Origin: Leptospiraceae bacterium
GTDB taxonomy: Bacteria > Spirochaetota > Leptospiria > Leptospirales > Leptonemataceae
Direction of reading: 5' to 3'
DNA length: 64,000 nt
Assembly: GCA_026418015.1 (NCBI GenBank)
Contig: JAOACE010000008.1
Coordinates: 186,001-250,000 of the forward strand
Positions 1 through 64,000 of the stretch are shown here, piece after piece; positions within the stretch are counted from its first letter, which is position 1, and each line of letters starts with the position of its first letter. The notes under the pieces are model-generated. The model saw only the letters and a program-made list of their open reading frames with translations. It was not told where the DNA came from and made no database searches. The position numbers and the translations under genes were made by a program.

Positions 1-292
1 TCGATGGCAATTAACTGATGCTTTTTGCGGGTTTAAACGATACAAAACAAAAAAAATCAACCCTTCTTTACTCGAAGAAAAAGGCTATGCATTCCCCTTA
101 GAATTTTGGGCATATTGTTATTACAATCAACTTTCGATAAAAGAAATACCTGTTGCCAGAGTTTACATTACCGATGATCGCAGTTTTGGAGAAAATTTAG
201 ACAAACACAGAATTCGTTATAGATATTATTTAAGTGTTTTTAAGAAATCGAATCAAAAGTTTGCAAAAAAAATCGCAACAAAAACATCATAA
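1..292 (+). CDS. Family 2 glycosyltransferase, C-terminal end (partial)
   Basis: An open frame runs in from the window edge (codons from base 2) and stops at 290-292. The roughly 96 visible residues contain a DAFCGFKRY stretch followed by EFWAYCYYNQLSIKEIPV and VYITDDRSFGENL. This layout matches the C-terminal part of dolichol-phosphate-mannosyltransferase-like GT2 enzymes, where a G-F/Y-[KR] segment precedes an E-x-x-x-x-A block and a basic S-F/K-G tail. Donor and acceptor cannot be told because the catalytic DxD part lies outside the window. The next gene starts 14 nt downstream on the same strand, so the two may be co-transcribed. Confidence 0.6.
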   Translation, partial: RWQLTDAFCGFKRYKTKKINPSLLEEKGYAFPLEFWAYCYYNQLSIKEIPVARVYITDDRSFGENLDKHRIRYRYYLSVFKKSNQKFAKKIATKTS

Positions 293-306
293 AAAAAAAT
301 ATTCCT

Positions 307-1467
307 ATGAGTTTAGAAGAATTTCCCTTTAAAGAAAATTATATTTATCTAAATTTTTGTGGTGTTGCTCCTTTCTACAACCCAGCAAGAATCAAAAAAG
401 AAGAATTCGAAAGAAAACATTCTCAGATGGGAGCCATGGTATTTTTGGAATATCCTAATATCCTAGATAAATTCCACGAAGCTGTGGCAAAACTACTCAA
501 AACCAAAAAAGAAAATATTTCTTTCGTAAAAAATACAGCAGAAGGTTTATCCATCATTGCCAATGGCTATCCATTCGAATCATCCAAAGACGAAATTATC
601 AGTTTTGTACATGAATATCCATCAAACCATTATCCATGGAAACTCCAAGAATTAAAAAAACGAGCCACTTTAAAACTAATTGCCAACAATAAAAACGTTC
701 TGTTAAATTATCAAGAAATTTCAGACCAATATGTTTTTGGTTTTAACTTAGAAGATATAGAAAAACTGACAACACCATACACAAAAATCATCTCCATAAG
801 TCATGTACAATTTACTTCTGGTTTTGCAGCAAACCTTAAAGAATTAGGAGAATTCTGTAAGCAAAAAAACATTGATTTAATTATTGATGCAGCTCAAAGT
901 TTAGGAGCAATTCCTCTCTATCCCGAAGAATACAACATTTCTGCCATAGCATCTTCTGGTTGGAAATGGCTTCTTGGTCCTATTGGTAGTGGTGTCCTCT
1001 ATACCTCCGAAGCATTTCGAAATAAAATTGATTTTTCTATGGTAGGTGCAGATTTAATGATTCAAGGAATGGATTATTTGGATCATCGTTGGCAACCTTA
1101 CAAAGATGGAAGAAAATTCGAGTACAGCACAATGCCCTTAGGAGATGCCATTGCCCTAACAGAATGTATCGAAGGTCTAATTTTAAAACATCAGGTAGAA
1201 AATATCTTTAACCATATTCAAGAATTACACAAAACTTTTAAAGCAATTTGTAAGCCTTCCAACAAAATAAAATATGTAGAATTTCCCGAAGAAAATAGAT
1301 CTGGCATTCTATCGCTCATTACTGATAATCCACAAAAAATATCTGCGTTACTACGCGAAAAAAACATTATTTGTACAGTTAGAGGAAATTATTTAAGAAT
1401 AGCACCCCATATAATGATTACCCAAGAAGAAATTGCCCAAGTAGCAGAGATAATCAATAAAATATAA
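307..1467 (+). CDS. Class V aminotransferase (cysteine desulfurase-like, PLP enzyme)
   Basis: A 386-residue PLP-dependent fold-type I enzyme of the aminotransferase class V family (NifS/isopenicillin epimerase-like). The cofactor-binding Asp sits in IIDAAQSLG (D194), and the Schiff-base Lys is K220 in SSGWKWLLGP, followed by the usual G-x-G-x-L-Y segment. The N-terminus YIYLNFCGVAPF replaces the typical YLDNA-A-x-x-P motif. No mobile Cys loop of a true IscS/SufS is obvious, so a desulfurase role is uncertain. A C-S lyase, kynureninase-like or isopenicillin-N-epimerase-like enzyme is equally possible. It follows the glycosyltransferase closely and converges with the ftsL-like gene 3 nt away. 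Confidence 0.75.
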   Translation: MSLEEFPFKENYIYLNFCGVAPFYNPARIKKEEFERKHSQMGAMVFLEYPNILDKFHEAVAKLLKTKKENISFVKNTAEGLSIIANGYPFESSKDEIISFVHEYPSNHYPWKLQELKKRATLKLIANNKNVLLNYQEISDQYVFGFNLEDIEKLTTPYTKIISISHVQFTSGFAANLKELGEFCKQKNIDLIIDAAQSLGAIPLYPEEYNISAIASSGWKWLLGPIGSGVLYTSEAFRNKIDFSMVGADLMIQGMDYLDHRWQPYKDGRKFEYSTMPLGDAIALTECIEGLILKHQVENIFNHIQELHKTFKAICKPSNKIKYVEFPEENRSGILSLITDNPQKISALLREKNIICTVRGNYLRIAPHIMITQEEIAQVAEIINKI

Positions 1468-1470
1468 TAA

Positions 1471-1755
1471 TTATTTTATAATAATCTTGATAATTTTTTG
1501 GTTTTCGTAATCTGGTAATGTCCCATAAATCTTCCAGTAATACATCAAAGACTCTTTATCTTTTATTTTTCTACTAGCTATCTCTGTTTTTAAAATATTA
1601 TTTCTTCTTTTTAGTTCTTTATTCTGTAATTCTAGTAAATATATTTCTCGCTGTAAAACAATAGATTCCACTTTTTTTCTAAATATAAAAATAAATAATA
1701 AAAAGATAATTATAAAAATTAAATAAATATTTATTAAATTTTTTAAACTTTGCAT
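1471..1755 (-). CDS. ftsL: FtsL-like small bitopic division protein
   Basis: A 94-residue protein with a short cytoplasmic N-terminus, one strongly hydrophobic segment (about residues 8-25) and a following Leu-rich heptad region (about 30-65) typical of FtsL/DivIC coiled coils. Sequence alone would not identify it. The assignment rests on topology and position: it overlaps the end of rsmH by 13 nt and is transcribed with it, the conserved rsmH-ftsL order of the division and cell-wall cluster. FtsL bridges FtsB and the septal FtsW/FtsI synthase in the inner membrane. The usual next gene, ftsI, is absent: a convergent aminotransferase follows instead, so the cluster is broken here. Confidence 0.6.
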   Translation of the reverse strand: MQSLKNLINIYLIFIIIFLLFIFIFRKKVESIVLQREIYLLELQNKELKRRNNILKTEIASRKIKDKESLMYYWKIYGTLPDYENQKIIKIIIK

Positions 1756-2714
1756 TGCACTACTCTTATTTTTGCAGAATGAGAAGCTGGATTAATATTT
1801 AACTCATCTTCTTGTGGAGTCAAGGGCTTTTTGGTCAATAGAACAAATCCTTGATTTTTTAAATCCTTAAATGCATTTTTTATTAACCTATCTTCGAGAG
1901 AATGAAAGCTAATAAAAACAGCAATTCCGTTAGGATTTAGTATATCCTTTAAATCTTTTAAAAGAAGTTTTAACTCTTCTAATTCTTGATTTATATAAAT
2001 ACGAAATGCTTGAAAGGTTTTCTGTACAACCTTCTCGTTTATGTACTTTTTGAGTTTTTTAAAATAAACCTGTATTACAATTTCTTTTAATTCGATTGCA
2101 TTTTTTATAGGTCTACGTCTAATAATTTCTTTTGCAATGTAGCGTGAAAATCGCTCTTCGCCATATTGATAGATTATATCTGCTAATTCTTTTTCTGAAT
2201 AACTATTTAGTATATCCAAGATATTATAGCTTGTTTCGTCTAACCTCATATCTAAATTCGATTGGTTCATAGAAAATCCCCAATCTTCTTTTAGATGATA
2301 CATAGAAATACCTAAATCACAAATTAGAAAATCTGCTTTTAAGTTTAATTTTTGTAGAACATTTTTTATGTTCGAAAAACGTTTGTTTACGATATAAAAA
2401 CCTTTTCCAGAAAACAAACTAACATCAATATCGTCGAAAATGTTTTGATTTAGCACAACAGGACGAATGTTTTCTCGATCAAAAAATTCCATCGTTTTAT
2501 GAATCATACGAATATCGCGATCAAAAGCTATAAAAGTTCCATCGTTTATAGAACGACACAATAAATATGAATGTCCACCACCACCTAAGGTAGCATCCAC
2601 AACAATAGGTTTTTCGCGAACTAGAAAGAAAAAGTCCAACACCTCTCTATACATAACTGGGAAGTGAAAAAACTTGCTTTTTATTTCTTCGATGTTAACA
2701 TTGCGTATATTCAT
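1743..2714 (-). CDS. rsmH: 16S rRNA (cytosine1402-N4)-methyltransferase RsmH
   Basis: RsmH (MraW) of 323 residues, close to the family length of about 310. It starts with the characteristic FHFPVMYREVLDFF block, followed by the SAM-binding VVDATLGGGGHSYLL (around residues 38-52). The D-L-G-I-S motif (CDLGISMYHL), a DMRLDE stretch and the C-terminal ISFHSLEDRLIKNAF motif are all visible. The enzyme N4-methylates C1402 in the decoding centre of 16S rRNA. The gene overlaps queG upstream by 20 nt and the ftsL-like gene downstream by 13 nt, so the three are translationally coupled. mraZ is not present. Confidence 0.95.
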   Translation of the reverse strand: MNIRNVNIEEIKSKFFHFPVMYREVLDFFFLVREKPIVVDATLGGGGHSYLLCRSINDGTFIAFDRDIRMIHKTMEFFDRENIRPVVLNQNIFDDIDVSLFSGKGFYIVNKRFSNIKNVLQKLNLKADFLICDLGISMYHLKEDWGFSMNQSNLDMRLDETSYNILDILNSYSEKELADIIYQYGEERFSRYIAKEIIRRRPIKNAIELKEIVIQVYFKKLKKYINEKVVQKTFQAFRIYINQELEELKLLLKDLKDILNPNGIAVFISFHSLEDRLIKNAFKDLKNQGFVLLTKKPLTPQEDELNINPASHSAKIRVVQCKV

Positions 2715-3666
2715 ATTTTAATATATTTTTATAATTTTCTTTAAATATTTCGTATTTTACCCTTTTTAAAGGAGAATTTTTTAAATTCTCCCATTCCTCT
2801 TTTTCGGGTAGTTGATGGATTATATTTTTTATCTCTTCTCGTAGCAAAAAATTAGATTCCTTTGTTGTTTTTTTGCTTACGTTTTTTCTTCGGTTAAAGG
2901 GACAAACTTCTTGACAAATATCACAACCAAAAACCCAACCGTTGCTTTTTTCTAAATATTCTTCTGGAATGGGGATTTTGCTTTCTATCGTTAAATAGGA
3001 TATACATCTTTCGACTATTAGTTTGTATGGTTCTAGTGCTTTTGTAGGACAATGTTCAATACACAACCTACAACCCTTACAATGATCGGTGATTTGTTTC
3101 GATTCCCAATCCGATGGAATTTCGTAATCTGTAAAAATACAACTAAGAAAAAAATACGAACCGATTTCTGGGTTTATAATGTTTGTATTTTTTCCCTGCC
3201 AACCTAAACCAGCATATTTTGCTAACAATTTTTCTGGAACTGGTGCAGAATCTATGGTAGAGCGAATATAAATATCTTTATAATATATTTTTATAAATTT
3301 TTCTAATTGTTTTAACTTTTTTTTAAGCACATTATGGTAGTCTTTACCAATTGCATAGCGAGAAATTTTGATCTTTTGGTTTCTGATTATGTCTTCGTAT
3401 TGAATATCTCGGTAATAAAACCCTAACACAATAACAGATTTAGAATTTGGAAGTATGTTTTGTGGATTAAGTCGAATTTCTGGATAGTTCGAAAACCAAT
3501 GCATATTGGCATATTTTTTTTCTTCGATAAATCTTTTTAGATAATCGTAATCTTCTTTCTGTAATAGAGGTCTTGTAATTCCAAAAAGTTCAAACCCTAA
3601 TTCTTGGGAATATCCTTGTATTTTTAAGAGAATATCTTTATCAAAGATCTTTTGTGGATGACTCAT
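2695..3666 (-). CDS. queG: Epoxyqueuosine reductase QueG
   Basis: A 323-residue QueG, the cobalamin and 4Fe-4S enzyme that reduces epoxyqueuosine to queuosine at tRNA position 34. The two ferredoxin-type clusters are visible as CKGCRLCIEHCP and CDICQEVCPFN. The QueG signatures SRYAIGKDYH and DSAPVPEKLLAKYAGLGW, containing the catalytic Asp region, lie N-terminal of the clusters. Length is slightly below the usual 340-380 because the C-terminal HEAT-like extension is short. The start overlaps the preceding ORF by 26 nt, which indicates coupling within the ORF139-queG-rsmH-ftsL transcript. Confidence 0.93.
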   Translation of the reverse strand: MSHPQKIFDKDILLKIQGYSQELGFELFGITRPLLQKEDYDYLKRFIEEKKYANMHWFSNYPEIRLNPQNILPNSKSVIVLGFYYRDIQYEDIIRNQKIKISRYAIGKDYHNVLKKKLKQLEKFIKIYYKDIYIRSTIDSAPVPEKLLAKYAGLGWQGKNTNIINPEIGSYFFLSCIFTDYEIPSDWESKQITDHCKGCRLCIEHCPTKALEPYKLIVERCISYLTIESKIPIPEEYLEKSNGWVFGCDICQEVCPFNRRKNVSKKTTKESNFLLREEIKNIIHQLPEKEEWENLKNSPLKRVKYEIFKENYKNILKYEYTQC

Positions 3667-4060
3667 TCAGATTTTGTTGGATAATTTCTTGAAGTTCTTT
3701 GTCTAAAACCTTGCCGTTGCAATATTTTAACAACTGCAAACCTTTTTTTCGAAGTTGTTTTTCTTCTTGGTAAAATTTTAAATCGTTGTAAACGTTTGCT
3801 TCTTGTAATAACAAAATACCTAATATTGCAATTCGTTCGTACTGTAATTCATTATTGATGGAAAGTAAAGACAGCAATGAATTTAAATCCATTTTTAACA
3901 AAATTTCTTTAGGATAACCTAAAAACAACGAATAGGCCTTTTCTATTTCCATCAAAATTACCTGAGGATCCTTTTCGCTTTTTAGTTTTAGTAATTTAGC
4001 AAAAAAAACAACAAATTGCTGAAGAATTCTGATCAAATAATCTTTATGATAAAGCATCAA
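3641..4060 (-). CDS. Small helical protein, DUF6483-like
   Basis: A 139-residue, largely helical protein starting MMLYHKDYLIRILQQ. The pattern of an N-terminal D-Y-L-I-R-x-I-x-Q followed by an FFAKLL helix, a Y-x-x-x-L-G-[YL] segment and a later TPR-like pair of helices resembles the uncharacterised DUF6483 family as I remember it. No catalytic residues or membrane segments are seen. It is the first gene of the queG-rsmH-ftsL run and overlaps queG by 26 nt. A terminator-like hairpin separates it from the MaoC genes upstream. Function unknown. Confidence 0.5.
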   Translation of the reverse strand: MMLYHKDYLIRILQQFVVFFAKLLKLKSEKDPQVILMEIEKAYSLFLGYPKEILLKMDLNSLLSLLSINNELQYERIAILGILLLQEANVYNDLKFYQEEKQLRKKGLQLLKYCNGKVLDKELQEIIQQNLNESSTKDL

Positions 4061-4072
4061 TTAAAATAAATA

Positions 4073-4096
4073 GTTGTTGCCATAAAAGGCAACAAC
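4073..4096 (-). terminator. Hairpin downstream of the MaoC gene pair
   Basis: A perfect 9-bp stem (GTTGTTGCC / GGCAACAAC) with a 6-nt loop sits 2 nt after the stop codon of the leftward MaoC gene. The tail on the minus strand is A/T-rich but not a pure T run, so intrinsic termination is likely but not certain. Confidence 0.6.
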
Positions 4097-4097
4097 A

Positions 4098-4511
4098 TTA
4101 ATCACAAGCAATCTCTGCTTCTCCAGAAAGCTTAACGTCTCCACTTTCGGATGCAGCTTCTAAGGTCAATAAAATGGTTTTACTTTCGTCTATTTTCTTT
4201 TTTACTTTTCCTGTGCATATCAAAACTTCGCCAGGACGTGTCATACCTTTAAACTTTACACCAAATTTTTTTATTTGATGCAGATGAAAGTTTTTTGTTA
4301 ATAGCTTGCCAACCTGAGCCATTACATACATTCCGTGAGCAATGGTGCCATCTAATCCTACTTTTTTAGCAAATTCTGGATCTGTATGTATTGGGTTAAA
4401 ATCCCCCGAAGCACCAGCATACCGAACCAAATCCATGTGTTGAATGGGACCTACTTTTATTGGTTCTAATTGTTGATCGATTTGAAAATTTTCGTATTTT
4501 ACGCGATTCAT
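4098..4511 (-). CDS. MaoC-like (hotdog) dehydratase, catalytic half
   Basis: A 137-residue MaoC-domain hotdog protein. It carries the hydratase-2 motif as VRYAGASGDFNPIHTDPEFAKK, with the catalytic Asp and His (D-F-N-P-I-H), followed by GTIAHGMYVMAQVG. Such enzymes hydrate 2-enoyl-CoA or dehydrate 3-hydroxyacyl-thioesters. It lies 11 nt downstream of a second MaoC-like gene. The pair has the arrangement of mycobacterial HadA/HadB heterodimers, in which the B subunit holds the catalytic D-H pair, as here. The substrate chain is unknown. Confidence 0.85.
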   Translation of the reverse strand: MNRVKYENFQIDQQLEPIKVGPIQHMDLVRYAGASGDFNPIHTDPEFAKKVGLDGTIAHGMYVMAQVGKLLTKNFHLHQIKKFGVKFKGMTRPGEVLICTGKVKKKIDESKTILLTLEAASESGDVKLSGEAEIACD

Positions 4512-4522
4512 ACTATAACTCC

Positions 4523-4972
4523 TTATTGTTTAGGTCTTAAAATTATTCCCATTTCTGCTATGATGCAAGGTTCCCCTTTATCATCTTTAAAAGTGGTTCT
4601 GAATGTTACAACCTCCATTTTTCCCGTCTTTACATCTACCACTTCTCCTTCTGCTTTGATGGTCATCCCTGCATATACGGGTTTAAGGTAGGTATACTCT
4701 TCCTTCATGTGTAATAATCGATCTGTGTCTATACCCATTTTTCTCATATCTTCGAAGATTTCTGGATACCCCCAAAACTGAAAGGATGTTTGAAACGTAG
4801 GAGGAATGGGGATTCCTTCGTATCCAGCTTTTTTTGCTTCTTCTTCGCTAAAAAAAATTGGATTTGTTTCTCCAATTGCCATGCAGAATTCCCGTATTTT
4901 TCCCTTTTCCACTTGAATCGTATAGCTTTTTAGCTTTTGACCAATAATGTCTTTTGTTAATTGCATATTCAA
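4523..4972 (-). CDS. MaoC-like N-terminal hotdog subunit (HadA/C-type)
   Basis: A 149-residue hotdog protein with the MaoC_dehydrat_N pattern. It starts with IIGQKLKSYTIQVEKGKIREFC, then AIGETNPIFFSEEEAKKAGYEGIPIPPTF and an HMKEEYTYLKPVYAGMTI block. The D-x-N-x-x-H catalytic pair of its downstream neighbour is not conserved (ETNPIFF), which fits a non-catalytic partner that shapes the acyl channel. It is the promoter-proximal gene of the two. On the minus strand a TTGACT box at 5000-4995 and a TAAAAT at 4981-4976 precede the start, a possible promoter with an unusually short spacer. Confidence 0.8.
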   Translation of the reverse strand: MNMQLTKDIIGQKLKSYTIQVEKGKIREFCMAIGETNPIFFSEEEAKKAGYEGIPIPPTFQTSFQFWGYPEIFEDMRKMGIDTDRLLHMKEEYTYLKPVYAGMTIKAEGEVVDVKTGKMEVVTFRTTFKDDKGEPCIIAEMGIILRPKQ

Positions 4973-5025
4973 AGAATTTTAAAATTGATTTATTAGTCAA
5001 GAAAAACAATTTTATTGATGAAAAT

Positions 5026-5904
5026 TTAAGGATGGATCAACACCTGATATTCTTGTGAATACAACTCAAAATTATCTGTAAGATAAATATAAGTTGCATA
5101 TGCATCGGATATGGCACAGGATGGCCCCAAAACAGTTACTACCCTATTTTTTTTGGTGATTGTATTATTATATGGATTGAATATGTGTAATTGATAATAA
5201 TTTCCTGATGTTGCTAAACAAATATTGTGTAAATGTAATTCTTGGGAAAACTGTTTATTTAAAAGATCTGAACTAGAAGATTCCAGTAGAACCCTCCATC
5301 CTTTGGAACTTTTTTTTGGAGGATTACCAACACATATTTCCCCCCCAATTTCTATTAAAAATGATGGATAGGAATTTTCTATTAGAAGTTTTTTGATTAA
5401 ATCCACAGCATATCCTTTCGCGATTGCATTTAAATCAAACTCTACAAATGGATAAGATTTTTTTATAATATATTGATTACGAAACGTCTCTACCGAAAAT
5501 AAATTACAGATTTTAGGATAATTTTCTTCGTTGGGTAAAGGGATTTGTCCTAAAAGTTTTCTTTTGTACGGGAAAAAATATGCTTTTGTTTTTAAACAAA
5601 TTTCCTGCGAAAGTAAAAAAACTTTTATTTCTTCTTGATCGAACAATACCAATTGATTTTTATTTAGTTGTACAATCTTGGAATCATCTCTATACAAAGA
5701 AAATGCTCGATCAATTTTATTAAAAATGTTGAATATTTCTTTTTCGATCGTCGATAAATCTTTTTTTTGTGTTGTTTCTATTACAATTGTATAACTTGTA
5801 CCAAAAACAATTCCACTTTTCTGCCAATAATTTAATTTCGAATTGCACGCGATAAAATCAATTAAAACTAAACATAACAAGAGAAAACGATTGATTATGG
5901 ACAT
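5026..5904 (-). CDS. apbE: FAD:protein FMN transferase ApbE (lipoprotein)
   Basis: A 292-residue ApbE-family protein. An N-terminal hydrophobic segment ends in a lipobox-like IDFIAC, so it is probably a periplasm-facing lipoprotein. Family landmarks are GTSYTIVIE, FNKIDRAFSLYRDDSKIVQLN, FDLNAIAKGYAVDLI (the D-x-x-x-I-A-K-G-Y-A motif) and LIEIGGEICVGNPPKKSSKGW. The C-terminal motif around GPSCAISDAYAT, normally followed by a conserved Asp/Thr, is present. It ends sooner than most members (about 330). ApbE covalently attaches FMN to Thr/Ser of targets such as Na+-NQR or RNF subunits; none is visible here. It lies 9 nt downstream of sppA in the same direction. Confidence 0.88.
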   Translation of the reverse strand: MSIINRFLLLCLVLIDFIACNSKLNYWQKSGIVFGTSYTIVIETTQKKDLSTIEKEIFNIFNKIDRAFSLYRDDSKIVQLNKNQLVLFDQEEIKVFLLSQEICLKTKAYFFPYKRKLLGQIPLPNEENYPKICNLFSVETFRNQYIIKKSYPFVEFDLNAIAKGYAVDLIKKLLIENSYPSFLIEIGGEICVGNPPKKSSKGWRVLLESSSSDLLNKQFSQELHLHNICLATSGNYYQLHIFNPYNNTITKKNRVVTVLGPSCAISDAYATYIYLTDNFELYSQEYQVLIHP

Positions 5905-5913
5905 TTAAAATGA

Positions 5914-7821
5914 TTATTTAAACCTTTTTTCCAGATAGATACTTAGCGCTTCTATTGAAATATACCAATCCAAAGTAAAAGTATATAGCCACTTCGAAAT
6001 TCCTTCTAAAAGATTAGAACGATTGTCCGTAAGTAATTTTTTTATATTGAGTAAGCTTTTAAGATCAAACTTAACAACAGGATAAAAATTAATCATAAGT
6101 TTTTGGTTTTCTTTAAGCTGTAATTCTTTTTTGATTTGTTCGAGTAAACCTACAAAATTGGTTAAATCATCGATTAAGCCAGCTTCCTTAAAACGAAATG
6201 CAGAATAAACACGACCTTCCGCAAAATGCTTAACTTGTTCAGTTAATTTACCACGGCCTCTTGCTACCCTATCCAGAAAAATTTTGTATGCATCCATCGT
6301 AGTTTTTTGTAACAGCTCTCTGGATTCTTTACTTAAAGGGGTGGATTCGGAAAAGATATCGGTTGTTTTATCAAACATCAGCTTACTTTTATTAATCTTG
6401 AATTTTTTGTAAAGTTGATGAAAAACAGGACGTAATCTTAACACACCAATAGAGCCCGTAATAGTAGAATGATATGCATAAACCTTATTTCCAGCACAAG
6501 AAATATAATATCCTCCTGATGCTGCAACATTTCCTTGTAGAATAAACACAGGTTTTTTTCTGGATAATTTTCTGATTTGTTGATACAATAATTCACTTGC
6601 ATCACTCATTCCCCCAGGACTGTTTATGTACAAGAGAACAGCCTTTTCGGCAGAATCCATCACTTCTTGCAATATTTTGATGTATCCTTTCGCGTTAACA
6701 GTGCCAGATTTCGCTTGATCTTCTTCTTTCCCTTTTATTATTATTCCATCCATCACAACTAATGCTATGGGGACTGGTTGATTCACAAAAGGAAAGAGTT
6801 TATATTCTTTTTTTAAGATCATTTTTACGTATTCTTCAAAGGTGATCCGTTTAAGTTTGCTTTTTGGTTTTTCTTTGATTTCGCTTGTTTTAAGAATGGT
6901 ATCGCCCTGACCTTGAACATTATGTTCAATCTGAGAAGAAATAAATGGTGATTGTTCTTCTGTGATAAATTCAACAAGTTGTACTTGATCCATCAGTTGA
7001 TGGATAAAACCTAATTCGAATAGCTCTTGTGCAGTAACGATGGATTGATTCAAGAATAGATTCCATAGTTTTTGTATATCGCTTTTTTTTAAACCAGAAG
7101 TCTTTAAAAATTGTTGGTAGATTTCATTTCTTTTGTCTTGAATTAATTCCAGAATATTCTCTTTGGCTGGCGCAGAAATCTTATTTTTTTCGTACATTTC
7201 TCCTGCACTTTTATACTTTCCTGCTGTAAATACATCGAATTTTACACCAAGAGACTTAAAGAAATCCCCCAAATAGAATTGCTCAAAATGAGGAAGTACA
7301 GTAGTAAACTGCGTCCAATCTCCAGTGTATCGATAATCGCAAGAAGAAGCTACCATCAGGGTTTTAATTCCCCCTTCTTCTACATAAGAATAAACTAATT
7401 TACCGCTTTTTCGAATTCTTTCTATAACAGAAATAATATCTTCGATTTGATTCCAGTCTAAGCCTTCTAACGAAGGAATTTCTAATATTACCTTTTTTAT
7501 TTTACTCTCTTCTGCAATTTTATTCATCAAGATCAAAAATAAAAAATAATTGATTTCTTCTTTTTCGGAAATGAATTTTATTATGCCTATCTTTTCGAAA
7601 TAAGCAAATTCTTCTGGAATTTTAATATGTACAACTTTATCACCAGAAAATAGATAATTTAATTTATAATATAAATAAAATAAAAATCTAAAAGGAAAAA
7701 GCAGAATAAAAACCAAAATTCTAATCATATATAACCAAAAAAAATCAAAAAACCATTCAATAAAGTATAATTTTAAAAAAAAGAAATGATTTGACCATGA
7801 ATCATAACATAAATTTTTCAT
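5914..7821 (-). CDS. sppA: Signal peptide peptidase SppA, 67K type (S49 protease)
   Basis: A 635-residue long-form SppA with duplicated S49 domains. One membrane anchor (about residues 32-50) precedes the N-terminal half. The catalytic Lys lies in that half as K204 (TAGKYKSAGEMYEKN), and the nucleophile Ser is S435 in NVAASGGYYIS of the C-terminal half, as in E. coli SppA. LYINSPGGMSDASELLYQQI precedes the nucleophile and HSTITGSIGVL follows it. It degrades residual signal peptides and some membrane proteins at the periplasmic face of the inner membrane. Translation could begin at the later Met in YMIRILVFILL, giving a shorter cytoplasmic tail. It forms a leftward pair with apbE and is divergent from ilvN. 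Confidence 0.92.
   Translation of the reverse strand: MKNLCYDSWSNHFFFLKLYFIEWFFDFFWLYMIRILVFILLFPFRFLFYLYYKLNYLFSGDKVVHIKIPEEFAYFEKIGIIKFISEKEEINYFLFLILMNKIAEESKIKKVILEIPSLEGLDWNQIEDIISVIERIRKSGKLVYSYVEEGGIKTLMVASSCDYRYTGDWTQFTTVLPHFEQFYLGDFFKSLGVKFDVFTAGKYKSAGEMYEKNKISAPAKENILELIQDKRNEIYQQFLKTSGLKKSDIQKLWNLFLNQSIVTAQELFELGFIHQLMDQVQLVEFITEEQSPFISSQIEHNVQGQGDTILKTSEIKEKPKSKLKRITFEEYVKMILKKEYKLFPFVNQPVPIALVVMDGIIIKGKEEDQAKSGTVNAKGYIKILQEVMDSAEKAVLLYINSPGGMSDASELLYQQIRKLSRKKPVFILQGNVAASGGYYISCAGNKVYAYHSTITGSIGVLRLRPVFHQLYKKFKINKSKLMFDKTTDIFSESTPLSKESRELLQKTTMDAYKIFLDRVARGRGKLTEQVKHFAEGRVYSAFRFKEAGLIDDLTNFVGLLEQIKKELQLKENQKLMINFYPVVKFDLKSLLNIKKLLTDNRSNLLEGISKWLYTFTLDWYISIEALSIYLEKRFK
7791..7815 (+). 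promoter_or_regulatory. Candidate promoter of ilvN
   Basis: TTGACC at 7791-7796 is followed after 13 nt by TAAATT at 7810-7815, about 36 nt before the ilvN start and inside the start of the divergent sppA gene. The spacer is shorter than the standard 16-18 nt, so this is tentative. Confidence 0.3.
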
Positions 7822-7850
7822 TTTTTAAGATAGAAATTAGGAGTTAAGCT

Positions 7851-8330
7851 ATGAAGCATATATTATCCATTACTGTTCGAAATAGACCCGGTGTTATGAG
7901 TCATGTTTCTGGTCTTTTTACAAGAAGAGGTTATAATATTGATAGCATTGCAGTAGGAGAAACAGAAAATCCCGAAGTTTCTGTGATAACAATTGTCATC
8001 ATTGGAAACGAAGATACAGCAAATCAATTTCGAGGCCAATTGTTAAAATTAGCTGATGTGATCGATGTTCGTATTCTTCCTTATTCTCAATCTATTATAA
8101 GAGAATTGATCTTGATTCGAGTTAAAGCAGAACCCGAAAAACGAACAGAAATATTCGGAATCATAGAAGTTTTTAACGGAAAAATCCACGAATTACATAA
8201 CAATACCATTTTAATAGAGGTTCAAGGTAACCCACGTCAAATCACAAGCTTGATGAATGTGTTAAAAGATTATGGCATTTTAGAAATTGCAAGAACTGGT
8301 CAAATCGCTTTGCCTATGTATACAGAATAA
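7851..8330 (+). CDS. ilvN: Acetolactate synthase small (regulatory) subunit IlvN/IlvH
   Basis: 159 residues, matching the family. An N-terminal ACT domain starts ILSITVRNRPGVMSHVSGLFTRRGYNIDS, with the conserved N-R-P-G-V and G-L-F-x-R-R-G-Y-N. The C-terminal ferredoxin-like domain (LILIRVKAEPEKR to ALPMYTE) is complete. It stimulates the catalytic ALS subunit and confers valine feedback inhibition in branched-chain amino-acid synthesis. An AGGAG ribosome site lies 6-10 nt ahead of the ATG. The large subunit ilvB is not adjacent; leuA of the same pathway lies 12 kb away. Confidence 0.95.
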   Translation: MKHILSITVRNRPGVMSHVSGLFTRRGYNIDSIAVGETENPEVSVITIVIIGNEDTANQFRGQLLKLADVIDVRILPYSQSIIRELILIRVKAEPEKRTEIFGIIEVFNGKIHELHNNTILIEVQGNPRQITSLMNVLKDYGILEIARTGQIALPMYTE

Positions 8331-8381
8331 AATGAACAAAATTACCATCAGTTTTATCTAAAATACCAAAGGAGACTAAAA

Positions 8382-9401
8382 ATGAAAAGAATTAAAACGA
8401 TTACAACCATACTGATGATTTCTGTTGCTAATTTTCTTTATGCAGAAACAATTGGTTTAAAGTTAGGATATGTAGCCTTCGATACAAACAGCTGGAATCC
8501 AGATATATATAAACGTGTTTACCGCGATGAAATCGTTATTGGTAACAACAATCAAATATCTTTAGGGACATTTACACAACCTTTTAATAGCGATACAAAT
8601 TTTTATTATCCTTTTGGTGTTTTCTATTCTTGGGATAAAAATTTCTTCTTAGAAGCTAATTTTTATCAATTTAAGAAAACTACCTTACGGGGGCAAGGTG
8701 TCGGTTTTATCAATCCCAACATAAATTCGATTATTTTTCACGAAGTGGATCATGTTCGAGAAATGGCAAACTTAAAACTAGGAATTAACCTAATGAGCCA
8801 AGGACTAAACGATGGCATGTTCGATTTAATTCTCCTCGTTGGTGGTTCCTTAACCCACCATGGTTATAGCAAAAATGCGGTAGGATATTCTAATAGTGGA
8901 TTAGCATTTTTTACCAATCAGAATGGTTCTTTTGATGCAAGAATTTTTAATCCTCTTATCGGTTTGGAATTTGCTATCCCTTTATATAGTTATTATAGAC
9001 AAACATTCTTTCTCTATGGAAAATACGAATCTTATCCTGAACGTTCTAACAAAATCAACTACATTCTAAATAACTTTACTTTTACTGGAAGCAATATCAA
9101 CGTTAACTTAGAAAACATCGAAAGCGATTATAGTTTATCGAAACAATACTACGAAGCTGGTTTTGGTTTTTATCTAGCTACGGATTTTTTAATCAAACTT
9201 GCCTATACAAAAGAAGTTAATCTAGTTAAATACAAAAATTACAATGGATATACATTAAGTTTTAACAATAACATCACAAGTTTAAGCGATATTTACAATG
9301 TAGCAGAATTATTGTCAGATAAGTTTTATGTTTATAACGGAACAAACAAAGAACAAATCGAAGGTATCTTTGTAGGATTCGAAAAAGCAATCAATTTCTA
9401 A
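8382..9401 (+). CDS. Exported protein, probable outer-membrane beta-barrel
   Basis: 339 residues starting MKRIKTITTILMISVANFLYAE, a Sec signal peptide with likely cleavage after YA. The mature part is rich in alternating aromatic and polar residues (FYSWDKNFFLEANFYQF, LFLYGKYESYPE-type strands) and in glycine, consistent with a membrane beta-barrel. It contains no recognised enzymatic motif. A strong AAAGGAG site precedes the ATG. A long hairpin starts 9 nt after the stop. It could be a spirochaetal surface protein or porin-like protein, but I do not recognise a family. Confidence 0.6.
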   Translation: MKRIKTITTILMISVANFLYAETIGLKLGYVAFDTNSWNPDIYKRVYRDEIVIGNNNQISLGTFTQPFNSDTNFYYPFGVFYSWDKNFFLEANFYQFKKTTLRGQGVGFINPNINSIIFHEVDHVREMANLKLGINLMSQGLNDGMFDLILLVGGSLTHHGYSKNAVGYSNSGLAFFTNQNGSFDARIFNPLIGLEFAIPLYSYYRQTFFLYGKYESYPERSNKINYILNNFTFTGSNINVNLENIESDYSLSKQYYEAGFGFYLATDFLIKLAYTKEVNLVKYKNYNGYTLSFNNNITSLSDIYNVAELLSDKFYVYNGTNKEQIEGIFVGFEKAINF

Positions 9402-9409
9402 GAATTTTT

Positions 9410-9441
9410 GCATAATCAGCCATGATGTTGGTTGATTATGC
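9410..9441. terminator. 13-bp hairpin between the outer-membrane gene and the helicase pseudogene
   Basis: GCATAATCAGCCA (9410-9422) pairs with TGGTTGATTATGC (9429-9441), including one G-T pair, around a 6-nt loop. It is preceded by TTTTT on the + strand and followed by TTCC. It sits between convergent coding regions and could terminate either. Confidence 0.5.
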
Positions 9442-10715
9442 TTCCTGGATAATCGATAATTCCTTGATTCGTACAAAATTTTTAAAATCGCAATCTTTAC
9501 AGATGTGACGTTCTGGTGGATTTTTTACATCAAACCTTTTTTGTTTTATCTTATCTACAATTTTATCAAAGTGCACCGTAATTTTTTTTATTTCTTTTTC
9601 GTGTAAGAAAATTCCATTAAAGCATCGTTTCGTTTTTTTCCTCGGAAATCGAAAAAGTTTTTTTGGAAAATGAGTATTGGAGCGAAAACTTTGGTTCATC
9701 AAAGAAACTAGACTAAAATTAGGTTCGAACCAGTCGTTGGGATTGCCAGATGTTTTCAAAACAAGAAGATTCTGAGCTCGCGAAAAAGCTACATAATAAT
9801 GTCTTATCTGAACGAATTGATTCGTCTGTTCTTCTTTTTCGAAAGCACCTCTTTTCGAAAAAGGTAAAAGATATCTATCTTCCTCCTTTTGAACCAAAAA
9901 ATTTTTATTCAGAAAACCTACAAATACAACAGGAATTTCTAATATATTTCTTACAGTTGCTTTGCGAAATCGATAAAATGCTTGATCTTCGTCTCCTACA
10001 ACGCAAAGATTATTTTTTTGGAAATGTCAATTTAACAAGAATCTGTTCTTGAATATAATTTGTATCTTGGTATTCATCTACCATTATATACTTTATACCT
10101 AATTTGATTTTTTTGTATATATCTGGATGGTTTAACAATTCGTAAAAGATTTTTTGTAAGTAGGCAAAATCGATTTTATTGTTTTGGTAAAGCAATTCTT
10201 CGTAGGATCGATATGCCTTTGCAAGTAAAGGATAAAAACCTTGTTGATTTTCTAGTGTTCGAATTTCTATCAATTCTTTGGTAATCTAATTGAGGTATTT
10301 TACGGATTCTTTGATTGTTCTCCATTTCGAGCTCCATATTCTTAATTAACGTCCATTTTCTTGAAGAAAGATTTTTTAAGATAAAATCATTACACAAATT
10401 ATGGAAGATTCCAATTTTTAAGTCACTTAGTTTTTCTGTATAACCAATCTTTTCTGCAACCTGAAAAAATTCTATCTCGCATTTCGAAAGCAGATTTTTC
10501 GGTAAAGGTAGTTAAAACAATTTCGATTAGTTTTGCCTTACCAGAAATAACGAGATACAGCGTTCGAAGAATAAGCGTAAGAAGTTTTTTCGGTTCAGGA
10601 ACCGGCTAGAATTAAAAGTGGTCCATCTGTGGTAAGAATGCATCGATTCGATTTTGGTTTAAGTTTGGAAAAACTTCTTTAAATGCTTTTATAATATCCT
10701 TCAATGAAATATCCC
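9436..10715 (-). pseudogene. Decayed UvrD/AddA-type superfamily 1 helicase
   Basis: Remnants of an SF1A helicase can be read leftward across all three minus-strand frames. They include a degenerate Walker A region near 10600-10640 (LILAGS-x-x-E-K-T-like with a stop and shift), motif Ia as IVLTTFTEKSAFEMRDRI near 10490-10550, and a FHNLCNDFILKN segment near 10380. Motif II is VDEYQDTN near 10070, and motif III is CVVGDEDQAFYRFRKAT near 9980. The text then jumps from NILEIP to VVFVGFLNKNFL (motif V region) and motif VI HYYVAFSRAQNLLVL near 9800, so roughly motifs IV to V are deleted. The C-terminus has a CKDCDF Cys pair of the kind found in nuclease-fused helicases. Several frameshifts and the internal deletion mean it cannot make a functional protein. 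Confidence 0.85.
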
Positions 10716-11086
10716 TTAATAAATTTTGTTATAAATTTGTAAAATTATTATTATTTTGTCAATTCTTTTGTTTGTGAACTAATAAATAATCTTTTTTATA
10801 AAATTGATTGATTTCAATTTCAATCTTTAAAGCATAAATTTTTAAATTTAATAAATTTTTTTAATATTCTCTATAAAGATACTAAATAATCATTGACAAA
10901 AAAATAATTCATATTAGAAAATCCCAAAAGGGAGAGAGTATTTGTGATTTTTGCTCATTTTCTTTATCTTTCTAAAAATTCATTAAATTTTTCTATTTAT
11001 ATTATAAATTCTTTTATAAATATTATTAGCATTTTATTTTGTAAAATTAATATACTTTTTCGACTTACATAAAGAAGAGGAAGTAA
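10716..11086. other. AT-rich leader ahead of the type III-A operon
   Basis: About 370 nt without a gene. It holds a TTGACA box at 10893-10898 with TATTAG 13 nt further on, and a small inverted repeat TCCCAAAAGGGA at 10922-10933. The rest is A/T-rich and shows no repeated units: there is no CRISPR array or leader-repeat boundary here. The csm operon promoter is presumably inside it. Confidence 0.5.
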
Positions 11087-13429
11087 ATGAATAGTTATTT
11101 AAAAATAGCTCTAAAAGCTATATTAGATTCATTCCAAGAATTATACAAAAAAAACCAAAAAAATTTTCCTATAAATGATGATATTCTTTTAACATCTGAA
11201 GAAAAAGATGCTTTGGATAAAGCAAAAGAAATCTTAGGAAATATACAAGAAATAAACTCTTTAAAACCAGTTTTCGAAAAAATCTCTTTTTTAGATAATG
11301 ACAGTACTACTTTTAAACATCAATACACATTGCAACCATTAGATTATAATCGTTTAGAATCCATTATTTTTCCTATAGAGAATCAGCAGTCTGAAAATTT
11401 TTCGGATTTTTTAACAAAATTCGAAAAGGAATTGAAGGTATCTCTGCAATTTAACGATTTAAAAAAATTTTATTTTTATTATTACCTTGCACAAAAGTAT
11501 CTTTGGTGTATTACTATCTCTAAACAAAATCCCGATTTATCTATGTTTGATTATGTTAGAGTATTATCTGCAATATCAATAAGTTTATTTGATTATTATA
11601 TAGAAAATCAAAACATTGATTGGAATAATCCAACATTCTTAATATACGAAGCAGACATAAGCGGTATTCAAAAATTTATCTATAAAGTGAATAAAACCCC
11701 CGAAATGGAAGAAAAAACAAAATTCTCTATACCGAAGGTTTTACGAGGAAGGTCTTTTTTTATTTCTATATTACCTGAATTATTAAGTAGATATATTTTG
11801 CAACAGCTCGATTATCCTATAACAAATCTATTATATGCAGGTGGTGGCAAGTTCCAACTGATTTTACCAAACACAGAAAAAGTTAAAAAAATTCTAGAAG
11901 ATTTTAAAAAAACCTTATCGAACTATTTATTTGAAGAATTCCATACAGATTTGGGAATTGTAGATGGGTATATACCATTAGGGAAAAAAGATTTTGAAGA
12001 AAATCAACTAAAAGATGTTCTGTTAAAATTACAATTAAAGTTGGATCAAAACAAAAAAAGAAAATTTTCTAAATTTTTTATACAAGATTTTAAAAACGAT
12101 ACCAATAGGGTTTGTCAATCATGTCATTCTCTTCCTCCAAAAGATGATCATCTTTGTAAATGGTGCAAACGTTTTAACGATTTAGGAGAGAAACTTGTTA
12201 AATCCCAAGAACTATACATCACTTATATCTTTAAAAACATCAATAAAAAACCAGACATTGATTTTAGTCCTTTTGGAAAATTCTATCTACTTGAAACGTT
12301 AGATCCAGAAATAGAAAATAATGCTAAAGAAATTTTGTTATTAAATTCAACTGATTTTTCTCAGAAAAAATTTGCAAATGGGTTTAAATTTTTGGCAAAT
12401 TTAGTCCCAACATTGAACCCAAAAATCAGAGAAGCTCTAAAAAAGAAATTAGAAAACCAAGAAGATAAAAACGAATTAAACCAACTAGAAGATAATTCCA
12501 TTCTATCCTTTAACTTTATTGCAGAGTTTTCTAAGGGAGATAAAAAATTAGGAATATTAAGAGCAGATTTGGACAATTTAGGATTAATTTTTAGTGATGG
12601 ATTAAAAGACTATTCTTTAATAAGGATTGCTACATTAAGCAGAATGTTGGATCTTTTTTTTACAGCTTACATATGTATTTTAATCAATAGCATAAAAGAA
12701 AATGATCTTGATGCCAATTTAATCTACACTGTATATTCAGGCGGAGATGATTTATTCTTAATTGGGCCTTATCATTTAATCATAAAAATTGCCGTTGAAC
12801 TTAGAAAAAGATTTTATTACTTTACCGCAAAGAATTTAGATTTAGGAATATCGAGTGGAATAGCCATTTTTGGTCCTAATGTAAACATACCTTTTATGGC
12901 AAAATCATCCGAAGAGAGCGAAAGCCTATCTAAAAAAGCTATTTTTAAGGACGTTCAGAATAATGTTTATATAAAAGATGCTATAAGTATATTCAATAAA
13001 AGCTTTAAATATTCTTCTAAAATAACTGGCATTAGCACTTTAAACAAAAAATTATCTCCACATTATAAAAATGGTTTTTTAAGTTATATAAATTTCGAAA
13101 CAATCTTATCTTTAACAGATGAACTTGTAAAATTCATAAAAAATAAAAAAATTTCGCGATCTTTATTATTTCGAATTCTCTCTCTCTACAACAATTACAT
13201 CGAAATAGATGGAAAAATCAATCCATTGATTTATCCAAAGATCTATTACCAAATTGGAAGAAATGTAAAAGACGAAAACGCGAAGAAATCAATCGAAGAA
13301 TGGTTTTTAAAGAAAGGTTATAAGATTCAGGAGGATTATATTCCAAGAAATGACTTAATTCGAAATTTAGACGTTATACTTTCGTTAGCAATTATGTTTA
13401 CAAGAGGAGGAAGAACAAATGACGAGTAA
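11087..13429 (+). CDS. csm1: Type III-A CRISPR Cas10 (Csm1), HD domain degenerate
   Basis: A 780-residue large subunit of the Csm interference complex. A zinc-binding quartet is seen as C343, C346, C357 and C360, between the two Palm domains. The cyclase motif GGDD lies at residues 552-555 (YTVYSGGDDLFLIG), so synthesis of cyclic oligoadenylates on target RNA binding is expected. The N-terminus, where family members carry L-L-H-D-I-G-K of the HD ssDNase, reads ALKAILDSFQELYKKN and no H-D pair follows. The DNase is therefore probably dead. IYEADISGIQKFIY is the usual Palm1 entry. An AGAGGAAG-type ribosome site precedes the ATG. It overlaps csm2 by 11 nt. Confidence 0.95.
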   Translation: MNSYLKIALKAILDSFQELYKKNQKNFPINDDILLTSEEKDALDKAKEILGNIQEINSLKPVFEKISFLDNDSTTFKHQYTLQPLDYNRLESIIFPIENQQSENFSDFLTKFEKELKVSLQFNDLKKFYFYYYLAQKYLWCITISKQNPDLSMFDYVRVLSAISISLFDYYIENQNIDWNNPTFLIYEADISGIQKFIYKVNKTPEMEEKTKFSIPKVLRGRSFFISILPELLSRYILQQLDYPITNLLYAGGGKFQLILPNTEKVKKILEDFKKTLSNYLFEEFHTDLGIVDGYIPLGKKDFEENQLKDVLLKLQLKLDQNKKRKFSKFFIQDFKNDTNRVCQSCHSLPPKDDHLCKWCKRFNDLGEKLVKSQELYITYIFKNINKKPDIDFSPFGKFYLLETLDPEIENNAKEILLLNSTDFSQKKFANGFKFLANLVPTLNPKIREALKKKLENQEDKNELNQLEDNSILSFNFIAEFSKGDKKLGILRADLDNLGLIFSDGLKDYSLIRIATLSRMLDLFFTAYICILINSIKENDLDANLIYTVYSGGDDLFLIGPYHLIIKIAVELRKRFYYFTAKNLDLGISSGIAIFGPNVNIPFMAKSSEESESLSKKAIFKDVQNNVYIKDAISIFNKSFKYSSKITGISTLNKKLSPHYKNGFLSYINFETILSLTDELVKFIKNKKISRSLLFRILSLYNNYIEIDGKINPLIYPKIYYQIGRNVKDENAKKSIEEWFLKKGYKIQEDYIPRNDLIRNLDVILSLAIMFTRGGRTNDE

Positions 13430-13961
13430 ACAACAAACACAAGAATCATTCGATGAGCTAGCAAAAAAAATATTGAATTACAAAAAAACTGACTTAAAAG
13501 ATAAAGATAAAATAAAAAATATTAAAGATTCATATACTAGGCTTTCTAAAATAGTATGTGATGATGTAGAGTCCAAAGGCATATTAAAAATAGATCTAGA
13601 ACAATACATAAAACCACAAGGATACTGCGAAGTATTAGCCTATGCAATTGGTCTATTGGATAATTTAAAGAAAAGTCAACTTCGTAAGTTCTTTAACGAA
13701 ATCAAATCCCTCGAGTACGATTTAAAAGGAAATGCAGATATAAACAAAATTAAAATCAGAGTAATATCTTTAATTCCTAAACTTGCGTATTCTAAAGGAA
13801 GAGGTTTATTGGATGATCATTTTTTTACATTTATGAAAATCCTTCTAACAAAATTAAGAAATGATATGAACGAACAAAATGCTCAAGAGGTTTTTGGTAC
13901 GTTTGTAAGTATATTAGAAGCCATCTTAGCATATCATACTTATTATTTTAAGGAGGCATAG
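13419..13961 (+). CDS. csm2: Type III-A small subunit Csm2 (Cas11)
   Basis: A 180-residue helical protein with the Csm2 core YCEVLAYAIGLLDNLKKSQL followed by RKFFNEIKSLE, which corresponds to the family's L-x-x-S-Q-[IL]-R-K-F-[FY] motif. PKLAYSKGRG and a C-terminal helical hairpin follow. The N-terminal 55 residues are a Lys-rich extension, making it longer than the usual 120-140. Csm2 subunits stack along the crRNA-target duplex as the minor filament. The ATG lies inside the last codons of cas10, preceded by GAGGAGG in the cas10 coding sequence, so translation is coupled. Confidence 0.92.
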   Translation: MTSKQQTQESFDELAKKILNYKKTDLKDKDKIKNIKDSYTRLSKIVCDDVESKGILKIDLEQYIKPQGYCEVLAYAIGLLDNLKKSQLRKFFNEIKSLEYDLKGNADINKIKIRVISLIPKLAYSKGRGLLDDHFFTFMKILLTKLRNDMNEQNAQEVFGTFVSILEAILAYHTYYFKEA

Positions 13962-13962
13962 A

Positions 13963-14712
13963 ATGAATAAACCATTAAAAGGGATCATCAAATTAAAATG
14001 CAAAATTATTGTATTAACAGGACTTCATATCGGTGGTTCAAAAGAAAATGTAGAAATAGGTGGAATCGATAATATTGTAATAAAAACACCTGTAATAAAA
14101 TACGAAAACAAAACAGAAAGAAATGTTCCATACATACCAGGCTCATCTCTAAAAGGAAAAATGAGAGCATTATTAGAATGGATAGAAAAGCCTCATAATG
14201 GTGATAAAGTAATTGCTCTTTCTAAAGGAGGTGAACCTTGCAATTGTGGAAAATGTATCGTATGTAAACTCTTTGGTGCACACAAAAATCAAAATACAGA
14301 AGAACCAGTAAGACTAAGAATAGAAGATTTTTATCCCACATTAGAGACCATCAAACTTTGGAATAAAGTTTTAGATGGGGATTTTGTAGAAATCAAAGTA
14401 GAAAATACGATTAACCGTGTAAAAGGAACAGCAGAACATCCGCGTCATCAAGAAAGGGTCATTCCCTTTTCCGAATTCGAAGGTAATATAAAGATTCGCA
14501 TACACGATGGTGATGGAGAAGAATTATACGATGCAATAAAACGTGGAATCAAACTAATCGAAGATGATTATTTAGGTGGTAGTGGTTCAAGAGGTTATGG
14601 TAAAGTAAAATTCGAAATCGTAAAAATCTTATGGTCTGACTATACAAAACCAATAATTGAAGAAAAGGAAATAAACGAAGAGAACTTAAAACAAATGATT
14701 GGAGCAAAATAA
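13963..14712 (+). CDS. csm3: Type III-A backbone RNase Csm3 (Cas7)
   Basis: A 249-residue RAMP protein. The expected catalytic Asp for 6-nt-spaced target RNA cleavage is present as D36 in EIGGIDNIVIK. IPGSSLKGKMRALLEW (about residues 62-77) is the conserved Csm3 helix. A Cys cluster, CNCGKCIVCKLFG, is the zinc-binding loop, and GGSGSRGYGKVKF is the C-terminal glycine-rich RAMP loop. Csm3 forms the repeating spine of the effector complex around the crRNA. The start is 1 nt after the csm2 stop, with AAGGAGG just upstream. Confidence 0.96.
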   Translation: MNKPLKGIIKLKCKIIVLTGLHIGGSKENVEIGGIDNIVIKTPVIKYENKTERNVPYIPGSSLKGKMRALLEWIEKPHNGDKVIALSKGGEPCNCGKCIVCKLFGAHKNQNTEEPVRLRIEDFYPTLETIKLWNKVLDGDFVEIKVENTINRVKGTAEHPRHQERVIPFSEFEGNIKIRIHDGDGEELYDAIKRGIKLIEDDYLGGSGSRGYGKVKFEIVKILWSDYTKPIIEEKEINEENLKQMIGAK

Positions 14713-14713
14713 A

Positions 14714-15661
14714 ATGCTTAAAGCTTATAGGATTGTATATCTATCTCCAACATCTATTATAAGAAGTTTTACTCTTTTTGGTGCTATTTGTTGGAATTAC
14801 AAACTGATTTATGGAAAAGAAAAACTAGAAGCTTTGTTAAACGAATTTATCCATAATCCACCATTTTTTATTTCTTCGGCATTCCCCTATATAAAAGATC
14901 AATTTTTGTTTCCAAAACCCATTCTTCCATTAAAAGGCGAAAAAATTGATTTCGAAACAAAAATTCAGCGAAAAGCATTTAAAAAAGCTCAGTTTGTTAC
15001 CTTTTCGATTTTTAAAGAAATTTTAGAAGGAAACATAAAATACGAAGAAGACTTTTCTCGATTTAACATTAAATCTGGTATAATACAAGAAAAAGAACTA
15101 GAACTTAAATTAGAAATTACAAGACACACACAAGTAAGAAATCTTATCAGTAGAAATAATCTTTCATCTTTAAATTTATATTTTATAGAATCTGATTATA
15201 AATTATATGATGAATATTTTCTAATATATTTTTTAAATAATAATTTTATAAAAGAAATTAATAGTATATTTAAACTAATAGAAGAAAACGGAATCGGTGG
15301 AAAAAAGAGCATAGGCTGGGGTAAAGTCCAAATACAAGAGATCGAAAACGAATTCATATCAGAAATAGAAAAAAAAATTAATTTTAAGAATAAATGTTTC
15401 GTTACCCTCTCTCCTATTATTCCCAGTCAAAATATTATTTCTAACAACAGTTACTACGAAATAGAAACCATCAAAAGCTATACAGATAGTACATTCGAAA
15501 AAGAATTTTTAAAAAATAAAGTTTTATACTTAAAAGAAGGTTCTTTGATTGTAAAAAGCGAAAACAAACTTACTGGATTGTTAAAAAACGTAGGGAATAA
15601 CATCTATCAATATGGTTTAGAATTCCCATTAGAGGTAAAATTATGTACAATTACAGATTAA
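14714..15661 (+). CDS. csm4: Type III-A crRNA-tag subunit Csm4 (Cas5)
   Basis: A 315-residue Csm4. I start it at the ATG at 14714 (MLKAYRIVYLSPTSIIRSFTLFG) rather than an in-frame TTG at 14699, because a GGAG at 14701-14704 lies 9 nt ahead. Family features are an N-terminal RAMP strand, the gating segment TLFGAICWNYKLIYG, and the glycine-rich loop GIGGKKSIGWGKVQI near residue 200. Csm4 binds the 5' tag of the crRNA and pairs with Cas10. The start directly follows the csm3 stop; the end overlaps csm5 by 19 nt. Confidence 0.93.
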   Translation: MLKAYRIVYLSPTSIIRSFTLFGAICWNYKLIYGKEKLEALLNEFIHNPPFFISSAFPYIKDQFLFPKPILPLKGEKIDFETKIQRKAFKKAQFVTFSIFKEILEGNIKYEEDFSRFNIKSGIIQEKELELKLEITRHTQVRNLISRNNLSSLNLYFIESDYKLYDEYFLIYFLNNNFIKEINSIFKLIEENGIGGKKSIGWGKVQIQEIENEFISEIEKKINFKNKCFVTLSPIIPSQNIISNNSYYEIETIKSYTDSTFEKEFLKNKVLYLKEGSLIVKSENKLTGLLKNVGNNIYQYGLEFPLEVKLCTITD

Positions 15662-16668
15662 AGACAATTACTCCGATTCATATTGGAAACGGAAATAAGC
15701 TCACGAACTTAGACTTTATACAAGAAGGAAACCTAATCCATGTTATTTCCTTCGATAAATATATTTCTTTATTAAACGAAGAACAATTAAATAGATTAGA
15801 AAATATATTACAATACAAACAATTGAATGATTTATCCAAAGAAGTTCGAAAGCATTTAAAAGAATGTTTAAAATATAGAACAAGATTAGAAACACTTACT
15901 AAGAATAACAACATCCAAGAAATCGTAGAACACATAAAAACAACCTTTAATAAAAATGGCGAATATGGAATCTATATACCTGGTTCTACCATTAAGGGTT
16001 TTATTCGATTTGCTATACTATATAAAATGATTAAAGAAAACCCCAACATAATTGAATGTAAAAACAAGAACGATAAAAACAATGTTTCAAATGTAGAAAA
16101 CAAACTTTTTACAATTGAATGGAAAGATAATCAATCAAAAACTAGTTACTTAAAAACCATGTCTTATCTTAAAATATCCGACTCGGAAACTATTAGTATT
16201 GATCATTTATTCATAAATTATATTCATGTTTATAACTCAAAACGTCCAATTGCAGAATATGTAGAAGTAATAAAAAAAGACACATCCATTCGATTAAAAA
16301 TTAAAGAAGATTTTAAAAATTTTATTTTCGATAGCGAAATCAATAAAAATAATATAAAAAAAGTCCAAGATTGGAAAGAAGCATGCTATGAATTTTCTAA
16401 GGATATCATTGAAAACGAAATCAATTTTTTTAAGCAAAGAAATAAAGAAAATATTGTAAAATTATATCAAGAATTAAAAGAATTAAACCAAAAAGATAGC
16501 CCCCTTCTTCGAATTGGAAAATACAAAGGGAAAATAAGTCAAACATTGGTTTTGCTAAGCCAAAAAAATGAATGCCTAAGAACCAGTTTTCCCAAAACAA
16601 GAAGATTGGTCGATAATAGCATTCCTTTGGGATGGATTAAATTAGAAAAAATTCCCGAAAAAACCTAA
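15643..16668 (+). CDS. csm5: Type III-A cap subunit Csm5
   Basis: A 341-residue RAMP protein starting MYNYRLKTITPIHIGNGNKL, the standard Csm5 opening (L-K-x-x-T-P-x-H-I-G-[NS]-G). IPGSTIKGFIRFAILY is the central helix and LLRIGKYKGKISQTLVLL the late conserved block. Csm5 caps the complex at the 3' end of the crRNA and recruits host nucleases for 3' trimming. It is the last gene of the operon. No cas6 follows. The stop lies 4 nt from the stop of the convergent CARF-HEPN gene, and no terminator hairpin lies between. Confidence 0.93.
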   Translation: MYNYRLKTITPIHIGNGNKLTNLDFIQEGNLIHVISFDKYISLLNEEQLNRLENILQYKQLNDLSKEVRKHLKECLKYRTRLETLTKNNNIQEIVEHIKTTFNKNGEYGIYIPGSTIKGFIRFAILYKMIKENPNIIECKNKNDKNNVSNVENKLFTIEWKDNQSKTSYLKTMSYLKISDSETISIDHLFINYIHVYNSKRPIAEYVEVIKKDTSIRLKIKEDFKNFIFDSEINKNNIKKVQDWKEACYEFSKDIIENEINFFKQRNKENIVKLYQELKELNQKDSPLLRIGKYKGKISQTLVLLSQKNECLRTSFPKTRRLVDNSIPLGWIKLEKIPEKT

Positions 16669-16672
16669 ATCA

Positions 16673-17905
16673 TTATTCTATCTTGATTCTATCTTGCTTA
16701 ATATTTTCGTAAAATTGAAACGTTTTTTCTAGAGTTACTTTGAGTTTTTCTTCGTTTTTTATTGCTTCTTCTGCTTCTTTTTTGGGTTCAACATCTATAT
16801 TATCATGATTTATAACCGTTCCATGAGCAGTGGCATTTCTTAAGTATTTTAGAACCTTCCAATCGTAGATATGATTGTTATCTAGTCTTTCTTTTGCTTC
16901 GTTTCTTTTTCTATAATCTAAATTAGAACTGCTATTAATAATGCCTATCTTATATCCTACTAATAGAAGAACTGCTTCGTGCAGTAATAAAATCGCTTTA
17001 AGATATTGACCTCTATTGAAAAAGAATCGCGCCCTATTTCTTAATCGATCAGGAAAATTATCTTCTACAAACTGCTTGATGTATTTTTCTTTAACCTCCT
17101 GATGAATTGCATCTGCATAAGAAAGAGCATTTTTGGTCGATAAGAGTTCTTTGATTTTTTCTGGTCCAATTGCAGAATTGATTTCCATTTTAAAATAGAT
17201 TTCATCAGCTTTTGAATTTTTTTTATCAATTAGGCTATAATAATTTTTAAAGTTTCCTGTACTTTCTAATACTTCTAAGGTTTCTCCTAATTTTACTAAT
17301 TCTTCTAAATGATTTAAACGAATAACGGGCATGGTTCCATCTTCGTTTTTATGTTCTAAAAAACCATAAAATATTTCTAACTCGAAGTTTTTGATCTTTT
17401 TTAGTACTAACAAATCCAACAACACAACAAAAGGTAAATATCGATATCCATGAGTTAGATCAAAGATAATTTTATTATATTTTTCTTTATCTAAAAGCAA
17501 CAAAAGCTTTTCTATAATATTTTTAGAAATTTCTTCTGGTAAAGGAGGATTTTTTAACAAAGAAAAATCTATCTTAATATTTTCGCTTTGCTCAATCAAA
17601 GAAAAAAATTTTTTTAAATTATCCTGGTCAATTTCTTTATTGTTTTTTATCTCTTTTTCTTGTTTAGAAATTTCATTGACCAATTCATCATCCGAAACAT
17701 TTTCTAATAAATCGATTGTTTCTGGCCAACCAGATTCATTCGTTCCAATAAAATATAAATCGATATTTTCTCCTTTTGATCTTAAATAATTAAACAATGC
17801 AACACCAAATAAATATTTTTCGATGATTTGTTGTTCAGAAAATTTATATTTTGTTTTTTGGTATTTGCCTTTTCCTATAAAACTAATTAAAATGGACTTT
17901 AACAT
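16673..17905 (-). CDS. CRISPR-associated DxTHG-family CARF-HEPN ribonuclease (Csx1-type)
   Basis: 410 residues from the ATG at 17905, chosen because GGGAGG lies 6 nt ahead; an upstream in-frame Met would add 16 residues. The N-terminal CARF domain starts MLKSILISFIGKGKYQKTKY and holds the signature FDLTHGYRYLPF (D149-L-T-H-G153) that names the DxTHG family. The C-terminal half contains an HEPN motif, LRNATAHG (R356-x4-H361). Relatives are non-specific RNases switched on by cyclic tetra- or hexa-adenylate made by Cas10. It converges on csm5, so it has its own promoter while remaining physically tied to the Csm operon. The exact ligand ring size cannot be read from sequence. Confidence 0.9.
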   Translation of the reverse strand: MLKSILISFIGKGKYQKTKYKFSEQQIIEKYLFGVALFNYLRSKGENIDLYFIGTNESGWPETIDLLENVSDDELVNEISKQEKEIKNNKEIDQDNLKKFFSLIEQSENIKIDFSLLKNPPLPEEISKNIIEKLLLLLDKEKYNKIIFDLTHGYRYLPFVVLLDLLVLKKIKNFELEIFYGFLEHKNEDGTMPVIRLNHLEELVKLGETLEVLESTGNFKNYYSLIDKKNSKADEIYFKMEINSAIGPEKIKELLSTKNALSYADAIHQEVKEKYIKQFVEDNFPDRLRNRARFFFNRGQYLKAILLLHEAVLLLVGYKIGIINSSSNLDYRKRNEAKERLDNNHIYDWKVLKYLRNATAHGTVINHDNIDVEPKKEAEEAIKNEEKLKVTLEKTFQFYENIKQDRIKIE

Positions 17906-18079
17906 CTTATCCTCCCTTATTCCACAGGATTTATGGATAATTGATAAATTCAAGCATTTTTATTTAGTTTTTTTATATTTAAATGATGTAACTTTATTTT
18001 AACTGTCTTTTTAAATCTACATGGAACCAAAAAATATTTTGAATTGACAAAAAATCTATTTATCTATTTTTTTTAAACA

Positions 18080-18925
18080 ATGGGGATAAGCACAAAAAAG
18101 CAAACGATTAAACAATCAGTTCTATACGAAGAATTAAAAGAACTTAAAGACGACGTATTTTATAAAATATCTTACCAATCTATTCTAAAAGAATTAAATA
18201 TTACTTACGAAGATTATGTTTCTATGTTGTACAAAAATTATGGTATCTTTCAACCACCGGAATTTTTCGATAAAGACAACTTATCTTTGCTAATAGATAT
18301 TCTAAAATTTTATCAACAAGAAGAATTGCTAAATATCATAAAAAAATGGGGGATGTATTTTGAACCCCAGGAACTAATGGAATGGTTAGAACACTATATT
18401 TCCATAACTCTAAGTATTTTATCGAATCATGAAGTAAAACTCGATTCTTTAGAAATTAGTTTAGCTGGTTGTAATAATCCCTACGAAGCTTTTGATTTTT
18501 ATTGCAACCTAAACATCGACGAAGATTACATTTACAAAAAAACAACAGAATTATTCTTAAACAAAAAAAACATTAAACCCAACGATTTTAATTTTTATTT
18601 ATTAACTCAATACATAGAAAATTGCTACGAAAGAAAAATTCTATCGCAGGACATTTTATACGAAAGTTTTTATAAAAAACTTTATGATATAGGTTTAAAA
18701 AATAATTTTATAAAAAATAATCATAAAATCAATAATAATTATAACTTTAAGAATGAATATTTTAAAACCTTCGGGATAGAAAAATTGCCAGCTACCAAAG
18801 AAGAATTAAAAAAAATCTATTTTTCTTTGCTAAAGAAATACCATCCCGATAAAAATCCCTCTGGATTAGAGAATACAAAAAAAATCATCGAAGCATACAC
18901 AAAGCTTATAGAATACTATGAGTAA
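18080..18925 (+). CDS. Protein with C-terminal J domain
   Basis: 281 residues. The first 220 are an acidic and aromatic helical region I do not recognise. The last 55 are a J domain: YFKTFGIEKLPATKEELKK, then YFSLLKKYHPDKNPSG with the HPD tripeptide that stimulates DnaK ATPase. Having the J domain at the C-terminus, with no Gly/Phe or zinc region, makes it a type III J protein that probably delivers a specific client. It overlaps the thioredoxin-like gene by 8 nt. A TTGACA box lies at 18044-18049. Proximity to the CRISPR effector is probably incidental. Confidence 0.8.
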   Translation: MGISTKKQTIKQSVLYEELKELKDDVFYKISYQSILKELNITYEDYVSMLYKNYGIFQPPEFFDKDNLSLLIDILKFYQQEELLNIIKKWGMYFEPQELMEWLEHYISITLSILSNHEVKLDSLEISLAGCNNPYEAFDFYCNLNIDEDYIYKKTTELFLNKKNIKPNDFNFYLLTQYIENCYERKILSQDILYESFYKKLYDIGLKNNFIKNNHKINNNYNFKNEYFKTFGIEKLPATKEELKKIYFSLLKKYHPDKNPSGLENTKKIIEAYTKLIEYYE

Positions 18926-19802
18926 ATATTTTTCGGTATTGTTTTTTTTATGTCTGTTTTCTTTATGGTCCAAGCCCAATTGGATAGAGGATCTGAATTA
19001 TGCGAAAACCCTTTCCGAAAAACAAAAAAAGCCCATTTTGATCGATTTTTACTCAGAAAGTTGTTATTATTGTCATGTAATAGAAAAAGAAACGTATAAT
19101 TCAAAAGAATTTGCCAATTGGAAAAATAAATTTATATTAACCATTGTTGATGGAGATAAATATCCCGATTTAGCAGATGAATATCAGGTTTCTGGGTATC
19201 CCACCATAGTATTGTTAGATTTTCAAGGAGTAGAAGTGGGGCGAATCGAAGGGTATTATCCGAAAAATCAATTGTTAGCAAAAATCGAACAATATTATAA
19301 AAGTACTGATCTATTCCATCGATTACAAGAAAACGTAAAAAAAGAGCCTTTAAACTATTATCATTATTTTCAATTAGCTTTATATTACCATAGAGCAAAA
19401 CAATATCATAAAACAGAAGAATATTTTCTTAAAGCATTACAATATTTACCAGAAAACCATCCCCAATATTACGAAAACAAAAAAAATTTGATTTACAACC
19501 TAGCAGTAATCCATACCAAACTAAAAAACTATCCCAAAGCATATAGTTATTGGAATGCATACTTAGCTTGGTTAAAAAAAAGTGATTTAGACTTCCCCAC
19601 TGCTAAATATTACAGAGCATACACACTTTTGTTTAAAAATATTGATTCAAACCATACCAAAACCGAACAAACATTATTTTCTGAACTTTCCGAAAAAGAA
19701 AAAAGGATTGTTATAGAGGATCTAACTTATGCTAGTAAAAATCTTCCTGATTCTTACGAAAAAGAATTTTCTAAAAAATTACTTTTCGAATTAAACCATT
19801 GA
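18918..19802 (+). CDS. Exported thioredoxin-fold protein with TPR tail
   Basis: 294 residues. The signal peptide MSKYFSVLFFLCLFSLWSKP is followed by a thioredoxin_7-type domain with the redox pair CYYC (YSESCYYCHVIEKETYNS) and the cis-Pro SGYPTIVLLD. From about residue 130 there are TPR-like repeats (YYHYFQLALYYHRAKQYHKTEEYFLKAL and a second copy). It is probably a periplasmic disulfide reductase or isomerase with a protein-binding tail. The start overlaps the J-domain gene by 8 nt. leuA follows closely downstream. Confidence 0.8.
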   Translation: MSKYFSVLFFLCLFSLWSKPNWIEDLNYAKTLSEKQKKPILIDFYSESCYYCHVIEKETYNSKEFANWKNKFILTIVDGDKYPDLADEYQVSGYPTIVLLDFQGVEVGRIEGYYPKNQLLAKIEQYYKSTDLFHRLQENVKKEPLNYYHYFQLALYYHRAKQYHKTEEYFLKALQYLPENHPQYYENKKNLIYNLAVIHTKLKNYPKAYSYWNAYLAWLKKSDLDFPTAKYYRAYTLLFKNIDSNHTKTEQTLFSELSEKEKRIVIEDLTYASKNLPDSYEKEFSKKLLFELNH

Positions 19803-19838
19803 ATTTTATTGTTATTATATTATAAACAGGAAAAACCT

Positions 19839-21470
19839 ATGAGTAGCATACAAAACCAACAACAAAAAGAAAGTAATATTAACGCAAAAACAGAAAAAGA
19901 TCTAGTTTATATATTCGATACAACTTTACGCGATGGAGAACAATGTCCTGGCGCAGCAATGTCCGAAGATCAAAAATTAGAGGTTGCTCATCGGTTAGAG
20001 GCATTAGGAGTAGATATTATAGAAGCAGGTTTTCCTATATCTAGCCCGGTTCAATTTAAGGCAGTTCAAAGAATTGCAAGAGAAATCGAAACACCTATTA
20101 TTGCAGCATTAGCAAGAGCAGTCCGAAAAGATATAGAAACAGCAGCAGAAGCACTAAAAGATGCACGAAGAAAAAGAATCCATACCTTTATTGCTTCTAG
20201 TCCCATACACATGAAATATAAATTAGGCTTAGAACCCAACCAAGTGATAGAAAAAGCAGTAGAAGCAGTTAAAATAGCAAAAGAATTTACAGAAGATGTA
20301 GAATTTTCTCCCGAAGATGCTACTCGCAGCGAAAAAGAATTTCTTGTAGAGCTAATTTCCAGGGTAATAGAAGCAGGCGCAACAGTAATCAATATACCTG
20401 ATACTGTTGGTTATACAACCCCAGATGAATATTATCAACTTTTCCGTTATTTGATCGAAAAATGCCAAGATGCAGACAAAGTGATTTTTAGTGCACATTG
20501 TCATAATGACTTAGGAATGGCAACAGCCAATAGCTTAGCAGCTGTTCGAGCGGGAGCAAGACAAATCGAATGTACTATTAATGGAATCGGTGAACGCGCT
20601 GGAAACACAGCTCTCGAAGAAGTAGTTATGGCAATCTATACAAGAGGAGAATATTTTAAGGTTAGAACCAACATAAAAACCAAAGAAATATTGAAGACCA
20701 GCATACTTGTAAGAACTGTCACAGGAATGGTTGTTCAACCAAATAAAGCAATTGTTGGTGATAATGCATTTGCTCACGAATCGGGAATTCATCAAGATGG
20801 TGTTTTAAAAAATCCTCTCACTTACGAAATTATGACACCAGAGTCCGTAGGTTTAGCATCGAACAAAATTGTATTAGGAAGACATAGTGGTCGACATGCT
20901 TTAAAAGATAAATTAATTCGATTAGGTTATGTACTCGATGAACAACAATTCGAAGAAGTCTTTTATCGTTTTACAGAATTAGCAGATAAGAAAAAAGAAG
21001 TTTACGACGAAGATATTGTTGCCCTTGTGGATGATGCAACACGTAAAAAAACCTATCAACGTTATGAATTGATTAAACTTCATGTTTTTACTGGTAAAGG
21101 AACAACACCAACAGCAACGGTAAAATTAAAAGATAACGAGCTTCTTGACGAAAATGGAAATGCAAAAGTCTTAACCGAAGCAGCAACAGGAGATGGGCCA
21201 GTAGCAGCAATCTTTAATGCAATCGACAGAATTACTGGTATCAACACAAAAATTAAATCTTATAGATTACAACCTATTAGCGAAGGAAGAGATGCACAAG
21301 GTCAATCGAATGTTTTACTCCAGATTAATGACAAAATGTATGCTGGTAAAGGCGTCTCTACGGATATCTTAGAAGCTTCTGCCTATGCATATTTAGACGC
21401 AATCAACCGTTTTTTTTCTAGAGACGAAAATCAATCCATCAAATACACCAAAGAAGGAGATTCCATCTAA
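19839..21470 (+). CDS. leuA: 2-isopropylmalate synthase LeuA
   Basis: 543 residues from the ATG at 19839 (ACAGGA 8 nt upstream); a TTG ten codons earlier is less likely. The DRE-TIM catalytic domain opens FDTTLRDGEQCPGAAMS and contains SAHCHNDLGMATANS, with the metal-binding His pair, and CTINGIGERAGNTALEEV. HESGIHQDGVLKNPLTYEI and LGRHSGRHAL are the IPMS communication region, and the last 130 residues form the LeuA allosteric domain. This motif set favours isopropylmalate rather than citramalate synthesis. The enzyme commits 2-ketoisovalerate to leucine. hemN starts at the next base. Confidence 0.95.
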   Translation: MSSIQNQQQKESNINAKTEKDLVYIFDTTLRDGEQCPGAAMSEDQKLEVAHRLEALGVDIIEAGFPISSPVQFKAVQRIAREIETPIIAALARAVRKDIETAAEALKDARRKRIHTFIASSPIHMKYKLGLEPNQVIEKAVEAVKIAKEFTEDVEFSPEDATRSEKEFLVELISRVIEAGATVINIPDTVGYTTPDEYYQLFRYLIEKCQDADKVIFSAHCHNDLGMATANSLAAVRAGARQIECTINGIGERAGNTALEEVVMAIYTRGEYFKVRTNIKTKEILKTSILVRTVTGMVVQPNKAIVGDNAFAHESGIHQDGVLKNPLTYEIMTPESVGLASNKIVLGRHSGRHALKDKLIRLGYVLDEQQFEEVFYRFTELADKKKEVYDEDIVALVDDATRKKTYQRYELIKLHVFTGKGTTPTATVKLKDNELLDENGNAKVLTEAATGDGPVAAIFNAIDRITGINTKIKSYRLQPISEGRDAQGQSNVLLQINDKMYAGKGVSTDILEASAYAYLDAINRFFSRDENQSIKYTKEGDSI

Positions 21471-22844
21471 ATGAAGTTAGAAATTCATCCTGATATTATC
21501 CTTAAATATGATGTAGCTGGGCCAAGATACACAAGTTATCCACCAGTCCCTAATTTTGATAGTTCGTTTACGCAAAAAGATTATACAAATTATCTAATAA
21601 GCGATCAGGTATCTAAGACGATTTCTTTATATTTTCATTTTCCTTTTTGCAAAACCTTGTGTTATTATTGCGGTTGCAACACTGTTATAACCAACAACTA
21701 CGAAATTATTCAACGATACATAGATTACCTAAAAAAAGAAATTCGATTGATTTTAAAGTATCTACCAAAAGATATTCAAGTGGGACAATTGCATTGGGGA
21801 GGAGGTACTCCGAACTTTCTAAACAACTCTCAGATAAAAGAAATTTATTTATTTATAAAAAATCATTTTTCTTTTAAAGAAAATGCAGAAATTAGTATTG
21901 AACTTGATCCAAGAACTACGCAAAAAGAACAATTGGATTTAATCAAAGAAATAGGTTTTAATCGAATTAGTTTTGGTGTTCAAGACTTAAATGACGAAGT
22001 ACAAAAAGCAGTAAATAGAATACAACCCGTCGATCTAATAGAATCTATTTATTATCACGCGAAATCATTGAACTTTCATTCTATTAACATGGATTTTATC
22101 TATGGATTGCCCTACCAAAATACACATTCCTATCAGTTTAATTTAAAAAAGATTTTAGAATGGAAACCTGATCGATTAGCCTTTTTTAGTTATGCTCATG
22201 TTCCTTGGATAAAAAAACATCAAACCCTCATCAACACAGAAACCTTACCCAATAATCTAGAAAAGATCCATATTTTTAAGAATATTGTAGAAACATTAAC
22301 AGACAATCATTATGTTTATATAGGCTTAGATCATTTTGCAAAGCCGGAAGATGAACTCTCTAAGGCTTTACACGAAAAAAAATTACACCGTAACTTTCAA
22401 GGGTATACTGTTTTAAAAGATATGGATGTAATTGCATTTGGTATAACAGGAATAAGTCAATATTCTAAACTCTATGCAAGAAATAAAAAGGGATTAAAAG
22501 AATACAGAGAAGATATAGATCATCAGAATATACCTCTTCACGACGGTTATAAAATGACCTATGATGATTTAATTCGAAAAGAAGTAATCAATCAAATCAT
22601 GTGCAACCTTTACTTGGATTTTAAATATATCGAAGAAAAATTCAACATAGATTTTCACGAATATTTTGATCAAGAATTAAAAAATTTAAAATCAATGGAA
22701 GAAGATGAACTAATCAGTATTGATAGTAATTCTATTAAAATAGAACCTAATGGAAGACCATTGATAAGAAACGTAGCCATGGCTTTTGATATCTTTTTAA
22801 GAAAAAATCAAAGCCATAGGCCAGTCTATTCGCGAACAATTTAA
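21471..22844 (+). CDS. hemN: Oxygen-independent coproporphyrinogen III oxidase HemN
   Basis: 457 residues, the size of true HemN. The radical-SAM cluster is C60, C64 and C67 with the extra C69 (PFCKTLCYYCGCN), the HemN-specific C-x3-C-x2-C-x-C. The substrate-binding opening YDVAGPRYTSYPPVP and the SAM-binding LHWGGGTPNFL are present. It decarboxylates coproporphyrinogen III to protoporphyrinogen IX without oxygen. The start abuts the leuA stop with no gap. It converges on the citrate synthase gene 1 nt away. Confidence 0.95.
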   Translation: MKLEIHPDIILKYDVAGPRYTSYPPVPNFDSSFTQKDYTNYLISDQVSKTISLYFHFPFCKTLCYYCGCNTVITNNYEIIQRYIDYLKKEIRLILKYLPKDIQVGQLHWGGGTPNFLNNSQIKEIYLFIKNHFSFKENAEISIELDPRTTQKEQLDLIKEIGFNRISFGVQDLNDEVQKAVNRIQPVDLIESIYYHAKSLNFHSINMDFIYGLPYQNTHSYQFNLKKILEWKPDRLAFFSYAHVPWIKKHQTLINTETLPNNLEKIHIFKNIVETLTDNHYVYIGLDHFAKPEDELSKALHEKKLHRNFQGYTVLKDMDVIAFGITGISQYSKLYARNKKGLKEYREDIDHQNIPLHDGYKMTYDDLIRKEVINQIMCNLYLDFKYIEEKFNIDFHEYFDQELKNLKSMEEDELISIDSNSIKIEPNGRPLIRNVAMAFDIFLRKNQSHRPVYSRTI

Positions 22845-22845
22845 T

Positions 22846-24144
22846 TTATCTTTGTTCGATGGGTATATATTTTTTGTTTAATTCTCCCACATAAACTTGT
22901 CTTGGTCGATAGACTTTTCTATCGGGATTTTCTCTTTGTTCTGTCCAATGTGCTAACCAACCAGGCAATTTTCCAATAGAACGAATCACGTTATTCATTT
23001 CTGGTGGTATACCTAGTAGTTTAAAAATTAGTGCAGAATAGAATTCTACGTTGGGATAAAGATTCATTTCTTTAAACCAAGGATGATTCATAACATATTC
23101 TTCTACTTCGAAAGCTTTTTGTAAAATTGGATCAGACGAAATGGTTGGATCTTTTTGTAACTTAAATTTATAATATTCTTTAAATAAACGACGACTTATT
23201 CTTGCTCTTGGATCTTCTGTTTCGTAAGCATTATGACCTAATCCATTTAATTTTAACTGTTTTTTTCCTTGGATAAAATCTTTAAAATACGCTTCTGATG
23301 AGAGATTTTTATTAATCATCTCTCGAAGCATTATTATAGGAGGAACATTTGCATCGGATTCCCTTGAACCCCATAAAGAACATATTCCAGCATTTATACA
23401 TGCAAACAGATTCGCTCTTCCGCTTGCAACCACCCTTACAGTTGTAGTTGTTGCATTCATTTCGTGATCTGCATATAAGATCAAAATTCGATTTAAGATT
23501 CTATCGTCCATAGGATCAACATCGTATGGCTCTGCGGGAGTAGCAAACATCATGTTGAGAAAATTCGTACAATAAGGCAATTCATCTCTTGGGTAAATGA
23601 TTGGTTGCCCTACACTTTTTTTGTAAGACCATGCAGCAAGGGTTCTTACCTTTGCAAGTAACCTAACACGAATGTCTATACCTTGCTTGATCATTTCTTC
23701 GTAAGAAGTTGGATAATAAGCAGAAAGAGCTGTCACAAGTGTTGCAAGAATTGCAAGTGGATGTGCATCTCCTGGAAAAGCATCAAAAAATAACCTCATA
23801 GACTCGTGTATCATGGAATGTTTACTCAGTGTATAAGAAAATTTTTCCATCTCGGATTTTGTGGGTAAATGACCATAGAGCAAAAGAAATGATGTTTCTA
23901 CAAAGGTGGATTTTTCTACTAATTCTTCGACATCATATCCGCGATAATATAATTTTCCATTTTTTGAGTCGATGTAAGAAATCTTACTTTTAGCAATAGA
24001 AGTATTGTTTAATGCACTATCAAAAGTAGTTAAGTTGGTTTCTTGGTTTAAAAAATGTATATCGATAGCTTGTTTATTATCAGTACCAGTTACTAAGGGT
24101 AATCGTAATTTACGATCGTTGTAATTTAATTCGACAAAACTCAT
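22846..24144 (-). CDS. gltA: Citrate synthase (type II, GltA)
   Basis: 432 residues of a full-length citrate synthase. It has the N-terminal beta-rich extension of the hexameric type, then ISYIDSKNGKLYYRGYDVEELVEKS. DAHPLAILATLVTALSAYYP is followed by DHEMNATTTTVRVVASG, the oxaloacetate-binding His region. GLGHNAYETEDPRARI carries another active-site His, and EFYSALIFKLLGIP follows. It condenses acetyl-CoA and oxaloacetate at the entry of the TCA cycle. Some divergence (HNAYETEDPRA for H-x-V-Y-K-x-x-D-P-R-A) leaves 2-methylcitrate activity possible. It lies 26 nt downstream of the second 7TMR-DISM gene. Confidence 0.93.
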   Translation of the reverse strand: MSFVELNYNDRKLRLPLVTGTDNKQAIDIHFLNQETNLTTFDSALNNTSIAKSKISYIDSKNGKLYYRGYDVEELVEKSTFVETSFLLLYGHLPTKSEMEKFSYTLSKHSMIHESMRLFFDAFPGDAHPLAILATLVTALSAYYPTSYEEMIKQGIDIRVRLLAKVRTLAAWSYKKSVGQPIIYPRDELPYCTNFLNMMFATPAEPYDVDPMDDRILNRILILYADHEMNATTTTVRVVASGRANLFACINAGICSLWGSRESDANVPPIIMLREMINKNLSSEAYFKDFIQGKKQLKLNGLGHNAYETEDPRARISRRLFKEYYKFKLQKDPTISSDPILQKAFEVEEYVMNHPWFKEMNLYPNVEFYSALIFKLLGIPPEMNNVIRSIGKLPGWLAHWTEQRENPDRKVYRPRQVYVGELNKKYIPIEQR

Positions 24145-24170
24145 ATAAAGATTTTTTTATTTTTATGATA

Positions 24171-26069
24171 TCAAGCAATTCTTTTTTGCAATAAATCTTT
24201 TATTTTTTGCCAAATTGATACATTTTTTTCTTGTTTTTGATGCTCTTCTAAATAATACAAATAAACCAAAGGAATGGATTTTTGTTTTTTCTTTGTAATT
24301 GAATCAGATTCTTTTGCTTTTAATATAAACTCAATATATAAATATTTTTTTGAATATAACTTTAATTTAAGCTTTCCACCAAGAATACGAATGGTTTCTT
24401 TGATGATTTTCCACTGTATCCATAAACCTTCTTGGTCAGGTAATTTTTCTCTTAAAATATTATAAATTCTTTTAAGTACTTTTTCGTTTTTATTATACAG
24501 AAAAAATTTAAAATAAATATTATCTTCATCGTCTGATAAAATAACCAAATCGATGTGTTGAAAACTTCCAAAACCAGGAAAATCAATTAAGCGAATTAAC
24601 AAAGAGTTTACTAGTTCCAAACTTGTTTTTAACATTAATTGAGGATCAACATGAATTGTAGAAGAAATATTGCTTTTGCTTAACACAGCTTCTAGAAAAT
24701 CTTTTACGTTAATTTCTACATAAGATTCTGGTTCTTCTAACACCTCTAAACGACTAAGTTCTAAGATATCGTTTAAATTTTTTTCTAAATCTTCTATGTT
24801 AAAAACAATACTCTTGATTTGATTGGGGGCTAAGTCTTTTGGCTGTGATTTAGATAATGCATCGATCAATTCTTTTAGAGGTATTTTAAGTGCAGTCAAA
24901 ATGTAAGAAAATAATTTTGTTTGTAGAATATCGAAGGATTGGAATTGACCTTCTTTTTTTTCTATATCTTTTTGTAATTCTATAATTTCAAATATTATTA
25001 ACAAAGCGGGAATCAACAAAACAATCGTCACATCAAAATGATACAAAAAACGTTCTTCTTTAAAATAGTTCCAATTTATTAAAGAATTAAAAGATACAAA
25101 AAATAAATAAACTAAAAAAACAAGAGATAATATATTGCGAAAAGAAATTCGCTCCGTTAAATTTAATAAAATGATATAAATTGCATAAACAAATACAATC
25201 ACAAAAACCAAAATCCATAGAAGATTGAATATCTGGGCAAATGCTGGATTAAAAAAACCAGATATGATGCTCACAAAAAACAACAAAAAGCTTAAATAGA
25301 GATCAAAATTTTTTAATAAAATTGGCCTATTAAAATAAATAGAAAAAAAACGTAAAAAAAATACAGGTAATAGAATTGGTATGCCCATCGATAAAGAATA
25401 AAAAATTCGCGAAAGTGGCATCTCTTCTATAATTATGTTAATCGTTAAAAGACTGCTAAATCCGAGTAGAAGATAAAACAAAGAAAGATAAAAATAATAA
25501 GTCTGATCTTTAAAACGTAAGAATAAACTAAAAAGAAAAAAACCTATTCCAAGGAAGAAAACAGAATTTGTAATACTTTTAAAGTTTTCGTAATAATAAT
25601 TTTCTATGGCTTTAGAAGTTGGAAGTAGAACAATAGGACCATGGATACCATTTGCTACAAAACTCTTATAATAAAATTTTATTGCTATGATATTAAGTCC
25701 ATCTTGGTACAAATTCATCGGTAAAGGAACCATAAGCGTAGATTGAAGAAAATTAGGACCAATTTTGATAAGCTTTTCGTTAAAATAAACCTCTACTTGT
25801 CCATTAACTCGATAAATGATTAACGAATAAGAGTTATTTTTATCTAATTGAAGTTCTTTTCTTAGCCATAGTACCTTAGATTTTGTAGAAATAATTTCAT
25901 CGAAGTTTACAGGTATTTGTACCTCGCTCCAATTTGCTTCTAATTTTTCGAGCTTTATATTTTGAATTTTGTCATCTTTTAGAGTGATTTTCCAATCTTT
26001 TAGCTCTTCGGGAATTATTTTATCAAAAAATAATATAAATAATATTATAAAATAAATATATTTTTTCAT
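24171..26069 (-). CDS. 7TMR-DISM membrane protein with degenerate kinase-like tail
   Basis: 632 residues from the ATG at 26069, which overlaps the upstream stop as ATGA and has AAGGAA upstream. A signal-anchor is followed by an extracellular beta-sandwich (about 20-170), seven hydrophobic segments (about 180-370) and a cytoplasmic helical region. Where a histidine kinase would have its H-box it reads SYILTALKIPLKELI, with no His. The expected N, G1 and G2 ATP boxes are unrecognisable in residues 460-590. It is therefore a pseudokinase-like receptor, probably signalling by dimerising with its upstream neighbour. Confidence 0.75.
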   Translation of the reverse strand: MKKYIYFIILFILFFDKIIPEELKDWKITLKDDKIQNIKLEKLEANWSEVQIPVNFDEIISTKSKVLWLRKELQLDKNNSYSLIIYRVNGQVEVYFNEKLIKIGPNFLQSTLMVPLPMNLYQDGLNIIAIKFYYKSFVANGIHGPIVLLPTSKAIENYYYENFKSITNSVFFLGIGFFLFSLFLRFKDQTYYFYLSLFYLLLGFSSLLTINIIIEEMPLSRIFYSLSMGIPILLPVFFLRFFSIYFNRPILLKNFDLYLSFLLFFVSIISGFFNPAFAQIFNLLWILVFVIVFVYAIYIILLNLTERISFRNILSLVFLVYLFFVSFNSLINWNYFKEERFLYHFDVTIVLLIPALLIIFEIIELQKDIEKKEGQFQSFDILQTKLFSYILTALKIPLKELIDALSKSQPKDLAPNQIKSIVFNIEDLEKNLNDILELSRLEVLEEPESYVEINVKDFLEAVLSKSNISSTIHVDPQLMLKTSLELVNSLLIRLIDFPGFGSFQHIDLVILSDDEDNIYFKFFLYNKNEKVLKRIYNILREKLPDQEGLWIQWKIIKETIRILGGKLKLKLYSKKYLYIEFILKAKESDSITKKKQKSIPLVYLYYLEEHQKQEKNVSIWQKIKDLLQKRIA

Positions 26070-27904
26070 GTTATTTCCTTTAGCTCCCTGATATTGATTT
26101 CGAAAAGTGTATAAAAATCTTGTTTCGATTCGAAATGAATGGTTCCCGATAATAACATTACACATTCTTTTACAATCGTTAAACCAATTCCACTACCAGG
26201 TATTTTCGAATGATTTCCCCGAACATATTTATCGAAAATTTTATCTTGTAATTCTACAGGAATTCCTGGTCCTTTGTCATATACCCGTATTTTTAAAGAT
26301 TGATCTTCTATACTTATTGTAAGTTCTACTTCGTCAACTGTATATAACAATGCATTTTCCAAAAGATGATAAAGAATCATTCTATAAAGTTGAATATCCA
26401 TCCAAACACTGGTTAAGTTTTTTGGTAAATTTATGTCGAGTCGATTTTTCTTTTGTTTAGTTGCTTTTAACACATCATCAATTACTTTTAGAGTTTCTTC
26501 CGTTAGGTTGATTTTCACTGGTTGTAAAAAATATTTTTTGCTTTCCAATAAGTGTAAAATTTGAGCACTTTCAATCAGATAATTCAAACAAATTAAAGCA
26601 GATTCATAATTCTTTCGTAAAAGTATGTTTTGTTTTAGCTCATCGAAAACAGACTGAAATTCATTCGATATATTATAAATAACCTGTAACTTTTGTTTTT
26701 CGATTAATCGCAGATCATCCACTTGTCTTATTGCTTGTGTTTTTAATTGTAGAGTTCTTTCGGAAAGACTGATTGCCATAACCAATAAAAATACTGGATA
26801 ACTAAACACAAACATTCTTGGTGTACGAAGAATATCTAATGCAACCAACATATCGTTTAACAAAAAAGGAACAAGAAATAACAAACCATAGAATAAATAT
26901 TTTAGTTCTTTGTATTTTTCTTTTCGATAAGTTAAGAATGTTTTAATAATAACAATCAAGGAAATTGTAATATTCATTAAATTTATATAAGTTATAATAT
27001 GCAAATAAATCGTCCGATAAACTACTGAGATAAAATATCCAAGAAGGGCAGAAATCATTAATAAAATAGTAAATAATTTTATAAAATTATATAAAGGAAT
27101 TTTTTCCAAATTAAGCCATTCTTTAATAAAACTTATGAATAAAAAAGGCAAAGGTATTAACAATAAAAGTTCTGCAATATAAGAAACGATATAATTATTA
27201 AAAAATTTATATCTTAATCCCCAAAGAATCATGTGGTATAAAGCCAAAAAAATACTAAACAGAGCAAAATATAAATTCGATTTTTTTTCTTGCGTAAAAA
27301 TACCAAAAAAAATAAAAAAAGTAGAAGAAAATATATAAGTTAGACTAAATGCAATTGCGAACATTTCGAATTTATTTTTATCCCTTAAAAACGAAGAATC
27401 AAAACTTAACTTGGGTATATCACCTATGCCAGCATTCCAAAAACTACCATAAATTCTTATTGCCAAAACATTGTTTTCTTTAAGCAAAATGGGGGGAATA
27501 GAATAAATTCTTTTCTCGGAAAAATCGGGAATACGATTTTCGAAGTTTCCAGTACCTCCTACTCTTATTCCATTCCAATATACTTCGTCAATTTCCTTTA
27601 TAAAACCTAAATCTAAGTATAATTCTTGAGGAACAAAATTAAAAACAATATTACAACGAATCCATATTTCTCCTTTGTAGTTATTTAGCTCTTTAACCTG
27701 AAACCATTTAAATGGTACATTGATACTTTTCCAAGAAGATATATCTAAATTAGGATCTGCTGCAATCGTTCCTGAACCTTTAAAAAAGTCCCAATTTCCT
27801 TTTAGCTCAAAATATGGTTGATTTTCTTTAACAGAATATTCACACAAGGCATAGAGGTTATTATAAAAAATGAAAAACAAGATAAAAACAAAAAACCGCT
27901 TCAT
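26066..27904 (-). CDS. 7TMR-DISM sensor with HATPase domain but no phosphoacceptor His
   Basis: 612 residues: signal sequence, an extracellular galactose-binding-like sensor (GNWDFFKGSGTIAA to about 170), seven transmembrane helices (about 182-385), a helical dimerisation segment and a HATPase_c domain. The ATP site looks intact: LLENALLYT (N box), YDKGPGIP (G1) and GSGIGLTIVKE (G2). In the dimerisation helix the canonical N-I-S-H-E-F reads NISNEF, so residue 414 is Asn instead of the phosphorylated His. It may be an ATP-binding regulator rather than a kinase. The 4-nt ATGA overlap with the next gene indicates a co-made pair. Confidence 0.8.
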   Translation of the reverse strand: MKRFFVFILFFIFYNNLYALCEYSVKENQPYFELKGNWDFFKGSGTIAADPNLDISSWKSINVPFKWFQVKELNNYKGEIWIRCNIVFNFVPQELYLDLGFIKEIDEVYWNGIRVGGTGNFENRIPDFSEKRIYSIPPILLKENNVLAIRIYGSFWNAGIGDIPKLSFDSSFLRDKNKFEMFAIAFSLTYIFSSTFFIFFGIFTQEKKSNLYFALFSIFLALYHMILWGLRYKFFNNYIVSYIAELLLLIPLPFLFISFIKEWLNLEKIPLYNFIKLFTILLMISALLGYFISVVYRTIYLHIITYINLMNITISLIVIIKTFLTYRKEKYKELKYLFYGLLFLVPFLLNDMLVALDILRTPRMFVFSYPVFLLVMAISLSERTLQLKTQAIRQVDDLRLIEKQKLQVIYNISNEFQSVFDELKQNILLRKNYESALICLNYLIESAQILHLLESKKYFLQPVKINLTEETLKVIDDVLKATKQKKNRLDINLPKNLTSVWMDIQLYRMILYHLLENALLYTVDEVELTISIEDQSLKIRVYDKGPGIPVELQDKIFDKYVRGNHSKIPGSGIGLTIVKECVMLLSGTIHFESKQDFYTLFEINIRELKEIT

Positions 27905-27923
27905 ATTTTTTTATATTATCGAT

Positions 27924-28985
27924 CTAAAATGGTTTATTATAAAATCTACCTGTTGGCTTTTTATAATCTCCTGGTTTTATTCTTTCGTAATAATCTAAGG
28001 ATTGTAAGATATGCTCTAAATTTTCCTTTCTCCAAACAGGTAAAAGATTTTCTTTTATGGCCTCTTGTATTTTACATCCTTCTATATTAGAAATATGTTC
28101 ACAATTTCTAAACTTGCATGTACCCACTCTATCCTTCCATTCTGGGTAGGATTCATAAATCTCTTTTTTTGTTAGGTGAGCAAGCCCCCATTCTTTAATA
28201 CCGGGGGTATCTATTAAAATCAGTCTTTCGTTTACAGAAAACAACGACGATGTTGTTGTTGTATGTTTACCCTTGCCCGTAGTTTTACTAGTCTCTCTGG
28301 TTTTTTGCAAAGGCTTTCCTATGATCAAATTGGTCAATGTGGACTTACCTGTTCCAGACTGACCTGCTAATAATATCGTACCTTCTCGAAAATCACTTAA
28401 AAAATCGTTTAAAGATTTAAGATGATAGTTAAAACCAATTTCTTTTAGAATCACATCAAATTGATTCTTTTGGGAAGGTGCAGTAAGGTTATCCCAATAT
28501 ACCCATGGAACAAAATTTAAGTAATACAAACTTTGTCTTACAAAATAAATGTCGTCTTCGTTCGACGGATCCAGTAAATCGCACTTAGAAAAAAATATCA
28601 CTGGTTCTACGTTACCATTATAACATGCGATTAAAAACCTATCGATAAACCCCGTTCTTAAATCTGGTTCTTTTAAGCTTACAATTAAAACAGCAAAGTC
28701 TAAATTAGAACCAATGTTATGAATTTCTTCTGGTGATGCGCGAAGTAGCATGTTTTTTCTTGGTAATATCTCTTCGATTACTGGATGTGATTGACCATAT
28801 CCTGGTTCAGATACAAGTACATAATCACCAACACAACATGGGTTTCTAAAGGGAATTTTTGATGGATGTTCGTTTTGTTTAATCCTCATTTTACCGCGAA
28901 GAACTGCTAATCTTCTTTCTTTATAATCTTCTGACAAGATATAATAAAGATTTCCATGTATTTCTTGAATTCTATATTTTTTCAT
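27924..28985 (-). CDS. rsgA: Ribosome small subunit GTPase RsgA (YjeQ)
   Basis: 353 residues from the ATG at 28985, which has AAGGA upstream; an in-frame Met 16 codons earlier lacks one. An N-terminal OB-fold is followed by a circularly permuted GTPase in the order G4 (FSKCDLLD), G1 (LAGQSGTGKSTL), G2 T-rich GKGKHTTT and G3 (LIDTPGIKEWGL). The zinc finger is CKFRNCEHISNIEGC. RsgA checks the decoding site in late 30S assembly and releases RbfA. It diverges from a histidine kinase across a 64-nt gap that holds a palindrome. Confidence 0.94.
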   Translation of the reverse strand: MKKYRIQEIHGNLYYILSEDYKERRLAVLRGKMRIKQNEHPSKIPFRNPCCVGDYVLVSEPGYGQSHPVIEEILPRKNMLLRASPEEIHNIGSNLDFAVLIVSLKEPDLRTGFIDRFLIACYNGNVEPVIFFSKCDLLDPSNEDDIYFVRQSLYYLNFVPWVYWDNLTAPSQKNQFDVILKEIGFNYHLKSLNDFLSDFREGTILLAGQSGTGKSTLTNLIIGKPLQKTRETSKTTGKGKHTTTTSSLFSVNERLILIDTPGIKEWGLAHLTKKEIYESYPEWKDRVGTCKFRNCEHISNIEGCKIQEAIKENLLPVWRKENLEHILQSLDYYERIKPGDYKKPTGRFYNKPF

Positions 28986-29013
28986 TTTATATCCTTTTTT
29001 TATAAAAAAATAA

Positions 29014-29029
29014 TTTACAAACCTGTAAA
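29014..29029. promoter_or_regulatory. Palindrome between divergent rsgA and histidine-kinase genes
   Basis: TTTACA-AACC-TGTAAA is a perfect inverted repeat with 6-bp arms, centred between the two divergent start codons. It could be an operator for a dimeric regulator. A chance palindrome in AT-rich DNA is the alternative. Confidence 0.3.
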
Positions 29030-29049
29030 CCAAATTATATTAATAACGA

Positions 29050-30762
29050 ATGAAAAAGATTAATTATTACTTCAATTCTTTTTTAAGCTTTTATATAAAG
29101 AAATTTTTTCGGACAGAAAAAAGGGAAGTATATATTGGTAAAAGAAAGATCGATCAATTTCGAAGAAGCATCATTAAATACAGAAAAGTAGAAGAAATTA
29201 TTCAATATACCTGTGATTTTTTAAAAGATTTTTTATCAACACAACAAATTGGTTTTTTTTACTGGCATAAAGAATTAGGACATTTTGTAGATTATACAGA
29301 AAAAGAGAATTTTCAGCACAAAATACAAATTTTTGATCCTCTAATCCTCGTACTCACAGAATATGATTTAATTCTTCTAAAAAGAAACATAGAAGTGATT
29401 CGAAACGAAGAACACAGAAAAATCATTCTGGAATTTATGAATCAAAAAAAAGCCAATATTGTTATTCCTCTTATATTAAACGAATCTGTATTGGGATTAA
29501 TCTACGCAAAAACAGATAAATACATAAACATCGCTGATTATTTTTTATTAGATGAGTTAAGATACTTTGTGATTATAACGTTATCCAATGCATTGATCTA
29601 TCTTAGTCTAGAAAATCTTCTTAAAACATTAGAAGAAAGAGTAAAAGAAAGAACAAAAGAATTAGAAAAAGCACATCAGACTCTATTACAACAAGAAAAA
29701 ATGGCAACATTAGGAACGATGATCTCTGGTATTGCGCATGAACTTAACACACCCATAGGAGTAATCCAAGCTTCTTCGAAACAGATTACAGAAAACTTCG
29801 AAAACTTAATAGAAATCTTTTTTTTAAAAAAGGATTTTAAAAATCTTCCTGATGAATTTTTCGAAATTTTGTATTATTTTATCTTCCATCTTTCGATTTC
29901 TAATTCTAACGTCCAAACGAAAGCCTATAAATTAAAAAAACAACTTAAAGAGTACTTCGACTTAAACAAAATTCCCTATGATGATAACTTAATGAACTTT
30001 TTGATCGACTTTAAATTTTATGATGGCAATAACGAAGTATTTATCAATAAAAATAATTTAGTGAATAAAATTATAAATTTATATAATCAATCCTCTAAAG
30101 AAAATCAAAGCCATTTTTTAGAAACCTTAAAAAATATTGCTTGGATATACGAAAGTGTTAGTAGAATTAGTCATGCTTCCAATGTAATCCATAAACTAGT
30201 ACAATCTTTAAGAAATTATTCTAGAAGTTCAAAAAATGAATTTTTAACACATAATTTAAGTAATATAATCGATAGTGCCATTAACTTAACACAAAATACC
30301 ATAAAACATCGCGTTAAAATTATCAAAGAATATCATTACGAAGGAAATATAGTCTGCGATGGTAACCAAATCCAACAAGTTTTGATCAATTTAATTATCA
30401 ATGCTTTCCATGCATTAAGAAATATACAAAGAGAAGATCCATTCATAAAAATTCATACAAGAGAATTGAACCAAGAAACCATAGAAATTCAAATTATTGA
30501 TAACGGTCCTGGAATTCCCAAAGAAATCCAACAACAGGTATGGGATCCTTTTTTTACTACCAAAGCTCCTGGCGAAGGTACTGGTTTAGGATTAGGTATT
30601 GTAAAAAATATCATAGAAAATCATCATGGAAAGGTTTATTTTGAATCCAACAAAGATGGTACCATTTTTTTTATTCAACTACCTAAAAATCAGCCGTCAA
30701 ATCACTCAACAAAAGTAAGCTCTCATCCATCAATAAAATTTGGTAGGTATGACTGGCGCTAA
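29050..30762 (+). CDS. GAF-domain sensor histidine kinase
   Basis: 570 residues, no membrane segment. A GAF-like sensor covers about residues 45-185 ([12 protein letters not shown] to [18 protein letters not shown]), then a coiled linker [17 protein letters not shown]. The H-box is [16 protein letters not shown] with His230. Helix 2 of the dimerisation domain is delayed by an insertion of about 110 residues (235-370), as in some soluble kinases of this type. The HATPase domain is canonical: [18 protein letters not shown] and [13 protein letters not shown]. There is no receiver domain and no adjacent response regulator. The 3' end overlaps the convergent exporter gene by 33 nt. Confidence 0.88.
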
Positions 30763-31344
30763 GAACTCTTTTACTCCTAAAAAAATTATATAAATTCCAT
30801 ATATAAAAAATATAATAAAAAATATATAATTAGTTTTTTTTAAATTTTTTTTATCTTGAACCAAACCATAAAAAAAATCTCCCAAAAAAATAAGCATTAA
30901 AAATGCTAAGATTACTCCAACAAAAAAACTAAAAATCAGCAAAAACTGGTTCGATAACGATTCCATCAATGCAGGTAGAAGGATCGATGCAAAATATAAC
31001 ATTGCTTTAGGATTGGATAAATTCGTAAAAAGTCCTTTTGCATAAAAATTCGCTTGTTTTGAATTTTCGCTAGGAATTTCTACACTTTCAATTTTTAAAA
31101 CCTGAAAACTTAAATAAATGATATACAATCCACCTAAGATAGATAAATACGAAATAAATTCATTTAAGATAACCGAAAATCCTAACAATACGGATAAAAC
31201 ATAGATCCCATTCCCAGTCAAAATGCCTAACAAAACTTGAATGCCTTTTTTGTATCCATAAAACATCGATGTTCGAACTACCAAAAGCATATCTGGTCCA
31301 GGAATTAAAACGCCGATAAATCCAATTAAAAATAATTTTATCAT
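30730..31344 (-). CDS. LysE/RhtB-family amino-acid exporter
   Basis: 204 residues with about six hydrophobic helices. The N-terminal signature FLIGFIGVLIPGPDMLLVV (family G-x-x-x-x-P-G-P) and the later LFTNLSNPKAMLYFAS (N-P-K motif) place it in the LysE superfamily, RhtB branch. Such proteins export amino acids such as homoserine, threonine or leucine. The substrate is unknown. It overlaps the upstream short-chain dehydrogenase by 4 nt, so the two are co-translated. Confidence 0.88.
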   Translation of the reverse strand: MIKLFLIGFIGVLIPGPDMLLVVRTSMFYGYKKGIQVLLGILTGNGIYVLSVLLGFSVILNEFISYLSILGGLYIIYLSFQVLKIESVEIPSENSKQANFYAKGLFTNLSNPKAMLYFASILLPALMESLSNQFLLIFSFFVGVILAFLMLIFLGDFFYGLVQDKKNLKKTNYIFFIIFFIYGIYIIFLGVKEFLAPVIPTKFY

Positions 31345-32078
31345 ATTGTTCGAATATCTACATAAGAACCACTATCGTAAGAAAAAATTTTATCTAAAAG
31401 TTGGTATATCTTTTCTCCTACTTGATCTGGGTCTGGCATTTGGGGCGTATTTCTTGCTTCTAACAACCTTCTAAAAGATGGATACTTCCCTAAATCTATG
31501 TTTTGTTTTAGAATCATATCTTGCATCTCTGTATGAACTAACCCTGGTGCCAAGGAAATAAATTTTTTTTGGGGAAATTCTCCTGCATATAGTTTTATCA
31601 GCATATTGAGTGCAGCTTTTGATAAAGCATATGCATTCCAACCTCTATTACCACTTATCGATGCACCACTAGAAATAGCGAATATTTTTTGAATGTTAGC
31701 AATCACACCTTTTTTTTCTAATCGAAACAATGTATCTAAAATCATTTTATTCGACCACAAATTAACGTTCATTACTTGCAGAATTTCTTCTAAAGAAGTG
31801 TCTTGAATATCTTTAATGGTTCCTAAAATTCCAGAATTCAAAACCACAAATTCCATTTCTATGGGGTTAGGTAATTTCTCGAAAAAATCTTCTATAATAG
31901 ATTCAATTTTAGAAAGATGTGCTAAATCACAAAAAATGTGCATATAATCCGATGGATATTCTTCTATTAAGGGACTGCTACTTCGAGATAATCCAATTAC
32001 CTTATGAGTTTTAATAAAAGCTTTTGCTAATCCCTTTCCTAAGCCTCGACTCGTTCCCGTAATCAAAACATAATTCAT
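31341..32078 (-). CDS. Short-chain dehydrogenase/reductase (SDR)
   Basis: 245 residues of a classical SDR. The cofactor site is VLITGTSRGLGKGLAKAF (T-G-x3-G-x-G), VVLNSGILG is the N-A-G equivalent, and the catalytic Ser and Tyr-x3-Lys appear as AISSGASISGNRGWNAYALSK. The C-terminal region SLAPGLVHTEMQDMI and the size resemble sepiapterin reductase or benzil reductase types. Preference for NADPH is suggested by the Arg after the first Gly (TSRGLG). The substrate cannot be assigned. It forms a two-gene unit with the LysE-type exporter. Confidence 0.88.
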   Translation of the reverse strand: MNYVLITGTSRGLGKGLAKAFIKTHKVIGLSRSSSPLIEEYPSDYMHIFCDLAHLSKIESIIEDFFEKLPNPIEMEFVVLNSGILGTIKDIQDTSLEEILQVMNVNLWSNKMILDTLFRLEKKGVIANIQKIFAISSGASISGNRGWNAYALSKAALNMLIKLYAGEFPQKKFISLAPGLVHTEMQDMILKQNIDLGKYPSFRRLLEARNTPQMPDPDQVGEKIYQLLDKIFSYDSGSYVDIRTI

Positions 32079-32174
32079 AAAAAAAGCGAAATTTAAAATA
32101 AAATTTTTTTGTAAACTAATTAAAAATCAATTTTTTTGAATGTAATATTTTACTTTTTTTTTGATTCTATAAAT

Positions 32175-33062
32175 ATGGAAAAAAATTTGTACTTTGACAT
32201 GATTCACGAAACAACCGAGAATACAGAGAACAAAGAAGCTATATCAAAATTAGATTGGAAATTTTTAATTTCCGAAATACCAGAAAATAGTTTGGTATTA
32301 GATGCTCGATCCGAAGAAGAATTCAAAGAAAATACTGTTAAAGGTGCTTTTAATGCTTCGTTTATCCGAAAACCCCATGGTTCTAGTACTAAGTCCATGT
32401 TGAAATTATCTTCTTATCTGCAAACAATCGTTAATTTAAGTAGCAATTATGAAAATATTGTGATTTTTGACGAAGGGATAGGAATGTTTGCAGGTAAACT
32501 ATGCTTTCTACTAAAATCTGTGTTAGATAAAAATAAAAATGTATATATATTGGATAAAATTTTTAATGAAATCGATCTAGAAAAACTTCAACCTGGTACA
32601 GAAGAAAATGTAATTCAAGAAACAGAAGTAAAAAAACCCTTTTCTTTTAAAGATATTGTTCCTATAAGTTTTATTCAAACCAATTTGGTTAAAGTACAAC
32701 TGATCGATGTAAGGACGAAAGAAGAATACGAAGGTTTACTCCCTCGTTATATTAACCCTGAACCTGGTTCTATTTGTGGTAGAATTCCGGGAGCAATTCA
32801 TTTTGATTGGTTGGAACTCTACGACGATAATGGTCATCTATTACCCAAGCAACTTGTGATAAAGAAATTACGGCAAGCAAACCTAATTTTAGAAAGACCA
32901 ACCATTTTGTATGATTTTAACGGTGCTCGTTCGTGTTTTGTTGCTCTCGTGCTAAAAGAATGTAAATACAGAGATGTAAAAGTTTTTTTGGGCTCTTGGC
33001 TCGAATGGAGAAAAACGAAATTGCCAAAACAAAACGTTAAGATATGGTATCCAGAAAACTAA
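32175..33062 (+). CDS. Tandem rhodanese-fold protein lacking the catalytic Cys
   Basis: 295 residues from the ATG at 32175; the start is uncertain because no clear ribosome site exists and other in-frame Met codons lie nearby. Two rhodanese domains are present. The first is WKFLISEIPENSLVLDARSEEEF to about 145. The second opens VQLIDVRTKEEYEGLLPRYI, runs through GRIPGAIHFDWLELYD and ends in GSWLEWRKTKLP, as in 3-mercaptopyruvate sulfurtransferases. The active loop that is normally Y-C-x-x-G-x-R reads YDFNGARS, with Asp replacing the sulfur-carrying Cys, and the first domain also lacks Cys there. Persulfide transfer is therefore unlikely. metG starts 4 nt downstream. Confidence 0.8.
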   Translation: MEKNLYFDMIHETTENTENKEAISKLDWKFLISEIPENSLVLDARSEEEFKENTVKGAFNASFIRKPHGSSTKSMLKLSSYLQTIVNLSSNYENIVIFDEGIGMFAGKLCFLLKSVLDKNKNVYILDKIFNEIDLEKLQPGTEENVIQETEVKKPFSFKDIVPISFIQTNLVKVQLIDVRTKEEYEGLLPRYINPEPGSICGRIPGAIHFDWLELYDDNGHLLPKQLVIKKLRQANLILERPTILYDFNGARSCFVALVLKECKYRDVKVFLGSWLEWRKTKLPKQNVKIWYPEN

Positions 33063-33066
33063 ACGT

Positions 33067-35100
33067 ATGAAGAATCAACCATCAAAAAAAATCCTCGTAA
33101 CATCCGCTTTACCTTATGCCAATGGACCAATTCACTTGGGTCATTTGGTTGAATACATTCAAACAGATATTTGGGTGCGATTCCAAAAATTATTAGGAAA
33201 CGAAGTTTATTATTTTTGTGCAGATGATACTCATGGTACCCCTATTATGCTTTCTGCGCAAAAGCAAAACAAAACCCCCGAAGAATTAATCCAAGAGGTA
33301 CACAAAGAACATTACAGAGATTTAAGTTTATTCGAAGTAGAATTCGATAACTATTACACAACCAATTCACCAGAAAACCAAGAGCTTTCCGAAACCATCT
33401 ATCTTAGAGCAAAAGAAAAAGGTTATATCTACAAAAAAAATATAACTCAACTCTATTGCCCTCACGATAAAATGTTTTTACCCGATCGTTATGTTAAAGG
33501 AACTTGTCCTAAGTGTGGAGCGAAAAATCAATATGGAGATTCCTGCGAAGTATGTGGTGCATCTTATCGTCCTAACGATTTAATCGAACCTCAATGTGCT
33601 ATCTGCGGAACTAAACCCATAGAAAAAGAACAAGAACACATATTTTTTAAACTATCTGCATTCGAAGATTTCCTTCGCGAATGGTTAAAGGTTCATGTAG
33701 ACGAAGGTGTTAGAAACAAAATGTACGAATGGTTAGATCAAGGTTTAAAGGATTGGGATATAAGTAGAGATGGACCATATTTTGGTTTTAAAATACCTGG
33801 CGAAGAAAATAAATATTTCTATGTCTGGTTAGATGCACCTATTGGTTATATAGCATCATCCTTAAACTATTTTAAAAAAGTAGGGAAAGCAAATTTATTC
33901 GATGAATTTTGGAAAGAAGAAAACGAAAATAAAACCTATGTATACCATTTTATTGGAAAGGATATTACGTACTTTCACACACTATTTTGGCCTGCAATTT
34001 TAAAAGCATCCAACTTTCGCACTCCTACTTCTGTATTTGTCCATGGCTTTTTAACAATCAATGGCGAAAAGATGTCCAAATCGCGAGGAACATTTGTAAA
34101 AGCATCGAGCTATCTAAAACATTTAGATCCTCTTGCATTACGTTATTATTATGCTTCTCGAATTTCCAATACCTTAGACGATATCGATTTAACCATCAAT
34201 GATTTTATCCTAAAATATAACACCTCTGTTGTTGGAAATTTTGCTAATATCTTTTCGCGAAGCGCAAAATTATTGGAAAAATTGAACAATCAATTATCAG
34301 AAACTATCACCGAAGAAGGAAAAATATTACTACAAAACATACAACAAAAAAAAGGCGATATTATCAAATATTACGAAGAAAGAAATTTTCAAAGAGTTGT
34401 TCGAATTATCGAAGAAATCGGATCAGAAATCAATCGATATATTACCGAAAAAGAACCCTGGGTAATGATTAAACAAGACGAAGAAAAAACTAGACAAGTC
34501 ATCACGGATATTTTTAATGCTGGTTGGATTTTGAGTATTTATCTATATCCAATTATTCCTTCTTTTAGTAAGGGAATTTGGGAATTTCTAAACATCCCAG
34601 TAAACTATGAATGTAATTTTAATGCTATCGCGAATAATATTGAAAAACAAACGCTATTACCACCCAAACATAAAATTCATCCTTATAGACATTTAGCTGT
34701 AAGAATTCAAAAAGAACAGGTAGATAACATGTTTAAAGAAGAAAAATCACCAGAGCTAGAAAAACAAGAAGTAAACTATATAAGCATAGAAGATTTAAAT
34801 AAAATCGAGTTAAAAATAGGAAAAATCATCGAGGCAAAAGAAGTAGAAGGTTCTGATAAATTATTACAACTAAAAGTAGACTTAGGCGAAGAAAAGCCGC
34901 GAAATGTATTTGCTGGGATAAAAAAATTCTATAAACCAGAAGATATTGTAGGAATGAAGGTAGTAGTAGTTGCAAACTTAAAACCAAGACAAATGAAGTT
35001 TGGAACATCCGAAGCAATGCTGCTTGCTGCAAGCGATAAAGAAACCCTTTCTTTGATTGTTCCTCAAAAAGATGTATCTGTTGGATCGCGATTAAGTTAA
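33067..35100 (+). CDS. metG: Methionyl-tRNA synthetase MetG
   Basis: 677 residues, the long MetG1 form. The class I signature is PYANGPIHLGHLVEY (H23-L-G-H26) and the KMSKS loop starts at K335. Between them the CP domain has two zinc knuckles (CPKCGAKNQYGDSCEVCGA and a further C-x-x-C in CAICGT). A C-terminal EMAP/Trbp111-type tRNA-binding domain begins near residue 575 (IEDLNKIELKIGKI) and ends PQKDVSVGSRLS, as expected for the dimeric enzyme. The stop TAA shares its last base with the next gene's ATG, and a strong hairpin follows immediately. Confidence 0.96.
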   Translation: MKNQPSKKILVTSALPYANGPIHLGHLVEYIQTDIWVRFQKLLGNEVYYFCADDTHGTPIMLSAQKQNKTPEELIQEVHKEHYRDLSLFEVEFDNYYTTNSPENQELSETIYLRAKEKGYIYKKNITQLYCPHDKMFLPDRYVKGTCPKCGAKNQYGDSCEVCGASYRPNDLIEPQCAICGTKPIEKEQEHIFFKLSAFEDFLREWLKVHVDEGVRNKMYEWLDQGLKDWDISRDGPYFGFKIPGEENKYFYVWLDAPIGYIASSLNYFKKVGKANLFDEFWKEENENKTYVYHFIGKDITYFHTLFWPAILKASNFRTPTSVFVHGFLTINGEKMSKSRGTFVKASSYLKHLDPLALRYYYASRISNTLDDIDLTINDFILKYNTSVVGNFANIFSRSAKLLEKLNNQLSETITEEGKILLQNIQQKKGDIIKYYEERNFQRVVRIIEEIGSEINRYITEKEPWVMIKQDEEKTRQVITDIFNAGWILSIYLYPIIPSFSKGIWEFLNIPVNYECNFNAIANNIEKQTLLPPKHKIHPYRHLAVRIQKEQVDNMFKEEKSPELEKQEVNYISIEDLNKIELKIGKIIEAKEVEGSDKLLQLKVDLGEEKPRNVFAGIKKFYKPEDIVGMKVVVVANLKPRQMKFGTSEAMLLAASDKETLSLIVPQKDVSVGSRLS

Positions 35101-37982
35101 TGAAAAAGTCAGATTATATTCTTAATCTGACTTTTTGGTTTTTCTTCTGTGGTTCGCTTTTTTCTCAACCCATCGTTCAAAGTTTTTATTCCTACAAAAC
35201 GATTGAATCCGATCATTTTAAAATTCATTTTCCAGGTCAGTATCAAGATTTTGCTTATTATTTTTTAAACTTAGCAGAAACCATTCATAAAAACTTAAAA
35301 AAAACCTATTTTATAGATAACGCGAAAACAAATTTAGTATTAGTTTTTAACCATGATGTTTCAAATGCCTATACTACCGTTCATGGTTTAGATACCATTG
35401 TCTTTTACCTAACACCACCAGAAACAGGAACATTTGCAAATTACAAAAACTGGTACGAGCAATTGATCATTCATGAATATACCCATGTTATTACGCTTCG
35501 CCCCTATCAAGATTTTTTGAATTATACCTTTCGATTATTCTTTGGTGTTCCACCGAACTTAGCACTTCCCAATGGATTAATTGAAGGGATTGCTGTGATA
35601 GAAGAATCTTATCAAAAAGACGAAGGAAGACTTTTTGATGCAAATACCAATTCTTTAATACGAAATCAACTTCTCTATCATAAATTTCCTTCTATTGAAG
35701 AAATTCTTGGTGGTTCGTACTATTGGCCAATGGAAGATATCAACTACTTATACGGTGCAAGATATATCCAAACAATTTTAGAACAAGAAAATAAAAATCA
35801 ATTCGTATCGATCTTTTATTCTAAGAACTTACCAATTTTACTTTCGAAACGATTTGAAGAAAATCAACTTAAAGATTATGAATTCTATTTCCAAAAATTA
35901 AAGGAAAAAGAATATATTTTTTATAAAAATTGGTTTATAACAAAAACAAAAAATCCTACAACACCCTACGAACAATTGACTTTTAATGGCGGTTGGAAAA
36001 GTTATTTAAAAATTTTTAATAATAATTTTTATTATTTCGAAAAAAGTTCTTATCGTAGTCCAGGTATATATCAACTTACAGAAAACCAATTAGTCTACAA
36101 AGCATTACAATTAAACAACTATTTTATCGATTCGCATTTTATTATAACCTCTGAACCTGTTTTTTTTAATGGAGATAATATTATCCAACACAATATTTTT
36201 ATTAACCAAAAAGAGTTAATCGAAGACAATTTGCAAACTACGCGAAAATGGAATCCATTATTCTACAAAGACCATTTAATTTTTCTCGAAAAAGAGGATC
36301 CATATATAAGATGGGTTTTAGTACCTTTAATAAAAAAAGGAAATGATTATTTTATTCAAAATGATTCGAAAAAAATTTTCTTTAAAACAAGTTTTTTTAA
36401 TACAATCGATTTTCCAACAATCATCGAAGAGGATTTGTATTTTATTTTAAAATTAAACGATTCGCGAAAGCATATTTTGATAAAATGTAATCTCTACAAC
36501 TATCATTGTAAATCGATTTTTTCTTCCGAAGGAGAAATAACAACATTATCATCATTTAATCATAAAATCTTTTTTAGCAGTAATATTAACGAAAACTACG
36601 AAATCTACGAATATGATTTAGAAAAAAACCAAATTATCCAGAGAACCAATTCGTTTTTGAATGCAAAATTTCCTGTTTATTCGAACGATTATCTTTATTT
36701 TATTGGAGAAACCTACAATGGGTACGAAGTCTTTCGAATTCCAGAAAAATATTTATTGAATAAAGATGCAAAAAATTATTTTTCTTTCGAAGATGTTAAC
36801 CTAGAAGAAATAAAAGAATTCTCTTTACCAAAAAATCCCTTACAATCCTACGATTATCGCTTAAAAGAATTTCGTTTTTACTTAGATGGAATATTTGCGA
36901 ACAATCAAAGTGATGTTGCTTTACACTTTTCTGGCTATGATCCTTTAAGAAGACATGAACTGAATTTCGGAACAGGTATTTTTGATGACTATACTCTATA
37001 TTTTATTAGTTATAGTTACAATCGTTTTTTGCCCAATCTTCAATTCGCATTTGTTAAAACTAATCCCTTCGAATCGGACAAGAATTGTTGGACGCTTCTG
37101 AATTCTTCGTTGAGAAATTATCTTTGCAAAATAGTTTATGGGTTCGAAAGATATCATTTGGGGTTTCTATATCCCTTTCGATTTCGATTATTAAAATCTA
37201 ATACATTGATAGGTTTGAACCATCAAAAAAATCGTAATGCTTTTTATAATAGTAATGCTGTTTATCAGTACAATGATTTTGATCAATATTCTTTGATTTT
37301 TCTTCAATCTTTTTATTATTTTGAACACTATTATTATTCTATTAGTCCAGAAAATGGGTTTAATTTTGAATTCCGAATTGAGCACTTTCCTTATAAATGG
37401 AATAAGATTACTTTTTATGATAGCTTTAAACCATACAATCAATTCTATACTTATTCGAACATTTCCATTCTAAGTGAATTCTTTCTGCCATGGTTTGTTC
37501 AAAATCATGTTCCGTATGTTTCTTTCTTTACGAATTTTAATAAAGGAGAAGACTATCAATTTGTTCGCAATCGTCTAGCAATTTATCAATATGGTATTGC
37601 AACAAAAGATTCTACTTATGGTAGTGGAAATATTGTTTCTTCGGTAGAATATCGTTTTCCTTTGGTTTACTCTTCGAAAAGAATTTTTTGGTTTTTACCT
37701 GAAGTTGGCTTACATTGGATTATGCTTGCTCCCTTCTATCAGATGGGGAAAAGTTTCGAAAAATCCATCTACGAAGATAAAAAAATCTTTTATTCTAAGG
37801 GGATTCGAGCTACATTGAAATTATATGCATTTTTCTTACCATTTTATTTGAATGTTATTTATGCGAAAGGAACGGAAGAACAAATTTCTTTTGGTTTTTC
37901 TTTTGATGCAAATTTTCGTATGCAAAGTTTACAGCATCTACAACATCCTGAATATCTTCCTCCGACATGGCGCTATAAATAG
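35100..37982 (+). CDS. Large exported metalloprotease-like protein with beta-rich body
   Basis: 960 residues. The start MKKSDYILNLTFWFFFCGSL ends in a plausible Sec cleavage site. Residues 30-230 form a peptidase_MA/M1-like gluzincin module: IIHEYTHV gives the zinc H125-E-x-x-H129, and NGLIEGIAVIEES gives the third ligand E162. Residues about 280-620 consist of repeated short strands (YDLEKNQIIQR-like), suggestive of a TolB/WD-type propeller. The last 340 residues are aromatic-rich amphipathic strands ending in an Arg-Tyr-Lys, like an outer-membrane barrel. It is probably a cell-surface or outer-membrane hydrolase. Its 3' end overlaps the convergent DegT gene by 128 nt. Confidence 0.65.
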   Translation: MKKSDYILNLTFWFFFCGSLFSQPIVQSFYSYKTIESDHFKIHFPGQYQDFAYYFLNLAETIHKNLKKTYFIDNAKTNLVLVFNHDVSNAYTTVHGLDTIVFYLTPPETGTFANYKNWYEQLIIHEYTHVITLRPYQDFLNYTFRLFFGVPPNLALPNGLIEGIAVIEESYQKDEGRLFDANTNSLIRNQLLYHKFPSIEEILGGSYYWPMEDINYLYGARYIQTILEQENKNQFVSIFYSKNLPILLSKRFEENQLKDYEFYFQKLKEKEYIFYKNWFITKTKNPTTPYEQLTFNGGWKSYLKIFNNNFYYFEKSSYRSPGIYQLTENQLVYKALQLNNYFIDSHFIITSEPVFFNGDNIIQHNIFINQKELIEDNLQTTRKWNPLFYKDHLIFLEKEDPYIRWVLVPLIKKGNDYFIQNDSKKIFFKTSFFNTIDFPTIIEEDLYFILKLNDSRKHILIKCNLYNYHCKSIFSSEGEITTLSSFNHKIFFSSNINENYEIYEYDLEKNQIIQRTNSFLNAKFPVYSNDYLYFIGETYNGYEVFRIPEKYLLNKDAKNYFSFEDVNLEEIKEFSLPKNPLQSYDYRLKEFRFYLDGIFANNQSDVALHFSGYDPLRRHELNFGTGIFDDYTLYFISYSYNRFLPNLQFAFVKTNPFESDKNCWTLLNSSLRNYLCKIVYGFERYHLGFLYPFRFRLLKSNTLIGLNHQKNRNAFYNSNAVYQYNDFDQYSLIFLQSFYYFEHYYYSISPENGFNFEFRIEHFPYKWNKITFYDSFKPYNQFYTYSNISILSEFFLPWFVQNHVPYVSFFTNFNKGEDYQFVRNRLAIYQYGIATKDSTYGSGNIVSSVEYRFPLVYSSKRIFWFLPEVGLHWIMLAPFYQMGKSFEKSIYEDKKIFYSKGIRATLKLYAFFLPFYLNVIYAKGTEEQISFGFSFDANFRMQSLQHLQHPEYLPPTWRYK
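35103..35136 (+). terminator. Perfect hairpin after metG, inside the next gene's signal-peptide codons
   Basis: A 14-bp perfect stem (AAAAAGTCAGATTA / TAATCTGACTTTTT) with a 6-nt loop, ending in five T residues, begins 3 nt after the metG stop. It has the form of an intrinsic terminator but lies within codons 2-12 of the following exported protein. It could terminate metG transcripts or attenuate the downstream gene. Confidence 0.65.
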
Positions 37983-39078
37983 GAAGTGATAAGATTTTCT
38001 TAAAAATTGCTTCGCAGTTTGAATAATCTTGTATGGAATAGAGCTTTTTGTTTTTATAATATGTCATTTTGTATAAAGGTTTAAAATGAATGCTTGTTTG
38101 TATACCTTGTTCTTTTAAAATATTTGCAAACTTATCTCTATTGGGAACCTCTATTGTATAAAGATGATAAGATGATCCTTCGTATTCTGGATTCAGTTTA
38201 AGTCCTGTTAAGTTTTTAAATTGATTTTGATAATATTGATGAATGAATTTTCTTTTTAGGAGCATTTCTGGATTTCTTTTTAATTGAACGATGCCAATTG
38301 CAGATAATACATCTGATAGGTTGTATTTATATCCTTCTGATATTACATCATATACATTCTTTTTTCTCTTGTAGGTTTCGATGTCAAAACCATGCAACCT
38401 CATCCTTCGTATTTTTTTTGCTATATCCTGATGATTTGTAGTGATTGCGCCACCTTCTCCCGTAGTAATATTTTTCGTTGCATAAAAACTAAATACAGTA
38501 AAATCAGTTAAAGAACCAATCATTTTATTTTTATACATAGAACCAAAAGCATGTGCTGCATCTTCGCCTAAGAACAGATTGTATTTTTTGGCAAGATTTT
38601 TTAGAGAATCAATATCACAAACTCTACCACCATAATGAACACATATAATTCCTTTTATAATTGTTTTTGTGGGAAGATGCATTAATTGATTCTTCCGGAA
38701 TTCGCAATATTTATCAATAAAATCCATAATGGTTTTTTCTGTAATAAGATAGGAATCTCTGTCAACATCTACCAATAAGGGAATTCCATTACAACGAAAC
38801 ACTACTTCTGCTGTCGCGGTAAAGGTAAATGCTGGAACAATCACTGCATCTCCAGCATTAACATTCAAAGAGCGAAGTGCCAAATGTAGTCCAGCAGTTG
38901 CAGAATTTAAAACAATTGCATGTTTTGATTTTGTAAAATTTTTGATTGTTTCTTCGAATTGTTCTGTGATTTTACCCGTAGTTAACCAACCAGAAAGTAA
39001 GACCTCTTTTACTTTAGCAATTTCTTCGTCAGAAATATCTGGTTTTGCAAAGGGTAAAATTGTTTTTCTTGGAATCAT
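37855..39078 (-). CDS. DegT/DnrJ/EryC1/StrS-family sugar aminotransferase
   Basis: 407 residues from the ATG at 39078 (AGGTG 8 nt upstream; an in-frame GTG three codons earlier is possible). The PLP enzyme landmarks are LNSATAGLHLALRSL, FTFTATAEVV, GEDAAHAFGSMYKN with the cofactor Asp, and FSFYATKNITTGEGGAI with the Schiff-base Lys. Such enzymes make amino sugars for LPS or other surface glycans. No other nucleotide-sugar genes are adjacent. It follows mgtE closely. The final 42 codons overlap the end of the convergent exported-protein gene, an unusually long convergent overlap. Confidence 0.9.
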   Translation of the reverse strand: MIPRKTILPFAKPDISDEEIAKVKEVLLSGWLTTGKITEQFEETIKNFTKSKHAIVLNSATAGLHLALRSLNVNAGDAVIVPAFTFTATAEVVFRCNGIPLLVDVDRDSYLITEKTIMDFIDKYCEFRKNQLMHLPTKTIIKGIICVHYGGRVCDIDSLKNLAKKYNLFLGEDAAHAFGSMYKNKMIGSLTDFTVFSFYATKNITTGEGGAITTNHQDIAKKIRRMRLHGFDIETYKRKKNVYDVISEGYKYNLSDVLSAIGIVQLKRNPEMLLKRKFIHQYYQNQFKNLTGLKLNPEYEGSSYHLYTIEVPNRDKFANILKEQGIQTSIHFKPLYKMTYYKNKKLYSIQDYSNCEAIFKKILSLPIYSAMSEEDIQDVVDAVNFAYENLHQKKNQKKFVLPFLSHK

Positions 39079-39079
39079 A

Positions 39080-40549
39080 TTACACACCTAAAAGATGATT
39101 CATAAAAAGCGATGCAAGACTTAAAATTAAGAAAAAACCTCCCATGTCCGTAAACGTAGTTACGATTACACTTGATGCTATTGCGGGATCTATATTATAT
39201 CGCTGCAGAATAATAGGAATAGATGCTCCAACAATTGCTGCATTCAATAAATTTCCAAACATTGCAATCCCCATGATGATTGTAAGCCAAAAATTATTTA
39301 CTAGTAGATAAATTATTCCCATGGAAATAATCGATAAAGAAATCCCTGATAATAAGCCTAACTTTATTTCGCGAAAAATAAATCGCATTTCTCCTTTTTC
39401 TTTAATTTCTCCTAATGCTAAATTGCGAATAACAAAACTCATACTTTGTGATGCAGAATTTCCACCCATCCCTGCTACTATCGGAAGAAATGCTGCAAGG
39501 GTAACTACTTTCTCTATGTTTTCTTCGAATAATTTAACAACACTTGCTGCTAAAAATGCTGTTCCTAAATTGATGATTAACCAATAGATTCTTCTCCATG
39601 CAGCTGCAAGTATGGGAGTTTCGATTGTTTCTTCTTTTGTGATACCACCCAATCGTAAAATATCTTCTGTGGATTCTTTTTGTATCACTTCCATGATATC
39701 GTCAGCGGTGATTCTTCCTACGAGTACTCCTTTTTCGTCGATTACAGGAACAACAATAAAATCATACCGCGTAAACAGATTTGCTATTTCTTCTATATCC
39801 ATCATTACATTAACTGGTAACAACTCCTGTTCCATGATCTTTTTAACTTTGGTTTTTGGTTTACTTAATATGAGTTTCGGTAATTTTATGTGTCCTTTAT
39901 ATCTACCAAATTGATCCACAACAAATACATTATAAATATCTTGTGTTTCTTTGGATACTTTTCGTAAAACATTGATTGCTTGGTTGACAGTTGCATCTTC
40001 TGGTACAGAGACTAATTCTTTGGACATGATAGAACCAGCAGTATTTTCTGGATAACTCAATAATTCTGTTACATCGAATCGATCTTCTGGTTCCAACAAG
40101 GATAATACTCTACTTTTTTTATCTTTTTCTAAGGAATTTAATATATCTGCTTGTAAATCGGATTCCAATTCACTCACAATTTCTTTGATTTCTTCTGGTG
40201 ATAATTCATTGATAATTTCATTACGTATGTGTTCATCGAGTTCGACGATCACTTGACCTTTTTGTTCTGGTTCTAAATAGCTTAGCAATTTGATTGCATC
40301 TTCTTTTTCGATCTGCTCGATAAAAAAAGCAATATCAGAGATATAGAGCTCTTGGAGGATTTTTTTAATTTCTTTTTCTTTACCTTCGCGGATTAAAGAA
40401 AGTAAATCTTCTTTCCATTCTTTGCTTTTTAAGAATGCTAAATACTCTTCGCTTGATTGCATCTCTAACAATTTATTTATAATTGAATCTTCGCTTCGTT
40501 CTTTTAATCCTTGATTTTCTCTTTCTTCTTGGGTTTGAGACATAAACAT
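39080..40549 (-). CDS. mgtE: Magnesium transporter MgtE
   Basis: 489 residues with the standard MgtE plan. An N-terminal helical domain (LEPEQKGQVIVELDEHIRNEIINELSPEE-type repeats, about 60-160) is followed by two CBS domains (about 165-290; ENTAGSIMSKELVSVPEDATV) and five transmembrane helices from about residue 315. The pore and ion-binding segment is IVAGMGGNSASQSMSFVIRNLALGE, and FTDMGGFFLILSLASLF closes the protein. It is a Mg2+-gated channel whose cytoplasmic domains sense internal Mg2+. The first Met may be the third codon (MSQTQEE). Confidence 0.95.
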   Translation of the reverse strand: MFMSQTQEERENQGLKERSEDSIINKLLEMQSSEEYLAFLKSKEWKEDLLSLIREGKEKEIKKILQELYISDIAFFIEQIEKEDAIKLLSYLEPEQKGQVIVELDEHIRNEIINELSPEEIKEIVSELESDLQADILNSLEKDKKSRVLSLLEPEDRFDVTELLSYPENTAGSIMSKELVSVPEDATVNQAINVLRKVSKETQDIYNVFVVDQFGRYKGHIKLPKLILSKPKTKVKKIMEQELLPVNVMMDIEEIANLFTRYDFIVVPVIDEKGVLVGRITADDIMEVIQKESTEDILRLGGITKEETIETPILAAAWRRIYWLIINLGTAFLAASVVKLFEENIEKVVTLAAFLPIVAGMGGNSASQSMSFVIRNLALGEIKEKGEMRFIFREIKLGLLSGISLSIISMGIIYLLVNNFWLTIIMGIAMFGNLLNAAIVGASIPIILQRYNIDPAIASSVIVTTFTDMGGFFLILSLASLFMNHLLGV

Positions 40550-40691
40550 AAGTTTTTCATTAAATCTTTTATGTCAAATTTGAATTTTGAAATATGTTTC
40601 GTATGGATGAATTTTTCTCTAAAAGAATTGATGCTATACTAAAATTTATAAAAAAGGTTGACTTTATTAAAAAAAAATATATTTTTTTCTT

Positions 40692-40913
40692 ATGGATACA
40701 AGATTTGGACCAGAATTAGGACTTAAAAGCGTATCATACTATAAACCCTTAAACCAAATGGAGCCACCAGTTCCCAAAGAAGCTAATATTCCAGGAAGGA
40801 TTTCGGAAAACCGCGAATTTAACAAGCAACAAATGGCAGCTAGTGCCATTTTGCCAAGCCAAGCAAAGGAAACCTATAAAGTTAAAGGAAATGTGATAGA
40901 TATAATGGCTTAA
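40692..40913 (+). CDS. Small protein of unknown function
   Basis: 73 residues, rich in Pro, Ala and Gln in the middle (YYKPLNQMEPPVPKEANIPG), with no membrane segment. I do not recognise it. It is favoured over the overlapping opposite frame because the opposite frame reads as aromatic and cysteine-containing noise and the gene sits alone between mgtE and a convergent gene. A TTGACT box at 40658-40663 with TATATT 14 nt later lies just upstream, which would leave a very short leader. The stop overlaps the convergent VOC gene end by 4 nt. Confidence 0.45.
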   Translation: MDTRFGPELGLKSVSYYKPLNQMEPPVPKEANIPGRISENREFNKQQMAASAILPSQAKETYKVKGNVIDIMA

Positions 40914-41278
40914 TCTTCTCTGTATTTTAACTCTATCCAATGTCCATCGGGATCTTTGATTAATAGTGCTTCTCCCCCTTCTACGGGAACTGGTCCATGG
41001 ACAATAGGAATCTTTCTTTCTTCGAGTTCTATTACAGCATTCGTAAAATCATCTACATCTAAGTTAAAGGAAATGGTAAAGGCAGCTGGATTTTTTATAG
41101 GGAATTTGTAATCAGGAATAAAATTTAATTTAATGATAATACGATCGAGTTCTAGTAAAGCAAACTTATCGGTTTTTTCTACTACCTCACAATCCAATAA
41201 TTCTCTGTAGAATTCGATGGATTTTTCTAAATCTGCCGTACCTAAACTTATATGATCTAAATTTTCTATTACAATCAT
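40910..41278 (-). CDS. VOC/glyoxalase-family protein
   Basis: 122 residues from the ATG at 41278 (MIVIENLDHISLGTADLEKS); an ATG seven codons earlier is also possible. Two beta-alpha-beta-beta-beta units of the vicinal-oxygen-chelate fold are visible. They include the first metal-ligand position H in LDHISLG, the FYRELLDCEVVEK segment, and the C-terminal IKDPDGHWIELK with the family's D-P-x-G-x-x-x-E. Members include glyoxalase I, fosfomycin resistance proteins and dioxygenases. The substrate is unknown. It diverges from the OmpA-family gene. Confidence 0.8.
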   Translation of the reverse strand: MIVIENLDHISLGTADLEKSIEFYRELLDCEVVEKTDKFALLELDRIIIKLNFIPDYKFPIKNPAAFTISFNLDVDDFTNAVIELEERKIPIVHGPVPVEGGEALLIKDPDGHWIELKYRED

Positions 41279-41365
41279 AATATGACAGAATTTATTCATT
41301 GAATAATTTTTCAATCTATTTAAATAACTATTAAGATTTTTTTTTAAAAGACGATTAGATTTAAT

Positions 41366-42520
41366 ATGAAAAGTTTTGTTTATTGTTGCCTTTTTTTTAT
41401 TTCTTTCAATCTTTATTCTAATCCATTTGAATTTAGTTTCGAACCTGATGATATCTTTATAGTGGATAAAATTCAAAAAATAACCTCGAACAAAAACCAA
41501 AGAGAAGAAAAAAATAGAATTCATCTTAATATAAAAGAAATTCAAGATAATGCATTTATATTTACGGGAAGTTTTACCACTTATAGTAGGATTTTACCAC
41601 AAGAAAAAACCTTTAAAAAAGAAGAAGATTACAACTCGGAATTTTCTATGATAAAAAATGGAGAGTATTTTGTAGATAGTCAATATAAATATCCCAACTT
41701 CCAAAGCATTCCTTCCTTTCCAGAAAACGTTAAAGAATTACCCAAAGAATGGAAAAAACCCGCAAAAGAAGTAATACATATTCCCGAAATCAACTTAAAA
41801 ATTATTGTTCCTTTTCTTGTGCAATATAAATACTTGGGAACCGAAGATAGAGTTTACCAAAATCAAACTATTCCTACTCATAAAATACAGTATGAATATG
41901 TTTTGAACCATAAAGTTACACCCGGAAATGGCCCAATCAAATGGATTCGGGGAAATACAAAAGGAATCATCTATTTTTCTTCGGATTTACACATTCCTAT
42001 TTATGATGAACAAAAATTAAATTATCAATTTGTGTTGCAAGATAATCGCGTATTAGAAGAAAATTTTTATATCCAAAGCTGGTATAAAAAAATCAAAAAA
42101 CTCAACAAAACTCAACTTGCAGAACGATTGAATAAAATCCAGAACCCTAATTTTACTGTAAACGAAACAGAGCAAGGTATAAGGCTAGACTTAAAAAATA
42201 TTTTGTTTGATTTTGATTCTTATACCTTAAAAGACGAAGCAAAACAAACCCTCGATGCAATCTACGAAATTTTAAAAGATCATCCCGATAGAGAGGTTCA
42301 AATTTCTGGACATACAGATAATATTGGTAAAGAAGATTACAATCTTGAACTTTCTGAACAAAGAGCAAAAGTAGTAGCAGAATATCTTTTACAAAAAGGC
42401 TTAAAAGAAGATCAGATTTCTTATAAAGGCTATGGTTCTAGTAAACCCATTGTTCCTAACGACTCTGCCGAAAATCGAGCCAAAAATAGACGTGTGGAAA
42501 TTCTTATCCTAACAGAATAA
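41366..42520 (+). CDS. OmpA-family lipid-free outer membrane protein
   Basis: 384 residues. A short signal peptide (MKSFVYCCLFFISFNLYSNP) is followed by an approximately 240-residue periplasmic domain of unknown fold. The C-terminal OmpA peptidoglycan-binding domain (about 275-384) contains ILFDFDSYTLKDEAKQTL, VQISGHTDNIGKEDYNLELS, the diaminopimelate-binding Asp and the Arg in AENRAKNRRVEI. It probably ties the outer membrane to peptidoglycan. In Leptospira such Loa22-like proteins are common, but the N-terminal region here is different. yidD begins 37 nt downstream. Confidence 0.85.
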   Translation: MKSFVYCCLFFISFNLYSNPFEFSFEPDDIFIVDKIQKITSNKNQREEKNRIHLNIKEIQDNAFIFTGSFTTYSRILPQEKTFKKEEDYNSEFSMIKNGEYFVDSQYKYPNFQSIPSFPENVKELPKEWKKPAKEVIHIPEINLKIIVPFLVQYKYLGTEDRVYQNQTIPTHKIQYEYVLNHKVTPGNGPIKWIRGNTKGIIYFSSDLHIPIYDEQKLNYQFVLQDNRVLEENFYIQSWYKKIKKLNKTQLAERLNKIQNPNFTVNETEQGIRLDLKNILFDFDSYTLKDEAKQTLDAIYEILKDHPDREVQISGHTDNIGKEDYNLELSEQRAKVVAEYLLQKGLKEDQISYKGYGSSKPIVPNDSAENRAKNRRVEILILTE

Positions 42521-42557
42521 AGATTGCTTTTCTAACCGAATTTTTTTATTTTTCTAT

Positions 42558-42884
42558 ATGTTACGATGGGTATATTTTTTGTTCAATCCTCTTTTTATTT
42601 TGTTGATCTTTATCTATCAAAAAGTGATATCGCCCATAAAATTGTTTTTGTTTGGTCCTACGTGCAGGTTTTATCCTACATGTTCGCAGTATGCACTAGA
42701 ATCTTTTTTGCAATATCCCTTTCCTGTGGCTTTATACCTTTCGATTAAAAGAATTTTTAGGTGCCATCCTTGGAATGAAGGCGGAGAAGACCCTGTACCC
42801 GAAATGGTTCAATTTCAGGTACAAAGAAGAATTTTTACTTTTCATTCTAAAAAAATAAAAAAAAACAACAACAATGAAAATTAA
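42558..42884 (+). CDS. yidD: Membrane protein insertion efficiency factor YidD
   Basis: 108 residues. The family core YQKVISPIKLFLFGPTCRFY, then PTCSQYALESFLQYP and KRIFRCHPWNEGGEDPVP, is essentially complete, including the three conserved Cys. YidD is a small peripheral membrane protein that aids YidC-dependent insertion. Its usual rnpA-yidC neighbours are absent. The C-terminus is a Lys/Asn-rich tail. It overlaps the following lipoprotein gene by 11 nt. Confidence 0.94.
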   Translation: MLRWVYFLFNPLFILLIFIYQKVISPIKLFLFGPTCRFYPTCSQYALESFLQYPFPVALYLSIKRIFRCHPWNEGGEDPVPEMVQFQVQRRIFTFHSKKIKKNNNNEN

Positions 42885-43422
42885 AATCTCTTTATTAATT
42901 GTTTTTATATTTTTGTCGTGTGGAACCAATACAAATGTGCCTGTTTTTCCCATATACTCCCTATTGCCCGTTGGTTCTCCTGCTATTGTTGATGTAAAAC
43001 CAGTAGAAATCACAACAAGCGACAATCAATTACGAATCGAGTTTGATGTATTTTATTATGTGACCAACCAACAAGATGAATTTATCGGATATAATCTTTA
43101 TATTTCTTCGTCTTCGATTTCTCCCGATTTAGTTCAAGCCAACATTGGAATAACACCCTATCTTCCCAATGGTTATGAACCAACATTTTATCATACAAAA
43201 GAAGAAGCGTCTACGGAATCGAGTAAAATTGTAAAAAAGCGGATTCCGAATTTAAAACCAGCCCCATCGGAAATTCCCTTTCGTTTGTGCGAAAAGTATT
43301 ATTTTCGGTTAAAAGCGGTATTAAGAAATGGTATTCAATCTGCTCCAGGACCAGAAATTTCTGCTTGTGCTACGTCGAGTCAAATTGCTTGTCCCTCCAA
43401 TACCCCCTGTTATGGATATTAG
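42874..43422 (+). CDS. Putative lipoprotein with FN3-like region
   Basis: 182 residues. MKIKISLLIVFIFLSCGTNT is a short lipoprotein signal with a spirochaete-like lipobox (F-L-S-C). The body has beta strands in a fibronectin-III-like pattern (LRIEFDVFYYVTNQQDEFIGYNLYISS and YYFRLKAVLRNGIQSAPGPEISAC). It may bind other envelope proteins; I recognise no specific family. The start lies within the end of yidD, so the two are coupled. Confidence 0.65.
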   Translation: MKIKISLLIVFIFLSCGTNTNVPVFPIYSLLPVGSPAIVDVKPVEITTSDNQLRIEFDVFYYVTNQQDEFIGYNLYISSSSISPDLVQANIGITPYLPNGYEPTFYHTKEEASTESSKIVKKRIPNLKPAPSEIPFRLCEKYYFRLKAVLRNGIQSAPGPEISACATSSQIACPSNTPCYGY

Positions 43423-43517
43423 TTTTTTTATCTTGGAATTGATGGAATTGATCTAAAATCAAAATAATCAAATTTTTTTCTTGCATCGAAGCAATCCTTG
43501 AATAATCGAAATAAACA

Positions 43518-44219
43518 ATGGAAAACGAAATTTTAATCCAAAAACCTGCATTATACATTATAGCAACCCCCATTGGGAACCTAAAAGATATCACAATCCG
43601 AGCAATAGAAACCTTAAAACTATGTGATATGATACTTGCAGAAGATACAAGAAAATCCAAAATTCTCTTCCAAAAATACAATATTACCACTCCCTTAAAA
43701 TCCTTTCGAATTCATCAACTAAAAGAAGATATTTTGTACGCCATCCACCAATTAGAATCTAATAAAGCAATCGGTTTTATTACCGATGCTGGAACTCCGG
43801 GCATTTCGGATCCTGTTTCTCATTTAATTCGATACATAAGAGAAAACAAACGAAACATTCCAGTAATTCCTATCCCAGGTCCATCGGCATTATCCACAGC
43901 ATTAAGTATTTCTGGCTGGCAAGTAAACCCAACCTTATTTTTAGGTTTTTTAAGCAATAAGTCTTCGAAAAGAATTCGATCCTTAGAAAGCTATCAAGAT
44001 TTCGAAGGCTGTATTGTTCTATTCGAATCCGTACATCGCATTCAAAAACTATTAGAAGAAATTTTTTTTGTATTTCCTAACAGAGAAGTATTGATTGCAA
44101 GAGAAATGACTAAAAAATTCGAAGAATATATTATTATAAATAAACAAGAATTCGAACAACAAAAAGATTTATTTGCTACCAAAGGAGAATTCACTGTGGT
44201 AATATCTCCAGATAAATAA
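43518..44219 (+). CDS. rsmI: 16S rRNA (cytidine1402-2'-O)-methyltransferase RsmI
   Basis: 233 residues of an SAM-dependent tetrapyrrole-methylase-fold enzyme. Diagnostic blocks are LYIIATPIGNLKDITIRAI, DMILAEDTRKSKILFQKY, IGFITDAGTPGISDP and VIPIPGPSALSTALSISG. It lacks the C-terminal helical extension that brings most RsmI to about 280 residues. RsmI 2'-O-methylates C1402, the same nucleotide that RsmH N4-methylates; rsmH is 41 kb away in this window. Confidence 0.94.
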   Translation: MENEILIQKPALYIIATPIGNLKDITIRAIETLKLCDMILAEDTRKSKILFQKYNITTPLKSFRIHQLKEDILYAIHQLESNKAIGFITDAGTPGISDPVSHLIRYIRENKRNIPVIPIPGPSALSTALSISGWQVNPTLFLGFLSNKSSKRIRSLESYQDFEGCIVLFESVHRIQKLLEEIFFVFPNREVLIAREMTKKFEEYIIINKQEFEQQKDLFATKGEFTVVISPDK

Positions 44220-44369
44220 TCTTTTTTAAAAGTTGAATAAAAAATCAAAAAAATATTTAAATTTTTAAACAAATCAATTGCTTTTATATAAAACAAAAAA
44301 AATTGTGATTGTATAAAAAAATGTTTATTCTTATTAGGAATTAACCGATAATTGCAATGAGGTATAGCG

Positions 44370-44699
44370 ATGAATATAGATAAAATAGGTGGGATTGGTC
44401 CTATATATGGTACAAAAAAACCCAATAAAGTTAATAATATTGATCCCGTTACAACCAAACAAGATAAAATTGAAATTTCCGAAGAAGCGAGAATTCAAAA
44501 TCTATTGAATATTATTAAAGAAACATCCAAAATAGAAGATCCAGAAAGAGCAGAAAGAATAAAAGATATTAAAGAAAAAATTAAAAACGGTTTTTACGAT
44601 AATCTTGACGAAGAAGTTTTAAAAAAAATCGCAGATAACCTATACGAAAGCTCCCAAGACATCCTTTATTCTGTATCTAAGAATTTACCTCGAAAATAG
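44370..44699 (+). CDS. flgM: FlgM-like anti-sigma factor
   Basis: 109 residues. The N-terminus is disordered (MNIDKIGGIGPIYGTKKP). The rest fits the FlgM pattern: DKIEISEEARIQNLL in the middle, then a C-terminal helical part RIKDIKEKIKNGFYDNLDEE followed by VLKKIADNLYE, which aligns with FlgM's K-[IV]-x-x-G-x-Y-x-V-x-x-x-x-[IV]-A-x-x-[LM]. FlgM holds sigma-28 until hook completion. A GAGGT site precedes the ATG. No flagellar gene is adjacent. CCGATAA at 44345-44351 resembles a sigma-28 -10 box but no matching TAAA lies 15 nt further upstream. Confidence 0.7.
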   Translation: MNIDKIGGIGPIYGTKKPNKVNNIDPVTTKQDKIEISEEARIQNLLNIIKETSKIEDPERAERIKDIKEKIKNGFYDNLDEEVLKKIADNLYESSQDILYSVSKNLPRK

Positions 44700-44700
44700 A

Positions 44701-44727
44701 TAATAATTCCCCTCGGGGGAATTATTA
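44701..44727. terminator. Bidirectional terminator between flgM and mrp
   Basis: A perfect 12-bp stem (TAATAATTCCCC / GGGGAATTATTA) with a 3-nt loop separates the convergent genes. The adjacent sequence is T-rich on the + side (CATTTTATATTTA), and on the minus side an ATTATC-type tail follows. Confidence 0.8.
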
Positions 44728-45783
44728 CATTTTATATTTAACCACTTCTTCTACAATTTTGCTTGCTAATTCATTATAAGCTTCTTTGACTTTTGGGTTT
44801 ACTTTATCTTTAAGTAAAATCGGTTTTCCCTCTTCGCCCGATTCCATAATCGATGCTTCTAATGGTATAGATCCTAAAAATGGTATCCGATAACTTTGTG
44901 CGAATTTTTTCCCACCGTCCTTAGAAAAGACATAAGAAACCTTACCACAATGAGGACAAATAAATTCCGACATATTTTCTACAATACCTAATACAGGGAT
45001 CTTCACCTGCTGAAACATATTTAATGCCCGCGATGCATCTTGAATTGCTACATTCTGTGGAGTTGTAACAACGATGGCACCATCTACCTCTACATACTGA
45101 GCCAAAGATAATTGAATATCTCCCGTTCCTGGTGGAAGATCAATCAAAAGATAATCGATATCGCCCCAGTCTACTTCGAACAAAAATTGCTCCATAGCCT
45201 TACCAAGCATGGGACCACGCCATATCACAGGTTGACCAGGTTCCAACAAAAAAGAAAAAGACATAAGTTTTATTCCATATTTTTCTACGGGTAAAACCTT
45301 ATTTCTACCATCCCCATAAAGTTGAACCCTGCCTTCGTAACCAAATAACTTACCAATCGAAGGTCCATAAACATCTGCATCGATAATTCCAACTTTAAAA
45401 CCTTGATTCATCAGAGCAACAGCTAAATTTGCCGTAACAGTGGACTTACCAACTCCACCTTTTCCAGAACCAATCAAAAGAATATTTTTAACACCTCTTA
45501 ATCGATTGCCTATATCTTCTGGCATAATACTTTCATCTACATTAAAACGAATTTTATACCCTTTGGGCAAACCTTCTTTGTTTAAAAGCCCTCTTAGCTG
45601 AGATTCAATAGCAATTTGTGCTTTTCGATCTTCGTCTGGTACTTTTAAAAAAATTTTTAATTTTCCTTCTTCTTCGATAACTTTATCAAAACTACCCATT
45701 TCGTATAAATCGATTTTATAAGTTGGATGTTCGATTTTTTTAAGTGCATTTTGGATTACTTCTTCGATCTTTTTTAATTCCAT
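44725..45783 (-). CDS. mrp: Mrp/NBP35-family Fe-S cluster carrier ATPase
   Basis: 352 residues. An N-terminal MIP18-like domain (about 1-85) is followed by the deviant P-loop LIGSGKGGVGKSTVTANLAV near residue 105. DADVYGPSIGKLFG, IDLPPGTGDIQLSLAQ and the bridging-cluster pair C-P-H-C in MSEFICPHCGKVSYVF are all present. Mrp (ApbC) binds a 4Fe-4S cluster at the dimer interface and passes it to apo-proteins. Its stop codon lies within the terminator shared with the convergent flgM-like gene. Confidence 0.94.
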   Translation of the reverse strand: MELKKIEEVIQNALKKIEHPTYKIDLYEMGSFDKVIEEEGKLKIFLKVPDEDRKAQIAIESQLRGLLNKEGLPKGYKIRFNVDESIMPEDIGNRLRGVKNILLIGSGKGGVGKSTVTANLAVALMNQGFKVGIIDADVYGPSIGKLFGYEGRVQLYGDGRNKVLPVEKYGIKLMSFSFLLEPGQPVIWRGPMLGKAMEQFLFEVDWGDIDYLLIDLPPGTGDIQLSLAQYVEVDGAIVVTTPQNVAIQDASRALNMFQQVKIPVLGIVENMSEFICPHCGKVSYVFSKDGGKKFAQSYRIPFLGSIPLEASIMESGEEGKPILLKDKVNPKVKEAYNELASKIVEEVVKYKM

Positions 45784-45890
45784 ATAAACAAAAAAATGAA
45801 TCTAATCATCATGACAAGTGTAAAAAATTGATTTTCTTAAATTTATATAAATATTTTTATAAATATTTTTTATTATATGATACAAATATT

Positions 45891-46262
45891 CTATTCTGGA
45901 AATTCTATCAATTCTTCTATGGATTTATCTTCACACTCATTCTTAGGATGATATTGATCTACATAAAAATTATAATGATTCGGTGTATCGTCTAATAAAT
46001 CGATTTTTTTGGAAGGATTCTTTGTAAGCCATTTTTTATAAGGAAAAGAGAACTTGTCTACGAAGTGGAGATCAACCCCAACGACTGTTTCTATGTATTC
46101 GATCTTAAACTGACTTTTAGTTTTAAATCTTTCGAAACATTCTAAAATAGCCTCTTTACTGCTTATTTTTATAGGATTTTCGAAGCTACCCTTTAAAGGA
46201 GAAGGAATCTCTCTTGTAGTTGCACAACTAAGAAATAACAATAAAAGTATATATTTTTTCAT
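45891..46262 (-). CDS. Small putative lipoprotein
   Basis: 123 residues opening MKKYILLLLFLSCATTREIP, a lipoprotein signal with lipobox F-L-S-C. The mature part is charged, contains two further Cys (ILECFERF and KNECED), and resembles no family I know. It diverges from the acylphosphatase gene. Confidence 0.6.
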   Translation of the reverse strand: MKKYILLLLFLSCATTREIPSPLKGSFENPIKISSKEAILECFERFKTKSQFKIEYIETVVGVDLHFVDKFSFPYKKWLTKNPSKKIDLLDDTPNHYNFYVDQYHPKNECEDKSIEELIEFPE

Positions 46263-46320
46263 AACAATATTTTTTATGATTATTTATAGACATCTACTCA
46301 AAAACAAAAAAATTCTTCTT

Positions 46321-46599
46321 ATGGAAGTTGTAGGAAAAAAGATTAAAGTCCATGGAAGGGTTCAAGGAGTAGGATTTAGACAATTTACTGTTTATACTGC
46401 ACAAGAATACAATATCCAAGGCACTGTAAAAAACCTATTCGATGGCTCAGTAGAATGTTATGCAAAAGGTACAAAAGAAAACATGGAAAAATTTATTCAA
46501 AAGTTGCGAAAAGGACCTCCATCAGCCAAAGTAACCAACATAGAAATCGAAGATATATCTCCAACTTTAATACCCAACGGATTTAAAATAATTTATTGA
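46321..46599 (+). CDS. acyP: Acylphosphatase
   Basis: 92 residues from the ATG at 46321, which gives the normal length; an in-frame ATG 15 codons earlier would add an atypical tail. The active site is visible: Arg in HGRVQGVGFRQFT and Asn in GTVKNLFDGSVECYA. The family end PPSAKVTNIEIEDISP is present. It hydrolyses carboxyl-phosphate bonds of acylphosphates. No ribosome-binding site is clear before either start. Confidence 0.92.
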   Translation: MEVVGKKIKVHGRVQGVGFRQFTVYTAQEYNIQGTVKNLFDGSVECYAKGTKENMEKFIQKLRKGPPSAKVTNIEIEDISPTLIPNGFKIIY

Positions 46600-46655
46600 T
46601 TGCCATCATAAAATATTTTTTATTTTTTACTTATAAAAAACAAGGAGTATTAGGT

Positions 46656-46883
46656 ATGCAAGATATCAATACACAAAATAAAAAAGAATTCACAGCAGAT
46701 ATGACCGTAGGCGAAGCATTAGCATTACATCCAGAAGCTGGATTAGTTTTTGCTAGCTATCACTTAGGGGGATGTTCCCATTGTTCCATTAACGAATTAG
46801 AAACCATTGAACAAGTTTGTATGGGATACGGTGTTCCCGTAGATCAACTTTTAGATAGTTTAAACAACCTATTAGAAGATTAA
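46656..46883 (+). CDS. DUF1858-type small redox-like protein
   Basis: 75 residues from the ATG at 46656, with AAGGAG 8 nt upstream. The DUF1858 pattern TADMTVGEALALHPEAGLVF is followed by the GGCSHCS motif near residue 45. Such domains occur alone or fused to hybrid-cluster and iron-sulfur repair proteins and may bind a metal or persulfide through the Cys pair. A strong hairpin follows the stop. Confidence 0.8.
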   Translation: MQDINTQNKKEFTADMTVGEALALHPEAGLVFASYHLGGCSHCSINELETIEQVCMGYGVPVDQLLDSLNNLLED

Positions 46884-46910
46884 AAGTAAGCGTCTTTTAC
46901 GCTTACTTTT
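46882..46910. terminator. Bidirectional terminator between DUF1858 gene and ileS
   Basis: AAAAGTAAGCGT (46882-46893) pairs perfectly with ACGCTTACTTTT (46899-46910) around a CTTTT loop. It ends in a T run on the + strand, and the minus strand likewise ends in T residues, serving both convergent genes. Its right arm covers the last codons of ileS. Confidence 0.85.
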
Positions 46911-49900
46911 TCTTTAATGCAATCTTAACAGAAAAATCTTCTATTTGGATGTCTTCTGTATAATGTGGCACGAGGTGATCCTTTCTTAACTCTGCTAGTG
47001 TTTCGTTTTCGATATAAGATTTAAATTGATCGATTGCTTCTTGAATTTCTTTTGTATTTGTTTCGATAGATAAAAGAATTCTATCACTTATTTCGAGGTT
47101 GGCTTTTTTTCTTGCTTCTTGGATATTTCGCACTAAATCACGTACAAGCCCCTCTTTGTAGAGTTCATCGGTAATTTCTGTATCGATTGCAACAACAAAA
47201 CCTTTGGATTCTGCCCCTTGTGTTCCTTCTTTGGAAATACCTTCGATAAGAAAATCCTCTTTATCGAATTGATACACTTGATTTTCTATTGGTATTTCTA
47301 TACTTCCTTGTTCTAACTGCTTTACTAATAGGTTTGGATCGTTTTCTTTTAAATATTGTTGAATATAACGAACTTTATTGCCTAATCGTTTTCCTAAGAC
47401 GGGTAAGTTGGGCTTAATGTTGTAATAAAAAATATTCGAAGAATCATCGAGGAATTCCAATTCTTTTACGTTTAACTCTTCTAAAAGAATTTGCTTTCCT
47501 TCTTCGATAATTTGTTTGTATTGAGAAGGCGCAAATACCATAATCTTTTTTAATGGTTGTCTTATCTTGATTTTTGCCTTTTGTCTTGCAGAACGCCCTA
47601 AAAATGCAATTAACTGCAGAATATTTCCTTTTTGGAGGATTTCGCTATTGTATTGATTTTCTAAATCTGCCTTGGGCCAATCTAAGAGATGAATGCTTAT
47701 GGGTAATTCACTGCCAATATTTAAGATTCTTTTTAGCTCTTGATAAACCATTTCAGAAAGATAAGGGGTATAAGGAGACATCAATTGTGCCAATCGTAGT
47801 AAGCATGTATATAATGTATAATATGCGGAGATCTTATCTTTATCTAATTCTCCTTTCCAGAATCGTCGTCTGTTTCTTCGAATATACCAATTGGATAAAG
47901 ATTCTACAAATTCTTCGATGAATTTGCCTGGTTTTAAACAATCATATTGATCTAAGTATTCTGTGGTCTTTTTGATTAAATCTTGTAGCAAAGAAATGAT
48001 CCATTGATCCATTTCGGGAAATTCGTTAAATTTTGTTTTTTCTTCGAAATTTTTAAGGGTTTGATAATGGATTTTATCCACTTTCGCATACATTCTAAAG
48101 AATTCTAAGGAATTGGTAATCATTTTAAAAAAGCTGATGACTAAAAGTAGAGGATCGCCTGCTTGACCGGGTTTTCCCATTCTTCGGCTATTTCCTGGTG
48201 GAGCTCCTGTTAAGAAATACCATCGAATTGCATCCGCTCCATGCATGTTAAAAACATCCCAGGGATCAACCGTATTACCTTTACTCTTGGACATTTTTTC
48301 GCCTTTTGCATCCAAGACATGGCCTAAACACACAACATTTTTAAAAGAGGACTGACCAGAAATCATCGTAGAAATTGCAAGCAGGGTATAAAACCATCCC
48401 CTGGTTTGATCAATGGCTTCGCTGATAAAATCTGCTGGAAAGTATTTTTCGAATAGCTCTTGATTTTTATGAGGCCAACCCCATTGTGCATAAGGCATAG
48501 CCCCTGAATCAAACCAACAATCGATTACTTCTGGTACTCTTCGGAATTCTTTTTTGGTTTTTGGATCCACCCAAGTGATTTGATCGATATAGGGTCTATG
48601 CAAATCCAACTGGGATAAATCCTTTCCTGTCTTTTCTTCGAGTTCTTTTCGCGAACCGATGAATTCAATGTTTCCTTCGTCGTCCATCCAGATAGGAAGA
48701 GGAGTTCCCCAATAACGTTCGCGCGATAGTGCCCAATCTTTGTTATTTTCTAACCAATTTCCAAAACGACCTTCTTTTATGTGGGAAGGTACCCAGTTTA
48801 TCGACTGATTATTCTTGATGAGCTGATCTTTTACTGCTGTGGTTTTAATATACCAAGCTTCTTTTGCATAATACATCAAAGGAGCACCAGAACGCCAACC
48901 AAATGGGTAATCATGTTTATATTGTTCGGATTTCCAAACCAAATTTTCCTTTTTTAGATCTCGGATGATCTCTTTATCTGCATCTTTAAAAAATTTATCT
49001 TTGTAGGGACCTACAGGGAATTTCCCATCTAATTGAACTCCATAGATGATGGGAAGATCATATTTTAAACCGACCTCTAAGTCGTCTGCACCATAAGCTG
49101 GCGCAATATGAACAATGCCGGTTCCCGTATCCATTGCAACAAAATCAGCCGTCACAGTATAGAAAGCTTTTTTTTGTTTTTGTTCTTCCGATAAAGGAAT
49201 AAAATCCATCAAACGCTGGTAAGTTATACCTTTGAGTTCTTGACCTTTAAACTTTTGTAGAATTTGATAATGTCTTTGTGCTTCGGGAAGATGTTTAAGG
49301 TTTTCTTCGATTAATTTATGCGCCAAAATATATTTTTCTTCTGGGTTGTATTCAGGAAGTTGGATCCATACATATTCTTCTTCTGGATTAAGAGCCAATG
49401 CAACGTTTGCAGGTAATGTCCAAGGAGTTGTCGTCCATACTAAAAAATAGGTATTAGGGAATCGATCATCAAGTATTTTAAACTTTACTGTAAGGGATGG
49501 ATCTACGACTTCTTTATAACCTAAGGCTACTTCTGCATCGCTTACAGTTGTGCCCATTATGGGATCAAACGGTACAACCCGATAACCTTTATACAACAAT
49601 CCTTTTTGATACATTTTTTTTAATAAGTACCAAACAGATTCGATGTATTCATTATCCATGGTAAAATAAGGATTTTCTAAATCTACCCAAAATCCTAAAC
49701 GTTCGCTAAACTCATTCCAAGCATCTACATATCTTAGTACAGATTCTCTACACAAACGATTAAAAGTTTCTAAACCATATTTTTCTTCGATTTCGGATTT
49801 CGTTTTTATGTTTAATTCTTTTTCTACTTCTCTTTCTACGGGTAAACCATGGCAATCCCATCCCGCTTTTCTAGGAATATGATAACCTTTTAATCCATAA

Positions 49901-50121
49901 TAACGAATGTAGATATCTTTATAGACTCTACTTAAAACATGGTGTATGCCAGGTTTACCATTTGCTGTGGGAGGTCCTTCGTAAAAAACAAATACTGGTC
50001 CATTTTGGTTTTTCTCTATGTGTTTTAAAAAAACTTGATTTTTTTTCCAAAATTCCAAAATTTCTAATTCTTTGGATGCAAATTCAGAAGATAGAGGATT
50101 ACTTTTGCTTTGTTCTGCCAT
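46903..50121 (-). CDS. ileS: Isoleucyl-tRNA synthetase IleS, type 2
   Basis: 1072 residues. The class I signature is FYEGPPTANGKPGIHHVLSR with HHVL in the HIGH position, and the KMSKS loop is GEKMSKSKGNTVDPWD. YYWGTPLPIWM-like and WTTTPWTLPANVALAL (editing domain) blocks are present. The length, the opening P-P-T-A-N-G and the absence of the bacterial C-terminal zinc finger point to the eukaryote-like type-2 enzyme, a class often less sensitive to mupirocin; resistance here is inferred only from that family knowledge. A TTGACA sits just upstream of the start but too close to act as its promoter. Confidence 0.95.
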   Translation of the reverse strand: MAEQSKSNPLSSEFASKELEILEFWKKNQVFLKHIEKNQNGPVFVFYEGPPTANGKPGIHHVLSRVYKDIYIRYYGLKGYHIPRKAGWDCHGLPVEREVEKELNIKTKSEIEEKYGLETFNRLCRESVLRYVDAWNEFSERLGFWVDLENPYFTMDNEYIESVWYLLKKMYQKGLLYKGYRVVPFDPIMGTTVSDAEVALGYKEVVDPSLTVKFKILDDRFPNTYFLVWTTTPWTLPANVALALNPEEEYVWIQLPEYNPEEKYILAHKLIEENLKHLPEAQRHYQILQKFKGQELKGITYQRLMDFIPLSEEQKQKKAFYTVTADFVAMDTGTGIVHIAPAYGADDLEVGLKYDLPIIYGVQLDGKFPVGPYKDKFFKDADKEIIRDLKKENLVWKSEQYKHDYPFGWRSGAPLMYYAKEAWYIKTTAVKDQLIKNNQSINWVPSHIKEGRFGNWLENNKDWALSRERYWGTPLPIWMDDEGNIEFIGSRKELEEKTGKDLSQLDLHRPYIDQITWVDPKTKKEFRRVPEVIDCWFDSGAMPYAQWGWPHKNQELFEKYFPADFISEAIDQTRGWFYTLLAISTMISGQSSFKNVVCLGHVLDAKGEKMSKSKGNTVDPWDVFNMHGADAIRWYFLTGAPPGNSRRMGKPGQAGDPLLLVISFFKMITNSLEFFRMYAKVDKIHYQTLKNFEEKTKFNEFPEMDQWIISLLQDLIKKTTEYLDQYDCLKPGKFIEEFVESLSNWYIRRNRRRFWKGELDKDKISAYYTLYTCLLRLAQLMSPYTPYLSEMVYQELKRILNIGSELPISIHLLDWPKADLENQYNSEILQKGNILQLIAFLGRSARQKAKIKIRQPLKKIMVFAPSQYKQIIEEGKQILLEELNVKELEFLDDSSNIFYYNIKPNLPVLGKRLGNKVRYIQQYLKENDPNLLVKQLEQGSIEIPIENQVYQFDKEDFLIEGISKEGTQGAESKGFVVAIDTEITDELYKEGLVRDLVRNIQEARKKANLEISDRILLSIETNTKEIQEAIDQFKSYIENETLAELRKDHLVPHYTEDIQIEDFSVKIALKKK

Positions 50122-50333
50122 ACATTGTCAATTTTTGAAGGTTTTATTACCAATCAATCGAATTCTAATAATTTTTATTTTTATAGAATTCGATTTTGAA
50201 ATTATTTTTTTACACTTTATAAAAAAATACGTCTAATTGTTATAAATTAGTAGAGTGAATTTAAAATAATTCAACTATAAATTTTTTAAAAAAAAAATTG
50301 ACTTATGGATTATAAAATTTTTTTAATTATATT

Positions 50334-53300
50334 ATGGATCATTTACATATGAAAAGTATTGAGTCTTTTTCATTACAAAAACTAATGCAACTTGCACCCT
50401 ATTCCTTTATAGAGATAGAATTTAATGATGATTATATCTTAAAAAATATACGATTTATCAATCCAGAACGATTTTATTCTCTCTTCAAAGATCAATTCGA
50501 TTATCCCATAAGTTATGATGAATTTTATGATCAATTTATACAAAAGATAGAACAAAATCCCGAAGGGATTTTTGAATTTATTGCAGAAAAAGAAAAATTC
50601 CTTGGGAATTTAAAAAAATTAAAAGAAAAACAAGAATTATTTTTTTCTATTCGATTCTATTCCAACCCAAAAAAGATCAACAACCACTTTATTGCCTTTT
50701 GTAATCTCTTTTTGATAGAACCCAACAAAACATTTTTCATCATCCAAGATACAACCGTAGAAAATTATTTTTTAAAATTGGTTTCGGAAGCTGCCCCCAT
50801 TGGTTTATTTTTGTATAGAGATACGTTTAAATTTGTTAACGAAGAACTATGCAAAATTACCGAATATTCCAAAGAAGAACTCTATCAAATGCATCTTTGG
50901 GATGTTGTAGAAGAATCTATACGCGAAACGATTAAACAGATCGCTTTACAAAGAATCGAAGGAAAACTATTAGAAAAACATTATAACGAAGCACCTCTGG
51001 TTACAAAATCGGGTAAAATCAAATGGTTGATGGTTTATGCAAATACAATTATGTATAAAGGAAATTACCACGGTTTTGGTATCTGTATTGACATTACAGA
51101 AAAAAAAATTCGAGAAGAAGAAAATAAAAAACTACAACGATTGTATTATATATTAAACAATGTTCAAGATATACTAATAAAAACCGAAGATACCAAAGAA
51201 ATTTTAAAAAAAATTGCAGAAGTGTTTATTGAATCGGATCAATTTCTCTTAGCTTGGGTTGGTAAAGAAGTCGGAGATAGAGTATTACCAGAAATCATCG
51301 TTGCAAAAGAAGAAATTTGTAAAAAATATTTAGAAAATATACAAATAAGTGTGGATCAAAATTCTCCCTATGGAAAAGGCCCAACAGGTATAGCTCATAG
51401 AGAAAATCGAATTGTCACAAATAACCATAGTTTTGATAATCCTGCAATGGAGCCTTGGTTAGAAAAACTAAGGAACTATAATTTTTATTCCACTTGTTCG
51501 ATTCCTATTAAAAGCCAAGAAGCTAGTTATTCCATTAACTTATATACAAATATAAAAAACTATTTCGACGAAGAAGAAGTTAAACTACTTTATAGAGTTA
51601 AATCTACGGTGGAATATGCTCTGTATAAAATTTATCAGAATCAATGGTTAAAAATTTTCCAAAAAATTATCGAGAATGCACCAGTAGAATTTCTTATTAC
51701 AGACGAAAAAAGTAGGATTATATATGCCAATTCGTTTACAGAACAGCTAACTGGCTACACTTGGGAAGAAATGTATTTACAAGATCCCAAAATATTTTCT
51801 TCTCATCTACATTCCAAAGAGTTTTATCAGAAATTATGGAATCATCTACTAAACAAAAAATCCTTCGAAGAAGTATTTATCAATCGCAAAAAAGATGGCG
51901 AACTGCATTATTTACACCTAACAATACTTCCCATTTTAGAAAATGATCGTATTACAAATTTTGCAAGTATAGGAGTAGATATAACAGAGAAAATCTTGCT
52001 AGAAGAACAAAATAAAATCAATCTATTTTTCGATCCAATAACAAAACTACCCAATAGAAGCTATTTTTCTTCAGAGATAGAAACTTATTTAAAACTATAC
52101 AATCAATCCTTTGCTTTAATTGATATAGATATTTTTAGCTTTCATTTTGTAAACAATCGATTTGGGTTTAGAATGGGAGATTTATATCTTAAAAAATTTG
52201 CAGAGATCCTACACGAAACATTACACAGACTTTCTTTAAAAAATCTAATCTGTCGAAAAGGAGATGATGAATTTTTGATAATGATTTTTCTAGAAAATTT
52301 AAACAAGCAAGTTGTATTGGATTTTCTCGAAAATCTAAAAAAAGAATGTAAAAAAAATCATCAAATAAAAGATCTCTACACGAATCAAGAAACTTCCCTC
52401 AATTTTTCTTATCATGCTGGAATTTCTTTTTATCCAGAAGATCTAGAAAAAAATTTGATCGATTCCAAAAATTTTACGTTAATCACAAATCATATGGTAA
52501 AAAACGCAGAGATGTCTCTATTCGATGCCAAAAAAGAAGAGGAATATGCTATCAAGTTCTATCAGCCCAAAATAGAAGAAGAAATTCAAAATTTTATTTT
52601 TGTAAAACAAAATATTTTTGATGCTATTCAAAAAAAAGAATTTATTATGTATTATCAACCTTATTTTTCGATAGAAAATTCTCATATTGTTGGCGCAGAA
52701 GCATTGGTTCGATGGCAAAAAAATGGTAAAATCATTTCTCCTGCAGAATTTATCCCTTATTTGGAAAAAACCGGGCAGTTGATAGAAATAGAACAATTCA
52801 TTTTTGATTTGGTATTAGAATTCTATCAATTATTACAAAAAGAAAATTTTTTTATTAATATCTCCATGAATGTTTCTCCTCCAACATTGAACAAAACAAA
52901 TTTTGCTCAAAATATTTTACAAAAGATTCAAGAATACAACATTGATCCATCTAGGTTAATTTGCGAAATTACCGAATCTTCTTTGATTGAAAATTTTGAT
53001 CATGTAATCCATATAATTCGTCATTTAAATAATTATAAAATCCGTTTTGCATTAGATGATTTTGGAAGTGGATATTCTTCCCTTGCTTACATAGAAGAAT
53101 TACCTGTTGATTTATTAAAAATTGATCGAATTCTGATTAAACATTTATCAAAAGATACAAAAAAAATCCCCATATTAGAAATGATCATTCAATTAGCTCA
53201 CAAACTATCTTTAAAAACAGTCGCAGAAGGAGTAGAAAACGAAACAGAATTGAATATCTTACGAAATCTTGAATGCGACTATGCACAAGGTTATTTATTA

Positions 53301-53363
53301 GGAAAACCCATGCCAAAAGAATCGCTGTTGGAATTATTAAGTAAAATTAATAATAGAAAATAA
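50334..53363 (+). CDS. PAS-GAF-PAS sensor with degenerate GGDEF and intact EAL domain
   Basis: 1009 residues, soluble. PAS at about 145-265 (VSEAAPIGLFLYRDTFKFVNEEL), GAF about 285-430, a second PAS about 440-565 (APVEFLITDEKSRIIYANSF), GGDEF about 570-735 and EAL about 745-1005. The diguanylate cyclase signature is RKGDDEFLIM, so the first Gly is replaced by Lys and catalysis is doubtful. The phosphodiesterase residues all look present: GAEALVRW, NISMNVSPP, CEITESSLI, DDFGSGYSSLAYIE, LLKIDRI, VAEGVENETE and AQGYLLGKP. It probably hydrolyses c-di-GMP under redox, light or ligand control through PAS/GAF. It is monocistronic. Confidence 0.9.
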   Translation: MDHLHMKSIESFSLQKLMQLAPYSFIEIEFNDDYILKNIRFINPERFYSLFKDQFDYPISYDEFYDQFIQKIEQNPEGIFEFIAEKEKFLGNLKKLKEKQELFFSIRFYSNPKKINNHFIAFCNLFLIEPNKTFFIIQDTTVENYFLKLVSEAAPIGLFLYRDTFKFVNEELCKITEYSKEELYQMHLWDVVEESIRETIKQIALQRIEGKLLEKHYNEAPLVTKSGKIKWLMVYANTIMYKGNYHGFGICIDITEKKIREEENKKLQRLYYILNNVQDILIKTEDTKEILKKIAEVFIESDQFLLAWVGKEVGDRVLPEIIVAKEEICKKYLENIQISVDQNSPYGKGPTGIAHRENRIVTNNHSFDNPAMEPWLEKLRNYNFYSTCSIPIKSQEASYSINLYTNIKNYFDEEEVKLLYRVKSTVEYALYKIYQNQWLKIFQKIIENAPVEFLITDEKSRIIYANSFTEQLTGYTWEEMYLQDPKIFSSHLHSKEFYQKLWNHLLNKKSFEEVFINRKKDGELHYLHLTILPILENDRITNFASIGVDITEKILLEEQNKINLFFDPITKLPNRSYFSSEIETYLKLYNQSFALIDIDIFSFHFVNNRFGFRMGDLYLKKFAEILHETLHRLSLKNLICRKGDDEFLIMIFLENLNKQVVLDFLENLKKECKKNHQIKDLYTNQETSLNFSYHAGISFYPEDLEKNLIDSKNFTLITNHMVKNAEMSLFDAKKEEEYAIKFYQPKIEEEIQNFIFVKQNIFDAIQKKEFIMYYQPYFSIENSHIVGAEALVRWQKNGKIISPAEFIPYLEKTGQLIEIEQFIFDLVLEFYQLLQKENFFINISMNVSPPTLNKTNFAQNILQKIQEYNIDPSRLICEITESSLIENFDHVIHIIRHLNNYKIRFALDDFGSGYSSLAYIEELPVDLLKIDRILIKHLSKDTKKIPILEMIIQLAHKLSLKTVAEGVENETELNILRNLECDYAQGYLLGKPMPKESLLELLSKINNRK

Positions 53364-53476
53364 TTATTTTAATTAATTACTATCCTGAAAATTTCGCATA
53401 GAATTTTTTGCTTCTATAACAATCTTTAAATAAGTGATTTGTCAATTATTTATTTTAATATATTTTATTTTTTCTA

Positions 53477-54027
53477 TGATAGTTTTTGCCAAAATAGAGT
53501 TATAAATTTATATGAGAGTCGATCAATACACAACAAAAAAATTTTCTTTTGTTTGTTTGAATTTAGAACCACAGCATTATGAATTCTTAAAAGAAATTGC
53601 CAACACCCGTTTTGATGGAAGCTCTTATCGTGCCATTTTTTATTTGTTGAATAAATACCTTCATCATCTTTATGAGATAAGAATTACACCATCAAAACTA
53701 ACAGAAACAGCAACCTATCAGCCCAGAACCAAACAATACAAGAGAAGAACCATCAAGATGAATCCCGTTTTATGGAGCAAGTTGTTCGAAACAAGGCATT
53801 TTGTAGGGTATTCAATTAGTGCAATGGTAAGAATTATGCTCGACTGGGAGATGCAATCTCAGGGATACGACATAATTCCATTGGTAGCATTGCCTCAGTT
53901 GCCAAGAAATGTTTTTGATCCTGCTTTGTCTGAACATTGGATAAATAATTATTCTTACAAGAAGCAAGGAATTTACGAATCAAGAGAAATTATTTGTAGT
54001 TTTTTGGATGAATTCGGTTGATAATAT
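53477..54027 (+). repeat. Direct repeat, copy 1 (DUF1564-like gene plus leader)
   Basis: About 550 bp highly similar to 59507-60057 in the same orientation. It covers about 35 nt of leader (TGATAGTTTTT ... ATAAATTTAT), the whole 510-bp gene and the first bases after the stop, after which the flanks diverge. Confidence 0.9.
53512..54021 (+). CDS. DUF1564-like protein, copy 1
   Basis: 169 residues, soluble and basic in the middle. LNLEPQHYEFLKEIA, then TATYQPRTKQYKRRTIKMNP and VLWSKLFETRHFVGYSISAM resemble the Leptospira paralogous family DUF1564 (LIPE-like N-terminal helix, YQ...K-R segment, then a V-W-x-x-L-x-x-x-x-x-x-G-x-S helix pair). The fold may be a ribbon-helix-helix-like DNA binder, but this is inference. 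It is 95% identical to a second copy at 59.5 kb (differences at about eight positions). Function unknown. TTGTCA and TATATT with a 14-nt spacer lie at 53439-53464. Confidence 0.6.
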   Translation: MRVDQYTTKKFSFVCLNLEPQHYEFLKEIANTRFDGSSYRAIFYLLNKYLHHLYEIRITPSKLTETATYQPRTKQYKRRTIKMNPVLWSKLFETRHFVGYSISAMVRIMLDWEMQSQGYDIIPLVALPQLPRNVFDPALSEHWINNYSYKKQGIYESREIICSFLDEFG

Positions 54028-54037
54028 AATTATTTTG

Positions 54038-54407
54038 ATTAAAAAAACGAATTTGTGCTAGTTTTAGAACATATCCATAGACCGCATCAATTTGGTGTGG
54101 TAAGAGATCTACCTTAAAACATTCATCGCAGGGAAAGGATCATACTAAGAAGCATAGCGAAAACGAATGGATTCTAATGCTAAAAAAAATTTTGTTGTAT
54201 CTTCGTTAAAGTAGATTTTATTCTTGATTATTTTAATATTTTTAAGAACATCTGTTGATAAAATGTCTGAATATGACTTGTTTGTGTTTATATCCAAAAA
54301 AATCAATTTAAAACAATTGTCGTTGATTTTTTCTACATCTTTTAGTTTAATCTGATTAGGCCATAAAGGAAATCTCCTTTTTCGATATTGATGGAGTTTT
54401 CTTGCAT
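54038..54407 (-). pseudogene. N-terminal remnant of an SNF2-type defence helicase
   Basis: A leftward ATG at 54407 with GGGAG 7 nt upstream opens MQENSINIEKGDFLYGLI. After one frameshift the text continues LKDVEKINDNCFKLIFLDIN and later TTKFFLALESIRFRYAS, then, past a stop and another shift, YDPFPAMNVLR and LLPHQIDAVYGYVLKLAQIR. This matches the conserved start of large SNF2/DEAD helicases of phage-defence loci (L-E-S-I-R-x-R-Y-A ... F-D-P-x-x-A-V ... D-P-L-P-H-Q-x-x-A-V-Y), which lies just ahead of Walker A. The frame is lost at about 54038, 17 nt from the end of the DUF1564-like gene, so the remaining helicase has been deleted. At least two frameshifts and two in-frame stops. Confidence 0.8.
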
Positions 54408-54715
54408 AGTTATCTCCCTAAATAACAGAATAAAAAATAATTTTTTTGTCAAATCCAAATTGAAATTAAATATTAAAACTTTGTAATTTATCTCATAATA
54501 TTTTTTAATTAATATAGATTATAAAATTACTACTTTTTTCTATTTATAAATATATTTTAGTTTAGCAAATTACTACTAAGATTTAATATCATTGTTTATA
54601 GCATCAATTTGCTCATTAGATTTAGCATAAAAACGAGATAAATCATGGATTTTTTGTTCAACACAAAATTATTTTAAAAAATTTTTTAATTGATGTCCCT
54701 AAAAGGTTCGTTTAA
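54408..54715. other. AT-rich spacer with possible gene debris
   Basis: No intact gene. It contains the short minus-strand tail described next (54576-54664) and long A/T runs. A TTGTCA near 54447 is the only promoter-like motif, with no convincing partner. Confidence 0.5.
54576..54664 (-). pseudogene. Possible C-terminal scrap of a DNA methyltransferase
   Basis: About 28 codons ending at a TAG read VEQKIHDLSRFYAKSNEQID then AINNDIKS. The spacing of V-x-x-K-I-x-x-L, Y, S-x-E-x-I resembles the last residues of many Eco57I/N6-adenine methyltransferases (I-D-x-L-V-Y-x-L-Y-x-L-S-x-E-E-I). It lies directly upstream of, and in the same direction as, the helicase remnant, where a methylase gene would be expected in such loci. 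The match is short and weak. Confidence 0.25.
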
Positions 54716-54724
54716 TTGTATATT

Positions 54725-55624
54725 ATGAGATTGCAAAATCTTACAGAAAAGATTCAGCAAGTATTTCCCGAGCATCAGTCCAAGGTTCTGCAAGAAGTTC
54801 TTAATTTTATGGATGAGCTTGTTAAAGTAAGTGATTTTAATGAACTCAAATTAATCGTTAAGGAATTAGCAGAAGCTCAAAAACGAACCGAACAAAAGTT
54901 AGAAGAATTAACAGATGCTCAAAAACGAACCGAACAAAAGTTAGAAGAATTAACAGATGCTCAAAAACGAACCGAACAAAAGTTAGAAGAATTAACAGAT
55001 GCTCAAAAACGAACTGAACAAAAGTTAGAAGAACTAGCAGATGCTCAAAAAAGAACTGAACAAAAATTAGAAGAATTAGCAGATGCTCAAAAACGAACTG
55101 AACAAAAATTAGAAGAACTAGTAGAAGCTCAAAAACGAACTGAAGTAAGGTTCGAAGAATTAGCAGATGCTCAAAGAAAAACCGAAGAGAAGTTAGGAAA
55201 ATTGATAGAAGAGCACCAAACCACAAGACAAGAATTAGGTGGGTTATCTCATTCTTTTGGTTATTTGTTAGAAGATAGGGCATACAAAGGCCTACCTGCA
55301 ATATTAGAAAAACAATGGGGAATTAAAGTCAAAGAGCCTTTAAAAAGAGATATATTTCCTTATAAATGCGATAGGAAGTTAGAAATCAACATTATTGGTA
55401 AAGGCGAAAAAGATCAAAAAGAAATATGGATTATCGGAGAGTCAAAATCCCAACTAAAAAGAAAGCATGTAGATCAATTTATTCGAAAACAATATATATT
55501 TGAGGAACTTTTTCCTGGCGACAAGTTTTATTTAATGGTTACACATATGACCGATCCAGAAGTTAAAGCATATGCAGAAAAGCAAGGTATACGAGTATTT
55601 TACTCTTACGAATTTCACTTATAA
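54725..55624 (+). CDS. Coiled-coil repeat protein with PD-(D/E)XK-like C-terminus
   Basis: 299 residues from the ATG at 54725 (a TTG three codons earlier is also in frame). After a helical head (1-44) come eight 14-residue units, [14 protein letters not shown] and variants (45-156), forming a long two-heptad coiled coil. The C-terminal 120 residues ([18 protein letters not shown] ... YSYEFHL) resemble the PD-(D/E)XK-type domain that follows coiled coils in DUF3782-like proteins. The E-x-K pair is seen as IIGESKSQ, but the usual preceding Asp is Asn ([10 protein letters not shown]), so nuclease activity is uncertain. These proteins are common in thermophiles and cyanobacteria, and their function is unknown. 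Confidence 0.7.
54857..55192 (+). repeat. Eight tandem 42-bp repeats
   Basis: Eight in-frame 42-bp units encode the 14-residue coiled-coil repeat. Units 2-4 are nearly identical in DNA and the last two have drifted most, so copy number is likely to vary by slippage or recombination while keeping frame and heptad phase. Confidence 0.9.
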
Positions 55625-55847
55625 TAAAAAAATATTATCAATCAATCTATATTAAATATTAATAAAATAAATATATTATTTTTTATAAAATGATTTTAAT
55701 AGAATCATCAAAAACATTTTTATAAAGTGGATTTGCTCAAGATGAATTATTTAACCGATTATATTTTTTTAGAATCGATCATTTTAATAGAAATCCATTT
55801 AAAAATTTATATTGACATATTTTCGATTTTCTAGGATCTTGTATTTT

Positions 55848-56771
55848 GTGAAGTTAGCTCTTATTGGTGATGTTCATGGTTTTTTTGATGATTTCGATGT
55901 AGAATATTTTAATCAATCCGACTATGATTTTATTCTCTTTACGGGTGATGTTCCTGATTTTTTTCATTTGTCTAACAAAGCATACAAAAAGATTGCCTTG
56001 CTAAAAAAAAATGTATTTATGCAGTGGGGTAATCATGATGGGTTTAGTTTTTTAGAAGTTGTTGGAGAACTATTTGGTTGGTCGTATTTTAAAGTCGATT
56101 CCTCCAAAATTCCTGTAATAAAAAAAAGACTCGATACACTTAAAAAGCAATTAGGAAGTAATGTGATCAGCGGTGGATATAAAGCAACGCTACTTACAGA
56201 AAACTGTGCTTTGTTTATAGTTCGTCCTCATTCGATTGGAGGAAGTAGATTGGGTTACAAAGAGATTTTGCAAGACTCATACAATGTAAAGGATTTTCAA
56301 GATTCTTTTAATAAAATGAAAAATATCCTAGATCACTTTAAAACGGAGTTTCCCAAAGTGGATACACTCATTTTTTTAGGACATAATGGTCCTTATGGTT
56401 TAAGTAATGATCCCAGAGATGTTTGGGGCTGCGATTTTAAGCCAGAATTAGGAGATTTTGGGGATATAGACTTTCGTCAAATCATTGATTACGCAAAACA
56501 AAAGGGTTTTTTTGTACCCTTAGTAGTTGCTGGACATATGCATCATCGACTTTCTAAAAAAACCGAAAAATATCTAAGGAAAAAACAAGAAGATCTGCAA
56601 AATTATAGAGAAAGACAATCAATCACCCAAAAAGACGATACCTATTATGTAAATCCTGCAAAAGTTCCTAGAATCATTAAGCAAAATGGTGTGGTTTTAC
56701 ATTATCATGTTTTTGTAGAAATCTCTCAACACAATGTTTTAAAAATCGAAGAAAAATACGTCAAAAAATAA
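55848..56771 (+). CDS. Metallophosphoesterase, TIGR04168-like
   Basis: 307 residues from a GTG at 55848 (VKLALIGDVHGFFDDF); an upstream TTG frame start lacks the usual beginning. The dinuclear metal motifs are D-x-H in IGDVHG, FTGDVPDF, QWGNHDGF, LGHNGPYGLSN and AGHMHHRL. The segment GCDFKPELGDFGDIDFRQII between the last two resembles the plant and cyanobacterial TIGR04168 family, whose substrate is unknown. It is 5 nt upstream of the 634-residue gene, a likely two-gene operon. AGGAT upstream may be the ribosome site. Confidence 0.85.
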   Translation: MKLALIGDVHGFFDDFDVEYFNQSDYDFILFTGDVPDFFHLSNKAYKKIALLKKNVFMQWGNHDGFSFLEVVGELFGWSYFKVDSSKIPVIKKRLDTLKKQLGSNVISGGYKATLLTENCALFIVRPHSIGGSRLGYKEILQDSYNVKDFQDSFNKMKNILDHFKTEFPKVDTLIFLGHNGPYGLSNDPRDVWGCDFKPELGDFGDIDFRQIIDYAKQKGFFVPLVVAGHMHHRLSKKTEKYLRKKQEDLQNYRERQSITQKDDTYYVNPAKVPRIIKQNGVVLHYHVFVEISQHNVLKIEEKYVKK

Positions 56772-56776
56772 ATAGT

Positions 56777-58681
56777 ATGAAAGATTTTCTAACTTCTTTT
56801 GAATTGAGCTCTGCTCTATTAGGATTAAATCCCTCCATCGAAAAAGATATTCGTTTGATTGAACAAGCAACTACTGCAACATTACATCTAACACAATCCC
56901 CTAAAAGTTTACGAACATTGGATAGTTTACAACATATCGACGAAAACGTATTAAAAATATTAAAAAATCGTGGTGTTCTTACTTCGTATGAATATTTATC
57001 TTTCGAAAACAATCAACTCTCTAAAAAGATTGTTTTAATACGTCCAAATTCATTAAAAATAGATGATGTCGAAAGAATCAAAAAACTTTGTGACGAAAGC
57101 TCTGCTATATCCTTTTTAAATTATTTATATTTAAAAGAAAAGCGATGGATACAAGAAAATCAAAAGTTAGGCGAGCAAATAAAAGAAAATATCGTTTATT
57201 CTAAAGAAATTAATCGAAGTACAATTTTGGATATGATTTTACGCTTCGAAACCTATTCCATCGAATCTCATCTTGATATTTATGATTTAGAAAAAAGAAT
57301 CTTATTATTTATAATCCAAAAACTAGAAAATTCCTCCCAAGAAGTTTATAATTATTTTATTAACAACAAAGAATTACCCGAAGAAGTAAAACAGTTTTTA
57401 CTTGATCGCGGAGATTTACCTTTATTGGTTTCTATTAGAGAAGAGTTTCATTTACTGTTTCCTAATTATAGATATTATGTTCATGTGGACGAAGAAGGAA
57501 ATTTAAAAATTCTTAAAACAGAGTTAGATTACTTAAAAGATGCAGCAAAAGAAATTTTTTATCGTTTAGCAAAATTTTTATCTCCAGAAAAGGATTACGA
57601 AAATGCAAACTTTAACGATTATTATTTTTTGTTCTCTCAGCATCCTTCTTTACAATCCAACGATACATGGCCAAATCTATTTAGTTTTATAAATAGCGTA
57701 GAAAAATTGATCAAATTGTGCGAAAATCTAGATAACCTAAAAAAAGATATTCTTATAGAAAATTATTTAAATGAATTTATAAAAAATCTTAATATGAACT
57801 TTGAACCATACTTTTTTTCTCTATCGAATTTCCAGATCCCCGATATGTTAAAAAAATATATTAATGAACAAGAAAGAGAAAAAATTTATAAAATTATTGT
57901 AGAAAAATTATCAAAAAACAAAGAACTGATTGTTTATAGATCAAAATTGAACCCTACCGAGCAAGGTTATTATGTAATTTTTAAATATAACATACCCAAA
58001 GCTTTTATAGAAAATGCAAATCGCCGTAGTTTTATACACTTGATGTTGAAAAATTCTGGTTATCCATCAGGAATATATGATTTTGTCTTAGATACCACAA
58101 ATAAAAGTTTACCTGATTTATTATTAAAAGAACAACAACAATTGAATAAAGCTATCAAAGAATGGGAAAAAGAAATCGAAAAGAAAAACAAAAAAGGAGT
58201 CTTGCAAATTATTTTTGAATGGATTCTAAAACTCTTAGGAATTTTAAAAGATACTTCTATCAAAGAACAAGTAATAAAAGAAACCTTAAAAGAAGATAAT
58301 GTAAGTATATCCAGATCAAAAAAAACTACTTATCGAGAATATATACCAGAATATCGTTTAAAAAAGATTCCCGAAAAAATCGAAAAAGCAATTGGTTTTA
58401 TCGAACGCCAGTATAATGGATTAATTTGGATAGATGAACTTTCATATGTGTTAGAGTTTAAAGATCTAGAGAGACTCAATTCGATTATTTATTACGATAA
58501 AGATCAGCGATTCTTAGAAATAAAGCCATTAAAAAATATTAAGCCATTGTTTATAAGAAAAGAAAACCTTCAAAATCAGCAATGGATACAACAAACCATC
58601 GATTTTTTAAAAAATAGCTCTAACTTACCCCATCAAGTTGCTTTATTAGAATTTTTAGAAAATTATAAAACCAATTTATAA
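56777..58681 (+). CDS. Protein of unknown function, partner of the metallophosphoesterase
   Basis: 634 residues, no signal peptide. One amphipathic hydrophobic stretch near residue 475 (VLQIIFEWILKLLGIL) follows a strongly charged coil (LNKAIKEWEKEIEKKNKKG). The N-terminal 100 residues and a C-terminal winged-looking part (EYRLKKIPEKIEKAIGFIER) are folded and polar. I see no nucleotide-binding or catalytic motif and do not recognise the family. The 5-nt spacing to the metallophosphoesterase gene argues they act together. The 3' end faces the transglutaminase-like gene 6 nt away. Confidence 0.6.
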   Translation: MKDFLTSFELSSALLGLNPSIEKDIRLIEQATTATLHLTQSPKSLRTLDSLQHIDENVLKILKNRGVLTSYEYLSFENNQLSKKIVLIRPNSLKIDDVERIKKLCDESSAISFLNYLYLKEKRWIQENQKLGEQIKENIVYSKEINRSTILDMILRFETYSIESHLDIYDLEKRILLFIIQKLENSSQEVYNYFINNKELPEEVKQFLLDRGDLPLLVSIREEFHLLFPNYRYYVHVDEEGNLKILKTELDYLKDAAKEIFYRLAKFLSPEKDYENANFNDYYFLFSQHPSLQSNDTWPNLFSFINSVEKLIKLCENLDNLKKDILIENYLNEFIKNLNMNFEPYFFSLSNFQIPDMLKKYINEQEREKIYKIIVEKLSKNKELIVYRSKLNPTEQGYYVIFKYNIPKAFIENANRRSFIHLMLKNSGYPSGIYDFVLDTTNKSLPDLLLKEQQQLNKAIKEWEKEIEKKNKKGVLQIIFEWILKLLGILKDTSIKEQVIKETLKEDNVSISRSKKTTYREYIPEYRLKKIPEKIEKAIGFIERQYNGLIWIDELSYVLEFKDLERLNSIIYYDKDQRFLEIKPLKNIKPLFIRKENLQNQQWIQQTIDFLKNSSNLPHQVALLEFLENYKTNL

Positions 58682-58687
58682 AATAAA

Positions 58688-59380
58688 TTAAACTTCGTTT
58701 CTTAAATCCCCCTGAACGATTTGCACTTTATTTTTTTTCCAAAGATGGGGATAGGATTCTTGTAGACCTTTAATTAAATATTCAAAAGGAAAATCGGAAA
58801 AGCTACCTCTTTCGTGTACATATTCCATGAATTTTCTTCCTTCTTTATCGAAGGGATGAAAGATACTATCATTTTCTCCATCGAAATCCAAAGGATGAAC
58901 ATTGAACTTTTCGCATAAATATTTATCAAATGCTGGGGTTGCCTTGATCCATTTTCCCATGGTGGGATCTTCTTTATAAACATAAATTTCACTATAACCA
59001 TGGAAAGCAAAAATTTCTGATTGCAAGAATTCTATTAGCCTTTTACTCGATAAATGATTTTTTACATCTGCAAAACCAATCTTAGCGGGAAACCCTAATT
59101 TCCTTGCAATTGTGGTAAAAAGAATTGCTTTAGGTATACAATAAGTTTTTTTAAAATCAATGATATTCGAAGCTTTGTAATCATGTCTATTGACTTTAAA
59201 ATTGTAAGGATTGTATAAAATCGTATCTCTAACAATATAGTAAAAATCAATTAAATTTAAAAAATTACTTTTTTCTGGGTTATAATGCTTTTCGAAATAT
59301 TGTTGAAATTTGATAGATTCATAATCAAAAAAATAGGTAGGCTTTATAAGTTCTTGCAATTCTTGTGTCAATTGTTTCAT
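58688..59380 (-). CDS. Transglutaminase-like protein
   Basis: 230 residues. The papain-like triad is visible: Cys in FKKTYCIPKAILFTTIARKLG, His in FAFHGYSEIYVYKE and Asp in WIKATPAFDKYLC. The spacing matches bacterial transglut_core proteins, which act as proteases or amidases more often than cross-linkers. No signal peptide is seen, so it is probably cytoplasmic. It stands alone, convergent with the 634-residue gene, inside the segment bounded by the two direct repeats. Confidence 0.8.
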   Translation of the reverse strand: MKQLTQELQELIKPTYFFDYESIKFQQYFEKHYNPEKSNFLNLIDFYYIVRDTILYNPYNFKVNRHDYKASNIIDFKKTYCIPKAILFTTIARKLGFPAKIGFADVKNHLSSKRLIEFLQSEIFAFHGYSEIYVYKEDPTMGKWIKATPAFDKYLCEKFNVHPLDFDGENDSIFHPFDKEGRKFMEYVHERGSFSDFPFEYLIKGLQESYPHLWKKNKVQIVQGDLRNEV

Positions 59381-59506
59381 AATTCTAGGATAAAAAAATT
59401 GATTAAAAAGTCAATTTTTTATTGCTTTCCTGAATAATTTTTGCTGTTATACGATTTTGATGAATCTATCTATCAAGTATAATATTTAATAAAATATATT
59501 TTTGTA

Positions 59507-60057
59507 TGATAGTTTTTCGCAAAAAAGAGATATAAATTTATATGAGAGTCGATCAATACACAACAAAAAAATTTTCTTCTGTTTGTTTGAATTTAGAACC
59601 ACAGCATTATGAATTCTTAAAAGAAATTGCCAACACCCGTTTTGATGGCAGTTCTTATCGTGCCATTTTTTATTTATTAAACAAATATCTGTATCATCTT
59701 TATGAGATAAGAATTACACCATCAAAACTAACAGAAACAGCAACCTATCAGCCCAGAACCAAACAATACAAGAGAAGAACCATCAAGATGAATCCCGTTT
59801 TATGGAGCAAGTTGTTCGAAACAAGACATTTTGTGGGGTATTCAATTAGTGCAATGTTAAGAATTATGATAGAATGGGAGATGCAATCTCAGGGATACGA
59901 CATAATTCCCTTGGTAGCATTGCCGCAATTGCCAAGAAATGTTTTTGATCCTGCTTTGCCTGAACATTGGATAAATAATTATTCTTACGAAAAGCAAGGA
60001 AGTTACGAATCAAGAGAAATTATTTGTAGTTTTTTGGATGAATTCGGTTGATAATAT
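59507..60057 (+). repeat. Direct repeat, copy 2
   Basis: Second copy of the about 550-bp unit at 53477-54027, same orientation, 6.03 kb downstream. Similarity begins about 35 nt before the gene and ends just after its stop. Confidence 0.9.
59542..60051 (+). CDS. DUF1564-like protein, copy 2
   Basis: 169 residues, identical to the copy at 53512-54021 except for about eight substitutions (for example F13S, H51Y, and LD to IE in the RIM-x-x-WEM helix). Both copies are intact and the changes are mostly conservative, which suggests both are under selection or the duplication is recent. The gene ends about 190 bp from a tRNA pair. Confidence 0.6.
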   Translation: MRVDQYTTKKFSSVCLNLEPQHYEFLKEIANTRFDGSSYRAIFYLLNKYLYHLYEIRITPSKLTETATYQPRTKQYKRRTIKMNPVLWSKLFETRHFVGYSISAMLRIMIEWEMQSQGYDIIPLVALPQLPRNVFDPALPEHWINNYSYEKQGSYESREIICSFLDEFG

Positions 60058-60241
60058 ATTAATTTTATAAATAATCATTAATTTTTGGGTGAATTTTTTC
60101 CATATTTTGTTTTTAGCTCTCTCTTCACAATAAAAAGTATTATTCTCTTAAAAATCTGAATTTTTTCTATGTTTAGCAAATTTGAAATTAGACGTACAAT
60201 TTCAAACTTTCCATCGGAGATTTTTTTTATTAAAAAAAAAG

Positions 60242-60313
60242 CACCCCGTAGGGGACTTGAACCCCTGTTACCGCCGTGAAAGGGCGATGTCCTAACCACT
60301 AGACGAACGGGGC
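60242..60313 (-). tRNA. tRNA-Glu (TTC)
   Basis: A full cloverleaf reads on the minus strand. The acceptor GCCCCGT pairs with ACGGGGT, giving a G1-U72 wobble rather than the usual G-C. The D arm is GTCTAGTGGTTAGGAC and the anticodon loop CTTTCAC (anticodon TTC). The T arm is AGGGG-TTCAAGT-CCCCT and the discriminator G. CCA is not encoded. A run of T follows and probably terminates transcription. It lies 3 nt after tRNA-Lys. Confidence 0.95.
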
Positions 60314-60316
60314 ATT

Positions 60317-60389
60317 TGAGGCCGCTGGGATTTGAACCCAGGACCCCCTCCTTAAAAGGGAGGTGCTCTACCGACTGAGCTACGGCCTC
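60317..60389 (-). tRNA. tRNA-Lys (TTT)
   Basis: A cloverleaf on the minus strand: acceptor GAGGCCG / CGGCCTC with discriminator A, D arm GCTCAGTCGGTAGAGC, anticodon arm CTCCC-TTTTAAG-GAGGG (anticodon TTT), and T arm CTGGG-TTCAAAT-CCCAG. CCA is not encoded. It is the promoter-proximal gene of the Lys-Glu pair. Confidence 0.96.
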
Positions 60390-60412
60390 TCGCTCATCAG
60401 TGAAATCAATTT

Positions 60413-60435
60413 TTTATAATTCATTCTTTCGTCAA
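60413..60435 (-). promoter_or_regulatory. Candidate promoter of the tRNA-Lys/Glu operon
   Basis: On the minus strand TTGACG (60435-60430) is followed after 11 nt by TATAAA (60418-60413), 23 nt before the tRNA-Lys 5' end. The TATAAA is well placed as a -10 element. The spacer is far shorter than 16-18 nt, so the TTGACG may not be the true -35. Confidence 0.35.
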
Positions 60436-60649
60436 ACAAAAATTGGTTTTATCGTGCAAATTTTTGAAATTTTTTTTCATTCATTCTATCTTTATGTTTT
60501 AATGAATATACATGGGTTGGATCTGAATAAACAAAATCAAAAATAATAGAAAAAATAACAGATAGAAACTAGAAAAATAAAAGTTTTCGCGTAATTAAAT
60601 TGATATAAATAAATTAAAATTTTGAAACCAAATAGGGATTAAAACAATT

Positions 60650-61108
60650 TTATCCCAAAAATAGTTCTTTAATTTCGTCTTCGGTAAATAAAGAATTCAA
60701 ATTGATCAATATAATCAATCGTTTATCTTTTTTACCTACTCCATAAATATATTTTGTATGGAAGGATTTAACCGCTGGGGGGCTTGAATCGATTTCGTCA
60801 GGATAAAGATCTAAAACGTTTAATACATTATCCACTGCTAATGCAATTCTTTTATTCATCAATTCTACAATAATAATTTTTTCTGGAATGCGTGAGTTCT
60901 CTTGATGAATATGCAGTTTTTTCTTTAAATCAATTACGGGAAGAACCTTTCCCCGTATGTCAACCATCCCTAAAAAATAATCTTTGGAATGAGGAACAGG
61001 TATCAATTTTTCTATTCGAACAATTTCTAATACTTTCGATACATCAAATCCATATTCTTCTTCATCAAGAGTAAATATAACATACTTATTTTCGATAGTT
61101 GTTGCCAT
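60650..61108 (-). CDS. cheW: CheW-family chemotaxis coupling protein
   Basis: 152 residues, one complete CheW domain: YVIFTLDEEEYGFDVSKVLEI, then IPVPHSKDYFLGMVDIRGKV and LPVIDLKKKL with the conserved N/D-I-R-G-x-x-[IL]-P-V-[IV]-D. A C-terminal GVGKKDKRLIILINLNSLF strand completes it. CheW couples receptors to the CheA kinase. No cheA or receptor gene is in the window, and the PAS/EAL protein and the FlgM-like protein are the only other motility-linked genes. It is probably monocistronic. Confidence 0.92.
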   Translation of the reverse strand: MATTIENKYVIFTLDEEEYGFDVSKVLEIVRIEKLIPVPHSKDYFLGMVDIRGKVLPVIDLKKKLHIHQENSRIPEKIIIVELMNKRIALAVDNVLNVLDLYPDEIDSSPPAVKSFHTKYIYGVGKKDKRLIILINLNSLFTEDEIKELFLG

Positions 61109-61158
61109 ATTTTTTCTTACATTTAATCCAAATATCTATAAGTAAAGCAATTTTTATA

Positions 61159-62022
61159 CTAGGTTAGACCAATTTTCTCTTTTAATAAAAAGAAAAGTAC
61201 GTTTAGATATTTATGAGCTGGTTCATCAATCCCCCACTCTAATAACTGATAATGAAACCAAAAAATCACAAGTCCTGGAATAGAAAATAATAAAGCTTTT
61301 GTAATCAATGGACTTCTTCTTCGCCAATAAATGTCTAAAAATCCCGTCATAACACTATATAAAATTGATGTTAAACTAAAATTTATCGCAGACAATTTTC
61401 CTAAATAAAACAGATAAAATAAAAATAAAATCATCAAGCCATCAAAAATGTCCGAAGGTAATCGATAGAGAATCTTCTTAATACCCTTATATTGATTTTG
61501 TCTTACTTCTTTTTGCTTTAGGTATTCTGTAATTCGCTCGCGAAAAAGTTTTGGTTTAAACTTGATGATTTTTTTAAACTGCAAATGATGAAAGTCTCTT
61601 GTTGCATAAGGATGTTTTGATTCTAACGGAATTTCATAACAACCACCAACGGTTTTTAAAACCTGTTCATCATACAAATAGCTAAAATACTTTTTGTATT
61701 TGCTTAATCGCGAAAATAACGATACAGGTCGATTGGACTGAAACTCTCTTTCTTGTAATATGGTTCCTCTCTGAATCATTACATAAAAATGCCTTGTATC
61801 ATCAGAGGGGAAAAATTCAATCTTAACAACTTCTCGTACGAAATTGTATTCTATATTGACTTTGGTGCCATCAGGAAATTCTGCTGTATAAGCACGATTG
61901 TATCCAGGCGCTGGTTTTTTTCTTTTCCAGAGGTTCAATAAAAATTCTTTGCTGTCTTCTTCTATGTTAGAATTTATGATTACATTATCTAAATTTTTGA
62001 TTCTTGTGTAAGATTTCATCAA
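61159..62022 (-). CDS. Membrane protein of unknown function
   Basis: 287 residues. The first about 190 are soluble, mixed alpha/beta and rich in basic and aromatic residues (YNRAYTAEFPDGTKVNIEYN). Two or three transmembrane helices follow: about 195-215 (IFDGLMILFLFYLFYLG), 215-232 and 245-262. The N-terminal part probably faces the cytoplasm. I do not recognise a family. It diverges from the bactofilin gene. Confidence 0.6.
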   Translation of the reverse strand: MMKSYTRIKNLDNVIINSNIEEDSKEFLLNLWKRKKPAPGYNRAYTAEFPDGTKVNIEYNFVREVVKIEFFPSDDTRHFYVMIQRGTILQEREFQSNRPVSLFSRLSKYKKYFSYLYDEQVLKTVGGCYEIPLESKHPYATRDFHHLQFKKIIKFKPKLFRERITEYLKQKEVRQNQYKGIKKILYRLPSDIFDGLMILFLFYLFYLGKLSAINFSLTSILYSVMTGFLDIYWRRRSPLITKALLFSIPGLVIFWFHYQLLEWGIDEPAHKYLNVLFFLLKEKIGLT

Positions 62023-62078
62023 TAAAAAATATCGGAAACACTTGACGGCCGTATCATAAAAAAAATATCAAAACTTAA

Positions 62079-62393
62079 ATGGATAAACAAACGATTATAA
62101 GCAAAGATATTAAATTTCGAGGTCATCTTAAATTTGATCATACAGTAAAAATTGACGGATCTTTCCAAGGAACGATAGAATCTTTTGGAAACCTGATTAT
62201 AGGTCCAACTGGCGATGTAGAAGCAGATATTAAAACAAAAAATCTAGAACATTATGGAAAACTTAAAGGGAATGTAATCGCAGAAAATAAAATCATTATC
62301 AGAAAAAATTCTTATTTAAGAGGAGATTTAACCTGCAAAGACTTAGAAGTAGAATCGGGTTCTAAGTTCACTGGAACCTGCATGATGGATTAG
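62079..62393 (+). CDS. Bactofilin
   Basis: 104 residues, almost entirely the bactofilin beta-helix. Characteristic turns are FRGHLKFDHTVKIDGSFQG, FGNLIIGPTGDVEADI, YGKLKGNVIAENKIIIRKNS and YLRGDLTCKDLEVESGSKFTG. Bactofilins polymerise without nucleotide and organise cell shape or polar structures. In helical spirochaetes they are linked to curvature. thrB follows 18 nt downstream in the same direction. Confidence 0.92.
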   Translation: MDKQTIISKDIKFRGHLKFDHTVKIDGSFQGTIESFGNLIIGPTGDVEADIKTKNLEHYGKLKGNVIAENKIIIRKNSYLRGDLTCKDLEVESGSKFTGTCMMD

Positions 62394-62411
62394 AATCTTT
62401 TTAGGCTCATT

Positions 62412-63398
62412 ATGGAAAATTTTTTAATTCGTATTCCAGCAACAACCGCAAACCTTGGTCCGGGATTTGATGTATTTGGATTAGCTTTAAACCTATACAC
62501 CTACATTGAATTTGTCTTTGACGAAAATTCACAATACGAAATCTTTAATATCGAAGGCGAGAAACTGCCTTTTTCTGAACTATCAAAAAATTTAATCTAT
62601 CAATCTTACAAAAATGTTTTATTAAAATACAAATACAAGGAGCAAGACTTCCCTCGTTGGCGCGCTCATATTTATATGGATGTTTTTGTGGGAAAAGGGT
62701 TTGGCTCTTCTGCTACTGCAATTGTTGCAGGCGTACAAGTAGCAAAAAGGGTTTTAAATAAAAAACATATTCATCTAACAATAGAACAAGAAATTGATTC
62801 ATTTTTGGAATTAGAAAACCATCCCGATAATGTTGTACCTGCAAGAATTGGTGGTTGGGTATTTTGTTATAATTCCAAATATATTATAAAAAAACAAATT
62901 CCCGAAGAATTAGGTTTATGTGCTTTAATTCCCGATTTCGAAATTTCCACAGATGACAGTAGAAAAAAACTAAAAGAATATTACCAAAGAGATGAAGTTT
63001 TATCCAACATGAAGGGTTGTCTGCTTTGGTTAGAATATATTCATTCCCAAAACCCAGAATATCTTATCTATGCTTTACAATCAGATAGAATCCATGAGCC
63101 GATTCGATTTACCCAACTACCCTATATCAAAGAAATAAAAGAATATATTTCTAACATTGGATGTTATGGGATTAGTTTATCTGGTTCTGGTCCTAGTATT
63201 ATGATCTACTACAATAGACAAAAAGAAGCATATTTTCAAGAGAAACTTTTTTATCTTAAAGATAAACTAAATCAAAACAAAAAACATCATTTTATCCTAA
63301 AATTTTGTTTACCAGATTATCAAGGTTTGATTGTTTATCCAGAAAACATGGAATTGAAAAAAATCATTTTTCAAAATTCCAATTCTTTATTAATTTAA
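62412..63398 (+). CDS. thrB: Homoserine kinase ThrB
   Basis: 328 residues of a GHMP kinase. IRIPATTANLGPGFDVFGLAL is the N-terminal substrate-binding block and VFVGKGFGSSATAIVAGV the phosphate-binding G-x-G-x-S-S-A loop. HPDNVVPARIGG and YGISLSGSGPSIMIYY are motif 3 regions specific to ThrB. It phosphorylates L-homoserine for threonine synthesis. It lies between bactofilin and a DsbA-like lipoprotein, away from thrC or hom. Confidence 0.94.
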   Translation: MENFLIRIPATTANLGPGFDVFGLALNLYTYIEFVFDENSQYEIFNIEGEKLPFSELSKNLIYQSYKNVLLKYKYKEQDFPRWRAHIYMDVFVGKGFGSSATAIVAGVQVAKRVLNKKHIHLTIEQEIDSFLELENHPDNVVPARIGGWVFCYNSKYIIKKQIPEELGLCALIPDFEISTDDSRKKLKEYYQRDEVLSNMKGCLLWLEYIHSQNPEYLIYALQSDRIHEPIRFTQLPYIKEIKEYISNIGCYGISLSGSGPSIMIYYNRQKEAYFQEKLFYLKDKLNQNKKHHFILKFCLPDYQGLIVYPENMELKKIIFQNSNSLLI

Positions 63399-63417
63399 AA
63401 AAACAGGAGAATAAAAC

Positions 63418-64000
63418 ATGAAGTTTAAAAATATATTTTTTTTATTAATTATATTTAGTATAACTTTTTGTAAACAAGAAAGTGTATATGTAGAAATAGA
63501 TGGAAAAAAGATTACCGAAAGTGATCTAGCTAAAGAAATGCCTGAACGTTTTAAACAATTACGTAGACAATACGAAGAAAACGTAAAAGAATTATTAGTT
63601 GAGTTAGCTCACCAAAAAATGTTCGAAAAAGAAGCCAAATCGAAAGGCTTAACATTAGATCAATATATGCAAGAAATTCAAAAAAATGCAGAAAATCCCA
63701 CCCAACAAGAAATCGATGAATTCTACAATAAATTAAAAGAAGCTGGACAAATTCCCAAAGGGGTAGATAAAAAAGACATAGAATTTCGCATTATTAATTA
63801 CTTAAAACAAGGAAAAATCCAAGAAGCATTCGCAAAAGAAATTGCACGTCTAAAAGAAAAATATCGATTTATTGAACCTTTCGAAAGAGTCCAAGTAAAC
63901 ATCGAAGGAAGTCCTACAAGAGGTAATCCTAATGCCAAAGTTGTTATTGTAGAATTTTCTGATTTTGAATGTCCTTATTGTTTAAAATCCCAAAAAACCA
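63418..64000 (+). CDS. DsbA-like lipoprotein with SurA-like N-terminus (partial, 3' end missing)
   Basis: An open frame from the ATG at 63418 (AGGAG upstream) runs off the window after 194 codons. MKFKNIFFLLIIFSITFCKQ is a lipoprotein signal with lipobox Cys18. Residues 23-150 are a helical PpiC/SurA-like chaperone segment (EIDGKKITESDLAKEMPERF). From about 160 a thioredoxin-fold DsbA-type domain starts (GNPNAKVVIVEFSDFECPYC) with the redox pair C185-x-x-C188. This fusion of a foldase-type arm to a disulfide enzyme acts in the periplasm. Confidence 0.8.
   Translation, partial: MKFKNIFFLLIIFSITFCKQESVYVEIDGKKITESDLAKEMPERFKQLRRQYEENVKELLVELAHQKMFEKEAKSKGLTLDQYMQEIQKNAENPTQQEIDEFYNKLKEAGQIPKGVDKKDIEFRIINYLKQGKIQEAFAKEIARLKEKYRFIEPFERVQVNIEGSPTRGNPNAKVVIVEFSDFECPYCLKSQKT

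Follow-up and report, generated by a model that had tools for sequence, protein, structure and literature searches.

A type III-A (Csm) CRISPR locus in the 64-kb stretch of a Leptospiraceae genome analyzed here (the window) encodes a Cas10 protein, Csm1, that has lost its HD nuclease site and kept an intact cyclase site. We consider it very likely that this RNA-targeting complex, deprived of the HD DNase of Csm1, acts through cyclic oligoadenylates (cOA) that would activate CARF-HEPN RNases, together with RNA cleavage by Csm3. Signaling combined with Csm3 cleavage is the best reading because the cyclase is intact and a CARF-HEPN effector is encoded beside the operon.

The csm operon and its effector genes

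The features of the locus, with window coordinates, are as follows.

9436-10730, reverse strand: fragments of a UvrD/PcrA-type helicase spread over several frames (PF00580 at 9436-10026 and 10013-10273), immediately upstream of cas10
11063-11086, forward strand: csm1 translation start region, AAGAAGAGGAAG (Shine-Dalgarno-like), then an in-frame TAA directly before the ATG
11087-13429, forward strand: cas10/csm1, encoding 780 aa; HD domain lost, GGDD and Cys4 sites intact (TIGR02578, Csm1_B, Cas10-Cmr2_palm2)
11087-11260, forward strand: codons of the N-terminal remnant (58 residues in place of a 109- to 136-residue HD domain); modeled helices 3-22 and 37-50
12740-12751, forward strand: codons of GGDD, residues 552-555, the cyclase active site (invariant in 22/22 Csm1)
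13419-13961, forward strand: csm2 (PF03750, TIGR01870)
13963-14712, forward strand: csm3, GGID loop with its catalytic Asp intact, sequence IGGIDNIVIK (TIGR02582, 204 bits)
14699-15661, forward strand: csm4 (TIGR01903, 171 bits)
15643-16668, forward strand: csm5 (TIGR01899, 118 bits)
16673-17905, reverse strand: CARF-HEPN effector (Csx1/Csm6 type), DxTHG motif present as FDLTHG, HEPN motif RNATAH (TIGR02221, TIGR02549, PADLOC)

The 780-residue protein matched the type III-A Cas10/Csm1 profile TIGR02578 at 462.8 bits (cut-off, 170), and Pfam recognized Csm1_B and the second palm domain, Cas10-Cmr2_palm2. An AlphaFold2 (AF2) model, computed with an alignment of 22 sequences as input, had a mean pLDDT of 84.9 and a pTM of 0.87, and a Foldseek search with the whole model returned best hits that were all Csm1, the top solved structure being 9ash_A (E 4.6e-34). 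The genes csm2, csm3, csm4, and csm5 follow csm1 as one intact operon of close or overlapping genes. Based on a Csm1-family Cas10 accompanied by csm2 to csm5, the locus is classified by its predicted gene content as type III-A. The Asp of the Csm3 GGID loop is the known RNA-cleaving residue of Csm3 proteins. In Csm1, both the Palm2 GGDD, which marks the HD-less systems that remain cyclase positive, and the Cys4 zinc site (C343, C346, C357, and C360) are invariant across the 22 aligned Csm1 proteins, bearing out the initial annotation, which had described both sites as intact.

Genes for cOA-sensing effectors are found at two places in the genome. PADLOC assigned the protein encoded at 16673-17905 to CARF2--CARF_HEPN (E=1e-92); a sequence search returned no solved structures for it. 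The genome of the window, G000, encodes a second CARF-HEPN protein of the Csx1/Csm6 type (411 aa; L088:8893-10128) on contig C13, where no cas gene was recognized in about 9 kb of flanking sequence on each side.

Several neighboring genes were recorded alongside. The C13 effector gene adjoins genes for two related lipoprotein-like proteins of 357 to 360 aa, and the effector gene in the window adjoins one for a 281-aa DnaJ-domain protein (18080-18925) whose J-domain is C-terminal. Elsewhere in the window, two near-identical genes for 169-aa proteins (53512-54021 and 59542-60051; 95% identical DNA over 300 bases) show weak DUF1564 similarity, and a third relative lies beside a type I-B cas8 (L067:8025-8549). 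The protein encoded at 54716-55624 has tandem 14-residue coiled-coil-like repeats (a 42-base repeat in the DNA) followed by a weak DUF3782 match.

The N-terminal part of Csm1 and its relatives

The first histidine of the window Csm1 is H78 and the second is H286; therefore, the N-terminal part holds neither an H-D pair nor a set of histidines for an HD metal site, as the initial annotation had noticed for the pair. Up to window residue 58, from which the alignment is common to all sequences, the protein has 58 residues and no His, compared with 109 to 136 residues and 4 to 9 His in HD-bearing relatives. The TIGR02578 alignment covers profile positions 69 to 753 of 753, with nothing before position 69. 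The initial annotation had proposed aligning the protein with Csm1 and modeling its N terminus; we did both, and the AF2 model of this part contains just two helices, 3-22 and 37-50, with no metal ligands. Based on this length difference and the two-helix model, most of the HD domain is gone, reduced to a stub lacking metal ligands, which is more than a change of motif. The initial annotation was right that the nuclease site is lost and overlooked that most of the domain went with it. By sequence, the protein has neither the H-D motif nor the full N-terminal HD domain predicted for a Cas10 with an active HD nuclease.

It is plausible that helix 3-22, which contains KIALKAILDSFQELYKKN and was modeled with a pLDDT of about 90, is the counterpart of the old HD-motif helix. 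The initial annotation had gone further, reading KIALKAILDSFQELYKKN as the replacement of L-L-H-D-I-G-K with the same helical pattern. The modeled helix favors that reading, as does a start-anchored comparison with the Csm1 of another genome of the genus, G003 (7/24 identical; shuffle p = 0.0009). Against it, KIALKAILDSFQELYKKN had no significant similarity to a profile built from 14 HD-bearing relatives (p = 0.54, or 0.16 with the motif columns removed), and a local comparison made without anchoring gave no significant match and preferred another register.

Csm1 matches occurred in 31 of 393 sampled genomes of the phylum; within the genus, one of the three other genomes sampled, G003, carries the gene (locus L009). 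Its product is 43% identical to the window Csm1 and starts with MQEIEKIALLGLLQDIGIFYQRA, in which LLQDIG stands for LLHDIG (His to Gln) and the Lys of GK is replaced by Ile. Like the window protein, it has no H-D pair and an intact GGDD, but some 96 residues of its HD region remain, as opposed to the 58-residue remnant. The surroundings also differ: type I-B genes are linked to the csm locus in G003, cas6 lies directly upstream of cas10 there and not in the window, and no CARF-HEPN gene resembling that of the window was found in the G003 genome.

The N-terminal alignment comprised the window Csm1 and 21 relatives, including a Staphylococcus Csm1, and TIGR02578 identified all 22 sequences as Csm1; the Csm1 sequences of L010, L011, L050, L055, L060, and L065, which are affected by contig ends or frameshifts, were left out. 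A contig scan with the window Csm1 alone returned a single distant relative, Staphylococcus Csm1. The H-D pair is absent from 8 of the 22 aligned proteins. A tree built without the HD columns joined the window and G003 proteins at 100/100 support and, for this small sample of 22 sequences, needs 4 changes in the HD motif, of which strongly supported branches force at least 3. The variants (LD/DS, QD, YD, HS, YN, and HG) differ in the way that would be expected of separate losses; the change count alone cannot separate loss from gain, and the biology of the family makes loss the natural direction. In three other genomes of the phylum, the cas10 genes at L053, L061, and L062 encode point-degenerate HD motifs (HS, YN, and HG) near HD-bearing sisters, and in the genomes with L053 and L061 (G075 and G368), CARF-HEPN-like genes lie no more than about 20 kb away on the same contig.

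The genus might preserve steps of HD loss, with the G003 protein point-degenerate and partly shortened and the window stub kept as a scaffold of the complex or a gate of the cyclase, an idea that we regard as unlikely. If it were true, the stub would be a minimal regulator of cOA synthesis. Comparison of these two Csm1 proteins of the same genus, that of G003 with its point-degenerate HD domain and that of the window with its stub, could reveal which HD part the cyclase still needs.

Guide supply and the state of the locus

No CRISPR array was found within the 64-kb window. Targeted searches, on which all genome-wide statements about G000 are based, located cas1 on contig C22, together with type I-B-like genes and a CRISPR array whose 30-base repeat, GTTTCAATTCCTCATAGGTACGCGATAAAC, is present in a total of 54 copies; G003 has near-identical repeats. 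Searches of G000 with PF10040, PF01881, TIGR01877, and the G003 Cas6 did not find a Cas6, with a gap possible in this 97.9% complete genome of 28 contigs. At the position that cas6 occupies in G003, the window has a gene-free stretch and the broken pieces of the UvrD-type helicase. Cas6 is an accessory for crRNA maturation that is often supplied in trans, and subtypes are assigned without it. Its apparent absence from a genome that has a Csm operon, a type I-B-like operon, and an array of 54 repeats counts against our reading, of which it is the main loose end, unless the gene falls in an assembly gap.

The missing cas6 could also be taken, along with the HD loss and the broken helicase, as a sign that the locus is decaying and the system out of use. 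That this neighborhood does decay is clear from the helicase remnants, which lie in several frames immediately before csm1, and both the fruitless Cas6 searches and the lack of an array in the window fit such a history. Nevertheless, csm1 to csm5 and the effector gene are all full length with their catalytic motifs kept, the Cas10 motifs persist at 43% identity to the G003 relative, suggesting long selection, and cas1 and the 54-repeat array are present in the same genome. Taken together, we find disuse quite improbable.

An error of assembly or annotation, by which a frameshift or wrong start would conceal a normal HD domain, is very improbable, even with frameshifted helicase pieces in the adjacent region. 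The csm1 start codon is firm and no N terminus was missed, since the gene begins right after an in-frame TAA and behind the Shine-Dalgarno-like AAGAGGAAG just 5' of the ATG. We read all upstream frames and found no HD-like peptide. Nor is the HD loss a sequencing accident, because the nearest relative found, the same-genus G003 protein, has LLQDIG in place of LLHDIG and thus also lacks the His. A hidden N terminus is already contradicted by these observations.

That DNA is still cut in trans by another HD or nuclease subunit, such as the Cas3-like HD protein (FTHDLGKA) encoded next to cas1 on C22, seems next to negligible, as that Cas3 sits within a type I-B gene set and we know of no such nuclease sharing for Csm complexes.

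In the signaling reading that we favor, guides would be supplied by the 54-repeat array on C22, and the Csm complex would detect target RNA. On target RNA binding, the Palm domains, with the Palm2 GGDD, would synthesize cOA, which would switch on the CARF-HEPN RNases, while Csm3 would cut the bound RNA and no DNA would be cut through Cas10. The cOA synthesis, its ring size, the activation of the RNases, and the supply of guides from the array are predictions from gene content.

Comparison with known type III systems

Across 1113 type III loci surveyed, the HD domain was recognized in 39% of all Cas10 proteins and 65% of those of type III-A, and the cyclase was present in 92% of all Cas10 proteins (PMC11229360). 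About one in three type III-A systems is known to have lost HD while keeping the cyclase, and Csx1 is the commonest effector (Hoikkala et al. 2024, PMC11229360). We found no difference of kind between the window system and the HD-less, cyclase-positive III-A loci of that study (PMC11229360).

Two characterized systems invite closer comparison. The type III-B Cmr system of Vibrio metoecus, whose Cas10, like that of the window, has no HD domain, signals through cA3 and the effector NucC (PMC8682760); the window system is of type III-A and has CARF-HEPN proteins as its predicted effectors. The type III-A system of Serratia ATCC 39006 also has an intact Cas10 GGDD; its remaining HD His can be mutated without consequence, and interference depends on cOA and NucC, the Csm3 RNase also contributing (PMC13060164). 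The Serratia HD domain is degenerate with H17 kept, whereas most of the domain is deleted in the window protein, and the Serratia effector is the DNase NucC (cA3), in contrast to the CARF-HEPN RNases encoded here (PMC13060164).

The signaling-only defense proposed by the initial annotation, with cOA and Csm3 RNA cleavage, is partly supported by the HD loss, the intact cyclase, and the CARF-HEPN gene beside the operon, but such a system does not form a new class. Because no more than 65% of III-A loci have HD and a precedent exists in Serratia, the window system is not a new kind. It is common for III-A systems to be HD-less and cyclase-positive, and genetic tests have been carried out on one of them (PMC11229360, PMC13060164); the window holds a well-resolved further example of an ordinary arrangement. 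Its Csm1 leaves the known picture of type III systems unchanged and adds a clean case to the evidence for repeated abandonment of DNA cleavage by type III-A systems in favor of second messengers.

Follow-up and report, generated by a model that had tools for sequence, protein, structure and literature searches.

Introduction

The described families closest to the phosphoesterase considered here are the PF00149 (Metallophos) superfamily and TIGR04168, a model of unknown function for which a full-text literature search by name gave no match. Its partner, protein B, finds its nearest known counterparts in structure, among proteins such as TFIIE, ESCRT-II and RNA polymerase III chain O, which we take to be C82/RPC3. 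No prior model or description of a unit made of these two genes was found in the literature, as judged from search listings.

The window, by which we mean the whole 64,000-nucleotide stretch of DNA analysed (G000:C17:186001-250000), belongs to an assembly of 2.9 Mb. Towards its end lie a metallophosphoesterase gene (MPE), the gene for B and a convergent neighbour:

55848..56771, + strand: MPE, calcineurin-like metallophosphoesterase of 307 aa, GTG start (PF00149, E 6.5e-14; TIGR04168 below cut-off)
56777..58681, + strand: protein B, 634 aa, an unannotated family with 19 aligned homologues (the window's included) and no family match
58688..59380, - strand: transglutaminase-core-like protein, convergent neighbour of B (PF01841, 32.8 bits)

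A sequence-only reading of this DNA had placed a 634-residue protein 5 nt from a phosphoesterase, and this is borne out: both ORFs are intact, and 5 nt separate the MPE stop codon, ending at 56771, from the ATG of B at 56777. It is near certain that a conserved MPE-B gene pair exists. The same reading had proposed an undescribed two-gene system of an accessory, defence-related kind; the genes do co-occur and no description of them was found, while the accessory and defence framing did not hold.

Results

A probably active phosphoesterase

The GTG codon at 55848 sits within a longer ORF with a TTG start (55812-56771). Translation from the GTG begins MKLALIGDVHG, in register with the N-termini of the homologues in the alignment, and because the homologues begin at the equivalent residue we take 55848, not 55812, as the start. 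MPE scores 53.2 bits against PF00149, above the gathering cut-off of 21.5. Its earlier description as TIGR04168-like is right as to likeness (E 7e-39) and does not extend to membership, since the score of 133.8 bits lies under the curated cut-off of 200, a value reached in none of the 61 genomes searched. Among 14 control genomes the model matched Synechococcus elongatus and Deinobacterium chartae, one of these two over the cut-off. Against PDB sequences, MPE gave nothing at E 0.01.

The metal-ligand residues D8, H10, D34, N62, H179, H230 and H232 are invariant in 20 aligned MPE proteins, drawn from the 33 matching places in the genome search, and they make up what we take to be the motif set GDxH / GDxx / GN[HW]D / GH(NG) / GHxH. 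Since all seven canonical metal-ligand positions are invariant, MPE is probably catalytically active. The MPE match in G009 has one in-frame TAA in the genome search and none over the domain in the domain-level search.

Protein B and its distribution

B from the window has no significant match to Pfam, NCBIfam, PHROGs or PADLOC models, and none of the families hits more than two proteins of the 19 in the alignment. The best hit of the protein among PDB sequences has E 0.2, and its profile finds nothing there. The early reading had allowed that B might turn out to be a known housekeeping protein; it matches no such family. Borrelia BB0236, a protein of similar size that is presumably the flagellar collar protein FlcA, was considered as a counterpart and dropped.

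B occurs in 19 of the 100 genomes searched, counting its own. In its family 18 of 22 genomes have it, the four lacking it being 81, 76, 91 and 77% complete, and in the sister family one of eight does. The homologues are 26-63% identical in the alignment. A B profile run across 392 genomes of the phylum recovered the same 19 strong matches and six weak ones, and by profile the gene is single-copy. Between the nearest pair of B genes, differences fall mainly at the third codon position (0.47, compared with 0.29 at the first and 0.16 at the second). Together with the homologues, this pattern speaks against a chance ORF. The most conserved part of the protein is a core at residues 403-440, basic in every homologue (net charge +2 to +6 in 19/19), in which N405, F410, R417, G432, I433 and Y434 are invariant in the alignment.

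The closest named relative found comes from the Leptospiraceae MAG KatS3mg129 (63% identity). A MAG bearing the title Candidatus Sericytochromatia has a contig that matches KatS3mg129 at 100% identity over 12,430 bases, and mis-binning probably accounts for the title. A genome scan with one peptide pattern returned nine relatives among 47 matches, so B may also occur outside spirochaetes. A scan of viral contigs gave 21 pattern matches and no relative of B, with a single-protein query that reaches close relatives only.

Conservation and inheritance of the pair

MPE is present in 31 of 100 genomes, and these include all 19 that carry B; the other 12 have MPE without B, and none has B without MPE. 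A Fisher test on the 48 genomes of the class gives p 2e-5 for the co-occurrence, a statistic that ignores kinship. In 11 of the 19 B-bearing genomes, spread over six genera, the two genes are adjacent and co-directional, so that the two do co-occur elsewhere, a point on which the early reading hung. With start codons picked by eye, the junction is -4 nt (a start/stop overlap) in G002, G003, G006 and G008, and +3 nt in G004, G016, G018 and G020. In the window it is +5, and G011 and G014 have wider gaps of about 92 and 102 nt. Spacing thus stays between -4 and +5 nt in nine of the 11 adjacent cases, in four genera, and most of the flanking genes differ. Where the ORF caller used for neighbourhoods, which drops overlapping ORFs, left MPE out of the listings (L078, L097 and L086), match coordinates were used.

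B and MPE lie on separate contigs in G001, G005, G007, G015, G017, G019 and G024, and in G009 some 4 kb lie between them; with eight of 19 genomes lacking adjacency, the coupling is not essential. A P-type ATPase family upstream of MPE is common to G001 and G002, and B of G001 is on another contig, an arrangement that looks like the break-up of an older unit. We fetched 11 MPE contexts from outside the family and one from inside it (G013), leaving out G047; in all of these, of which that of G029 is cut by a contig end within MPE, the genes beside MPE gave no match to the B profile. G023 has the only B-like gene seen, and the region around it lacks MPE.

In the B tree, adjacent pairs occur in both branches of the family's deepest fork (support 92, 81), and adjacency changes state at least five times; the deep forks of the MPE and B trees differ. 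Pairwise distances of the two proteins are correlated (Mantel r 0.72, which none of 5000 permutations reached; computed on 16 of the 19 genomes, leaving out G009, G011 and G020), and congruence of this kind is what is expected of any two vertically inherited genes. From these comparisons the pair looks mainly vertically inherited. Local synteny across genera is also seen for other genes, in the neighbourhood of the L060-type genes described below.

Vertical inheritance together with co-regulation could by itself explain the co-conservation, with MPE and B being separate housekeeping genes that share a transcript by chance and have no joint function. The genomes in which the two are not adjacent, those with MPE and no B, and the outside contexts with no B-profile match beside MPE would all be accommodated. 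An overlap or a +3/+5 spacing that persists in four genera although most of the flanking genes change, and the failure to see B without MPE, count against this explanation, which we regard as possible, if somewhat unlikely.

Two candidates for a third member were rejected. A SpoIIE-like family (c3), the next most widespread in the fetched neighbourhoods with four genera, adjoins B in G006 and G007 and MPE in G004, G016 and G018, and lies some genes away in G003; there are 23-40 SpoIIE matches in each of six genomes, so its proximity is likely chance. The transglutaminase cluster (c9) is found in the neighbourhoods of G000, G003 and G008, adjoining the pair in G008 and near it in G003, and is common to two genera only.

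Predicted structure of B

The AlphaFold2 model of B has pLDDT 81.0 and pTM 0.61; its input (A6, A7) had 10 rows, nine of them distinct, L066 and L067 being identical DNA. A helix-helix-helix-hairpin pattern recurs in the model at about residues 1-91, 301-405 and 531-600. The parts of B referred to here are:

56777..57052, + strand: residues 1-92, winged-helix-like module 1 (DSSP H-H-H-E-E), ending in a wing and an RPxSLK motif
57677..57991, + strand: residues 301-405, winged-helix-like module 3 (SelB fragment at Z 5.6 in the whole model)
57983..58096, + strand: residues 403-440, most conserved core (N..AFI.....R...H...K......GIYD)
58193..58306, + strand: residues 473-510, hydrophobic, amphipathic-looking helix ([GS][LVI]Fx.hh..hh.LhG) in a low-confidence part of the model (pLDDT <60)
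58367..58576, + strand: residues 531-600, C-terminal winged-helix-like module, which accounts for most of the Z 5-6 rows

Module 1 matches RNA polymerase III chain O and TFIIE at Z 5.0-5.5. In the fragment model module 3 reaches a top Z of 4.7, and we take many of its rows to be winged helices (SelB, ScpA, TFIIE, FoxO, MarR) and some not. The C-terminal module matches DsrD, STK19, MarR, ESCRT-II and the N-terminal domains of O-methyltransferases, rows that we take to be winged-helix folds; for module 2 (about 147-245) no winged helix was among the matches. Three regions of B match winged helices at Z of about 4-6 (maximum 6.3), all under 8, the value beneath which the tool advises caution, so that the winged-helix reading draws on the consistency of the matches and is not proof. 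RNA polymerase III chain O fills eight of the 12 best Foldseek rows for B, with a best E of 7e-4 and TM-scores of about 0.1; for the fragment 141-440 the best E is 0.22, and a fold search of BFVD returned none at E <= 0.001. Taken together, the model suggests that B has several winged-helix-like modules.

The net charge of module 1 averages -5.4 over the homologues and is +1 in the window, and that of the last module averages -1.7 and is 0 in the window. The helix at 473-510 is the most hydrophobic 18-residue stretch in 11 of 19 homologues and has the strongest moment in only four, and a similar segment is found in the A5-type proteins described below.

Tandem winged-helix-like modules raise the question of whether B might bind nucleic acid, as a protein associated with transcription, RNA or the ribosome, with MPE processing a bound nucleotide or nucleic-acid end. 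The winged-helix-like matches (here at 1-91, 325-405 and 532-599), the prominence of RNA polymerase III chain O in the Foldseek rows, the SelB RNA-binding fragments among the structural matches and the conserved basic core would fit such a role. The low TM-scores to that polymerase chain count the other way, as do the charges of modules 1 and 4, acidic to neutral on average; winged helices are, moreover, common protein-interaction modules, and there is no obvious nucleic-acid-processing gene among the annotated neighbours. We consider it unlikely that B works in this manner.

Relatives of B among the spirochaetes

Two further types of large spirochaete protein, for which none of the Pfam or NCBIfam models tested gave a confident match, resemble B in places. 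The first, the L060-type, was sought with 625 aa of a protein from G023. Relatives turned up in 29 of 61 genomes (in the family 21 of 22, in the sister family eight of eight), and the type is present in 29 of the 30 genomes searched of the order. This genome has its own:

C3:27489-29303: L060-type relative, found by its match to the G023 query

The second, the A5-type (about 612 aa), occurs in 42 of 247 genomes of the phylum. The B profile matches the L060-type at the wing and the helix after module 1 (E 2.4e-4), and the A5-type at the module-1 wing/helix (E 5.1e-5) and at the hydrophobic helix (E 5.4e-6). These are local matches, with hhalign probabilities of 44-86%, and no global profile alignment was found; the L060- and A5-types match each other weakly (E 0.042). 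Run at E 0.01 on 206 ORFs from 14 regions around such genes, the B profile gave six matches, five to L060- or A5-type proteins and one to a 650-aa ORF of G036. No MPE was found among these 206 ORFs, and the neighbours of the paralogues (10 proteins) have no common theme, with pyruvate kinase, UbiE, FAD-binding, HisS-like and radical SAM proteins among them.

The profile matches are suggestive of a single superfamily comprising B, the L060-type and the A5-type. A more far-reaching version would make B a branch of a phylum-wide, multi-winged-helix spirochaete family with an RPC3/C82-like layout, a core gene with paralogues, one Leptospirales paralogue of which came to serve a TIGR04168-like phosphoesterase as its dedicated subunit, in a new membrane-associated regulatory complex. 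We think this quite unlikely as a whole, and it is also where the larger upside would lie, since B would then represent a family of the entire phylum.

Genomic surroundings

One side of the pair has genes for an ileS-like tRNA synthetase and a GGDEF-EAL protein, and the other has the transglutaminase-like gene, tRNA-Glu/Lys, cheW and thrB; the flanks of about 20 kb also include ApbC-like, tetrapyrrole-methylase-like and yidD genes. The block had been thought to be accessory and bounded by repeats. The repeats, at 53469 and 59499, are real (95% identity over 300 nt), and each is a copy of one 169-aa gene that has 45 matches here; G003 has 54, G001 16 and G002 four, and 27 other genomes gave no match. 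These 'boundary repeats' are a genus-specific dispersed gene family. An accessory island would show a patchy distribution and bounding mobile repeats; what was found is a pair in 18 of 22 family genomes beside a gene family with 45 matches across the genome. A literature search for DUF1564 in Leptospira gave no match.

Nor was the supposed defence debris beside the pair borne out among 10 proteins between 41 and 59 kb. PADLOC models gave coiled-coil cross-matches, a ZorB match and weaker ones there; the only strong match, between ZorB models and a protein at 41366 with an OmpA domain (E 1.4e-18), fits the OmpA domain too. At E 0.01 no PADLOC family was found for MPE or B. MPE does match phrog_1649, a phage-protein family of metallo-phosphoesterases, at E 6e-8, a match that any member of the superfamily may give.

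An anti-phage or toxin-antitoxin system formed by the two genes as part of an accessory island, to which the adjacency of two proteins of unknown role, the repeats on both sides and the phrog_1649 match might have pointed, is very unlikely given a mainly vertical, single-copy pair in most family genomes with no PADLOC match to either protein, housekeeping flanks, dispersed rather than bounding repeats and no relative of B in the one viral-contig scan, which reached close relatives only. The pair looks more like unexplored normal cell machinery than anti-virus defence.

Discussion

The explanation we prefer, tentatively, is that the pair is a mainly vertically inherited housekeeping operon of Leptospirales-like spirochaetes, in which MPE is the enzyme and B a scaffold that targets or regulates it. 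MPE would be the catalytic subunit, a dinuclear-metal phosphoesterase, and B its cognate and mostly non-catalytic partner, a multi-module scaffold of winged-helix type with a hydrophobic, amphipathic-looking helix. B would bind MPE and target or regulate it, the probable site being the inner face of the cytoplasmic membrane. We infer a scaffold role rather than DNA binding because the modules are neutral to acidic on average beside a core that is basic in all 19 homologues, and a scaffold or targeting partner is further favoured because B is found only with MPE and not the reverse. Two observations run against particular steps: the window's own module 1 is at +1, contrary to the argument from acidic modules, and the proposed membrane helix is modelled at low confidence and has the strongest moment in just four of 19 homologues.

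For TIGR04168, a model of unknown function, a conserved and tightly spaced partner gene offers a handle, and B in turn points to large, unannotated spirochaete proteins without a confident match to the Pfam and NCBIfam models tested.

In its several predicted winged-helix-like modules around long helices, B resembles RPC3/C82, TFIIE, ESCRT-II and the SelB C-terminal domain; only single modules superpose well on these (Z of about 4-6), the TM-score is about 0.1 overall, and there is no significant sequence similarity to RPC3-type scaffolds. It is also like other unannotated spirochaete families of 600-720 aa, namely the L060-type (a Leptospirales paralogue), the A5-type and a 718-722-aa paralogue of genus g2. 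The lengths are similar, whereas the L060- and A5-types are related to B by weak local matches, with no MPE among the 206 ORFs around such genes. MPE is a PF00149 protein, over the cut-off and with invariant metal-ligand residues, although its substrate class is not readable from sequence. With TIGR04168 it shares the fold and the order of motifs, aligning over positions 5-257 of 269, but it differs from that family in scoring under the curated cut-off and in being coupled, here, to B.

Repeats and open reading frames around the gene pair

Copies of a dispersed repeat flank the pair formed by the calcineurin-like metallophosphoesterase gene and the gene for its 634-aa partner, B. Features noted in the window outside the pair are:

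53454-54036 and 59485-60066, + strand: dispersed 0.58 kb unit, comprising an upstream region and one 169-aa gene
54716-55624, + strand: coiled-coil ORF, 302 aa, containing a 42-nt (14-aa) tandem repeat
41366-42520, + strand: OmpA-domain protein, 384 aa

The two window copies of the unit are 94% identical, and their 169-aa gene is DUF1564-like with a score below the cut-off. The unit has 45 matches in the window's genome; the three congeneric genomes have 54, 16 and 4, and the 27 other genomes searched have none. By-eye inspection of four copies found no terminal inverted repeats.

Branch length, possible distant relatives and neighbours

In a quick tree, the phosphoesterase (55848-56771) has a long stem branch in the window's genus (2.37 changes per column), perhaps reflecting a change of constraint there.

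Large spirochaete proteins with weak local profile matches to B, or weak matches to one of those proteins, are:

G000:C3:27489-29303 (L159:7469-9379), - strand, window's genome: unannotated L060-type protein, 636 aa, found by sequence match
L117-L146: A5-type family, ~612 aa
L166:7011-9170, genome G004: third protein, 719 aa, also in G016, G018 and G020

L060-type relatives occur in 29 of the 61 genomes searched, and UbiE and FAD-binding genes lie near the one listed. The A5-type family is present in 42 of 247 phylum genomes; the one member tested matched no Pfam or NCBIfam model above its cut-off. The third protein weakly matches the L060 query, and the one at L166 has no match in Pfam or NCBIfam.

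Immediately downstream of B lies a SpoIIE-domain phosphatase in two genomes (L089:7106-8623 in G007; L091:1008-2387 in G006), a placement that may be due to chance, since each of the 6 genomes searched has 23-40 SpoIIE-domain matches. Contig L066 belongs to a MAG that carries the title Candidatus Sericytochromatia, yet a 12,430-base stretch of it matches a contig from a Leptospiraceae MAG with 100% identity, so it has probably been mis-binned.

Comparison with defence models

The OmpA-domain protein matches PADLOC ZorB models (E 1.4e-18), a match that likely reflects the common OmpA/MotB domain.
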